A program made the translations under genes and the position numbers. A DNA stretch of 42,581 bases from Acidobacteriota bacterium. GTDB taxonomy: Bacteria > Acidobacteriota > Terriglobia > Bryobacterales > Bryobacteraceae. Where the stretch lies: positions 1 through 42,581 of the forward strand of contig CANIVU010000079.1 of the NCBI GenBank assembly GCA_947470805.1, read 5' to 3'. How positions within the stretch are numbered: position 1 is the first letter of the stretch; the number at the start of each line of letters is the position of its first letter. The notes under the pieces are model-generated. The model searched no databases. It saw only the letters and a program-made list of their open reading frames with translations, and was not told where the DNA came from. Positions 1-42,581 of the stretch are shown here, in pieces.

Positions 1-677
1 ACCCAGAACGCCTCAAAGGCGTCCTTCAGGCCGATCTTCTTCCCTTCTTCGTAGGTGCGGCCGTTGTAGCTGATGGAAATTTCAAAGATTTTCGCCTGGC
101 GCTTGGCGAGTTTAATGGTGATTTCCGGCTCAAAGCCAAAACGGTCCGACCGGATGGGGATACTCTGCAACAGCGGCGTACGAAAGGCCTTGTAGCAGGT
201 CTCCATGTCGGTGAGATTAAGGTCGGCGACGACGTTGCACATGGTGGTCAACATCCAATTCGCCAGCGAATGCCAGTAATAGAGTACGCGCCGTTCGCTG
301 GACGGCAAGAACCGGGACCCGTAGACGACATCAGCGCGGCCGTCCAGCAGCGGGGCCAGCATTCTCGGATACTCTCGCGGGTCGTACTCGAGATCCGCAT
401 CTTGAATGATGGAAAAGTCACCCCGGGCCGCGGCGATTGCCCGCCGCAGAGCCGAGCCCTTGCCACCATTTCGATCCGTTCGCAGGAGTCGGATCTTGTC
501 GGGATAAAGCGCGGCAATCTCCGCGACAACCTCCACCGAACCGTCCGTCGACGCATCGTCGGCCACGATCAGCTCGCGATCCATTCCCGCCGGTAAAGGC
601 GCATCGAGCACCCTCCGCAGCAGCGTCGCTATGAATTCTTCTTCGTTATAAAGGGGGATCAGGATCGATAGCAGCAT
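1..677 (-). CDS. Family 2 glycosyltransferase, C-terminus cut by window edge
   Basis: Partial gene read on the reverse strand from an ATG at 677; about 225 codons are inside the window and no stop is reached. The N-terminus begins with a hydrophobic strand followed by PLYNEEEFIATLLRRV, then ELIVADDASTDGS, the nucleotide-binding start of a GT-A fold. A metal-binding DAD occurs in IIQDADLEYDP near residue 95, followed by VVYGSRF. This pattern fits the dolichol-phosphate-mannose synthase-like branch of GT2, which moves a sugar from a nucleotide sugar to a lipid carrier at the cytoplasmic membrane face. Whether C-terminal membrane segments exist cannot be seen. A GGAAGG lies directly before the ATG, closer than a normal ribosome site. 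The sugar and acceptor are unknown. Confidence 0.88.
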   Translation of the reverse strand, partial: MLLSILIPLYNEEEFIATLLRRVLDAPLPAGMDRELIVADDASTDGSVEVVAEIAALYPDKIRLLRTDRNGGKGSALRRAIAAARGDFSIIQDADLEYDPREYPRMLAPLLDGRADVVYGSRFLPSSERRVLYYWHSLANWMLTTMCNVVADLNLTDMETCYKAFRTPLLQSIPIRSDRFGFEPEITIKLAKRQAKIFEISISYNGRTYEEGKKIGLKDAFEAFW

Positions 678-726
678 CCTTCCGTCTATCGGCCACTTTC
701 CCGCGAAAGATTACAATGGAGACGAA

Positions 727-1188
727 ATGCCCAAGGGATTCTGGTGGATTGTCGAGATCGCAGCGCTGTGCGCGTTTCTCGCCATACCGGCACTGACGCT
801 GATTTGCTACGACGCGCTGCCGGCGACGATCCCAATCCATTTCGGCCCGAGCGGCGCCCCGGACGGCTATGGCAGTAAGGGCACCCTTATATTCCTTGTC
901 GTTCTCGACACCATTGTGTTCGCCGTACTCTCGGCCACGCCATTCTTTCCGAATTCGATCAACATGCCGGGCCCGCGAACGGCGGAAAGTATCCAGACCG
1001 GTATCGCCATGACACGCATCCTGAAACTGGAAGTGATGCTCTTCATGGTCTATGTCACGCGAATGATTATCCAGACCGCCCACGGCTCCGCGAACGGGCT
1101 TGGCGGGATCGTGCCGCTGCTATTTGTTTTCGCGCTGCTATCCACGATCGGCGCCGGCTTCTACCTTTCTACCCGCAATGCAAACTAA
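727..1188 (+). CDS. DUF1648-type integral membrane protein
   Basis: A protein of 153 residues with about four hydrophobic segments. After the first membrane span comes YDALPATIPIHFGPSGAPDGYGSK, here best described by its key elements LP..IP.HF...G.PDGYGSK, the hallmark of DUF1648 (also found in SdpI-like proteins). DUF1648 proteins are membrane proteins of largely unknown role; some family relatives are immunity proteins. The start ATG at 727 has GGAGA just upstream and a TACAAT box at 712-717. The next gene overlaps its 3' end by 11 bases, suggesting co-translation. No catalytic motif is visible. The family call is fairly secure; the function is not. Confidence 0.75.
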   Translation: MPKGFWWIVEIAALCAFLAIPALTLICYDALPATIPIHFGPSGAPDGYGSKGTLIFLVVLDTIVFAVLSATPFFPNSINMPGPRTAESIQTGIAMTRILKLEVMLFMVYVTRMIIQTAHGSANGLGGIVPLLFVFALLSTIGAGFYLSTRNAN

Positions 1189-1555
1189 CTCCGGGCGCGT
1201 CGAGAAACTGACGATTCTCGCCCTCGTCGCTACCGTCGCCCTCTCGTTCTACTACTGGGATTTCGTCCACAAGGCGTTCACCCGGACCCACAATACGTTG
1301 GGGCAAACCAATCTCCACGTTCCAACGGCGGACCTGTTCCTGTGGTGCGTCTTCGCGTTGATTCTCTATTTCGGCACGCGATTCTGGGCGAATGTCGGCC
1401 CCAAGATCTTCCTGCTTTCACCGGAGACCACGGCACGACTGGGGTTCCGCCTCCAAGTCGTACGGGTCGTTTCGACATTCGTGTTCCTGGGCCTGACCGT
1501 GAACACGATCCACACCTACGTCCCCGACTTCATCGATAAACTCCCCTGGCCCTAA
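1178..1555 (+). CDS. Small membrane protein of unknown function
   Basis: A protein of 125 residues if started at the ATG at 1178, which overlaps the end of the DUF1648 gene by 11 bases. An earlier in-frame start at 1100 would place its first 26 residues wholly within the DUF1648 gene, and they look like out-of-frame coding sequence, so it was not used. Three hydrophobic stretches are visible (LTILALVATVALSFYYW, ADLFLWCVFALILYF, VVRVVSTFVFLGLTV), with the linker between the second and third predicted soluble. I do not recognise a family. Overlap with the preceding gene suggests that the two membrane proteins are made together. Confidence 0.6.
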   Translation: MQTNSGRVEKLTILALVATVALSFYYWDFVHKAFTRTHNTLGQTNLHVPTADLFLWCVFALILYFGTRFWANVGPKIFLLSPETTARLGFRLQVVRVVSTFVFLGLTVNTIHTYVPDFIDKLPWP

Positions 1556-1565
1556 CGGCTCCCGC

Positions 1566-1571
1566 TACAAT
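1566..1571 (+). promoter_or_regulatory. Candidate -10 box of recN (TACAAT)
   Basis: TACAAT sits 18 bases before the recN start codon, implying a 5' leader of roughly 12 bases. No Shine-Dalgarno-like sequence is visible in that leader, and no clear -35 was found. Confidence 0.4.
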
Positions 1572-1589
1572 CACGATTGAACCTCCTGC

Positions 1590-3266
1590 ATGCTGGTTGA
1601 ACTTCACATCGAAAACTTCGCGGTCGTCGAGCGACTCCGGCTCCGCTTCCACCATGGACTGAATTTGCTGACCGGGGAAACCGGTTCGGGTAAATCGATC
1701 ATCGTCGATTCGCTTGGGCTACTTTTTGGCGGCCGGGCGTCGGCCGAGGTCGTCCGTTCGGGCACCGACCGCGCCCGTATCAGCGGGATCTTCGACCTGC
1801 CCCAATCGCCCGCCATCCGGGCGCTCCTTGAGGAGGCCGGGATCGCGTTGGAAGAGAACGAACTGCTCATCGAGCGCGAGATTCTGGCCAACGGGAAGTC
1901 GCGGGCCTTCGCCGCCAGCCGGCCGGTGACGGCGGCGCTGTTGAAACAGCTGGCACCGTGGCTCGGCGATATCCACGGACAAAACGAGCAGCAGCAACTG
2001 CACGACACGATTTCTCAGCGCGGAATTCTGGACGAATTCGCCGGCGCCGCGGAGGCAAAGGCTGTCGTCGCCAAGATTTTCCGCGGCTGGAAGGACTGCG
2101 ACCGCGAGTTGGAAGAGATTACGCAGCGCGAGCAGGAGCAGTTGCGGCTGGCCGACCTGTGGACGTTCCAGCGCAAGGAGATTGAGGCGCTCGACCTGAA
2201 GCCGGGCGAAGACGATGACTTGGAGAACGAGAAGCGGGTTCTCCAGAATGTCACGCGTTTGAGTGAGCACGCCGAGGCGGCTTTTACGGCACTTTATGAC
2301 GCGCCGGATTCGGCGCTGTCGCAGGCGCGGACGGCGCAGCGGCGGGTGGAAGAGTTGATCCGTATCGACGGCCAACTGGCCGAGGTGGCGGAGTTGTTGA
2401 AACCGGCGGTGATTGCGTTGGAGGAGGCGGGGCGGTCTCTGCGCGACTATCTCGGACATCTGGAAGCCGACCCGTCGCGGCTGGAAACGGTCGAGAACCG
2501 GCTGGCCGGGATCGATAAACTGAAGCGGAAGTACGGCGCCTCGATTGACGAAATTCTCACGTTCCTGGCCGAAGTGCAGGGCAAGATGCGGACTGTGGAG
2601 ACGGCGTCTGAACTGCGGGCCGCCATTGAAGCACGGCGCAAGAAACTGGCCGCTGAGTATGAGGCGGCGGCGGCGAAGCTAACGGCGTTGCGAACGAAGG
2701 CGGCACGGCAGTTGGAGAAGCGCGTGGAGCAGGAACTGACCGCGTTGGCGATGGCCGGGACAACGTTTCGCATCGCATTTTCCGAGTCGCCGTGGACGGA
2801 AGAGGGGCGCGATGCGATCGTGTTCCTGGTTTCGGCGAACCGGGGAGAAGAGCCGCGGGAGCTGTCGAAGGTGGCCAGCGGCGGTGAAGTTTCGCGCATC
2901 GCTTTGGCGATTAAGACATGCGTGGAGCGGGAGCATCCGGGCGGGACGCAGCATTTACTGGTGTTCGACGAAGTGGACGCCGGAATTGGCGGCGAGGCGG
3001 CGGAGGCTGTGGGCCGGCGATTGAAAGAGTTGAGCCGCGCCTATCAGGTACTGTGTGTCACGCACCAGGCGCAGATCGCCTCGTTCGCCAACTTCCACTA
3101 TCGGGTGGAGAAGAAGGAATCGAAGGGACGCACGGTGGCGGTGGTGGTCGAACTGGACGGGCAGGAGCGGACCAAGGAGATCGGCCGCATGTTGAGCGGG
3201 CAACGGCTTACGCCGGAGGCGCTCCAACACGCCGAACAGTTGATCCGGGCCGGAGCCGCGGTCTAG
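1590..3266 (+). CDS. recN: DNA repair protein RecN
   Basis: An SMC-like ATPase of 558 residues, the usual RecN length, acting in the cytoplasm in recombinational repair of double-strand breaks by holding broken ends together. The N-terminus has the RecN-typical LHIENFAVVERL and Walker A GETGSGKS at residues 29-36. A long charged helical middle (about 150-370) forms the short coiled coil. The C-terminal half has the ABC signature region ELSKVASGGEVSRIALAIK, Walker B LLVFDEVDAGIGG and the switch histidine in VTHQAQIAS. It converges with the AAA+ gene: the two stop codons overlap inside CTAG at 3263-3266. The start ATG at 1590 gives the expected N-terminus without extra residues. Confidence 0.97.
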   Translation: MLVELHIENFAVVERLRLRFHHGLNLLTGETGSGKSIIVDSLGLLFGGRASAEVVRSGTDRARISGIFDLPQSPAIRALLEEAGIALEENELLIEREILANGKSRAFAASRPVTAALLKQLAPWLGDIHGQNEQQQLHDTISQRGILDEFAGAAEAKAVVAKIFRGWKDCDRELEEITQREQEQLRLADLWTFQRKEIEALDLKPGEDDDLENEKRVLQNVTRLSEHAEAAFTALYDAPDSALSQARTAQRRVEELIRIDGQLAEVAELLKPAVIALEEAGRSLRDYLGHLEADPSRLETVENRLAGIDKLKRKYGASIDEILTFLAEVQGKMRTVETASELRAAIEARRKKLAAEYEAAAAKLTALRTKAARQLEKRVEQELTALAMAGTTFRIAFSESPWTEEGRDAIVFLVSANRGEEPRELSKVASGGEVSRIALAIKTCVEREHPGGTQHLLVFDEVDAGIGGEAAEAVGRRLKELSRAYQVLCVTHQAQIASFANFHYRVEKKESKGRTVAVVVELDGQERTKEIGRMLSGQRLTPEALQHAEQLIRAGAAV

Positions 3267-4615
3267 TTATCTTCGGTATCGCTGACGAAGTTCGAGTGGA
3301 AGGCTTTGTCGAGCACTTCGTCGGTTAACATCATCGGGCGTCTTTCAAAGCGAATGATATCGATGGCGTGCGACAACACGTCGCGCGGATGACAGCGGCG
3401 GCGCGGTTTACCGGTCGGACGATAGTGTCGATCCAGGAACCGCTCAGCCATGTCACGCGGACAGGCCAGCGCTTTGCTTTCTGCGAACTTCACGAAGATA
3501 TCCAGGAACTCAGAATCCTGTGGGCTCCGCATCAGCATCTTGTATTGGATACGTCGCAGGAAGGCTTCGTCACCGAGTTGATGCGGTTTGAGGTTCGTTG
3601 AGAAGATCAGGAAGCATTCAAACGGGACCGTCATTTTGGTGCCGTTGACGAAGGTGAGAAAGTCGACACGCCGTTCCATGGGAACGATCCAGCGATTCAG
3701 GACTTCGGCTGGGGTGGTCTTCTGGCGACCAAAGTCATCGATCAGGTAGATGCCGTTGTTGGCTTTCAACTGGAGCGGAGCGTCGTAGTACTTCGACACC
3801 GGGTTGAAGCTCAAATCGAGCATTTTCAGGTCCAATTCGCCGCCGCTGACGATGAAGGGGCGGCGGGTCTTGAACCAGCGCTTATCGTAGGTGGACTCGG
3901 TGGTGAATGCCGAGATCTGGTCCGTCTCCTCGTCCACCGGGTGGTGGTAGACCGGGTCGAACATCTGGATGATCATGCCCTGGCACTCGATGGCGTGAGG
4001 AACGTAGATATGGGTATCGTCGACGTTAAACAGCGCTTCGGCAAGGAAAGTCTTGCCGTTTCCGGGCTGGCCGTAGATCAGGAAGGACTTGCCGGAGTTC
4101 ACGGCGGGCCCGATGGAGTTCAGAATCTCGTCGGTCACCACCATGTGCTTGTAGGCCTCTTTCAAGGCCTCCATGGTCAACCAACCGTCGCCTTGTTTCT
4201 GCTGGCGCACCATGTCGGCGTACTGATACAGCGGCACCGGCACTTTACCCGAATACGCGCACCCGGAGATGTACTCCTTGGCGAGGGCACGTCCGTTTTC
4301 GGTCAACAGGAAGCGGGAAGAGATGGCGCCCATGCCCAGAGAACTTTTTACGCCAAGAAGGTTGTTACGCTTCAAACCATCGATCAGGCCTTCGATCACG
4401 CTGAACTGCAGACCGAGATCCGACGCCAGTTCACGACCGATCACTTCGCCTTTGTAGTACAGCGCTTTCAGGACCAATTGCTCGATCATCTGCGCGGGAA
4501 TACCGGTATGTTCGATCGTCTCCGGCACCGGCGGGACAATCTGTTCCGGACCTTCGGACGGATCACCATCGAACCCAACAAAGCTATTGAGACCTTCCAA
4601 GTCAGTAAACGGCAT
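3263..4615 (-). CDS. Winged-helix plus AAA+ ATPase, role unknown
   Basis: A protein of 450 residues. Residues about 38-115 look like a winged helix-turn-helix (ALYYKGEVIGRELASDLGL followed by a helix and wing), then a linker. The AAA+ core has Walker A GQPGNGKT at 182-189, Walker B LIDDFG at 291-296, a sensor-1-like STN at 339-341 and an arginine-finger-like LRRIQYK at 353-359. Members of this ATPase group remodel proteins or nucleic acids, but I know of no assigned role for this architecture. The reading frame stays open upstream to 5605, but that part is antisense to the next gene, so the ATG at 4615 was chosen. No good ribosome site precedes it; TACATT lies 4 bases upstream. It stands alone, divergent from the oxidoreductase and convergent with recN. 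Confidence 0.9.
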   Translation of the reverse strand: MPFTDLEGLNSFVGFDGDPSEGPEQIVPPVPETIEHTGIPAQMIEQLVLKALYYKGEVIGRELASDLGLQFSVIEGLIDGLKRNNLLGVKSSLGMGAISSRFLLTENGRALAKEYISGCAYSGKVPVPLYQYADMVRQQKQGDGWLTMEALKEAYKHMVVTDEILNSIGPAVNSGKSFLIYGQPGNGKTFLAEALFNVDDTHIYVPHAIECQGMIIQMFDPVYHHPVDEETDQISAFTTESTYDKRWFKTRRPFIVSGGELDLKMLDLSFNPVSKYYDAPLQLKANNGIYLIDDFGRQKTTPAEVLNRWIVPMERRVDFLTFVNGTKMTVPFECFLIFSTNLKPHQLGDEAFLRRIQYKMLMRSPQDSEFLDIFVKFAESKALACPRDMAERFLDRHYRPTGKPRRRCHPRDVLSHAIDIIRFERRPMMLTDEVLDKAFHSNFVSDTEDN

Positions 4616-4714
4616 CTGTAATGTAATCGGCCGGCAGTTCCGCGTTCTATAGAGGACTACGTACAAATTCGGTGTCACCCCCGCGCTATCATGTGGATTC
4701 GGGAGCCCATTATC

Positions 4715-6058
4715 ATGTCCACAACCCGCCGCAACTTCCTCCAGGCCGGATCCGCCACCACCATGCTGGCCGCCGCCGCGCCCGCCCAAACGCCCAAAGG
4801 CGCCAATGACAAGATCAACGTCGCCTGTATCGGGTTCGGCATCATGGGCCAGGGCGACGTCTCCACCGTCACCACGGTCCCCGGCGCGAAACTGGTCGCC
4901 GTCGCCGACATCTACGAAGGCCGTCGCACCAAGGCCAAGGAAGTTTACGGCAAGGACATTTTCACCACCGCTGACTACCGCGAGATCCTGGCCCGCCCCG
5001 ATATCGACGCCGTCATCGTCGCCACGCCGGACCACTGGCACCAGATCATCGCTTGCGACGCCATGCGCGCCGGCAAGGACGTCTATTGCCAAAAGCCGAT
5101 GGTGCAGAAGGTGGAGGAGGGCGCAGCCGTCATCCAGGCCGAAAAAGAGACGAAGCGGATCCTGCAGGTGGGCAGCCAGCGGGCCAGTTCGATTCTCTAC
5201 GCCAAGGCGCGCGAAGTCATCAAGCAGGGCTCGATCGGCGAAGTCCGCATGGTGGAAGCGTTCTGGGATCGAAACTCCGCGCTCGGCGCGTGGCAGTACT
5301 CCGTCCCGCCCGACGCCACGCCGCAGACCCTCGATTGGGACCGCTTCTTGGGCCATGCGCCCAAACGCCCGTTTGAGCCAATTCGCAGCTTCCGCTGGCG
5401 CAACTATCAGGACTACGGCACCGGCGTGGCCGGCGATCTGTACGTCCACCTGTTCACCGGCATTCACTACGTCATGGATTCCAACGGGCCGGACCGTATC
5501 ATGTCCACCGGTGGCCTCTATTACTGGAAAGATGGCCGCGACGTGCCGGACTTGATGCTCGGCATGTACGACTATCCCGATACCAAGGCGCACAAGGCGT
5601 TCCACCTCTCCATCCGCCTGAACTTCGAAGCGGGCGGCGGCGATGGGTCCGGGTTCCGCTTCATCGGGACCGAGGGCGTGTTAGATCTGGCCGTTGGCGG
5701 CGCGCTCGTCCTGAAACGGAAACCCAAGGACACCGAACCGGGCAACACCGCCGGGACGTTCTCCAAGGCGACGGCCGATCAGATTCTCCGCGACTACCGC
5801 GGCAAGTACCCCGCCCAACGCGCCACCGCCGACGGCATGCGCGCCAACACCGAGCAGCGCTGGGTGCTGCCCCCGGGCTACACGGAGCAGTATGCCCACC
5901 ACGAGAACTTCATCAACGCCATCCGCTCCCGCAAGCCGGTGATTGAAGATTCCACCTTTGGCCTGCGCGCCGCCGGTCCGGCGTTGCTGTCTAACGTTAG
6001 CCACTTCACGCGGCAGACGATGCACTGGGATCCGGAGAAGATGGTGTTTAAGGCGTAG
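4715..6058 (+). CDS. Tat-exported Gfo/Idh/MocA-family oxidoreductase
   Basis: A protein of 447 residues starting with a twin-arginine signal (TTRRNFLQAG, then an Ala-rich hydrophobic stretch ending around AAAPAQT), so it is probably exported folded with its cofactor. The Rossmann fold follows: INVACIGFGIMGQGD, then VAVADIYEGR; IVATPDHWH and the active-site region YCQKPM (EKP-like) are typical of Gfo/Idh/MocA NAD(P)-dependent sugar dehydrogenases. The C-terminal alpha/beta domain contains the usual dimer sheet. Start at 4715 is preferred over the in-frame ATG at 4691 because GGGAG lies about 9 bases upstream and the Tat signal begins right there. The exact sugar substrate cannot be read. Such proteins are abundant in acidobacterial and planctomycete sugar catabolism. 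Confidence 0.93.
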   Translation: MSTTRRNFLQAGSATTMLAAAAPAQTPKGANDKINVACIGFGIMGQGDVSTVTTVPGAKLVAVADIYEGRRTKAKEVYGKDIFTTADYREILARPDIDAVIVATPDHWHQIIACDAMRAGKDVYCQKPMVQKVEEGAAVIQAEKETKRILQVGSQRASSILYAKAREVIKQGSIGEVRMVEAFWDRNSALGAWQYSVPPDATPQTLDWDRFLGHAPKRPFEPIRSFRWRNYQDYGTGVAGDLYVHLFTGIHYVMDSNGPDRIMSTGGLYYWKDGRDVPDLMLGMYDYPDTKAHKAFHLSIRLNFEAGGGDGSGFRFIGTEGVLDLAVGGALVLKRKPKDTEPGNTAGTFSKATADQILRDYRGKYPAQRATADGMRANTEQRWVLPPGYTEQYAHHENFINAIRSRKPVIEDSTFGLRAAGPALLSNVSHFTRQTMHWDPEKMVFKA

Positions 6059-6082
6059 GGTTGCCGCGGTCCGCCGGGGCGC

Positions 6083-6088
6083 TAAGAT
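6083..6088 (+). promoter_or_regulatory. Candidate -10 box (TAAGAT) for leaderless DUF433 gene
   Basis: TAAGAT ends 6 bases before the ATG at 6095, so transcription would start at or next to the start codon. The AAGG in the gap would then not be transcribed as a useful ribosome site. Confidence 0.4.
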
Positions 6089-6094
6089 AAAGGC

Positions 6095-6322
6095 ATGAAC
6101 TGGGCCGAATGCAAAGCCGTCGATCGCAACCCGAACAAACTGGGCGGGAAATGGTGTTTTGCAGGAACCCGCATGCCGGTGGCGTCGTTGTTCGAACATC
6201 TCGATGAAGGATCAACCCTCGAGGAGTTTTTCGAGTGGTTCCCCGACGTCCCAGGAGAACTTGTGCACGAAGTCCTCCGCTTTGCGAAATCGTCGCTGGA
6301 GCAAACCACGGCGGTTGCGTGA
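6095..6322 (+). CDS. DUF433 family antitoxin-like protein
   Basis: A protein of 75 residues. The segment KLGGKWCFAGTRMPVASLFEHL matches the DUF433 pattern (GG.....GTR.PV..l...l), followed by the acidic helix STLEEFFEWFPDV. DUF433 proteins are small helical DNA-binding-like proteins usually paired with PIN-like DUF5615 proteins in presumed type II toxin-antitoxin modules. The downstream gene starts inside its stop codon (GTGA, 6319-6322), indicating translational coupling. Its base usage is less C-biased than the neighbouring genes, compatible with acquisition. Confidence 0.85.
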   Translation: MNWAECKAVDRNPNKLGGKWCFAGTRMPVASLFEHLDEGSTLEEFFEWFPDVPGELVHEVLRFAKSSLEQTTAVA

Positions 6323-6645
6323 AGATACTGCTAGACAGCAGTACTCCGGCGCCACTAGCGTTCTCGTTGAGAGCGCATGAAGTGGTGCGAACAGGCCAGT
6401 TGGGATGGCAGAGCCTTGAAGATGGGATCCTTCTCGACATCGCGGAGCGGGAGGGATTTCAGGTGTTAATCACCTGCGACCAGAGTATTCCACATCAGCA
6501 GAACATGAAGGACCGGAAGATAGCCGTCCTTGTGCTCTCTTCAAATCGTTGGCCTCTCGTCAAACGGGCAGCACCGCAGATAGCCACACTGATCGGGTTC
6601 CTGCAGCGCGGTCAGATTCGCCGCATTGATGTTCGATCTATGTAG
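6319..6645 (+). CDS. DUF5615 PIN-like toxin candidate
   Basis: A protein of 108 residues started at the GTG at 6319, which overlaps the DUF433 stop by four bases; upstream in-frame sequence is antisense-like filler. The N-terminal ILLDSSTPAPL, GWQSLEDGILLDIAEREGFQVLITCDQSIPHQQN and IAVLVLSS follow the DUF5615 (Mut7-C-like PIN) pattern with its conserved Asp residues and QQN. Family members are presumed ribonuclease toxins held in check by the DUF433 partner. In many relatives the first Asp is followed by Glu, Asn or Cys; here it is Ser-Ser, which could weaken metal binding. The pair is inserted between two Tat-exported sugar enzymes. Confidence 0.82.
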   Translation: MKILLDSSTPAPLAFSLRAHEVVRTGQLGWQSLEDGILLDIAEREGFQVLITCDQSIPHQQNMKDRKIAVLVLSSNRWPLVKRAAPQIATLIGFLQRGQIRRIDVRSM

Positions 6646-6702
6646 ACCCGTCACGGAATTCGCCCCCGCGCGGCGTCGGATAATTGGCACAGAAAAACGT
6701 CG

Positions 6703-6734
6703 CTAGGGGGGCCGCAATCGCGGCCCCCCCCTAG
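6703..6734. terminator. G/C-rich hairpin between convergent genes
   Basis: An arm CTA plus six G plus CCGC, loop AATC, then GCGG plus eight C plus TAG. The stem is about 13 bp with two extra C. It lies between the ends of the DUF5615 gene and the TIM-barrel gene. No U-tract follows on either strand, so intrinsic termination is plausible but not certain. Confidence 0.6.
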
Positions 6735-6743
6735 GAATCGATG

Positions 6744-7655
6744 CTACGCCCCAAACGCCTTCCGCAAAACCCCATAGCTCTTCGCCACCGCGGTCTTCGG
6801 ATCTTCCTTCCCTTCCATCTCCAGCGACACCCAGCCCTTATACCCGGCGCCCCGCAAAATGCCGGCAATGCGCGGATAATCCAGGTCCAGCGTGTACCAT
6901 TCGCCGCCGCCGTAGTACGTCTTCGCCTGCACGATCGTCGCCAACCCGGCCAGCCGCCCAATCCCCTCGTACGGATCGCCCGGGTAGTTGCCCGTGTCCA
7001 TGTTGATCCCCAGCCAGGGCGAATTCACCGCCTTGTGAATCGTCAGCAAATTATCGATCTTCGTCGTCAAACCCCAGTGGTTTTCGAGCGCCAGCATGAT
7101 GCCTTCTTTTTCACACGTCGCCAGGCACTTCTGGATCGAATCGATACACCAGGCGAAAGCGTCCTTATCGGTGTAGCCGGGCAGTGCCGGCTCATCGCCC
7201 TTTACCTTCATCAAATCATCGAACAGCTTGATCGTCTTCCAACGCCCGCTGTTTAAACGCACGCAGGGAATGCCGAGCCGTCCAGCCAGTTCCAGACAAT
7301 GCGTCGTATGGTCGATCATCTTCTTCCGCTCCTCCGCGTCGGGCGAAACGAAGTCCTGATGGATCGACAGCATCGGGAACGAGAGTCCCCGTTCAAACGC
7401 CATTTTCTTCAGCTTCGCGAGATACGCGGGCGATTCGTCCACCATCTGCCGGTGCAGAATTTCCACGCCGTCAAAACCGAGCGACGCCGCGTGTTCAATG
7501 ACATTTTCAATCGGATATTTCTCCGTCTTGAAGTGCCAGTAGCTGTAGGTCGAGACCGCCAGCGGGATCCGCCCCTTGAAAGGAGCCGCCGAAGCGGCGG
7601 GCATGCCCGCCGCCCCCAATGCCACCGAACCGAGTACTGAACGTCGAGAGATCAT
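6744..7655 (-). CDS. Exported sugar phosphate isomerase/epimerase-like TIM barrel
   Basis: A protein of 303 residues from the ATG at 7655, beginning with a Tat-like signal ([15 protein letters not shown], cleavage near AASAA). The mature part is a xylose-isomerase-like TIM barrel: [49 protein letters not shown] and a final [10 protein letters not shown]. Metal ligands are expected among the Glu (ALEN, LEME), Asp and His residues of these strands. The family interconverts ketoses/aldoses or acts on keto-inositols; here the substrate is unknown. Export, family and position near the Gfo/Idh/MocA gene suggest a shared periplasmic sugar pathway. An ATG at 7664 is an alternative start. Confidence 0.88.
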
Positions 7656-7747
7656 GAGTCCCATTGTCACCCAATTGCCGCAGCGGTAAACAAAGCCTTC
7701 CGGCGCGCAGGTCCACAAACTGATAGGCTAAAGATGTTTCACCTTCT

Positions 7748-8614
7748 ATGGAAAGCACCGCAAAAGGGGTCACCCCCATCACCAAGGCCCGGCACATGAA
7801 TTGGGTAACCATCATCTTCCTCGCCTTCTTCCACGTGGGCGCATTGGCCGCCCCGTTCTTCTTTGAGTGGAAATCGTTGGCAGTAATGGTTCTGCTCTAC
7901 TGGATCACCATTGGTTGGGGAATTGGCATGGGCTACCATCGCCTGCACACCCATCGTTCGTACATCGTGCCGAAGTGGATCGAATATCTTTTCGCCATTT
8001 GCGGGACGCTCACGCTGGAAGGCGGGCCCATTTTCTGGGTCGCCACCCACCGCATTCATCACCAGAAATCCGACATGGAAGGCGATCCGCATACGCCCCG
8101 CGACGGCAAGTGGTGGTCGCACATCGGCTGGATTATCTTTGGCGAATCCAAGCACAACAAAACCGAAGAACTGGCCCGCTACACGCCGGACTTGGCGAAG
8201 GACCCCTTCTACCGCTGGCTGAACACCTGGCACTTCATGCCGGTGGCCGTTTCCTCGGCGCTCATCTGGTATTTCGGCGGCTTCTCCGTGTTCCTCTGGG
8301 CCGTCTGCATGCGCATCACGCTCGGCCTGCACTCCACCTGGCTGGTCAACTCGGCCACCCATCTCTGGGGCAATCGCCGCTTCGATATTCGTGACGACTC
8401 CCGCAACTCCTGGTGGGTCGCCCTCCTGACTTTCGGCGAAGGCTGGCACAACAACCACCATGCCCACCCCAACTCGGCCCGCCACGGCTTGGCTTGGTAC
8501 GAAGTGGACATGACCTGGATGCAGATCCGCTTCCTACAGATGATCGGGCTGGCCACGATGGTCAAAGTCGCCACTGTGGACAGCGAATCCTCGCTCGCCC
8601 GCAAAGTCGCGTAG
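7748..8614 (+). CDS. Acyl-CoA/acyl-lipid fatty acid desaturase
   Basis: A membrane protein of 288 residues with the three histidine boxes of delta-9-type desaturases: HRLHTH at 64-69, HRIHHQKSD at 101-109 and EGWHNNHHAHP with His234, 237 and 238. Hydrophobic pairs lie before the first box (VTIIFLAFFHVGALAAPFFF, VMVLLYWITIGWG) and between boxes two and three. The di-iron centre inserts a double bond in fatty acyl chains, adjusting membrane fluidity. It is followed by a strong terminator and stands alone on its strand. Confidence 0.95.
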   Translation: MESTAKGVTPITKARHMNWVTIIFLAFFHVGALAAPFFFEWKSLAVMVLLYWITIGWGIGMGYHRLHTHRSYIVPKWIEYLFAICGTLTLEGGPIFWVATHRIHHQKSDMEGDPHTPRDGKWWSHIGWIIFGESKHNKTEELARYTPDLAKDPFYRWLNTWHFMPVAVSSALIWYFGGFSVFLWAVCMRITLGLHSTWLVNSATHLWGNRRFDIRDDSRNSWWVALLTFGEGWHNNHHAHPNSARHGLAWYEVDMTWMQIRFLQMIGLATMVKVATVDSESSLARKVA

Positions 8615-8629
8615 CCCAGACAACAGTAC

Positions 8630-8671
8630 AAAAAGGGGAAGGGCCGGCAACCGCCGGCCCTTCCCCTTTTT
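8630..8671. terminator. Strong bidirectional intrinsic terminator
   Basis: A perfect 19-bp stem with the 4-base loop AACC (8649-8652). The arms start with five A and end with five T, giving a U-tract on transcripts of both strands. It lies between the convergent desaturase and 2-hydroxyacid dehydrogenase genes and can end both. Confidence 0.92.
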
Positions 8672-8674
8672 GCT

Positions 8675-9643
8675 TTAGTATCCGCTCTTCTTGTCCACCA
8701 GATTCATCAGCGGTTCCCCGCCCTGGAACCGCTTCAGATTCTCCAGGAAGAACTGCATCGCCTCGTCCGTCCAAGTCGCGGTGTGGTCCGCGCAGTGGGG
8801 AGACAGCAGAACATTTTGCATCCCCCAGAACGCATGCCCGTCCGGCAGCGGCTCTTTATCGAACACGTCCAGCGCCGCGCCCTTAATCGTCCCGTTCTGC
8901 AACGCCGCGATCAGCGCCGCCTCGTCAATGACAGGCCCGCGGCCCACATTGATCACCACGGCCGACGGCTTCATCCCGGCCAACTCCGTCGCCCCCACCA
9001 ACCCGCGCGTCTCCCCGGTCAGCGGCGCCGCCACCAGCAGGTAATCACAACCCGCCATCATCTCCGCCCGCTGCGCGATCGAAAAGCTCTTCTCCACAAT
9101 CGGATCTTCTTCCGACAACTGCGGCCGCCGCCGGATGACGTGAATCTTCATCCCCAACGCGTGTGCCCGTACCGCCGCCGCCCGGCCAATCTCGCCGTAC
9201 CCAATCACGCCCAACGTCTTTCCGGCAACCATCTCCACATCAAACTGTTCCCACCGGGCCGCTTCCTGGTTCCGCACCATCCGCCGCAGATCCTTGGCGA
9301 AATGCAGAACCGACGCGACGACAAATTCGCCCAGCGACTCTTTGAACACACCGCGGCCGTTCGTCATCGGCACCGTACTATCGGCAAGCGCCGGGAACAG
9401 AATGCTCTCCAAACCAGCCGACAGCGAATGCACCCACTGTACCCGCGGCGCCATTTCCCAAACAGTCTTCAAGGGAAGCCCAGGCCCCATGCAGTAAAGG
9501 ATGCCATCGGCCTGTTCGGCGAGCCCGGCGAGCGACTCCACCGTATTCCCCACCACATAGTTCACATTCGAAGGCAGCTCGCGCAGCCATTTCAAGTAGG
9601 GCGCGCTCGGATTGGATACGACAAGCAAGGTCATTGTGGACAT
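8675..9643 (-). CDS. D-isomer-specific 2-hydroxyacid dehydrogenase
   Basis: A cytoplasmic NAD(P)-dependent enzyme of 322 residues from the ATG at 9643. The nucleotide-binding glycine motif is GVIGYGEIGRAAA, followed by an IRRR stretch that suggests NADP preference (inference). Catalytic residues are Arg235 in NVGRGP, Glu264 in DVFDKEPLP and His283 in SPHCADH. It oxidises a D-2-hydroxyacid or reduces a 2-ketoacid such as glyoxylate or hydroxypyruvate; substrate is not readable. Start choice is uncertain: TTG at 9652, ATG at 9643 (GGAG only 3 bases away) or ATG at 9634 (same GGAG 12 bases away). Confidence 0.93.
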   Translation of the reverse strand: MSTMTLLVVSNPSAPYLKWLRELPSNVNYVVGNTVESLAGLAEQADGILYCMGPGLPLKTVWEMAPRVQWVHSLSAGLESILFPALADSTVPMTNGRGVFKESLGEFVVASVLHFAKDLRRMVRNQEAARWEQFDVEMVAGKTLGVIGYGEIGRAAAVRAHALGMKIHVIRRRPQLSEEDPIVEKSFSIAQRAEMMAGCDYLLVAAPLTGETRGLVGATELAGMKPSAVVINVGRGPVIDEAALIAALQNGTIKGAALDVFDKEPLPDGHAFWGMQNVLLSPHCADHTATWTDEAMQFFLENLKRFQGGEPLMNLVDKKSGY

Positions 9644-9684
9644 TGTCTCCAACGTAGCACGTCACGTTATGACACACTGAAATC

Positions 9685-10368
9685 GTGGCTGATTTTTGTT
9701 CCTGTGGCGCACAGTTGCCTGCCGATGCCCGGTTTTGTCACCGTTGCGGCAAGCCGCTGTTCGCCGAACCGTCTCCTGAGATGGAAGAGGCTCCTGAGTT
9801 CGTCCATCCTCCCGGCATAGAGCACTCGGCCGACGATCTGCGCGCCATCGCCGCGGCGAGCGAGGGTCCCTCCGCGCCCGCGCCAATCAGTTTCCACAAT
9901 GCCAACGCCGTGCGCGCCGGCTTCTTCACCGCCATCATTATCTGGGTGCTGATGGTCATCCCCGTCGGCGGCGTCCCCGGCATGCTGCTGAAGCTCTTCG
10001 TGCTGCTCGGTGGTGGCTTCGTCGCCGTTATTTTCTATTCCAAACGGACCGGCCAGCGCCTGTCGATCGCCGCCGGCGCCCGTCTCGGTTGGATCACCGG
10101 CGTGCTGTTCTACGTCATCTGGATCCTCTTTTTCACTGTGACGATCCTCGTCCTGCAGGACCAGGGCGGGCTCCTCGAAGCCTACAAAAAACAGCTCCAC
10201 GATTCGAACGCCCCGGCGGAAACGGTTCAGCAGATCACTGAGATCATGCAGTCGCCGGAGGTCTTCGGCGCCATGATGATCCTCATGCTCGCCATGGTCT
10301 TCGTCGCCTTTACGCTGCCGATGATCCTGGGCGGCGCAGCAGCCGCGAAAGCGCTGGAGCGAGAGTAG
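9685..10368 (+). CDS. Zinc-ribbon membrane protein of unknown function
   Basis: A protein of 227 residues with a GTG start. The N-terminus has a zinc ribbon with Cys5, Cys7, Cys18 and Cys21 (CSCG and CHRCG), then an acidic/Pro-rich linker to residue 70, then four hydrophobic segments (IIIWVLMVIPVGG, LLGGGFVAVIF, GVLFYVIWILFF, AMMILMLAMVFVAFTLPMI). This layout of cytosolic zinc ribbon plus a four-helix membrane domain is common in Acidobacteriota but has no assigned role. Its 3' end overlaps the convergent EamA gene by 59 bases. Confidence 0.85.
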   Translation: MADFCSCGAQLPADARFCHRCGKPLFAEPSPEMEEAPEFVHPPGIEHSADDLRAIAAASEGPSAPAPISFHNANAVRAGFFTAIIIWVLMVIPVGGVPGMLLKLFVLLGGGFVAVIFYSKRTGQRLSIAAGARLGWITGVLFYVIWILFFTVTILVLQDQGGLLEAYKKQLHDSNAPAETVQQITEIMQSPEVFGAMMILMLAMVFVAFTLPMILGGAAAAKALERE

Positions 10369-11260
10369 TCCGGGATTTCACAATCAACACGCCGGCGAAG
10401 ATGATCAACATCGCCGTCACTTCTTTACGCCCAAACGGCTCGTCGTAGAACAGCTTCCCCAGCGTAACCGCCACCACCGGATTGATGTAGGTGTAGATCG
10501 ATACCAGCGACACCGGCAACGTCTCCAACGCGTAGATATAGGCGGAATACCCGACGATCGAACCGAACGTCACCAGCCAGACGATCCCGGCAATGCCGGT
10601 CACCGAAATCGTCACCGGCCGCTCCGGCACAATCAGCGCGGCGACCAGATACACAATCCCCGCGGCCATCTGTTGCATCGCGCCGGTCAGCAGCGGATGC
10701 GTCGTCGCCCGCCAGCGCCGCTGCAGAATCGACCCGGCATTCCAGGCAAACGACCCCACCTGCAGCACCAGGAATCCCTTCCACAAATTCGGGCCCATCT
10801 CGATCGCTCCATTCCCCGGCACAACCAGCAGCACTACCCCGGCCAATCCCACCAGCAATCCCACCACCACCGCCACCGTCAGCCTTTCCCCGTTCGGCTG
10901 CAAAGACTCCAAGCCCACCAGCCAGAACGGCGCCGTGGTCAAAAACAGCGCGGCCAGGCTCGACGGAATCCACGTCTCGGCAAAAGTCAGGCACCCGTTG
11001 GCAACTCCCAACAACATCAGGCCGAACAGGCACGTGCGAGCGATCTCGCGCCACTCCGGCAGCGGCCACCGCTTCCACCGCGCCCACGCCAACAACACGG
11101 TGCCCGAAACCAGAAACCGGATCGCCACCAGCAGCAGCGGCGGAAAACTCTCCAGCGCCATGCGAATGCCCAGGTACGTCGTACCCCAGAAAAAACAGAT
11201 CGCAACAAGGGCCGCGTAAGGAAGGAGATGCGTGCGCGAGCCCATTTGCCATTTTACCAT
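10310..11260 (-). CDS. EamA/DMT-family transporter
   Basis: A protein of 316 residues from the ATG at 11260 with about ten hydrophobic helices in two EamA repeats. The first repeat opens with ALVAICFFWGTTYLGIRMAL and the second has SIVGYSAYIYALETLPVSLVSIYTYINPVVAVTLG, both classic for drug/metabolite exporters of the RhaT/EamA type. The substrate is unknown. Starts at 11266 (GTG) or 11245 (ATG) are also possible; no clear ribosome site. The C-terminal 19 codons overlap the end of the convergent zinc-ribbon gene. Confidence 0.92.
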   Translation of the reverse strand: MVKWQMGSRTHLLPYAALVAICFFWGTTYLGIRMALESFPPLLLVAIRFLVSGTVLLAWARWKRWPLPEWREIARTCLFGLMLLGVANGCLTFAETWIPSSLAALFLTTAPFWLVGLESLQPNGERLTVAVVVGLLVGLAGVVLLVVPGNGAIEMGPNLWKGFLVLQVGSFAWNAGSILQRRWRATTHPLLTGAMQQMAAGIVYLVAALIVPERPVTISVTGIAGIVWLVTFGSIVGYSAYIYALETLPVSLVSIYTYINPVVAVTLGKLFYDEPFGRKEVTAMLIIFAGVLIVKSRTTLAPALSRLLRRPGSSAA

Positions 11261-11283
11261 CCGCACCGTCCGAATCCCGTTGT

Positions 11284-11289
11284 TATGAT
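11284..11289 (+). promoter_or_regulatory. Candidate -10 box (TATGAT) for leaderless PfkB gene
   Basis: TATGAT ends 6 bases before the TTG start codon at 11296, placing the expected transcript start on the start codon itself. Confidence 0.4.
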
Positions 11290-11295
11290 ATTGGC

Positions 11296-12228
11296 TTGAT
11301 TCTCACGCTCACACTCAACCCCGCCATCGACCGCAACGTCCAAGCCGATCGGCTCGTGTTCGAGGACCGTGCCTATATCCTCTCCACCAACGAAACCGCT
11401 GGCGGCCGCGGCATCAACGCGTCCATGGTCATCCACACCTTCAACTCGCCCACCCGCGCCATCGCCTGCTCCGGCGGCAAGGCCGGCAAGCGCTTCGAGG
11501 AACTGCTGGCCGATTCCGGTTTCCCCACGAACTACGTCCGCATCCGCCACAGCATCCGCACGAATCTCACCATCGTCGACAAGCAAGGCCTGGCCGTAAA
11601 GCTCAATGAGCGCGGCCCGCACATCCAGGCCACTGAACTCGCCCGTTTCGAAAAAACGGTGGCCGAGAACCTCGACGGCGCCAGTTGGCTGATGATCTGC
11701 GGCAGCCTCCCGCCCGGCGTCCCGGCGGACTTCTACGCCCGCCTCATCAAGCTCGCCCAGAAGGCCAACGTGAAGACGCTGCTCGATACCGATGGCGACG
11801 CCCTACTCCATGGCTTGGAAGCCGGCCCGACCGCCGTTGCGCCGAACCAGGCGGAGGCCGAGCGGCTCCTCAATCGGGCGCTCATCACCCAGGCGCACTT
11901 CCGCGAAGCCGCCCACCGCATCGTGCAGATGGGTGCGGAGTCGGTGATCATGTCCCTGGGCAGCCGCGGTGCCGTCGGGGCCACCGGAACACGCGTGGTG
12001 GAGGCTGTGCCGCCCATGATCGACGCCATCTGCGCCATCGGCGCCGGTGACGCATTGGCCGCGGCCTTCGTCTGGGCGCTATCGGAACAAAAGACGTTCG
12101 ACGACGCCGTCCGCTGGGGCGTCGCCTGCGGTACGGCGTCCGCCGCCCTGCCCGGCATCTCGTTCCCGACATTCGCGCAGACCGAAAAAATGCACAGCCG
12201 CGTCGAACTCCGCGTGGTTTCGGCGTAG
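11296..12228 (+). CDS. PfkB-family sugar-phosphate kinase (1-phosphofructokinase/LacC-like)
   Basis: A protein of 310 residues. It opens with ILTLTLNPAIDRN, the signature start of the 1-phosphofructokinase/tagatose-6-phosphate kinase branch, followed by AGGRGINAS (substrate loop), GSLPPGVP and the catalytic/anion-hole IGAGDALAA with Asp252. It phosphorylates a sugar phosphate using ATP in the cytoplasm; fructose-1-phosphate, fructose-6-phosphate and tagatose-6-phosphate cannot be told apart here. No phosphotransferase-system gene is adjacent, so a FruK role is not supported by context. The start codon is TTG; no ribosome site is apparent. Confidence 0.9.
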   Translation: MILTLTLNPAIDRNVQADRLVFEDRAYILSTNETAGGRGINASMVIHTFNSPTRAIACSGGKAGKRFEELLADSGFPTNYVRIRHSIRTNLTIVDKQGLAVKLNERGPHIQATELARFEKTVAENLDGASWLMICGSLPPGVPADFYARLIKLAQKANVKTLLDTDGDALLHGLEAGPTAVAPNQAEAERLLNRALITQAHFREAAHRIVQMGAESVIMSLGSRGAVGATGTRVVEAVPPMIDAICAIGAGDALAAAFVWALSEQKTFDDAVRWGVACGTASAALPGISFPTFAQTEKMHSRVELRVVSA

Positions 12229-12233
12229 GCGCC

Positions 12234-12725
12234 ATGGGCCGAAGAGCCGCCCTCGCTGCCGTGCTGTACCTCGTCAGCGCGGTGCTGCTGCTGAACGTGG
12301 CCGTCGACCGGATCCTGAGCGCATTCTGGAACGAGTCGATCCCGATACTGCAGTCAGCCGGAAAACTCCACTCCGTGAGAGATTCGATAGCCGACCACAG
12401 CCCACCCATAGAGCTGTTCTACCCGGTGTTCCTGGTTGCGCTGTTGCTCAACGTACCCGTTGCCGCAGTACTGTTCCGCCGCTGGCTGCCCCTGCGGAGT
12501 AGCGCGCTCTTCGTCATTGGCGCTGTCATGGGGCACGTCCTCATCTACCCTTGGCTGCTGCGCAACGTGGCGGCTCCGGTAATGATTCCGCTACCACCTA
12601 TCCACATCTATCAACTCAACGCCGCATCGGTTCTCGGCGCAGCCGTGCTCGCCGCCGTGTGCGGCTACCTCCGCCCGCCTCACTCCGCCGTGTTGACCCA
12701 CACCGCGAGCGCCTCCCGATCGTGA
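12234..12725 (+). CDS. Membrane protein of unknown function
   Basis: A protein of 163 residues starting 5 bases after the PfkB stop, so probably co-transcribed. Four hydrophobic stretches are seen: ALAAVLYLVSAVLLLNVAV, FYPVFLVALLLNVPVAAVLF, SALFVIGAVMGHVLIYPWLL and SVLGAAVLAAVCGYL. No family recognised. The last 46 bases overlap the end of the convergent gene at 12680. Confidence 0.65.
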   Translation: MGRRAALAAVLYLVSAVLLLNVAVDRILSAFWNESIPILQSAGKLHSVRDSIADHSPPIELFYPVFLVALLLNVPVAAVLFRRWLPLRSSALFVIGAVMGHVLIYPWLLRNVAAPVMIPLPPIHIYQLNAASVLGAAVLAAVCGYLRPPHSAVLTHTASASRS

Positions 12726-13300
12726 GCAGGCACAAACACCGCCTCCACTTGCGCGGCCAGCCGTTCTGACTCCGCCAACCCCACCGGATCATCGCCCCGC
12801 AGCCGCTCCACATCGCGCTCAGCCAGCGGCAGCAGCGCCACCACGCCCTGCCACCACGCGCACTCCGCCAACGCCTCCCGCAACACCGCGTCGCCATCCG
12901 CCACCGATACAAATCCGCAAAATCCTTCCACCCATTCCCTACGCACGCCCCCATCCCAAGTTGCCATTAGCGACGGCCGGAAACGGAACACCGGAAACGC
13001 AAACGGCCCCGATTCTTCCCACAGTTCAAGCACGGCAAACCGCGCGCGATCCGCGGCGAGGTAGTCGCGCACCCGCTCCTCCAGAAACGCCGTCAGCCCA
13101 CCATCAACCCCAAACCCGCCGCTCTGCTCCCCCAGATCCGCCAACGTCCCGTCCGCCACCCCCTCCGGCCCCGCCACCATCACCCGCCCGCCACACCGGA
13201 CCAACGGCGCCAACACGCCCGACCATAAGTCGCCCATCCTCTCCAAATACTCGGCCACATACGCCGATCCACCACGCTGGGCAGAAACCACTTTGATCAC
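12680..13300 (-). CDS. Conserved-looking soluble protein, unknown function
   Basis: A protein of 206 residues from a GTG at 13300. The stop codon of the gene upstream is embedded in TAGGAGGT, a near-perfect ribosome site, although its spacing to the GTG (about 12 bases) is long. No signal peptide or membrane span is visible; the protein is rich in acidic residues and Trp (FAVLELWEESGPFAFPVF, AECAWWQGVVALLPL). I do not recognise a family. It forms a two-gene operon with the membrane gene at 13317-13874, divergent from the HU/TIR locus. Confidence 0.65.
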   Translation of the reverse strand: MIKVVSAQRGGSAYVAEYLERMGDLWSGVLAPLVRCGGRVMVAGPEGVADGTLADLGEQSGGFGVDGGLTAFLEERVRDYLAADRARFAVLELWEESGPFAFPVFRFRPSLMATWDGGVRREWVEGFCGFVSVADGDAVLREALAECAWWQGVVALLPLAERDVERLRGDDPVGLAESERLAAQVEAVFVPAHDREALAVWVNTAE

Positions 13301-13316
13301 CCCGCCAATATACCTC

Positions 13317-13874
13317 CTACCGAACCGCCTGCCCCAACTCCCGCAACCGGTTCTCCGCCTCCTGCTGCCGCAACCCCTTCGGATACGCCGCCAGATACCG
13401 CTTCAAATTCGCTACCTCCTTCGCCGTATTCCCGGGCGCGAACTTCTGCAACTCCTTCCAAAGACAGATGTCCTGAAACCCCGCCACCTCCTCGCCGTAT
13501 GGCCCCTTCCCGTACTTCTCCACATACCCAGGCAAAATCTCACAGTTGCCTTGCTGGATCCGTTCCCAATTCGCCTTCTGCGCCTCCCGCTTCCGGTCCT
13601 CGGACTCCCTGGTTATAATGCGCAACGGCATAAAACAGAAAAACACCACGGCACATACCAGCATCACGATGTGTTTCCCCTCTAGTTCCCCCAGCGTCTT
13701 CCACCGCTCCGCCACAATCCCCAACAGCGCCCACGCCACCGCCGGCCCCCAGAACACCCGGACAAACTCCCCCACCGCCCCAAACCCGATGATGAAAATC
13801 GAACCCAGTCCCAGCACCGAACCCAGGAACACACTCGCTGCAATCCACAACGTAAACGGCAAGCTCCGACCCAT
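13317..13874 (-). CDS. Membrane-anchored protein with helical C-terminal tail, unknown
   Basis: A protein of 185 residues. The ATG at 13874 is chosen because GGAGGTG lies about 9 bases upstream; the frame is open to another ATG at 13916. Three hydrophobic spans (PFTLWIAASVFLGSVLGLGSIFIIGFG, VFWGPAVAWALLGIVA, IVMLVCAVVFFCFM) are followed by a charged, TPR-like helical tail (residues about 100-185) ending NLKRYLAAYPKGLRQQEAENRLRELGQ. No family recognised. It heads a two-gene reverse operon and shares its upstream region, including the 22-bp repeat, with the HU/TIR genes. Confidence 0.65.
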   Translation of the reverse strand: MGRSLPFTLWIAASVFLGSVLGLGSIFIIGFGAVGEFVRVFWGPAVAWALLGIVAERWKTLGELEGKHIVMLVCAVVFFCFMPLRIITRESEDRKREAQKANWERIQQGNCEILPGYVEKYGKGPYGEEVAGFQDICLWKELQKFAPGNTAKEVANLKRYLAAYPKGLRQQEAENRLRELGQAVR

Positions 13875-13950
13875 GAAAAAGACACCTCCATTTACGAATG
13901 CGCAGTAGCCATCCATCCTGGGTCACCCCCAAAAACACGCATTTTTGCCC

Positions 13951-13972
13951 CTGTGGAAAAGTCAGTCACAAG
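13951..13972 (+). repeat. 22-bp repeat, copy 1 (inverted partner at 42032)
   Basis: Contains TGTGGAAAAGTCAGTCAC with C on the left and AAG on the right. The same 22 bases occur on the opposite strand at 42032-42053. The part TGTGGAAAA is the reverse complement of TTTTCCACA, which fits a relaxed DnaA-box pattern (TTWTNCACA). It lies in an AT-rich spacer between two divergent transcription units. Flanking bases of the two copies do not match as a target-site duplication. Confidence 0.85.
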
Positions 13973-14086
13973 GGAAATCACTTTTTTTTCAAATCAACAA
14001 CCCACTCCATATCAACGACCTACAGCGTTTTTCAAAAATCCGTCGTCTCCGGTTACTAGTCAAGCACCCCGTAGGATGAAGGTGCC

Positions 14087-14302
14087 ATGAAACAGTCCGC
14101 CTTCATCCGCCGCTTCGCCCGGGCAACCGGCGTTACGCCCGCTGCCGCTGCTGATCAGCTTGATCACATCGTGGCGAACATCGTCGGCCGCCTTCGCCGC
14201 GGCCAATCCGCGAAAATTCCGGGTCTGGGAGCCTTCCCTGCCGGCGATCGAAGCCAATTCGATTTTGCAAAAGACACGAAAACCAGGAAAGGACCTCAAT
14301 GA
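14087..14302 (+). CDS. Short HU/IHF-like protein
   Basis: A protein of 71 residues. The sequence FIRRFARATGVTPAAAADQLDHIVANIVGRLRRGQSAKIPGLGAF follows the N-terminal half of HU/IHF proteins (two helices, then the G..v.ipGfG.F strand turn). HU is normally about 90 residues; the long DNA-embracing beta-arm is missing, so it may dimerise or bind partners rather than wrap DNA (inference). AAGGTG lies 2 bases before the ATG. Its stop codon overlaps the start of the HU-like/TIR gene (ATGA, 14299-14302), so the two are co-translated and likely act together. Confidence 0.8.
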   Translation: MKQSAFIRRFARATGVTPAAAADQLDHIVANIVGRLRRGQSAKIPGLGAFPAGDRSQFDFAKDTKTRKGPQ

Positions 14303-14845
14303 ATCGCGCCACCATGGACGAACTGGCCCGCATCCTGCGCCAGTGCCTGTCCGAAGGCCGCCGCGTCGAAATCGACGGCCTCGGAACCTTCCGCGCCGCC
14401 GGGGGGGGATTTTCACTTTGTCCCGAACAACCGCCGTCGCGTGTTCCTCGCCTACGCCGCCGAGGATGCCGCCAAGGTCGATCAACTCTACGACGCGCTC
14501 GCCGCTCGCGGCTTCGAACCGTGGATGGACCGCCGAAAACTGCTGCCCGGCCAAAACTGGCCGCGCGCCATCGAACGCGCCATCCGTGCGTCCGATTTCT
14601 TCGTGCCCTGTTTTTCCAATCTGTCCGGTGAAAAACGCGGCCGCTTCCATGCCGAACTGCGCTACGCGCTCGATTGCGCGCTCAACCAGCCGCTCGACGG
14701 GGTCTACATCGTTCCCGCGCGCCTGGAAGAGTGCCCCATCCCGCGCCAGATACAGGATCAACTCCAGTACGTCGACCTCTTCCCGGACTTCGACGCCGGG
14801 GTCGACCGCATGACCGAGTCGATGCTCCGCCGCAAGCCCGGCTAG
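14299..14845 (+). CDS. HU-like/TIR fusion protein, frame broken at a G8 run
   Basis: Read from the ATG at 14299, the frame gives LARILRQCLSEGRRVEIDGLGTF, a short HU-like strand-turn, then reaches eight G at 14401-14408, shifts and stops at 14631 (110 residues). Dropping one G continues it as GGDFHFVPNNRRRVFLAYAAED and on through a complete TIR domain: RVFLAYAAEDAAKV, ALAARGFEPWMD, LLPGQNWPRAIERAI, SDFFVPCFS, then HAELRYALD with the candidate catalytic Glu at 14654-14656, and QYVDLFPD, ending at 14845 (about 181 residues). Bacterial TIR domains commonly consume NAD or make signalling nucleotides in phage defence. The break may be a sequencing error, phase variation or slippage; an internal GTG at 14441 could also start a TIR-only product. 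Confidence 0.8.
14401..14408 (+). repeat. Mononucleotide run of eight G inside the HU-like/TIR gene
   Basis: Eight consecutive G preceded by GCCGCC. The full HU-like/TIR frame needs seven (or ten) G here. Such runs are prone to slippage in replication, transcription and sequencing. Confidence 0.95.
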
Positions 14846-14846
14846 C

Positions 14847-15224
14847 CTAGAGCTTCTTCTTGATCAACTCCACGTTCTTCGCATCGGGCGCCAATTCGAG
14901 GTACTTCGCGTAAGCCTCCTTGGCGCCTTTCATATCCTTGCGTTTCTCCAACGATTCGCCTAAACGCAACCACGCCTCGGGCAGTCCCGGATTCCACTTC
15001 GTGGCTTCCCGAAACCGGAAGGCCGCCGCCTTGAAGTTCCCCTTCTTGGCATAGAAGTTGCCGGTCTTCACTTCCTTCTCCGCCTGCAACGGATTGAAGA
15101 CGTACTCTTTGGCTTCCACCAATGTGGTGTCTTCCTCCGGTGGCTCCTGAGAGACCGCCGGGGGCTTCTGTGCGAAGAGCGCGAAGGACATCAAAAAGAG
15201 GGAAAGGCAAACACCGCGTGCCAC
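14847..15224 (-). CDS. Exported TPR-repeat protein
   Basis: A protein of 125 residues from the GTG at 15224, which opens a signal peptide (ARGVCLSLFLMSFALFAQ). The mature part has an acidic Pro-rich stretch, then two TPR-like repeats: FYAKKGNFKAAAFRFREATKWNPGLPEAWLRLGESLEKRKDMKGAKEAYAKYLELAPDA, described by its G/A/P spacing. TPRs mediate protein contacts; likely periplasmic or outer-membrane associated. The frame extends to 15311 but that part overlaps uvrC and lacks a signal. A TATAAT box sits 6 bases before the GTG, pointing to a leaderless transcript. It converges with the TIR gene, one base apart. Confidence 0.82.
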   Translation of the reverse strand: MARGVCLSLFLMSFALFAQKPPAVSQEPPEEDTTLVEAKEYVFNPLQAEKEVKTGNFYAKKGNFKAAAFRFREATKWNPGLPEAWLRLGESLEKRKDMKGAKEAYAKYLELAPDAKNVELIKKKL

Positions 15225-15230
15225 AATTGA

Positions 15231-15236
15231 ATTATA
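15231..15236 (-). promoter_or_regulatory. Perfect -10 box (TATAAT) for leaderless TPR gene
   Basis: TATAAT on the reverse strand ends 6 bases before the GTG start at 15224; the expected transcript start coincides with the start codon. The uvrC gene starts divergently 29 bases from the GTG. Confidence 0.5.
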
Positions 15237-15252
15237 GCGCCGGGCCGTGTTT

Positions 15253-17073
15253 ATGGACTTAAAAGACAAAGTTTCGCAGTTACCGCTGTTACCGGGCGTG
15301 TACCTGTACAAGGACGGCCACGGCGAAGTGCTCTACGTCGGCAAGGCCAAAAACCTGCGCGCCCGCGTCCGGAACTACTTCACCGAAGAGGCTCTCGCCA
15401 GCGCAAAAAACGGCACGATGATCAGTGTCGCCCGCGACATTGACTACATCGTCGTCGACAACGAAAAGGAAGCGCTCGCCCTCGAAAACTCGCTCATCAA
15501 GCAGTACAAGCCGCGCTTCAACATCCTCCTCCGCGACGACAAAACCTACCCCTACATCAAGGTCACCGCCGAAAAGTTCCCCCGCGTCTTCGTCACCCGC
15601 CGCCTGCGCAAAGACGGCGGCACCTACTACGGCCCCTACTTCCCCGGTAACCTCGCCTACCGCCTCGTCGACTTCATCCACCGCCACTTCAAAATCCCCT
15701 CCTGCAAAGTCGACCTCACCAAGCTCCACCCCAACCCCTGCCTGCAGTACCACATCCACCGCTGCCTCGGCCCCTGCGCTGCCGGGCTCACCACGGATTT
15801 TGAATACGCCGCCGCCATCGCCAACGTTCGCCTCTTCCTGGACGGCCGCCTAAAGGATCTGTCTAAACAGCTCCGGCAACGCATGGAGGCCGCCTCCGAA
15901 GACCTTCGCTTCGAAGAGGCCGCGGCCCTCCGAGACGTGATTCAAACCGTCGACGAAATCGAGGACCGCCAGAAGATGGCCGCCGCCTCCGGTGACGACG
16001 TCGACATCTACGCTTACTACGCCGAACCGCCGCTACTCGCCGTCAATCTCTTCCACCTCCGCAACGGCCGCATCGTCGACCGCCGCGAGTTCTACTGGGA
16101 AGACCAAAACGACTTCCACCCTTCGGAATTCATGGCCGCGCTCATCAAGCAGGTCTATCTCTCCCAGACCTACATTCCCGCCATCATCCACGTCCCCGCC
16201 GACTTCGACGACCGCGAAGCGCTCGAAGAGTTGCTCACCGAAAAGAAGGGGCGCAAAGTCGAAATCCACACCCCACAGCGCGGCCAAAAAAAGGCGCTCT
16301 ACGACCTCGCGGAAACCAATGCCAAACACTGCTTCGACGCCCGCTTCCGCGTTCTGAAGCCGTCATCGAAAGCCATCCTCGCCGCTTTTGAAGACGCCAC
16401 CACCGTCCCGCTCAACCCCGCCCGCATCGAGTGTTTCGACATCTCGCACGTCCAGGGCACCGACAAAGTCGCAAGCATGGTCGTCTGGGAAGACGGCCGC
16501 ATGAAAAAGGCGGACTACCGCAAGTTCATCATCAAAACCGTCGAAGGCAACGACGACTTCGCCTCCATGCGCGAAGTGGTCACCCGCCGCTACACGCGCA
16601 TCCGCGACGAAGGCGGCAAGATGCCCGGTCTGGTATTGATCGACGGCGGGCTCGGCCAACTCCACGCCGCCGCGGCAGCGCTTGAGTCCATCGGCATCAC
16701 CGACCAGCCTCTGGCCTCCATCGCCAAGCGGGAAGAGTGGATCTACGTCTACGGCAGCGAAGAGGAGCCCATCATCCTCGACCGTTTCAACCCTGTTCTC
16801 CACCTCGTCCAAACCGTCCGCGACGAAGCCCACCGCTTCGCCGTCACCTTCCATCGGAACAAGCGGGACTCCAGCCGCCTCCGCAGCCAGCTGCTGGAAA
16901 TCGAAGGCGTTGGCCCCAAGACTGTCGAAAAACTCCTGAAAACGCTAGGCAGCGTCGAACGCGTCCGCACCGCCAGCGACGAGGATCTGATCCGCGAAGT
17001 CGGCCCCGCAACGGCCCAGCGCATCCGCCAGCACTTTGAAAAATTACTGCCCGCGGGCCAAACGCTCAGCTAA
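15253..17073 (+). CDS. uvrC: UvrABC excinuclease subunit C
   Basis: A protein of 606 residues, the normal UvrC length. Domains in order: GIY-YIG nuclease (LPGVYLYKD, VLYVGKAKNLRARVRNYF) making the 3' incision; the four-cysteine cluster region (SCKVDLTKLHPNPCLQYH, HRCLGPC); the UvrB-binding UVR helix hairpin near 205-240 (DLRFEEAAALRD); the RNase H-like 5' incision domain (ECFDISHVQGTDKVAS, LVLIDGGLGQLHAA); and C-terminal helix-hairpin-helix motifs (LEIEGVGPKTVEKLL, REVGPATAQRI). It acts in cytoplasmic nucleotide excision repair with UvrA and UvrB, which are not in this window. ATG 15253 preferred to GTG 15247. Its end overlaps the convergent phosphoesterase by 30 bases. Confidence 0.97.
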   Translation: MDLKDKVSQLPLLPGVYLYKDGHGEVLYVGKAKNLRARVRNYFTEEALASAKNGTMISVARDIDYIVVDNEKEALALENSLIKQYKPRFNILLRDDKTYPYIKVTAEKFPRVFVTRRLRKDGGTYYGPYFPGNLAYRLVDFIHRHFKIPSCKVDLTKLHPNPCLQYHIHRCLGPCAAGLTTDFEYAAAIANVRLFLDGRLKDLSKQLRQRMEAASEDLRFEEAAALRDVIQTVDEIEDRQKMAAASGDDVDIYAYYAEPPLLAVNLFHLRNGRIVDRREFYWEDQNDFHPSEFMAALIKQVYLSQTYIPAIIHVPADFDDREALEELLTEKKGRKVEIHTPQRGQKKALYDLAETNAKHCFDARFRVLKPSSKAILAAFEDATTVPLNPARIECFDISHVQGTDKVASMVVWEDGRMKKADYRKFIIKTVEGNDDFASMREVVTRRYTRIRDEGGKMPGLVLIDGGLGQLHAAAAALESIGITDQPLASIAKREEWIYVYGSEEEPIILDRFNPVLHLVQTVRDEAHRFAVTFHRNKRDSSRLRSQLLEIEGVGPKTVEKLLKTLGSVERVRTASDEDLIREVGPATAQRIRQHFEKLLPAGQTLS

Positions 17074-17787
17074 CATCGGCGGCAATCCGGAATCACGCAC
17101 CTTCTGCTGCGCCCCGCGAATGTCGTACGGAATCCGCCGCAGCAGCACGCGGTTCTCCGTGCTGTCGTACAGCGCGCACGACGCCCGCCAATCGCGATCC
17201 CGAGGCTGCCCCACAGAACCCGGATTGATCAGATAAAAATCGCCCGGCTCCAATTGAATCAGCGTGCCCTCTTCCTCGGCGGCCACCGTCGGCAGCATCG
17301 TGCCCTGGTCGCCGTGGAAACGGATCGCGCATTGCAGGTGGGTATGGCCAAAAAAGACCAGCGGCGTCTGCATCACCTGCCGCGCCCGGATGATCTCCTG
17401 CGCGTCCAGCAGATACTCGTCCTCGTGATACGGCGAACCATGCACCAGCTGAAACTTGTCTTCAATCCACACCGGCCCCTGCGGCAGCATCCGCAGCCAC
17501 TCCAGGTTCTCCGGCGTCAGCTGCCCCATCGTCCACTGCACCGCCGCCTGCGCCAGCGGGTTGTAGTCGTCTGTGTCGTCCAGCCCGCAGCAGGCCTTAT
17601 CGTGGTTGCCGCGAATGACGACTTCGCAATGCGTCCGCGCCCAGTCGCAAATTTCGTTCGGACTCGCGCAGTAATCCACGAAGTCCCCACAGCATAGGAT
17701 CTGGTCGTACAGGCCCTCGTTCGCCGCGAGTACGGCGTTCAGACCTTCGAGGTTGGCATGAATATCACTGACAATCAGGTAGCGCAC
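17044..17787 (-). CDS. YfcE/MJ0936-like metallophosphoesterase
   Basis: A cytoplasmic protein of 247 residues with all calcineurin-like metal motifs: SDIHANLEGL at the N-terminus, GDFVDY, RGNHD, LVHGSPY and FGHTHLQ. This layout is that of the YfcE/MJ0936 phosphodiesterase group, two-metal enzymes that hydrolyse phosphodiesters; natural substrates are mostly unknown. Its start overlaps the end of the upstream membrane phosphoesterase by 13 bases, so the two form an operon. Confidence 0.9.
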   Translation of the reverse strand: MRYLIVSDIHANLEGLNAVLAANEGLYDQILCCGDFVDYCASPNEICDWARTHCEVVIRGNHDKACCGLDDTDDYNPLAQAAVQWTMGQLTPENLEWLRMLPQGPVWIEDKFQLVHGSPYHEDEYLLDAQEIIRARQVMQTPLVFFGHTHLQCAIRFHGDQGTMLPTVAAEEEGTLIQLEPGDFYLINPGSVGQPRDRDWRASCALYDSTENRVLLRRIPYDIRGAQQKVRDSGLPPMLAERLARGQ

Positions 17788-18902
17788 AAGCGGACCAACG
17801 CAACCTCCGGAGCGGCGCCAATGCGCATCGGAACACCTACTGTCCCTATGCCGCGCGTCACGTAGATATGCGACTTCTCTTTCTCGTAATGTCCGTACAC
17901 GTACGGGGTAAAAAACCTAGCTAGATTCAAGTGCTGATTCAGATACTCTACCGTGACTTGACCACCGTGTGTGTGACCGGCCAATGTCAGGTCCCAACCC
18001 TGCCTCGCCGCCGTCTCAAAAACATCGGGATTATGCGACAGCAAAACCTGGAACGCGCCCGGCTCCTGCAGCGCCTTCGCACCGGTCAAATACGGGGCAT
18101 GCATCTTCTGGTAATCCACGCCAGCCAGCCGCAACCGCGCCTGGCCGAACCGCAACGTCTCCGCCTCGCCCCGCAAAAACCGCAACCCGAACCGCCCCGC
18201 CTGCTCGGCTACATACGCCTCGCAGTTGGCATAAATCTCGTGGTTGCCCATGCAGCCATACACGCCGGCATCCGCCTTCAGCCGTTTTAGCTCGCGCAGG
18301 CAGGTGTCCAGCGGATCCCCATCGCGCGTGATCAGATCTCCGGTCACCATCGACAGATGCGGCCGAAACTCGTTGGCCATATCCACCGCCGCCGCCAGTT
18401 CATCGGCGGAAAGAAAACTGCTCATGTGGATGTCGCTCAACTGCGCGATCCGCACCCCGTCCAGATCCTTCGGCAGCCCGGGCACGCGCACATTCACTTC
18501 CACCTGTTTCAACCAACGCCGCTCCAGAAACGTGCCGTACCCCAACGCCACCGCCGGCGCCGCCACCACGGCCGATTGAGCCGCCTGCAAAAGGCCGCGC
18601 CGCGCCATGTCCGTCGGCCCCGCCCGCCGTCCCATCCAACGCGACAACGCCATCGCCCCCGTCGTCCCACACGCCAGAATCCCCCACAGGATCACCGCCC
18701 CGCGCGCCCACGTAAACGCCGGACCCGGCGGCAGATGGCGCCACACCGGCGGAACATTCAATACCAACCCGCTCACACCCAGCGCAGCGCTCACGGCTAT
18801 CAACCGCCACCACGCCGGAAACCACGCCAACCAAGCACGGTGACAGCCCAGCACCAGAAAGATTCCGAAGATCTCCGGAAGAAATCGAGACAAAGACAAC
18901 AT
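17775..18902 (-). CDS. Membrane-anchored metallophosphoesterase (YkuE-like)
   Basis: A protein of 375 residues. The N-terminal 100 residues carry about four hydrophobic spans, followed by an internal RRGLLQAAQSAVVAAPAVALG segment resembling a Tat signal or last membrane span. The catalytic domain has SDIHMSSF, VTGDLITRDGDP, GNHEIY, LLSHNPD and LAGHTHGGQV, giving the full set of binuclear-metal ligands. YkuE-type enzymes act at the outer face of the membrane, possibly on lipid or wall phosphates (family knowledge; substrate unknown). Start ATG 18902; a TTG at 18911 is possible. Confidence 0.9.
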   Translation of the reverse strand: MLSLSRFLPEIFGIFLVLGCHRAWLAWFPAWWRLIAVSAALGVSGLVLNVPPVWRHLPPGPAFTWARGAVILWGILACGTTGAMALSRWMGRRAGPTDMARRGLLQAAQSAVVAAPAVALGYGTFLERRWLKQVEVNVRVPGLPKDLDGVRIAQLSDIHMSSFLSADELAAAVDMANEFRPHLSMVTGDLITRDGDPLDTCLRELKRLKADAGVYGCMGNHEIYANCEAYVAEQAGRFGLRFLRGEAETLRFGQARLRLAGVDYQKMHAPYLTGAKALQEPGAFQVLLSHNPDVFETAARQGWDLTLAGHTHGGQVTVEYLNQHLNLARFFTPYVYGHYEKEKSHIYVTRGIGTVGVPMRIGAAPEVALVRLCAT

Positions 18903-18968
18903 GAGAACCAACTACCAGTGTATCGGCAGCAATGATCAATTCCATTTCCTGTTTCCGCACCGTCAACC

Positions 18969-19673
18969 ATGAAACCGGCAGTCTTCCTGTTCCTCACCGC
19001 CACGCTCGCCCACGCAGGCGTCATCCTCAACGCCCCGGACCCCGGCTCCGGCTTCTTCGACGGCATGTCGGACTACTTCAACTTCGACGGCACCGGCAAA
19101 ATCGGCAATATCTCCTCCGCCCAATTGCCCGAAACCAACGGCATCGCAACCCGGAAGATCTACGGCTCCGTCTCCATGAAAGGCGGCAACTACGACCCCT
19201 ATATCGTCATGATCGCCTGGGGCACCGCCTCCGGCTCCTTCGCCGCCGATACCGAAGTCGCCGTCCATTACAACTTCGCCATCTCCCCCAACCCCGCAAA
19301 TGGCTTGCCCTACTACGTCCAAGGCGAGTTCGCCACCAACGATGTCTATTTCTACACCGAATACACCGACAGTACAAACTGGAAAACCGAGGGCCTCACC
19401 GATAGCCTCGCCAGCAACTTTACATACATCATTCCCGCCGGCCTGGAAATCACTGCATGGCGTGTCTCGCTCAGCGTCGGCCAGTACGGCTCGCAGACCG
19501 GCCTACCCGGCCTCACCCTCACCATCCCCGCCAACTCCGTCGAACTCGTCGCCCTGCCCTACAACGCTGCCGTCCCCACGGCCCCGGCCGATGTCCCCGA
19601 ACCCGCCACCCTCGCCCTCACCGCCCTCGGCGTCGCCCTCCTAATCGCCCGCCGTTTGCGCCATCCTGTATGA
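18969..19673 (+). CDS. PEP-CTERM sorting-signal protein
   Basis: A protein of 234 residues with an N-terminal signal peptide (KPAVFLFLTATLAHAG) and a C-terminal PEP-CTERM tripartite signal: VPEP, hydrophobic ATLALTALGVALLIA, and RRLRHP. Exosortase cuts such tails and releases or attaches the protein at the surface. The mature part is rich in Gly, Asn, Tyr and Thr, likely a beta-sandwich; no catalytic motif. No exosortase gene is in the window. The amidohydrolase fusion starts one base after its stop codon, so the two are probably co-transcribed. Confidence 0.88.
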   Translation: MKPAVFLFLTATLAHAGVILNAPDPGSGFFDGMSDYFNFDGTGKIGNISSAQLPETNGIATRKIYGSVSMKGGNYDPYIVMIAWGTASGSFAADTEVAVHYNFAISPNPANGLPYYVQGEFATNDVYFYTEYTDSTNWKTEGLTDSLASNFTYIIPAGLEITAWRVSLSVGQYGSQTGLPGLTLTIPANSVELVALPYNAAVPTAPADVPEPATLALTALGVALLIARRLRHPV

Positions 19674-19674
19674 A

Positions 19675-22431
19675 GTGAAACTCGCGCTCTTTCTCCTCGC
19701 CCTGTCCGTCACCGCCGCCCCGGTACTCCTCAAAGGGGGTCTCGTGTTTGATGGCACCGGCACACCCGCCCGCCGGGCCGACGTGCTTATGAACAACGGC
19801 AAAATTGAAGCCGTTGGGCTGAACCTCCAAACGCCCGCCGGAACCACCGCCGTCAACGCCGAAGGCAAGCTCCTCCTCCCCGGCCTCTTCGATCTCCATA
19901 CCCACGTCAACTACCCCACCGTCGGCGGCTCGAAACAGGACTGGGGCAAGAACCTCAAAGCCTACCTCCGCTCCGGCGTCACCTCCGTCGCCGACTTCGG
20001 CACCTACCCGGAAACCTACGAGCCCGTCCGCCGACTCCTCGCCGAAAACAAGTGGCAAGGCCCCCGCGTCCACTTCGCCGTGCGCTTCAGCACCCCCGGC
20101 GGCCACGGCGTCGAAGGCGGTCGCGGTGACTTCTTCACAAACGAAGTCCTCACCCCCAAACAGGCCCACGCCGCCATGGCCCGCGTCCTGCCCTACAAGC
20201 CTGACGTCGTCAAGATTTTCTCCGACGGCTGGCGCTACGCCCAGGCGCCCGACATGACCAGCATGGAACTCGAAACCATGAAGGCCATCGTCGAAGACGC
20301 GCACAAAGCCGGAATCCCCGTACTCACCCACACCGTCACGCTTCCTAAAGGAAAGATCGCCGCCCGCGCCGGCGTCGACGCCATCATGCACGGCATCCAG
20401 GACCAACCCGTCGACGACGAACTGATCCAACTGATGAAGCAGAACCACGTCGCCTACGGCCCCACCGCCGCCGTCTACGAACCCCGTGCCGGCTACATCA
20501 ACGAACCGCTCCTGGAACAACTCCTCGAACCCGCCGCCATCGCATCTCTCAAAAACCGGCCCATGCTCGCCGCCCCCAGCGCGCAACGCATCGCCAAATT
20601 CGAACTGCTCAAAAAGAACCTGGCCGCCCTCCACAAAGCCGGCATCACCATCGTCAACGGCACCGACGCCGGCATCGTCGGCACCCATCACGGTTGGGCC
20701 TCTCTCCGCGAATTGAAGCTCCTCTCCGGCGCCGGCCTCGGGCCCCTGGAAGCGCTGAAAGCCGCCACCTCCAACGCCGCCAAAACCGTCCGCGACACCA
20801 ACCGCGGCACCCTCGAGCCGGGCAAAATCGCCGACGTCATCCTCATCGATGGCCGCCCCGATCAGAACATCAACGACATCGATAAGGTCTCGGCAGTCTA
20901 CCAATCCGGCGCGCTCATCGACCTCCCCGCCCTCTCCACCGCTATCCGCGCCAACGGCCCCACGCCCACTCCCGCCATCCCAGCCCCGGCACTCCTCGAT
21001 GATTTCGAAGGCCCCGCCAACCGCAGCCAAATTGACACGCGCTGGGTCAATTCCACCGATACCGGCCACGACCGCACCACCATGCTCTACCAGCGCATCC
21101 AACGCGCCCCCGGCAATCATGCGCTCTCCTTCACGGCCAACCTGTCAGACTCCACCGCTCCCTACGCCCGCATGAATCTGCCGCTCACCAAAGGCGCCGT
21201 CGAACCCATGGACGCCCGCGGCTATGCCGGAGTCGAATTCGATGCCCGCGGCGAAGGTGCCTATGCCCTCCGCATTCAAACCGCCAAATCGAGCTTCGAA
21301 GCCACCCCGGTCTGGGCCACCGTCCGCATCCCCTTCGATGCCAAACTCGACCTCGCGCAACTCACCCTGCTGACCTTCGAAATCGCCCGCCCCGGCGGCG
21401 AACGCGCGTGGCTCGAACTCGACAATGTCCGTTTCTACAAAGCCGAAACCGCCGCCCTCCTCGAAGAGGAAATCCCCGCCTCACGCAAATACCGCGAAGA
21501 AAGCTACGCCCAATTCCAGCGCTTCGCCGCCCGCCTGGAAAAGGAGAAGCCGCAGGAGGACCGCCGTCGTGAATTGGCCAAGGCACTCGGCTATCCCGCC
21601 CCCGGCTTCACCGGCGCCGGCCAGCCCCGCATGGAGCAATTCGGTGAAGACAGCGTCGCCACATACTACCGCGCCTGGGTCCCCGTCGCGCCCGACATGG
21701 ACGTCTACGGCCTCTACCTCGTCCCGAAAAACGCCAAGTTCCCCGCCCCTCTTGTCATCGCCAAGCACGGCGGCGGCGGCTACCCCGAACTCGCCATCTT
21801 CAAAGGCGGCGGCAACTACAAGGACATGATCCGCGGCGCCGCAAAGGAAGGCTATGTCGTCTGGGCGCCCATCACGCTGATGCACCCCTTCCGCGATCGC
21901 GACAACGGCACCCCCATCCCCCTCGAAGTCCGCCGCGACATGGACGCGCAGTTCCGCAACCTCGGCACCAGCCTCATGGGCGTCGAAACCATGCGCATCT
22001 CCCTCTCGCTCGACGCCATGCTCCGCCGGCCCGAAGTCGACCCCAAACGCGTCGCCATGATCGGCCTATCCTACGGCGGCTACTTCACGCTCTACACCAT
22101 GGCGCTCGACCCGCGCATCAAAGTCGGCGTCGCCAGTTGCTCCTTCCGCGACCGCGAAGCCATGACGAAGGAAATGCCCGCCGGTAAGCAGCCCGAGGGC
22201 CGCCCCTTCGATATGACCGGCCCCGATCTTGTCTCCCTCATCGCCCCGCGCGCCCTGCAACTGCAAAACGGCGTCAACGACAAAGGCCTGCCCATCGACA
22301 TGGTGCGCCACGCCGCCGCCGAAGCCAAGACCCACTACGCCCCCAACGGGCTCTTTGAATTCCAGGAATTCGACGGCGGCCACGAATGGCGCGGAGACAT
22401 CGCATGGGCCTTCCTGCGCAAGCATCTCTAA
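19675..22431 (+). CDS. Exported amidohydrolase / beta-sandwich / alpha-beta hydrolase fusion
   Basis: A single open frame of 918 residues with a GTG start and signal peptide (KLALFLLALSVTAAP). Residues about 18-425 are an amidohydrolase: GGLVFDGTG, LPGLFDLHTH with His75 and His77, a later VLTHT and MHG, and NGTDAG with the metal Asp. Residues about 440-590 resemble a CIA30/galactose-binding beta-sandwich (LDDFEGPAN, ending WLELDNVRFYK). Residues about 600-918 are an alpha/beta hydrolase with nucleophile Ser799 in GLSYGGY and His903 in GGHEW. This combines two hydrolases of different fold, exported together; the substrate is unknown but a two-step breakdown of one compound is plausible (inference). 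The transporter gene overlaps its 3' end by 28 bases. Confidence 0.88.
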   Translation: MKLALFLLALSVTAAPVLLKGGLVFDGTGTPARRADVLMNNGKIEAVGLNLQTPAGTTAVNAEGKLLLPGLFDLHTHVNYPTVGGSKQDWGKNLKAYLRSGVTSVADFGTYPETYEPVRRLLAENKWQGPRVHFAVRFSTPGGHGVEGGRGDFFTNEVLTPKQAHAAMARVLPYKPDVVKIFSDGWRYAQAPDMTSMELETMKAIVEDAHKAGIPVLTHTVTLPKGKIAARAGVDAIMHGIQDQPVDDELIQLMKQNHVAYGPTAAVYEPRAGYINEPLLEQLLEPAAIASLKNRPMLAAPSAQRIAKFELLKKNLAALHKAGITIVNGTDAGIVGTHHGWASLRELKLLSGAGLGPLEALKAATSNAAKTVRDTNRGTLEPGKIADVILIDGRPDQNINDIDKVSAVYQSGALIDLPALSTAIRANGPTPTPAIPAPALLDDFEGPANRSQIDTRWVNSTDTGHDRTTMLYQRIQRAPGNHALSFTANLSDSTAPYARMNLPLTKGAVEPMDARGYAGVEFDARGEGAYALRIQTAKSSFEATPVWATVRIPFDAKLDLAQLTLLTFEIARPGGERAWLELDNVRFYKAETAALLEEEIPASRKYREESYAQFQRFAARLEKEKPQEDRRRELAKALGYPAPGFTGAGQPRMEQFGEDSVATYYRAWVPVAPDMDVYGLYLVPKNAKFPAPLVIAKHGGGGYPELAIFKGGGNYKDMIRGAAKEGYVVWAPITLMHPFRDRDNGTPIPLEVRRDMDAQFRNLGTSLMGVETMRISLSLDAMLRRPEVDPKRVAMIGLSYGGYFTLYTMALDPRIKVGVASCSFRDREAMTKEMPAGKQPEGRPFDMTGPDLVSLIAPRALQLQNGVNDKGLPIDMVRHAAAEAKTHYAPNGLFEFQEFDGGHEWRGDIAWAFLRKHL

Positions 22432-23729
22432 AACGCGAGCAACGCGCCTGGTTCATGTACGACTGGGCGAACTCCGCCTACAGTTCGACCGTCGTCACGC
22501 TCTTCCTCGGGCCGTACCTAACAGCCATCGCCAAATCCGCCGCCGGCCCCGACGGCTTCATCCACCCCTTCGGCCTGCCCATCGATCCCCGCTCCCTCTG
22601 GGGCTACCTCGTCAGCCTCTCCGTCCTCACCCAAGTCCTCATCCTCCCCCTCATCGGAGCCATCGCCGACTACGGCCGCCGCAAGCGCGAAATCCTCGGC
22701 GCCCTCGCCTACACTGGCGCCGTCGCAACGATGTGCCTCTTCTTCGTCGAAGGCGCGAACTACCTCCTCGGCGCGGCGTTATTCCTCATCGCCAACCTCA
22801 CCTTCGGCGCCTCCATGGTGGTCTACAACGCCTTCCTCCCCGAAATCAGCGCGCCCGAAGAACGCGACAACATCTCATCCAAAGGCTGGGGCATCGGCTA
22901 CCTCGGCGGCGGTCTTTTGCTCGCCCTCAACCTCGCCTTCCTCTCGTTCGCAACAACCCTCGGCATCACCAAAGGCATGGCCGTCCGAATCAGCATGGGC
23001 AGCGCCGGCATCTGGTGGGCGCTGTTCACGCTCATCCCCATGGCCGGCCTCAAAAACCGCGGCGCGCAGCGTTCCCTCCCGCCCGGCCAATCACTCTTCA
23101 AAGTCGGCTTCCAACAGTTCTCCCACACCATAAAAGGCCTCAAGCGCTACCCCAAAACGCTCCTCTTCCTGGCTGCCTATCTCACCTATAACGACGCCAT
23201 CCAAACCGTCATCGCCATGGCCGGCCAGTTCGGCTCCGACGAATTGAAAATGCCGATGGAGCAACTCACCCTCGCCATCCTCATGGTCCAGTTCGTCGCC
23301 TTCGCCGGCGCGCTGCTCTTCAACTGGATCAGCACCAAATTCACCGCGAAAAGCACCGTGCTAGCGGCGCTAATCATCTGGACCGGCGTCCTCATCTACA
23401 TCTACGTCTCGGTCTCCACGCCCACGGAGTTCTTCATCATGGCCGCACTCGTCGGCATCGTCATGGGCGGCAGCCAGGCGCTCAGTCGCTCACTCTTCTC
23501 CCTCATGATCCCCGAAGGCAAAGAAGCCGAGTACTTTAGCCTCTACGAAATCAGTGACAAGGGCACCAGCTGGCTCGGCCCCCTCGTCTTCGGCCTCGCC
23601 CTGCAGATGACCGGCTCCTACCGCCTCGCCGCGCTTTCTCTGGCCATCTTCTTCATCGCCGGCTTCGCCCTGTTGACCCGCGTCAACATTGACGAAGCCG
23701 CCGCCGAAGCGCACGCGAAGGCACCATAA
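22404..23729 (+). CDS. MFS transporter, UMF1/Atg22-like
   Basis: A protein of 441 residues with about twelve membrane helices. It opens with REQRAWFMYDWANSAYSSTVVTLFLGPYL, the YDWANSAY motif typical of the UMF1/Atg22-like branch, and has a loop-2 MFS motif variant GAIADYGRRKREIL. A second half has MGGSQALSRSLFSLMIPEGKEAEYFSLYE, also typical of UMF1. The branch includes fungal vacuolar amino-acid exporters; bacterial substrates are unknown. Start ATG 22404 is chosen because GGAG lies 8 bases upstream; the gene starts inside the end of the hydrolase fusion, so it may move that enzyme's product. Confidence 0.9.
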   Translation: MGLPAQASLKREQRAWFMYDWANSAYSSTVVTLFLGPYLTAIAKSAAGPDGFIHPFGLPIDPRSLWGYLVSLSVLTQVLILPLIGAIADYGRRKREILGALAYTGAVATMCLFFVEGANYLLGAALFLIANLTFGASMVVYNAFLPEISAPEERDNISSKGWGIGYLGGGLLLALNLAFLSFATTLGITKGMAVRISMGSAGIWWALFTLIPMAGLKNRGAQRSLPPGQSLFKVGFQQFSHTIKGLKRYPKTLLFLAAYLTYNDAIQTVIAMAGQFGSDELKMPMEQLTLAILMVQFVAFAGALLFNWISTKFTAKSTVLAALIIWTGVLIYIYVSVSTPTEFFIMAALVGIVMGGSQALSRSLFSLMIPEGKEAEYFSLYEISDKGTSWLGPLVFGLALQMTGSYRLAALSLAIFFIAGFALLTRVNIDEAAAEAHAKAP

Positions 23730-23773
23730 TCAACCGCTCTTCTTGTCCCCACGCAGCGAACACCCCACGGGGA

Positions 23774-23835
23774 CTGCCCGGGCAGAACCCCCGATACAAT
23801 GGCCCCAGTCCGGGGTACAGGACTGTACCCCAGAC
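23774..23835. repeat. Palindrome cluster between convergent genes
   Basis: CTGCCCGGGCAG at 23774-23785 is a perfect 12-bp palindrome. At 23812-23831 GGGGTACAG and CTGTACCCC are separated by GA, and the stem is extended by GTC/GAC after one C-A mismatch. A GTCCCC/GGGGAC pair frames the left part. It may end both convergent transcripts or be a REP-like element; no U-tract is present. Confidence 0.65.
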
Positions 23836-23864
23836 CAGGAACTCCCCCATCACCGCGATACCGC

Positions 23865-25685
23865 CTACCGCCCCACGTAGGAAACGGTCCGCGAAGTGAC
23901 GCTCGAATTCCCCGCGGCATCGGTCACCGTCAGCTCAATCACGTAGTCCGTGTAAGCCTGCGCGAACTGCACCGTGATCTTCGGCGTATCAGCCGTCGCC
24001 GGGAAGATCCCCGCCGAACCGCCGCTCACCTTCCACTTGTACTGCAACCCCGAACCCACCGACGTGCTCCCATCCAGCGTCATTTCGAACACAGTCGTCG
24101 CCCGGTCCGTCGGCGCGATCTTCGCCTCCGTCACCGTCGGCGCCGGCGGCGCAGTAATCCCGTACATCGCAATCGTGCCGCTCGTCTCATTCGCCAACAC
24201 CAGCATCGGCTGCTTCGTCGGGCTATCGGCCGCCGGAATCACCAGAATCCCTTCCGGAGCCAGATCGCCACCCGTCACCGCCGTCGGATTGCCCTTGAAA
24301 TCCCGCGACGTCGTGTAATTCACAAACACCGGCTTTTCCGGATCCGTCACGTCATAAACCATCACGCCGCCCATGCGCTCCAAACAGATGAACGCATACA
24401 TTCTCCCGTTGATTTCGGAGACAACAACACCCTCCGGCTCCGGACCCTTGTTATCGCTCCGGTCGTCCTTCGTGTTGTTCGTACTGCTGACGTTGAAATA
24501 GTCCGGCAGGTTCTTCTCGAAGTACCGTTCAAACTGGTCACCGCTATCCCACACCAGCTTCCCGGCCGTGTCCCAAATGCTGAACGAACGCCCGCCCAGA
24601 ACCAGCAATCGGTCCTGATCCCCGTCGCCATCGGTGTCCCCGCCAAACGTCGTCACCGTCAACCGGCCCAACTGCGCGTTCCCCTTCAACGCCGCCCCAT
24701 TCGGGAACGCCTTCGCGTCCAGGTTCAACGTCGCCACCCGCGCCTCTTCTGTAAAGTCGCCCCAGTCGCGCGAATCCCCTTCATTCGCGGTAATCAGCCA
24801 CGTCTTCCCTTTCGCCTGGAAAGCCGCAATTCCGTCCGGCTGATACATTCCCAGCACCGGCCAGTTGGCGATGTTGATCGCGTTATCCCGGTCGCTCGCA
24901 TCGATCCCATTTCCCGGCAGATTGTGGTCTTTAAACCCTAGCCCAGCCAACTTCGTGAACTTGCCCGCCGCGATGTCCAGAATCCCAATCGCGTTGTTCT
25001 CCTGCAGCGTCACAAACGCCGTCTTCGAATCCGCCGCCACCGCAATATACTCCGGCTCCAGGTCCTGCGCCACGCTCGCGTTCCGCCCGTAAATGCGAAT
25101 CGACGCGTCCAGCTCTTCTCTCTTAAACGCCTTGAAATCCGCCGTCCGCACAGCCGATTGCCCAATGCCGATCACCCCGTTGCTCACATCGATGATCGAC
25201 ACCGACCCTTCCGGATCTTCCTTGTAATTCAAGCTCGGCTCACCTTCGTTCGCCGTCAGCACATACTTCCCATCCGGCGTAAACGTAACCATGTCCGGCT
25301 GCGCGCCCACGCGCACCGCGCCCTGCAGATTTCCCGTCGCGTCATAGAACAATACGCTGCCCGGATTCGTCTTCGGATCGGCCTCCACCGCGACGGCCAC
25401 AATCCCGTTCTTCACCGCTACACTATTGGCAACCTTGCCATAAATCGCGGGGATAAAAATCCGAAACACCGCCACCGGCTTCGCGGGATTGGAAATATCC
25501 ACCCCTTCCACCGCCGGCACGTAGGCGTTCGTAAAAAACAGCCGTTTCGTCGCCGGGTCATACGCGGCAATCTCCGCCGCCCCCTGGTCAAAAACACCGG
25601 TGCTGACACCGCCCAGCTTCTCAATCTTAAAGGTCTGTGCGAACGCGGCCCCTACACAGAGCACGCACAATAGGAATCTTTGCAT
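23865..25685 (-). CDS. Exported choice-of-anchor I domain protein
   Basis: A protein of 606 residues with a signal peptide (QRFLLCVLCVGAAFAQT). The main body (about 20-500) is a beta-propeller of the choice-of-anchor I type: DPATKRLFFTNAYVPAVEGVDIS, VTFTPDGKYVLTANEGEPS, LEPEYIAVAADSKTAFVTLQENNAIGILDI, LITANEGDSRDW, and late FWDTAGKLVWDSGDQFE-like and PEGVVV.EINGRMYAFICLERMGGVMVYD elements. The last 90 residues form an Ig-like fold with no obvious sorting tail. The family includes large extracellular proteins sometimes linked to alkaline phosphatases; enzymatic activity is unproven here. It follows the AcuI gene on the same strand after 54 bases that contain an ACAGGG/CCCTGT inverted pair. Confidence 0.88.
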   Translation of the reverse strand: MQRFLLCVLCVGAAFAQTFKIEKLGGVSTGVFDQGAAEIAAYDPATKRLFFTNAYVPAVEGVDISNPAKPVAVFRIFIPAIYGKVANSVAVKNGIVAVAVEADPKTNPGSVLFYDATGNLQGAVRVGAQPDMVTFTPDGKYVLTANEGEPSLNYKEDPEGSVSIIDVSNGVIGIGQSAVRTADFKAFKREELDASIRIYGRNASVAQDLEPEYIAVAADSKTAFVTLQENNAIGILDIAAGKFTKLAGLGFKDHNLPGNGIDASDRDNAINIANWPVLGMYQPDGIAAFQAKGKTWLITANEGDSRDWGDFTEEARVATLNLDAKAFPNGAALKGNAQLGRLTVTTFGGDTDGDGDQDRLLVLGGRSFSIWDTAGKLVWDSGDQFERYFEKNLPDYFNVSSTNNTKDDRSDNKGPEPEGVVVSEINGRMYAFICLERMGGVMVYDVTDPEKPVFVNYTTSRDFKGNPTAVTGGDLAPEGILVIPAADSPTKQPMLVLANETSGTIAMYGITAPPAPTVTEAKIAPTDRATTVFEMTLDGSTSVGSGLQYKWKVSGGSAGIFPATADTPKITVQFAQAYTDYVIELTVTDAAGNSSVTSRTVSYVGR

Positions 25686-25739
25686 CCCTAAACGAATATC
25701 AACAGGGCTTTACAATTCCATCAATTCCCTGTATCACCT

Positions 25740-26741
25740 CTATGAATTCTGCAACAACGGCTCGTCAAGACGCACCACCACCCGCCCCCGCACCTGCCCC
25801 GCCAACACCCGCCCCGCATACTCCGGCAACTCCGCCAACCCAATCTCCGCCGTCAACGAATCCAACAACCCAACATCCAATCCCTCCGCCAACAACCCCC
25901 AAATCCGCCGCCGCTCAGAATTAGCAACCTCCACCGAATTCACACCCAACAAACTCACACCCCGCAAAATAAAGGGAAACACCGTAGTATTCAACGAAAC
26001 GCCCCCAGCCAACCCACAAGCCGCCACCGCGCCCCCCTGCCCCATCGTCCGGATCAACCCGGCCAGCGTATCCCCGCCCACCGTATCAACCGCCCCACTC
26101 CACCGCTCACTCTCCATCGGCCGCGTCGCCGGTGCCGACAATTCCGCCCGGTCCATCACCTCCGCCGCCCCCAAACCCTGCAAATACGCAGCCTCCTCCA
26201 GCCGTCCCGTACTCGCCACCACCCGGTATCCCTTCCGTGCCAACAGCGCCACCGCAATCGACCCCACACCCCCAGCCGCGCCAGTCACCACCACATCCCG
26301 CCCATCCGGCCGCAACCCGTGCCGCTCCAAAGCATCCACGCACTGCATCGCCGTAAACCCGGCCGTCCCAATCGCCATCGCCTGCCGCAACGAAAAAACC
26401 GCCGGCAACGGCACCACAAACGAAGCCGGCACCCGCGCCACCTCCGCATACCCGCCCCAATACTTCTCGCTCAACCCGCACCCCGTCACAACAACCGCAT
26501 CCCCCACCGCAAAATCAGCCGAAACCGACTCCTCCACCACCCCCGCCAAATCAATCCCCGGCACCATCGGGAACGTTCGAATGACGCCTGGCGATCCCGT
26601 CATCGCCAGGCCGTCTTTGTAATTCAAGCTCGACCAGTGCACACGAATCCGCACGTCGCCCGCGGGCAACCACGCATCATCGATCTCTCCAAAACGGCTC
26701 TCAATCCGGCCGTCGGATTTCGTCGCCAGCCAGCCACGCAT
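25740..26741 (-). CDS. Acrylyl-CoA reductase-like zinc-free MDR enzyme (AcuI/YhdH)
   Basis: A protein of 333 residues of the medium-chain dehydrogenase family. SSLNYKDGLAMTG and PMVPGIDLAGVV are diagnostic of the YhdH/AcuI group, and the nucleotide fold has VVTGAAGGVGSIAVALL. The Cys and His zinc ligands of classical alcohol dehydrogenases are absent, as expected. AcuI reduces acryloyl-CoA to propionyl-CoA with NADPH, removing a toxic intermediate; a broader quinone or enone substrate is possible. It starts 9 bases after the NIPSNAP stop, where TAGGG provides a ribosome site, so the two are co-transcribed. Confidence 0.92.
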   Translation of the reverse strand: MRGWLATKSDGRIESRFGEIDDAWLPAGDVRIRVHWSSLNYKDGLAMTGSPGVIRTFPMVPGIDLAGVVEESVSADFAVGDAVVVTGCGLSEKYWGGYAEVARVPASFVVPLPAVFSLRQAMAIGTAGFTAMQCVDALERHGLRPDGRDVVVTGAAGGVGSIAVALLARKGYRVVASTGRLEEAAYLQGLGAAEVMDRAELSAPATRPMESERWSGAVDTVGGDTLAGLIRTMGQGGAVAACGLAGGVSLNTTVFPFILRGVSLLGVNSVEVANSERRRIWGLLAEGLDVGLLDSLTAEIGLAELPEYAGRVLAGQVRGRVVVRLDEPLLQNS

Positions 26742-26750
26742 AGCGAAACC

Positions 26751-27197
26751 CTACTTCTTCTTCGCCTTCGACTTCTGGCCCATCGTGAAGTAGTTTACTT
26801 CGCTCATATAAACGAAGTCCGCCTTCTCCACAATCTTCCCGTCCACTTCGGAAGCCTTGCGAGCGGCCTGCCATTCCGGATCCGCCTGGAACGCCTTCCA
26901 AGAAGCTTCACGCGCTTCCCGACTCGGGTACGCCAACACATAAATCAGGTCCTTCTCCGAACCCTTCTCTTTATCAGTGGGGCCCCAGAAACCAACCACT
27001 TCCATTCCGTGCTTTTCAAACAACGCAATCGTGTGCTTCCGGAACCGGTCATGCACGTTTTCCAACTTGCCCGGCATGGCATGGTAAATCCGAAGTTCAT
27101 AGAGCTTCCCCGTCGTCTTCAACGAAGGCGAAGGAGCAGGAGTCTGAGCGAAAGAGGTGGCCACAAAGGCCGTGCAGAACAGTAGCAGCGTACGCAT
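26751..27197 (-). CDS. Exported NIPSNAP family protein
   Basis: A protein of 148 residues from the ATG at 27197. A signal peptide ([18 protein letters not shown]) precedes a ferredoxin-like NIPSNAP domain: [31 protein letters not shown] and [26 protein letters not shown]. The Lys-rich tail ends the protein. NIPSNAP proteins are small dimeric alpha/beta-barrel proteins without a settled bacterial role. The frame is open much further upstream, but that part is antisense to the AddB-like gene. Operon with the downstream AcuI gene. Confidence 0.92.
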
Positions 27198-27205
27198 AGG
27201 TTTCG

Positions 27206-27211
27206 AGTATA
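27206..27211 (-). promoter_or_regulatory. Candidate -10 box (TATACT) for NIPSNAP gene
   Basis: TATACT on the reverse strand ends 8 bases before the ATG at 27197. It lies 10 bases from the divergent TACAAT box of the AddB-like gene, forming a compact back-to-back promoter pair. Confidence 0.4.
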
Positions 27212-27221
27212 TCGCCCCGGC

Positions 27222-27227
27222 TACAAT
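27222..27227 (+). promoter_or_regulatory. Candidate -10 box (TACAAT) for AddB-like gene
   Basis: TACAAT ends 12 bases before the ATG at 27240, implying a leader of only about 6 bases and no room for a normal ribosome site. Confidence 0.4.
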
Positions 27228-27239
27228 GAAGTCTCCCGC

Positions 27240-29747
27240 ATGCAGGACGCACTTCTCAGCGCGCTCGCCCAAGGAGCCCTCCTCCTCACCGCCAACCGCC
27301 GCCTCGCCCGCCACTGGCGCATCGTCTACGACGAACAACAGAAGGCCAACGGAGCCACCGCCTGGCCCGCCCCCGCCATCCGCGCCTGGCCCGATTGGGT
27401 CACCGAATCCATCGACTCGCTCTTCCCCGATCACCTCATCCCCACCCCCTTCGCCGAACGCCGCGGCTGGTTCAAAATCATCAACGCCGGCCCCCTCCTC
27501 GATCAACAAGCCACCGCCGATGGCGCCGCCCAGGCCTGGGCCCTCTGCCAGCAATACGAACTCCCCCTCGCCCACCCGTCCTTCGATCAAACCGACGACA
27601 CCGCCAAGTTCCGCGACTGGGCCCAGGACTTCGAACGCCGCGCCAAGAAGAACAACTGGCTCCCCGCCGCCCGCCGTGAACAGTGGCTCGCCGAACATCT
27701 CCCGCTCACCATCCGCGAAGTCTGGCTCGATGGCTTCGACGAAACCACCCCCGCCCAGCGCACCCTCATCAACAAGCTCAACCACCGCGTCTACGAATCC
27801 GCCACCCGCCCCGCAGGCAACATCCAGCGCGCCCACTACGCCGACGCCACCGCCGAAATCCACGCCGCCGCACGCTGGGCCCGCACCCTCCTCGAACGCG
27901 GCGAAGCAAAGTCCATCGGCATCGTCGTCCAAAAACTTGCCGACCTCCGCCCCTCCGTCGAAGCCATCTTCGAAGACACCCTCGGCGCGCCCCTCTTCAA
28001 CATCTCCCTCGGCCGCCCGCTCACCGAATGGCCCATCATCGCCGATGCTCTGCTCCTCCTCCGCTGGCTCGCCCGCCCGCTCGACATCGGCAGCGCCGGC
28101 GTCCTCCTCCGCTCCCCGTTCCTAAAAGATGCCGACGCCGAACGCGCCGCCCGTGCCCAATACGACGTCGCCCTCCGTGCCAATAACGTCCTGGAACTAA
28201 CCCCCCAAGGCCCGCCCCTATTGGCCGAAGCCCTCCGCCAGGCCCAAGCTCAAATCGACGCCCAACCCCGCCAGCAATCCCCCGGCGCCTGGGCCCGCCA
28301 AATCCCGGCAATTCTCGAAGCCGCCGGCTGGCCCGGCAGCCGCACCCAGTCCAGCCCCGAACGCCAGGCCCTCGCCCGCTGGCAACAGACCCTCCGCGAG
28401 TTCGCCGCCCTCGATATGGTCGAACCCTCCCTCCCCTTCGCCCAGGCAATTTCGCTCCTGAACGACCTCGCCAAAGAAGCCATCTTCCAGCCCGAAACCG
28501 CCGAGATGCCCATCCAAATCCTCGAAGCCCTCCAAGCCGCCGGCTCCCGCTTCGACGCCCTCTGGGCCATGGGCATGACCGACACCGTCTGGCCCGCCCC
28601 CGCCAAACCCAACCCATTTATCCCCCGCATCCTCCAACGCGAATTCGACTTCCCCCACGCCACCCCCGAACGCGAACTCCGCTTCGCCCGCGAAGTTACC
28701 GACCGTCTTCTCCGCAGCGCCAACACCGTGATCTTCAGCCACCCCGAACGCGACGGCGACGAAGAACTCCGCCCCAGCCGCCTAATCCTCGAATACCCCG
28801 AAATCCCCCCGGAATCGAACGAATACCCCGGTTACGCCATCGCCGCGCCGCTCGAAGAAACCGCCGACACCACCGCCCCGGCGCTAACAAAAGACACCCC
28901 CGTCCGCGGCGGCACCGGCATCCTCGCCTGGCAATCGGTGTGCCCCTTCCAAGCCTTCGCCCGCGTGCGCCTCAAAGCGGAAGTGTGGGAGGAACCCGAA
29001 CCCGGCCTCTCCGCGCTCGAACGCGGCAACGCCCTCCACGGCGCGCTGGCAGCGTTGTGGAATCGCTTCAAAACCCGCGATGCCCTCGCCAGAATCGGCG
29101 AAATGGACCGCCGAGAAGCCATCACCGAAGCTGCCCAAACCGGCCTCAACACCCTCCCCGCCAACGGTCGCGAACGTCTGTTGGAACTCGAGCAGATCCG
29201 CCTCGAAGCCGTGCTCGCCGATTGGATCGAACTCGATTTCGAGCGCGACAACTTCACCGTCGAGGCGATCGAAAGTGAAGTCAAACTCGGCCTCCCGCTC
29301 AAAGCCCGCGCCGACCGCATCGACCGTCTCCCCACCGGCGAACTCGTCCTCATCGACTACAAAAGCACCGCCCCCAGCAAGAAGGTGTGGAGCGGCGACC
29401 GCCCCGACAATCTCCAACTCCCCCTCTACGCCACGTCGCTTCCGGAGACCCCAAGTGCCATCGTCTTCGCCCAACTCAAACGCGGCGAACACAAGTTCGA
29501 CGGCCTGGCCGCGGCCGAAGGCCTGATGCCCGGCGTCAAGCCGCCACAACAAGGCTGGCCCGAACAGCTACAGGAGTGGCGCGAAACCATCGCCAAAATC
29601 TGGAAGGAGTTCGAAGACGGCCGCGCCGACGTCGACCCAAAGGACAACGGCAAACCCTGCCGCCAGTGCCATCTCCACTCCCTCTGCCGCGTCTACGACA
29701 CCACCATCCAGCCCAACACCGACGACGCTACACAAAGCGACCGATGA
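27240..29747 (+). CDS. AddB-like PD-(D/E)XK nuclease, recombination repair
   Basis: A protein of 835 residues. The N-terminus [15 protein letters not shown] replaces the Walker A region as in inactive-helicase AddB-like repair proteins (the group often named probable DNA repair protein, TIGR03623). Middle: divergent helicase fold. The C-terminal nuclease has ARADRID, then LVLIDYKST with Asp706 and Lys708, and LQLPLYA. Four Fe-S cysteines frame it: Cys568 in [11 protein letters not shown] and Cys807, Cys810 and Cys816 in [10 protein letters not shown]. With an AddA-type helicase it would resect DNA double-strand ends. Its partner lies at 35627, beyond about 5.9 kb of unrelated genes. Confidence 0.9.
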
Positions 29748-29792
29748 TTTCCCCCGCCCTCGCCCGTCTATATCAACATAGGAGCCACTCCC

Positions 29793-30254
29793 ATGGAATT
29801 AACGAACCGAGACCTCACCATCACCCGCTTAATCGACGCCCCGCCCGAAGCCGTCTTCAAATGCTGGACCACCCCCAGTCTCATCACAAAATGGTTCACA
29901 CCGCCCCCCTATGAGACCATCCGCGCCGAAATCGACCTCCGCCCCGGCGGCAGCAGCCTCATCGTCATGCGCAGCCCCGAAGGCGTCGAAATCCCCAACC
30001 CCGGCATCTACCTCGAAGTCATCCCCAACGAAAAAATCGTCGCCACCGACGCCTACACCGCCGCCTGGGAACCCTCCCCAAAACCCTTCATGACCCTCAT
30101 CCTCACCTTCGAAAACGTCAACGGCAAAACCCAATACACCGCCATCGCCCGCCACTGGTCCGTCGCCGACCGCGAAGCCCACGAAAACATGGGTTTCCAC
30201 ACCGACTGGGGCATCGCGACAGATCAACTCGCCGCCCTCGCCGCCACACTCTAA
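29793..30254 (+). CDS. SRPBCC/AHSA1-type ligand-binding protein
   Basis: A protein of 153 residues with the AHSA1 pattern ITRLIDAPPEAVFKCWTTPSLITKWFTPPPYE, EIDLRPGGSSLIVM, GIYLEVIPNEKIVATDAY and a final helix MGFHTDWGIATDQLAALA. Such SRPBCC proteins have a deep hydrophobic cavity; many bacterial ones are stress-related or enzyme-like with unknown ligand. AGGAG lies about 8 bases before the ATG. The next gene starts in the last base of its stop codon. Confidence 0.9.
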   Translation: MELTNRDLTITRLIDAPPEAVFKCWTTPSLITKWFTPPPYETIRAEIDLRPGGSSLIVMRSPEGVEIPNPGIYLEVIPNEKIVATDAYTAAWEPSPKPFMTLILTFENVNGKTQYTAIARHWSVADREAHENMGFHTDWGIATDQLAALAATL

Positions 30255-30652
30255 TGCTCCTCCTCGCCCTTGCAATCGCCATGGCCAACCCCGCCCTCAC
30301 CCTCCGCGCCGAATGCAAGGGCACCCCCAGCCCCACAGCCGACCTCTTCCTCACCCTGACAATCACCAACACCACCAACGCCCCCATCCCCTTCCCCCTC
30401 GAATACCTCCAAAAAACCGGCCCGTCCATCAAACTAACCGACACCCGCACGCAACAACACACCTACCTCCGCACCAACCTCGCTCCCCAGGAACTCCGCC
30501 AAAAAAACACCCAAATCCCACCCCACAAATCCGTCACCCTCGAATGGCTCATCCACCCCATCGAACTCGAACAATTCGGCACGCCGATCGACCTCACCGC
30601 CACCATCACCCTGGAATCCCTGACCACCACCATCCCCATCAAGTCGAAATAA
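30254..30652 (+). CDS. Small exported protein of unknown function
   Basis: A protein of 132 residues with a short signal-like N-terminus (LLLALAIAMANPALT). The rest is Thr/Pro-rich with alternating hydrophobic residues, like a single beta-sandwich (DLFLTLTITNTTNAPIPFPLEYL). Start shares one base with the stop of the SRPBCC gene. Codon use is extremely C-rich. The 3' end overlaps the convergent VOC gene by 14 bases. No family recognised. Confidence 0.6.
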   Translation: MLLLALAIAMANPALTLRAECKGTPSPTADLFLTLTITNTTNAPIPFPLEYLQKTGPSIKLTDTRTQQHTYLRTNLAPQELRQKNTQIPPHKSVTLEWLIHPIELEQFGTPIDLTATITLESLTTTIPIKSK

Positions 30653-30947
30653 TCCCAAACACATTCCCCTCCGGATCCACCCCATCCACGCCCCCCCACG
30701 GCCGCCGCAACAACCGCACGCCCAACCCCTCCAGCCGCGCCACGTCCCCGTCAAAAACCAACTTGATCGGCGTCTCCTCCCGCACCGGACCCACCTCCCA
30801 ATCCCCCTCCACCCCGTGCAACCCAAACCCCTCAAACTCCACCCACCCCTCAGACTCCCCCTTCACCGCCAGCCCCATCACATCCCGGTAAAAAGTCGTC
30901 ATCCCCACCAGATCCCGCACAAAAATCATTGCCATCCGAATCGCCAT
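30639..30947 (-). CDS. VOC/glyoxalase-fold protein
   Basis: A protein of 102 residues with the vicinal-oxygen-chelate pattern: MIFVRDLVGMTTFYRDVMGLAV, then short strands and DPEGNVFGI at the end. A single VOC half-domain pair that normally dimerises; metal and substrate unknown. GGGA precedes the ATG at 30947 closely; an ATG at 30935 is an alternative. Confidence 0.85.
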   Translation of the reverse strand: MAIRMAMIFVRDLVGMTTFYRDVMGLAVKGESEGWVEFEGFGLHGVEGDWEVGPVREETPIKLVFDGDVARLEGLGVRLLRRPWGGVDGVDPEGNVFGIIST

Positions 30948-31030
30948 AATTCCCAGCCTACCCCGAACTCCTTACAACTTCCTTACATCTTTCCCGCCAC
31001 AATGCCCCACTCTCAACCAAGAGGTAAACC

Positions 31031-31735
31031 ATGAAAACACTATCAGCACTCACACTCATCTTCTTCGGAGGCGCCTTTTCGGCGTCTGCAATCTCCTGCG
31101 GCACAGTCGCCACCCCCGGCGCCTGCACGCTAAACGTCAACAATCAGGTTCAGTACACCTTCAGCAACTTCGCCTTCGTCACCAATTCCAACTCCGGCGG
31201 CGCCCCGCTCGTCGCCGCCGATAACATCAATCTCAACCTGATCACTGGTGGCGGCCTCTCCGGTATCCTCCAAGTGAGCAAAGCCACCACCACCGCCAAT
31301 CCCAACGTCGTCTTCCTGGCCAACAGCGGCGGCGTTTCCACGTTCTCCTTCAGCTACGACCTCTCCATCGCCGCCATCGGCGCCGGCACCGTCAACCTGA
31401 TCAACCCCGCCAGCGTCGAACTCAACACAAGTTCCTTCACCAACAATGGCTCCGGCGCCGTCCAACTCGTCCTCTCCGGCGCACCCACCTGCCAGGCAAT
31501 CACCACCTCCACGCTCGACATCTGCACGCTGCCCGCCGGCACTACCACCACGTTGAGCACCGGCAATATCATCGCCCTCGCCGGTAACTCGGGCAATGTC
31601 AGCATCGGCACTTTCAGCAATATCTACAACGCCAGCTTCACGCCCGACCCCCAAACCAGCGTCCCCGAACCCTCCTCCTACGCTCTCTTCGGTGCCGGCC
31701 TCGCCGCCATCGGCTACCTCCGCCGCCGCCAATGA
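31031..31735 (+). CDS. PEP-CTERM sorting-signal protein
   Basis: A protein of 234 residues with signal peptide (LSALTLIFFGGAFSASA), a Ser/Thr/Asn/Gly-rich beta-type mature part and the C-terminal tail VPEPSSYALFGAGLAAIGYLRRRQ, that is VPEP, hydrophobic span and RRR. AGAGG lies 7 bases before the ATG. The two Cys near residues 23 and 32 and another pair at about 155-170 could form disulphides outside the cell. Surface or extracellular role inferred from the exosortase tail only. Confidence 0.9.
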   Translation: MKTLSALTLIFFGGAFSASAISCGTVATPGACTLNVNNQVQYTFSNFAFVTNSNSGGAPLVAADNINLNLITGGGLSGILQVSKATTTANPNVVFLANSGGVSTFSFSYDLSIAAIGAGTVNLINPASVELNTSSFTNNGSGAVQLVLSGAPTCQAITTSTLDICTLPAGTTTTLSTGNIIALAGNSGNVSIGTFSNIYNASFTPDPQTSVPEPSSYALFGAGLAAIGYLRRRQ

Positions 31736-31768
31736 CAACATCGCCAGCCCATTCGCGCCTAACCGTGT

Positions 31769-32980
31769 ATGGGCTGGTTACTTTCTCTCTCCGCCGCCGT
31801 CGTCGCCGCCATCGCCGGCTGCCTCCTCGCCTTCTACATCGGCGAGAAATGCGTTACCTGGTATCGCATTAGCAGCTTCGAAGGCGGCTCCGGCTACGCC
31901 GTCATCTTCATGTCCCTGGGAGGCCTCCTCGCCGGCTTCCTCCTCGGCTTCGCGGTAGCGAAATCGTTCGGCACCGGCTTCCTCAACGGCACCGGCCTCG
32001 CCCTCGCCGCCGTCGCCGCCGTCTCCGGCGTAGTCTATGTCCTCGCCCGCATGGGTGGCGACGTCCCGCCCGAACTCAACGGCGACAGTCTCCACCTCCA
32101 AGTCGAAATGCGCATGGCCCCCGGCTGGCAACCCTCGCATCTGGCCCAAGCCGGCCAAAACTACTGCCTGCTGACATCCCTCGCCGGCGGCAACCAGCGC
32201 CGCCGCCCTCGCCACGGGACACTCGATTTCGAAAAGGCCACCCAACAGGACGGCCGCTGGATCGTCCCCTGCCAAGTCCCCATCCACTCCACCCGCGCCC
32301 CTCTCCTCGTTAGCCTCCACCTCGGCAACAAGTCCAATCTCGAATTCGTCTCGCCCCTGCCATCCCAGCCCACCGCCGCCAACGAGCAGTGGGCCCCCTG
32401 GTCCTCCACCGGTTTCGCCCAACCCCAAACCACCGGCTACGAATACCGCGTCCGCGTGCAGCGCGACGACGTGGTCCGCGCCGAGCGCCAAGCCGCCGAA
32501 ACAGCGGCGTATGAAAACCGCCAACGCGACTTCGCCGCCCTCAACGAATCGTCCCCGCTCAAAGCCTGGCTGCCCTTCGCCAACTCCTACAACAGCGACG
32601 ACATCTCCGGCCGTGCCCAGCGCTACCTCGCCACCCGCCTCCCCGAATTCGAAGCGCTCCTAACCGACCCCGACCCCGCCATCGTCCTCGGAGCCCTCAA
32701 AGCCCTGCTATACCACCAGACATTCCCCGACACGCTCACCCCAGCCATCATCGCCTCCGGCCGCGCCGTCCTCCCGCTTATCGAAAAGGCGAAGCAAGCC
32801 AAGGACCCCGAAGACCCCGACAAGCTCACCGAAAAGCAGGCCCGCGAGTTCGTCGAAATCTGGAAGTCGGTAGCCGAAAAGACGAACGCCCCCACGGACA
32901 AAGTGAAGACGGAGATCGGCGTCGCCGCCGCCTACGCCAAGCAAGGCGACATGCAGGACCTGGCCCTCGCCATGCGCTAG
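31769..32980 (+). CDS. Membrane protein with large soluble C-terminal domain, unknown
   Basis: A protein of 403 residues. Three hydrophobic spans lie in the first 95 residues (LSLSAAVVAAIAGCLLAFYIG, VIFMSLGGLLAGFLLGFAV, TGLALAAVAAVSGVVYVLA). A beta-rich soluble part follows (about 100-235), then helical repeats resembling HEAT-like units (YLATRLPEFEALLTDPDPAIVLGALKALL) to the end. No family recognised. It starts 33 bases after the PEP-CTERM gene and converges with the methyltransferase. Confidence 0.7.
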   Translation: MGWLLSLSAAVVAAIAGCLLAFYIGEKCVTWYRISSFEGGSGYAVIFMSLGGLLAGFLLGFAVAKSFGTGFLNGTGLALAAVAAVSGVVYVLARMGGDVPPELNGDSLHLQVEMRMAPGWQPSHLAQAGQNYCLLTSLAGGNQRRRPRHGTLDFEKATQQDGRWIVPCQVPIHSTRAPLLVSLHLGNKSNLEFVSPLPSQPTAANEQWAPWSSTGFAQPQTTGYEYRVRVQRDDVVRAERQAAETAAYENRQRDFAALNESSPLKAWLPFANSYNSDDISGRAQRYLATRLPEFEALLTDPDPAIVLGALKALLYHQTFPDTLTPAIIASGRAVLPLIEKAKQAKDPEDPDKLTEKQAREFVEIWKSVAEKTNAPTDKVKTEIGVAAAYAKQGDMQDLALAMR

Positions 32981-32992
32981 CCCACGCCATCG

Positions 32993-33757
32993 CTACAACG
33001 GCGCCTTCTCCGCCACCAATCGAACCAACCGCAACGGCTTCCGCGCCCACTCATGCTCGGCCACTACGTCCTCGTACTTCCGAATCACAAACCCATCAAA
33101 AATCCGCAACAACTCATTGGTCTCATACTCAAAACCCATACCGCCCGCCTCCTTGTGAGCGCACTCCACCACCACCACGCCGCCCGGCCGCAACGCCTCC
33201 CGAATCCGATACACACTCCGCTTCTCAAGCGGATAAATCAGAGCAATCAAATCCCACTGTCCCACGCCAAAATCAAACTCCTCATCCGAAGCTAAAACGG
33301 CATTCAACTTCACCCCCGCCCTCCGCGCCTGGGCCAACCCGGCCGCCGAAGTATCAAACCCCGTCACATCCCAACCCAGCTTCGCCAAATACACCGCATT
33401 CCTTCCCTGCCCCATCCCCACATCCAACGCCCGCCCCGGCTTCCGCCCCTTCACCGCCTCCACCAACAACGCATTCGGAGCCCGCAAAAAACCCGCCCCC
33501 GCGTCCCCATAAATCGAGTCATAAAACACACCCTCATCCCGCGACGCAATGACCGACAGTATCCGCCCCGCCTCCCCCGGCGGCACGCCATCTGCGACCA
33601 ACTTCGCCCGATACCGTTCCATCGCCACCGCCCACGGCAACGCCCCATTCGCCGGCACCTTCCGCCAATTCAAAAAGGCAGCATACGCTGCGCCCCCATC
33701 CACCTGCGCAAACAAGGCGGCAAAACACAGCAGCAAACAAATCACGAGGCGCAACAT
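32993..33757 (-). CDS. Exported-looking class I SAM methyltransferase
   Basis: A protein of 254 residues from the ATG at 33757. It opens with a clear signal-peptide-like segment (LRLVICLLLCFAALFAQ), unusual for a SAM enzyme because SAM is cytoplasmic. The core has motif I RALDVGMGQGRNAVYLAKLGWDVTGFD, motif II-like FDFGVGQWDLIALIYPL and LRPGGVVVVECAH. Frame-open sequence extends eight codons upstream to 33781. The signal may be a membrane anchor. Substrate unknown. A TGTATAAA sequence at 33767-33774 may serve promoters on both strands, because the next gene starts divergently. Confidence 0.85.
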   Translation of the reverse strand: MLRLVICLLLCFAALFAQVDGGAAYAAFLNWRKVPANGALPWAVAMERYRAKLVADGVPPGEAGRILSVIASRDEGVFYDSIYGDAGAGFLRAPNALLVEAVKGRKPGRALDVGMGQGRNAVYLAKLGWDVTGFDTSAAGLAQARRAGVKLNAVLASDEEFDFGVGQWDLIALIYPLEKRSVYRIREALRPGGVVVVECAHKEAGGMGFEYETNELLRIFDGFVIRKYEDVVAEHEWARKPLRLVRLVAEKAPL

Positions 33758-33784
33758 CCCCCCCAGTGTATAAAGGAACAAAGC

Positions 33785-34309
33785 ATGCCCCCGGCCCTCT
33801 TCCTCCTAGCGACAGTCCTCATCCGCGGCCCCGAGTTCCGCTACGGAGACCCTTTCAACTGCGCCAATCCAGCCGCCAAAAACTGGATCGTCACCATCCA
33901 CCCCACCACCAAAGCCGAAACCGTCATCTTTGATCAGCCCATCGACGGCTTCTGCATCTTCGAGCAAGCCCAACTCTCTCCCGACGGCTCAAAACTCTAT
34001 CTCATCATCCCCACCTACGCCACCGCCAGCACCCTCGCCGTCGTCCAACTCCCCGCCAAAACCATCACCAAAATCCCCGGCGTCAACTTCGTCCACATCA
34101 TCGAAACCGGCCCTCACCGCAGCGACCTCATCTACCAAAAGCGCGTCCTGAAGTCCGTCGTCACCTACCCCTTCTTCCACGCCCATCCCAACGGTCAGCC
34201 GATCCGCGAAATCTCGGAGGAGCAAGACCCGGACCGAGCCCCCATCCTAGCCAAATATCTGCGCCGCATCGGCGGGACGATCACCTTCGACGGCCGCAAG
34301 CTGCCCTAA
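33785..34309 (+). CDS. Protein of unknown function, propeller-like fragment
   Basis: A protein of 174 residues. A short hydrophobic N-terminus (PALFLLATVLI) is followed by strands reminiscent of propeller blades (QAQLSPDGSKLYLIIPTYATASTLAVVQL). No family recognised. AAGGAA lies 4-9 bases before the ATG. Its stop (TAA) overlaps the stop of the convergent VOC gene within CTAA at 34306-34309. Confidence 0.65.
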   Translation: MPPALFLLATVLIRGPEFRYGDPFNCANPAAKNWIVTIHPTTKAETVIFDQPIDGFCIFEQAQLSPDGSKLYLIIPTYATASTLAVVQLPAKTITKIPGVNFVHIIETGPHRSDLIYQKRVLKSVVTYPFFHAHPNGQPIREISEEQDPDRAPILAKYLRRIGGTITFDGRKLP

Positions 34310-34674
34310 CAAATCTCCTCCCCGCAAACAATCCGGTGCCCATCCGGCGTCGTCAACCCAAACTCCCGCAACCCCCACGGCTTATTGGTCGGCCGCGAAG
34401 TCACCATCGCCCCCTTCCCCACAAACTCCTCATACAGCGCATCCACGCCAGTCACATTCCAATACGCATAATACGAGTGATTTCCCAACTCCCCCGCCGG
34501 CCGTTCACCGATACACTCCCCCAACATCACCCGAAAGCAATCCCGCGTCAGAAAGCTCCACCCCTCCGCCCGAATCGGATCCTCCCGAAACCCCAGCACA
34601 TCGACGTAGTACCGCGTCGAAACCGCCAAATCACAAACCGCCAGCACACACCGCGAATTGACAATAGCCGCCAT
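34306..34674 (-). CDS. VOC/glyoxalase-fold protein
   Basis: A protein of 122 residues from the ATG at 34674, with GGGGA about 9 bases upstream. Pattern: AVCDLAVSTRYYVDVLGF, WSFLTRDCFRVMLGE, VDALYEEFVGKGAMV and PWGLREFGLTTPDGHRIVCGE, as in bleomycin-resistance/glyoxalase-like VOC proteins. The frame is open to 34905, but the added residues look non-coding. Substrate unknown. Confidence 0.85.
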   Translation of the reverse strand: MAAIVNSRCVLAVCDLAVSTRYYVDVLGFREDPIRAEGWSFLTRDCFRVMLGECIGERPAGELGNHSYYAYWNVTGVDALYEEFVGKGAMVTSRPTNKPWGLREFGLTTPDGHRIVCGEEIC

Positions 34675-34981
34675 GCCCAATTCTCCCCCAAACCTTCTCC
34701 AGCCGAGCTCTCCCAAAATTTTCGCATCAGCCGGATCCATTCTGGGCAGCACACTCCGATGCATCAAGGACCTGCTCGGACACACTGCCACCCTCCAGGA
34801 GGACTGGGCGCGCGAAGCCCCCCTAAACCCTCTGTGTATCCGGCTTAGGAATAAGCGGCGCCGCGCCGTCAATCCGCGCAGATCGCCAGCCCTGGAGCGC
34901 AGCATTTACCGGTAGGACAATTGACCCACCCAATAAGTGCTGCCAGAGCCACGCCCGTAACCACCGCGCTAGAATACGGGC
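34675..34981. other. 307-base spacer, no confident gene
   Basis: Lies between the divergent VOC and HicB genes. One forward frame (within 34658-34915) reads STLRCIKDLLGHTATLQ, faintly like the C-terminal helix of tyrosine recombinases (..L..LLGH....T), but the match is short and no other integrase motif follows. Base use changes here from C-rich to balanced. A TAGAAT box for hicB lies at 34970-34975. Confidence 0.4.
34970..34975 (+). promoter_or_regulatory. Candidate -10 box (TAGAAT) for leaderless hicB
   Basis: TAGAAT ends 6 bases before the ATG at 34982, so the transcript would start at the start codon. No upstream ribosome site is visible. Confidence 0.45.
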
Positions 34982-35197
34982 ATGCGGAACGAGTTTACGG
35001 CGATTGTCGAGCAGGACGGCCCATGGTTCATTGCCTATTGCGCGGAGGTGCCTGGAGCCAACGGACAGGGTGAAACTCGCGAAGAGTGTCTCGCAAATCT
35101 GCGGCAGGCAATCGCGCTCATCCTCGAGTACCGCCGCGACGAGTCGTTGCGGTCCCTCCCCCCAGACGCCAGACAGGAACTCGTCATCGTCGGATGA
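34982..35197 (+). CDS. hicB: HicB-family antitoxin
   Basis: A protein of 71 residues with the HicB core FTAIVEQDGPWFIAYCAEVPGANGQGETREECLANLRQAIALILE, that is a degenerate RNase H-like fold with GxG.T.eEa..nl..ai. The usual C-terminal DNA-binding helix is short or absent. It neutralises HicA. The toxin gene follows with an ATGA overlap (35194-35197); antitoxin-first order is seen in many HicB/HicA pairs. Base use differs from the C-rich neighbours, compatible with recent acquisition. Confidence 0.9.
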   Translation: MRNEFTAIVEQDGPWFIAYCAEVPGANGQGETREECLANLRQAIALILEYRRDESLRSLPPDARQELVIVG

Positions 35198-35385
35198 AGC
35201 GCGACACCTTGCTTCGTCACCTTCGGCGTCACGGCTGCGTGATTCGCCGCGAGGGGAAGGAGCATACAATCTGGGAGAACCCACAAACCGGTCACGCCGA
35301 AGCCGTGCCGCGCCATGTCGAGATTGCAAATGTGCTGGCGAAACGAATCTGCCGCAGGCTTTCCATCGCCGATCCACCCGGGTAG
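35194..35385 (+). CDS. hicA: HicA-family mRNA interferase toxin
   Basis: A protein of 63 residues with the dsRBD-like HicA fold: LLRHLRRHGCVIRREGKEHTIWENP, with catalytic His24 in the EGKEHTIW motif, and VPRHVEIANVLAKRICRRLSI at the end. HicA cleaves mRNA and halts growth unless bound by HicB. Start ATG overlaps the hicB stop. Complete length for the family, so probably active. Confidence 0.9.
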   Translation: MKRDTLLRHLRRHGCVIRREGKEHTIWENPQTGHAEAVPRHVEIANVLAKRICRRLSIADPPG

Positions 35386-35393
35386 CTGTAGTC

Positions 35394-35618
35394 ATGAACG
35401 CAACCTCGCCAGCCGCCACGAGAGACGAACTGGCTAACAAACGGAGTGCTCCTCCAGCCGAAGTGTGGACATTCAGAGATCTCGCCGGTCGAATCGCCTG
35501 GCTGGGCACGTCAGAGAACGATCTTCATCCTTCGCCCGACTCGATATCTGCGCTGTCCCTAACCAACTGGGTTCGGCGCAGACGTTCTAAGAATCCCCCC
35601 CCAACCACGCTACCCTAA
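35394..35618 (+). CDS. Small open frame after hicA, doubtful
   Basis: A frame of 74 codons starting 8 bases after the hicA stop, so it could belong to that operon. The product (AEVWTFRDLAGRIAWLGTSEND in the middle, basic Pro-rich end) matches nothing I know, and the ribosome site is weak. It may be non-coding or a relic. Confidence 0.25.
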   Translation: MNATSPAATRDELANKRSAPPAEVWTFRDLAGRIAWLGTSENDLHPSPDSISALSLTNWVRRRRSKNPPPTTLP

Positions 35619-35621
35619 AAT
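35616..35621 (+). promoter_or_regulatory. Candidate -10 box (TAAAAT) for leaderless AddA-like gene
   Basis: TAAAAT ends 5 bases before the ATG at 35627, giving an expected transcript start at the A or T of the start codon. Confidence 0.45.
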
Positions 35622-35626
35622 CACCC

Positions 35627-38600
35627 ATGCCCCCGCCCGACGCCGCCACCCGCGAACGCGCCCTCGACATCTCCGAATCCTTCCTCGTCCAGGCCCCCGC
35701 CGGCTCCGGCAAAACCGAACTCCTCACCCAACGTTTCCTCGCCCTCCTATCAACAGTCGAAAACCCCGAAGCTATCGTAGCCATCACCTTCACCCGCAAA
35801 GCCGCCGGCGAAATGCGCACCCGCATCACCGGCGCCCTCCAAAAAGCCCAGTGCCCACAACCCGCCGAACCCCACGCCCAACGCACCTGGCAACTCGCCC
35901 ACGCCGCCCTCTCCCGTGACGCCCAACTCCAATGGGGCCTCCTCGAAAACCCCTCCCGCCTCCGCATCCTCACACTCGACTCCCTCTGCGCCTCCCTCAC
36001 CTCCCAAATGCCCTGGCTCAGCCGCATGGGCGGCCCGCCCGCCTTGGCCGACGACCCCTCCACCCTCCACCACGAAGCCGCCCTCAAAACCCTCGCCTGC
36101 CTCGAGCAACCCGACATCTATCAGCACGAACTCACCACCCTCCTCCTCCACCTCGACAACAACCTCCCCCGCGTCGCCGAGCTCCTCATGCACATGCTCG
36201 GCCGCCGCGACCAATGGCTCCGCCACATCGCCAGCGGCCTCAACCGCCAACACCTCGAAGCCAGCCTCAAAGCCATCTCCGACGCCGCCGTCAACCGCGT
36301 CCGCCACCGCGTCCCCTTCAACGCCTGGGACCTCCTCGCCTACGCCCAACTCACCCCCGATACCGACGACGCCCTCACTCGCCACCAGGCCCTCGCCGAC
36401 TTCCTCCTCACCAAAGAAGGCAACCCCCGCAGCCGCATCACCAAGAACGAAGGCTTCCCCCCCAAGGACCCCCGCAAGCCCGAAATGGAGTCGCTCTGCC
36501 GCAACCTCGACCCCCATTTCGCCACCGACCTCCACGCCCTCCGCCTCGCCCCGCCCGCCCACTACACCGACAAACAATGGGGCATCATTGAAGCCCTCGA
36601 AGGCGTCCTGAAACTCGCCGTCGCCCAACTCCGCATCGTCTTCCAGGAACGCCGCACAACCGACTTCGTCGAACTCACCCTCAGCGCCACCCAGGCCCTC
36701 GGCACCGACGCCGAACCCACCCCCCTCGCCTACGCCCTCGACTTCAAAATCCAGCACCTCCTCCTCGACGAATTCCAGGACACGTCCCGCAGCAAACTGG
36801 CCCTGTTGGAACGAGTCATCGCCGACTGGGCCCCCGGCGACGGCCGCACCGTCTTCGCCGTCGGCGACCCCATGCAAAGCATCTACAGCTTCCAGGAAGC
36901 CGACGTGTCTTTGTTCGAACAGTGCCGCCGCAAAGGCCTCGGCCGCCTGCCCCTGGAATCGCTAACCCTAAGAGCCAACTTCCGCTCCACCAGCAATCTG
37001 GTCGACTGGTTCAACGCAACATTCCCCAAGGTCCTGGCCCCCGAAGACGACCCCACCAGCGGCGCCGTCGCCTACTCCCCCAGCGCCGCCCAACGCGATC
37101 CCATCGACGGCCCGCCCGTCCTCTGCCACCCCGTCACCGCCGAAACCGAACCCGCCGCCATCGCCGACGTCGTCGAATCCGCCGAAGGCAAAGTCGCCAT
37201 CCTCGTCCGCCGCCGTGCCGACGCCCACGCCATCGTCACCGAACTCCGCCGCCGCAACATCCTCTTCCAGGCCGTCGAAATGGATCCCCTCGCCGAACGG
37301 TCCATCGTCCAGGACCTCCGCGCCCTCACCCGCGCCCTCCTCCACCCGGCCGACCGCGTCTCCTGGCTCGCCATCCTCCGCGCCCCCTGGTGCGGCCTCG
37401 AACTCGCCGAACTCACCAAAACCGCGCAATTCCCCGTAATTCCCGAAGCGCTATCCACGGCGAGCCATCCGCGACTCCAACGCATCGCCCCCATCCTGCG
37501 AACAGCGTTAACGGAGTCCCGCCGCCGCAGCCTCCGCCGCCACGTCGAAGAAACCTGGCGCGCCCTCGGCGGCCCCGCCTGCCTCCGCGACAAAGCCGAA
37601 GAGGTCGACGCCCAAACGTTCTTCACCCTCCTCGACACCCTCGACCAAGCCAGCGACCTCCCCGACTTCACCACCCTCGACGAAGCACTCCAAAAGCTCA
37701 ACGCCGCCCCCGACCCCAACGCCCCCGACCGTGTGCAGGTAATGACCATGCACAAATCCAAAGGGCTCGAATTCGACAACGTCATCCTCCCCTGCCTCTC
37801 AACGAAGCCGCGCGCCGGCAACAGCCCCCTCCTCCGCTGGAGCGAGATGGAAGATCTGGTGATCGGGACCATCCGCGAAACCGGTTCCGACCGCGACGCC
37901 GTCTACGACTACCTCGGCGTCCACGAGCGCCGCAAGGCCGACCACGAATCCGGCCGTCTCCTCTACGTAGCCACAACCAGAGCAAAAAAGCGCCTCCACC
38001 TTTTTGGCGAAAAGGACGAAAAGGGCAGCTTCCTGGCACGCCTCTGGCACGCCGTAGGCGACCAATTCCCTGCTCCGTCCGCCGCGATGCCATCCGCGCC
38101 CACAGTGCCCATCAGCCGCGGAGTCCCCCTCCGCCGAGTCCCCGAAAACTTCGAGATCCCCCAACCCCAACCGGCCCTGGCGTGGAAAGTCGAAGACCGC
38201 ACCGGCGACGAAGCGCTGGACGTATACACCGCCGACAACGAGACCTACCGGATCATCGGAACGCTGGTCCACCGCGTGTTGCAGCTAATCGCCCAACAAG
38301 GCTGGAGCGAGGATCGCGAAGCCGCAATCCGGACCCAGTTATCCGCAATGGGAGTCCCCCGCAACGAACTCGACTCCGCAACCGAAAGAACGTTGGAAGT
38401 CATCCGCCAGACGCTGACCAGCGACCGAGGCCGCTGGATCTTACAAGAGCACGAAGAAGCAGTCAACGAATGGGAAGTAAGTGGAGTCTTCGGCAATAAC
38501 ATCTACAGCCGCAAGTTAGACCGATCATTCATAGCCGATGGCGTCCGCTGGATCGTCGACTACAAAACCGGCGGCAACCATGACCAATACCGAGCCCAAC

Positions 38601-38746
38601 TGGAGCAATACGCCGAACTAATCAGCCGCCTGGACCACCGCCCAATCAAACTCGGCCTCTACTTCCCCCTAACCGGCGCCTGGCACGAATGGACCCCCTC
38701 GACCCAATCCCCAGCGACCCAAACCCTCCGCCCGCCCTCCCCCTAA
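35627..38746 (+). CDS. AddA-like UvrD-family helicase-nuclease
   Basis: A protein of 1039 residues. Superfamily 1 helicase motifs in order: Walker A VQAPAGSGKTELL near 21-33, motif Ia VAITFTRKAAGEMRTRI, motif II LLLDEFQDTS, motif III FAVGDPMQSIYSFQEADVSLF, motif IV-region LTLRANFRST, motif V VMTMHKSKGLEFDNVILP and motif VI RLLYVATTRAKKRLHLF. The C-terminal PD-(D/E)XK nuclease shows RKLDRSFIADGVRWIVDYKTGG with Asp978 and Lys980. It would unwind and trim broken DNA ends for RecA loading, as AddA does with AddB. The AddB-like partner is upstream at 27240-29747. Complete, no disabled motif seen. Confidence 0.93.
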   Translation: MPPPDAATRERALDISESFLVQAPAGSGKTELLTQRFLALLSTVENPEAIVAITFTRKAAGEMRTRITGALQKAQCPQPAEPHAQRTWQLAHAALSRDAQLQWGLLENPSRLRILTLDSLCASLTSQMPWLSRMGGPPALADDPSTLHHEAALKTLACLEQPDIYQHELTTLLLHLDNNLPRVAELLMHMLGRRDQWLRHIASGLNRQHLEASLKAISDAAVNRVRHRVPFNAWDLLAYAQLTPDTDDALTRHQALADFLLTKEGNPRSRITKNEGFPPKDPRKPEMESLCRNLDPHFATDLHALRLAPPAHYTDKQWGIIEALEGVLKLAVAQLRIVFQERRTTDFVELTLSATQALGTDAEPTPLAYALDFKIQHLLLDEFQDTSRSKLALLERVIADWAPGDGRTVFAVGDPMQSIYSFQEADVSLFEQCRRKGLGRLPLESLTLRANFRSTSNLVDWFNATFPKVLAPEDDPTSGAVAYSPSAAQRDPIDGPPVLCHPVTAETEPAAIADVVESAEGKVAILVRRRADAHAIVTELRRRNILFQAVEMDPLAERSIVQDLRALTRALLHPADRVSWLAILRAPWCGLELAELTKTAQFPVIPEALSTASHPRLQRIAPILRTALTESRRRSLRRHVEETWRALGGPACLRDKAEEVDAQTFFTLLDTLDQASDLPDFTTLDEALQKLNAAPDPNAPDRVQVMTMHKSKGLEFDNVILPCLSTKPRAGNSPLLRWSEMEDLVIGTIRETGSDRDAVYDYLGVHERRKADHESGRLLYVATTRAKKRLHLFGEKDEKGSFLARLWHAVGDQFPAPSAAMPSAPTVPISRGVPLRRVPENFEIPQPQPALAWKVEDRTGDEALDVYTADNETYRIIGTLVHRVLQLIAQQGWSEDREAAIRTQLSAMGVPRNELDSATERTLEVIRQTLTSDRGRWILQEHEEAVNEWEVSGVFGNNIYSRKLDRSFIADGVRWIVDYKTGGNHDQYRAQLEQYAELISRLDHRPIKLGLYFPLTGAWHEWTPSTQSPATQTLRPPSP

Positions 38747-39084
38747 GCACAAAGGGAGCAGACCGCCGTCCGCCCAGACCTCTCGCACACCAATCGAGGC
38801 CGCCCAACCAACAACGCCACGCGCACCCAGACCCACACCTAGACACGACAGCCCCATCCGCCCGGTCACGCCCGCCCGGGAGCGCCCGCAGACCGCCAGC
38901 CACCCCAGACCCGCAAACCCCGCGCGCCAGCCCTACCCTGCCGCACCGCGCCGCTTCTGCCGGTTACGGGAAAACCCTACCAGCTGGCAAAGCACTGACC
39001 GCGAACAGCCCAGCCACTCACACCTCGTCGGCACCCGAAGCCGGGCGCCGTCTCAGTATGCGTTTTACGGAAACATCCTAGCCT
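38747..39084. other. 338-base spacer, no gene seen
   Basis: Lies between the convergent AddA-like and methyltransferase genes. The first 200 bases are very C-rich and purine-poor on the forward strand and carry an open frame that continues the style of the upstream gene, but no motif. No clear hairpin terminator was found. Confidence 0.5.
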
Positions 39085-39834
39085 CTACCGCCGTTCGGCC
39101 AGCAGGATCAGCGACTGGCCCAACGGCAGATTGACCCCGGCGGGCAGCAACTTCGACTCCATCGCCAACGGGCCGTAGAGCAACTTGTCCAGCCACGGCG
39201 AAACAGGCTGCACACCGCTCTCGGGATCACCGCCCAGAAGGGGCTCGATCACCCGGAACTTCAACAGCGCGACTGGCAACAACAAGGAGTTCGCGTACGT
39301 GCAGCGCAGCACTTTAAACCCTGTATCTTCAGCCAGTTGCATCAATCGAGACCGGGTAAATCGCTGCCGCTCCATCGCGTGAATCGAGTGGTGGCTCTTC
39401 AGAATATCCAGCGCCGAGGCCCGCAATGCCAGGAACCCGCCCGGCTTCAGTACCCGGTGGAACTCCTCCATTGGCCGGCGCTCATCGCCGAGCGGCATAT
39501 GGACAATCACGTCCATACTCACCACCGCGTCGAAGGCCGCATCTTTATACGGCAACGACTGGATATCGCCCTGCGTTAAGTGATTGATTCCCAACCCCTT
39601 ACCGTACTCCAGCCCCTCCCACCCGAGGTCCAATGGGAACATCGGCCAGCGGTACCGCTGGGCCAGCGCCTGGGCAAAGTGCCCGGTCCCGCATCCGGCT
39701 TCGAGCACCCGTCCGAACTGCCGCTGTTTCGCCACCGGATCCAATAACCCGAACATTATGTGGCGCATACCGCGATACCACCAGAAGTCGTTCTCGGCTT
39801 TGGCGATGTTGGCGAACTCAGCCGGATTCATCAT
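39085..39834 (-). CDS. Class I SAM-dependent methyltransferase
   Basis: A protein of 249 residues from the ATG at 39834, which overlaps the epimerase stop (ATGA). Motif I is RVLEAGCGTGHFAQALA, followed by FPLDLG, then AFDAVVSMDVIVHMPLGDE and FHRVLKPGGFLALRA, the UbiE/COQ5-like set. The C-terminal 80 residues have a hydrophobic stretch (ANSLLLPVALLKF). Together with the epimerase this suggests methylation of a surface sugar or lipid (inference). Confidence 0.9.
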   Translation of the reverse strand: MMNPAEFANIAKAENDFWWYRGMRHIMFGLLDPVAKQRQFGRVLEAGCGTGHFAQALAQRYRWPMFPLDLGWEGLEYGKGLGINHLTQGDIQSLPYKDAAFDAVVSMDVIVHMPLGDERRPMEEFHRVLKPGGFLALRASALDILKSHHSIHAMERQRFTRSRLMQLAEDTGFKVLRCTYANSLLLPVALLKFRVIEPLLGGDPESGVQPVSPWLDKLLYGPLAMESKLLPAGVNLPLGQSLILLAERR

Positions 39835-40811
39835 GGCAGATAGTGCTCCCGGTGCTCGCGATAGTACTCCAATGTCAGACGGGCGCCAGTCGCGAATGGC
39901 ACCTTTGGAACCCAACCTAACATCTCTCGAATGAACGAGTTATCGGTGGAGAAGCTGCCGATATCAATCGACTTATGGCCGTCCGGGAAGGGCCGGAAGC
40001 GCAGCGCGCCGCCGCCTTCGGCCACCAGAATCCTGGCCATCTCTGCTAGCGGCAACGCCTCCAAACCACCGGCATTCATGTTGGTGTTGGGCAGAGCCTT
40101 CTGGGCCCCCGCTAAGAGACAAGCATCAACAATATCATCAACATACACGGGGTCGCGGAGCTGCTGGCCATCACCGAACACCTCGATATCCTCCCCGTTC
40201 AGAGCACGGCGGAAGAAGTGGCCCAGCACGCCTTGTTCGGGAATGTTCAGCGCCATGCGCGGACCGTAGATGTTAGTCAGGCGGAGAATGGTCGCGTCGA
40301 GTTCGCCGCGGGCTGTCAGGAGGCGGTGGTAGGAGGCGGCGGCGTGTTTATGTATCCCATTGAAATCAATGGGGTTAATCGGATGAGACTCGTTGATCGG
40401 GAGGTACTGCGGGACCCCATATACCTGGCGGGTGGAGGCATAAACAACCTTCACTCCCGGGCAGATATCGCGCAGCGCCAGCAGGAATCGGAGTTGCGAT
40501 GTAGTGTTCAATTCCAGATCGCGCACCGGATCGCGCATGCTGTTGATGTGGCTGATCTCGCCAGCCATGTTGAACACCACATCGGTGCCCACTACGGCGG
40601 AGTGGTACGCGGAAAGTGCACCGATATCGTCGTTTATGACGTCAATTTGCGCTAAAAACGGTGCTAAATTGCGCCTGTTTGCACCACACCCGCGCACGGT
40701 GGAATCGAGCACGGTGACCGAGGCGCCTTCGCGCGCCAGCCGGACGGCCAGATTGCTGCCGATGAATCCCAGCCCACCCGTGACCAGGACCCGTTTCCCC
40801 GAGTAGTTCAT
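39831..40811 (-). CDS. NAD-dependent sugar epimerase/dehydratase (extended SDR)
   Basis: A protein of 326 residues. The NAD-binding motif is VLVTGGLGFIGSNLA at 8-22, then FNMAGEISH, VVYASTRQVYG and the C-terminal LRLTNIYGPRM and FGDGQQLRDPVYVDDIVDA typical of nucleotide-sugar enzymes. The normal active-site YxxxK is replaced by Asn151-Gly-Ile-His-Lys155, so the catalytic Tyr is missing; I recall related SDRs with NGxxK, so this may be family-wide. It acts on a nucleotide-bound sugar in the cytoplasm, product unknown. It lies 11 bases after the unknown gene and overlaps the methyltransferase start. Confidence 0.9.
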   Translation of the reverse strand: MNYSGKRVLVTGGLGFIGSNLAVRLAREGASVTVLDSTVRGCGANRRNLAPFLAQIDVINDDIGALSAYHSAVVGTDVVFNMAGEISHINSMRDPVRDLELNTTSQLRFLLALRDICPGVKVVYASTRQVYGVPQYLPINESHPINPIDFNGIHKHAAASYHRLLTARGELDATILRLTNIYGPRMALNIPEQGVLGHFFRRALNGEDIEVFGDGQQLRDPVYVDDIVDACLLAGAQKALPNTNMNAGGLEALPLAEMARILVAEGGGALRFRPFPDGHKSIDIGSFSTDNSFIREMLGWVPKVPFATGARLTLEYYREHREHYLP

Positions 40812-40822
40812 TGCAATTGTCT

Positions 40823-41896
40823 TTAGTCTATCGCTTCCAGAGTCCGGGCGGCTTCGAGCAATAGATGAGCCCCGATGGCGGGGTGCGGATGGCGCTGGTA
40901 AAACGCACGGATGTGGACCTCGACATCTTCCCAGGCGGAGATGATGGAACGGTAGACAATGGCCGGGTCGCCGCTGGCGCGCTGGCGCCAGCCCTGGATC
41001 TGGACACAGAAACGGACAAAGGCGGTGATGAGGCGCATTTCGTTGGCGAACAGGAGGTGGAGGAACTGGTCGCCGCGGCGGTAGCGGTTGACGATGGCTT
41101 CCACCTTGTTGGGCCTGTAGCTGTTGCGATAGCGAGGCTCAGCGCCGTGCCGGGTGAGGATCTGCCAGACCTCGGCCAGGCGGGGCTCCAGGCGCGAGCA
41201 CATGCCACCGAAGGATCGCTCGAGGAGCCGGGAGTTGAGAACGTCGACACCGAGCTGGTCGACGTGGCGGCCGACGACGGGGGAGGCGGCGCTCCAGGCG
41301 AGCAGTGCCATGGAGTGGGGGCGGTCTTCGAGCTGGTCCATGGTCTGGAGGTGGGCGGCGGGCACGGTGGCGCGGAGCGCGGATTGAATGGAGACGGCGA
41401 CGGCTTTGTAGGCGCGGTCGTAGTTGTGCGACCGTTCTTCCGGGGCGTCGGCGAGCCCGCCACGGCGGGCGCAGGCATGACGCGAGGCGAGCGGTTGGCG
41501 GAGGAGCGGGGAGCCGGGCGATTCGGCAATCAGGCTAAGCGGCGTCGTGTCCCCGGTGATGGCGCGGCAGATCAGGACGAGCGCCTGGTGGGTGGCCTGG
41601 GTGGCGAGCGACTGGGCGTCGTCCCAGTGGGTGGCGACGAGTCGGCCGAGGGCGGATTGGCGGAAGCGGAGGCCGGCGAACCATTCCGGCAGTTCGGGAT
41701 CGAGGGAGGCGCGGTAGGGCGGCAGGTGTAGTTCCACCGATGGCAGCCCGACTGCGCGGACGGCCGTTTGGACGCAAGGGGGCAGCCGTTCGATGGAATC
41801 GAGCGACTGAGATACTGGCGAAACGAGAACGCGCGACGGCGTCTCACGGACCCAATGCAGATGCACCTGCGGGTCCAGGGTGTACCGGTGAGACAT
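40823..41896 (-). CDS. Unknown protein heading a glycan-type operon
   Basis: A protein of 357 residues with no signal or membrane span. The first 130 residues are mixed; residues about 150-357 are helical with many Arg and His (YRNSYRPNKVEAIVNRYRRGDQFLHLLFANEMRLI, WEDVEVHIRAFYQRHPHPAIGAHLLLEA). I do not recognise a family. A forward-strand frame across the same bases is Ala/Gly/Val/Asp-rich and looks like antisense noise. A TAGGAT box ends 5 bases before the ATG. It is followed after 11 bases by the epimerase and then the methyltransferase, all one transcription unit. Confidence 0.7.
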   Translation of the reverse strand: MSHRYTLDPQVHLHWVRETPSRVLVSPVSQSLDSIERLPPCVQTAVRAVGLPSVELHLPPYRASLDPELPEWFAGLRFRQSALGRLVATHWDDAQSLATQATHQALVLICRAITGDTTPLSLIAESPGSPLLRQPLASRHACARRGGLADAPEERSHNYDRAYKAVAVSIQSALRATVPAAHLQTMDQLEDRPHSMALLAWSAASPVVGRHVDQLGVDVLNSRLLERSFGGMCSRLEPRLAEVWQILTRHGAEPRYRNSYRPNKVEAIVNRYRRGDQFLHLLFANEMRLITAFVRFCVQIQGWRQRASGDPAIVYRSIISAWEDVEVHIRAFYQRHPHPAIGAHLLLEAARTLEAID

Positions 41897-41901
41897 GGTA
41901 A

Positions 41902-41907
41902 ATCCTA
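41902..41907 (-). promoter_or_regulatory. Candidate -10 box (TAGGAT) of the three-gene operon
   Basis: TAGGAT on the reverse strand ends 5 bases before the ATG at 41896, predicting a leaderless transcript. Confidence 0.4.
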
Positions 41908-42031
41908 GCGCCCCGATTCTAGCAATCGAAAATCGAAAAACGGATCGGGGTCCGCGCGGATGGCGCGCCGACGGTGGGAGGAAGTGGCTTATTGTCTATC
42001 GATTGCAGAGATCTTAAATTTATTTTCAAGT

Positions 42032-42053
42032 CTTGTGACTGACTTTTCCACAG
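42032..42053 (-). repeat. 22-bp repeat, copy 2 (inverted partner at 13951)
   Basis: Exact reverse complement of the sequence at 13951-13972, again in an AT-rich spacer next to the start of a transcription unit. Both copies are followed on the TTTTCCACA side at 6-8 bases by a short A/T run next to a GC step, but the flanks otherwise differ. Confidence 0.85.
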
Positions 42054-42581
42054 AAGTCATTTTTCGCACATTTTGAAGGGCGCGATGGCAGAGGGGCGCC
42101 ATCCAGGGTGCGGAATCAGGCCGGTGACCGACGGGTTGAGGGGCTTCTTTTGGACGATCGGGAAGGCGTGACGGTCCGACACGGCGAGGGACCGGAGGCG
42201 GCGATGATGGTAGATTCGGGGCGAGCCGTGCGGCCGCTCTCGCTTTGTGGCGGCTTTCTCGGGGTTAGGCGGCCACGCTGCGGTTGGGCATCGAGCAGGG
42301 TTGTATCCCGTTCCTGCGGCGGACGCCACGGCGAGGGCGTTTCACAAAATATTTGGAGTGTGGCGGTCGGGGGTGCGGGGTTTGCCGGCGCGGAGAAAGA
42401 CGTTGACCTCTTCCAGCGAGCCGAAGAGGCCGATGAACCTAAATCCGGCAGTCGGCTGAGCCCTCCGAGTTGCATTTTGGCGGAAGATGTTGAAACTGGG
42501 AGGGATGTGGGAAGACAATCCAGGGATGGAGATTCACCCTGCGGGTGAATGGGAAGAAGCACCGAGCCAGCCGATTCCGGA

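Follow-up and report, generated by a model that had tools for sequence, protein, structure and literature searches.

Bacterial TIR proteins have mostly been studied as patchy, transferable immune effectors. Among the described systems, the short-Argonaute TIR-APAZ system SPARTA (8isy, 8i87, 8ifk) resembles the locus reported here in its TIR domain, with an aligned catalytic Glu, and in its two-gene organization, with the TIR protein under the control of a partner, such control by HU being only proposed for the present pair. However, the present pair contains neither an Argonaute nor an APAZ domain, its partner is a short HU-like protein, and its inheritance is near-core. The TIR part of Thoeris ThsB/ThcB and of other TIR defence proteins also matches the TIR of the pair; however, the latter falls far under the NCBIfam cut-off (32.3 vs. 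220 bits for ThcB4), and the distribution of the pair is not patchy. On the HU side, both HU pieces match the HU/IHF superfamily, including HU-HIG and HU-CCDC81_bac_2, some of them only below the cut-off. In contrast to the members of this superfamily, the short HU ends ahead of the arm and the last helix, and the second piece (half-HU) is also devoid of the first helix and is fused to the TIR domain. PADLOC returned only generic TIR matches, no ThsA-like gene was seen among the recurring neighbours annotated, and assignment to a known named defence system was rejected based on PADLOC and the NCBIfam profiles. A keyword search of titles and abstract openings found no published HU-TIR pair; the Burroughs 2017 HU survey, which possibly mentions such fusions, lay outside this search. 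The TIR and HU folds are both known, and the pair may be a novel combination of them.

The window, i.e., the whole stretch of 42,581 nucleotides that was analysed, from a Bryobacteraceae genome (GCA_947470805.1), carries a short, arm-less HU-like gene of 71 aa (gene 1) at 14087..14302 on the + strand. Its product matches Pfam Bac_DNA_binding over residues 1–56 (E 1.8e-5, above the cut-off), scores 17.9 bits against HU-HIG, under the cut-off of 26.2, and shows a dN/dS of 0.15 between the window and its relative L002. The stop codon of gene 1 and the start codon of gene 2 share an ATGA overlap at 14299..14302 (+). The half-HU piece of gene 2 follows at 14299..14408 (+), and its best Pfam match is HU-HIG (PF18291, E 1.7e-4), at 22.1 bits likewise under the curated cut-off. 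The TIR domain (TIR_2) lies at 14408..14845 (+), is complete (E 9.4e-27, 94.4 bits vs. a cut-off of 28), and is the only TIR_2 match in the genome of the window. The sequence-only reading had described a short HU-like protein, its coupling to a second gene by the ATGA overlap, and HU similarity in both products, all of which were recovered here. It had also described the second protein as one HU-like piece joined to a complete TIR domain; both parts are indeed present, yet in the window they are split between two reading frames.

The ATG at 14299 opens a frame of 110 aa that ends at 14631, while the TIR domain is read in another frame, so that the window itself does not encode the half-HU and the TIR as one protein. 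The two frames diverge within eight consecutive G at 14401..14408 (+). In the four closest relatives (L002–L005), the G run found here differs in length and is interrupted, and there is only one frame. The TIR codons of the window are strongly constrained relative to L002 (dN/dS 0.045), suggesting that the frame break is recent, or is an assembly or sequencing error. A conserved mechanism of phase variation at this site was considered and rejected, since L002–L005 are without such a run and keep one frame. The run is one of four homopolymers of at least eight in the 42.6-kb window and sits at the half-HU/TIR junction.

The gene pair is real, and it is clearer in the relatives than in the window. 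Scanning genome contigs at the protein level yielded 88 sequences related to the TIR part, the best 80 of which were kept; nearly all of these carry labels of Acidobacteria groups (Bryobacterales, Bryobacteraceae, Solibacter, Terriglobia and similar). A few are labelled as other organisms, among them L023, L050 and L075, which are probably mislabelled, and L081, labelled Nevskia soli. All 80 relatives encode the half-HU and the TIR in one open frame, and 78 of them span nearly the whole fusion profile; the remaining two are L036, which is truncated where its contig stops, and L076, which is interrupted by an internal gap that stays in frame. In L076 (3435–4046) the HU-TIR frame is open and profile positions 33–63, from the half-HU to mid-TIR, are absent, which may reflect a decaying copy or an assembly flaw. 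The short-HU profile found a short HU directly upstream in 78/80 relatives, and L033 and L036 are without a measurable HU because the contig ends there. A second set of 120 family genomes comprised 118 from the listed places of fusion matches plus G005 and G008, mainly from genera with several members; it overlaps the first set, the two together giving 138 distinct pairs. The fusion frame is open end to end in 120/120 of these genomes, a figure that is partly selection, as they were chosen for a good fusion match. This choice favours open fusions and not HU presence, which was no selection criterion, and in 120/120 of them a short HU lies within 40 nt upstream of the fusion. The expected adjacency of the HU gene and the HU/TIR gene was thus observed in both sets, rather than a TIR gene without the HU-like gene in most genomes.

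The short HU, with a median length of 69 aa over the 138 distinct pairs, carries the HU body as judged from sequence, by the Bac_DNA_binding match above the cut-off together with a match of its family profile (A2) to HU-beta, the best solved chain (E 3.1e-9, chain residues 1–61). Most other solved HU chains aligned to this profile from their first residue only to residue 54–66, and the Pfam match ends at residue 56 against a profile of 90 positions, leaving the DNA-embracing beta-arm and the last helix without a counterpart. Because most of these matches stop at residue 54–66, the short HU appears to be largely without the DNA-gripping arm and last helix. When modelled alone, the short HU gave a poor model (pLDDT 62). 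The genome of the window (G000) has three full-length HU genes besides gene 1 (C6:78053-78322, C33:54973-55233 and C46:55772-56041), which are possible further partners of the short HU.

The fusion protein is 181 aa long in L002 and has a median length of 191 aa, comprising the half-HU plus the TIR. In the AlphaFold2 model of L002 gene 2 (pLDDT 84.9), the half-HU consists of H3-18, E23-25, E29-34 and E37-42, followed by the TIR domain; on this model, the half-HU would appear to be one helix and three strands, the arm and helices 1 and 3 of HU being absent. It is homologous to the short HU, with a profile–profile E of 1.5e-9 over 40 columns. The homology of the pair to HU, together with the basic character of the short HU (positive net charge in 136/138, median +6), could be explained if the pair were a nucleoid or transcription factor in which the TIR is merely an assembly domain. 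However, the DNA-gripping arm appears to be missing from both pieces, the half-HU is not basic (median net charge −1 over the 138 distinct pairs), and the catalytic position of the TIR is kept, all of which render such a factor very improbable.

That catalytic position is E119 of the fusion, which is Glu in 137 of the 138 distinct proteins, with Asp in the remaining one, and aligns with Glu77 of the SPARTA TIR chain 8ifk. The catalytic Glu at the conserved helix position of TIR NADases is kept in this alignment and marks a predicted active site. In PMC10474274, E77A is the catalytic mutant of a TIR-APAZ, which may be the same protein as the 8ifk chain, and TIR assembly is reported to be needed for NADase activity. 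Compared with solved chains by sequence, the TIR is nearest to TIR domain-containing proteins including the SPARTA chains (best E 1.2e-7, 8ifk E 3.4e-7). By fold, the best Foldseek match of the L002 fusion model is Crt-SPARTA 8isy (E 3.1e-6), and other TIR domains are among the best matches.

These nearest solved relatives, by sequence and by fold, include TIR-APAZ NADases that are immune effectors, which is consistent with a fixed antiphage immunity, i.e., a chromosomal and vertically inherited HU/HU-TIR complex that would sense phage DNA or nucleoid damage and deplete NAD so as to halt infection. HU-HIG being the best Pfam match of the half-HU points in the same direction, as clades of the HU superfamily were reportedly proposed to recognise invading elements. 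On balance, this immune role is considered unlikely in view of the distribution and surroundings of the pair.

The fusion profile was matched in 188 of 237 genomes of the family Bryobacteraceae (E 1e-25 or better), mostly in single copy, with at least four of the 188 (G062, G117, G242 and G250) matching only through their TIR part or as fragments. Among family genomes of good quality, 123/148 match. The remaining 49 of the 237, including 25 of the 148 good-quality ones, gave no match, and so the gene can be lost, or can be missed in incomplete assemblies. In a phylum-wide draw, 14 of 396 genomes matched the profile at 1e-15, three of which are family members; two of these three matches extend into the half-HU, and the third is the window's own genome, in which the match stops short of the half-HU because of its frame break. 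No HU-TIR match outside the family was found in this draw, as the other eleven matches start at profile position 37 or later and are TIR without half-HU. At an E of 1e-8 or better, the short HU is present in 34/41 drawn family genomes, all 34 being among the fusion-profile matches; the seven without it have no fusion match, G117 having a TIR without the half-HU. In G117 (C1:5974374-5974781), the TIR match (E 2.9e-42) lies in a 412-aa frame with neither a half-HU nor an HU pair, perhaps a related TIR of another architecture. No short HU was found in 20 genomes from two other families of the order. In a chosen set, a strong HU match occurs in 6/6 genomes with the fusion vs. 0/13 genomes lacking it, among which the best E was 0.002 and two assemblies fall short of 85% completeness.

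A maximum-likelihood tree of 120 proteins requires 28 changes for 29 genus labels, which is the minimum (shuffled mean 94), in a test that addresses clustering by genus labels only; one genus, g72, does not form a clade, as g54 is nested within it. Among plasmid records, 12 match, all at less than 60 percent identity and at most at 44 percent among the eight matches listed, and no match was found among phage records. The pair is apparently inherited with the chromosome and near-core in the family, unlike a mobile defence module.

As judged from the neighbours annotated, the surroundings of the pair are those of an ordinary chromosomal locus. A TPR-repeat protein gene, recognized by TPR Pfam matches, lies convergently at 14847..15311 (−), outside the unit, and a relative of it is in the locus in 30 of the 76 relatives whose sequence extends 1.5 kb or more downstream. 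It is followed by uvrC at 15247..17073 (+), also outside the unit and identified from UvrC domains in the ORF of the same cluster in L009; uvrC lies within 2.5 kb downstream in 28/76 relatives. The other recurring neighbours, annotated in nine representatives, are phosphoesterases, a TonB-type barrel, an Rrf2 regulator and a PfkB kinase, and no conserved downstream effector or sensor gene beside the pair stood out among these recurring neighbours. Upstream in the window are two adjacent divergent genes at 12680-13300 and 13317-13916 (−), for which Pfam, NCBIfam and PADLOC gave no significant match. Each was found in only 1/80 relatives' loci (13 of the 80 loci have less than 2.5 kb before the TIR), and the two genes were consequently rejected as parts of the unit; because each occurs in one locus of 80, they are perhaps a local insertion beside the pair.

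The sequence-only reading had proposed the locus as a candidate defence system, to be sought near defence islands, and had noted divergent genes that share its promoter region. The divergent genes do not recur, and the neighbours annotated are not those of a defence island. The near-core, mostly single-copy presence, the clustering of the tree by genus, the recurring uvrC/TPR neighbourhood, the distant plasmid matches and lack of phage matches, and the generic PADLOC result all argue against defence, including the fixed antiphage immunity described above. Because the gene looks fixed and vertical, an endogenous role in stress or cell fate is favoured over mobile defence.

How the HU could act on the TIR is suggested by the relation between the two HU pieces. 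HU subunits normally dimerise, and HU–HU partner control, raised from the sequence alone, fits the homology of the two pieces. As for DNA-linked sensing, which was raised in the same way and would be speculative, both pieces appear to be devoid of the arm with which HU holds DNA. Coevolution leans the same way and is weak. In a direct coupling analysis of the 138 pairs, HU to half-HU scores lie above HU to TIR scores, and the mean excess was reached in 0/41 within-genus shuffles, in which the 18 pairs without a genus label stayed unshuffled. When the inter-protein pairs were ranked by score, the half-HU share among the first 20, 40 and 80 was reached in 1, 1 and 9 of the 41 shuffles, respectively, and an entropy-matched control gave 26/43 positive columns, which is marginal (p 0.02). 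However, the single best inter-protein coupling score is not above the shuffles, and on 77 pairs the coevolution is indistinguishable from shared ancestry, so the signal between HU and half-HU is no more than suggestive.

Based on these observations, the following mechanism is proposed. Gene 1 would supply a short HU body that lacks the arm for gripping DNA, and gene 2 the other HU-body piece, with neither first helix nor arm, joined to the TIR enzyme. The two pieces would pair as HU subunits do when they dimerise, and this putative heterodimer would determine how the TIR domains are arranged. If the complex changed, the TIR domains could assemble, upon which NAD would be cleaved or turned into a signal. 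A vertically inherited, near-core two-protein TIR switch, controlled by the pairing of two arm-less HU pieces, is therefore a plausible reading that is held tentatively. More specifically, the pair could be a housekeeping TIR, i.e., a family-wide NAD-signalling switch with a split, arm-less HU heterodimer as its gate and a role in the cell's own physiology (stress, damage or cell fate) rather than in mobile phage defence, a proposal that is possible and somewhat doubtful. The weak coevolution, the poor model of the short HU, the absence of a match in 49/237 family genomes and the lack of a conspicuous conserved effector or sensor gene among the annotated downstream neighbours speak against the two-protein TIR switch.

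The spacing of the two genes bears on a related explanation, in which the short HU, as the first product of a translationally coupled pair, would silence a growth-stopping TIR protein in the manner of an antitoxin. A gap of −4 is the commonest, in 25 of the 77 measured relatives and 42 of the 120 family genomes, and an overlap of 8 nt is the second commonest (24/77). In the relatives, 75/77 gaps fall within 30 nt and 77/77 within 38 nt, with start codons in both sets chosen by script for their proximity to the stop of the HU gene, a rule that biases towards short gaps; no start codon of L076 fitted it, and this relative was excluded from the gap counts as well as from A1 and A2. In all measured pairs (77 and 120), the small gene comes first and the two genes overlap or lie no more than 40 nt apart, which, together with the co-presence of the HU and the fusion, would suit an antitoxin–toxin arrangement. 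However, the clustering by genus and the single-copy, near-core status are unlike mobile toxin–antitoxin modules, and this rather unlikely arrangement overlaps with the TIR switch, the HU controlling the TIR in both. The endogenous role of the switch is accordingly our first choice, with fixed immunity ranked second, an inhibitor–toxin pair third and a purely structural TIR fourth.

For this soil family, the analysis points to a TIR that vertical descent has apparently fixed in many genera and that has a mini-HU as its dedicated partner. Since the family has single-contig genomes with the pair (G159 and G160), a native system in which to test it may exist. The pair thus raises the questions of whether bacterial TIR domains have jobs outside mobile defence and whether an arm-less HU fold may have been reused as an assembly switch.
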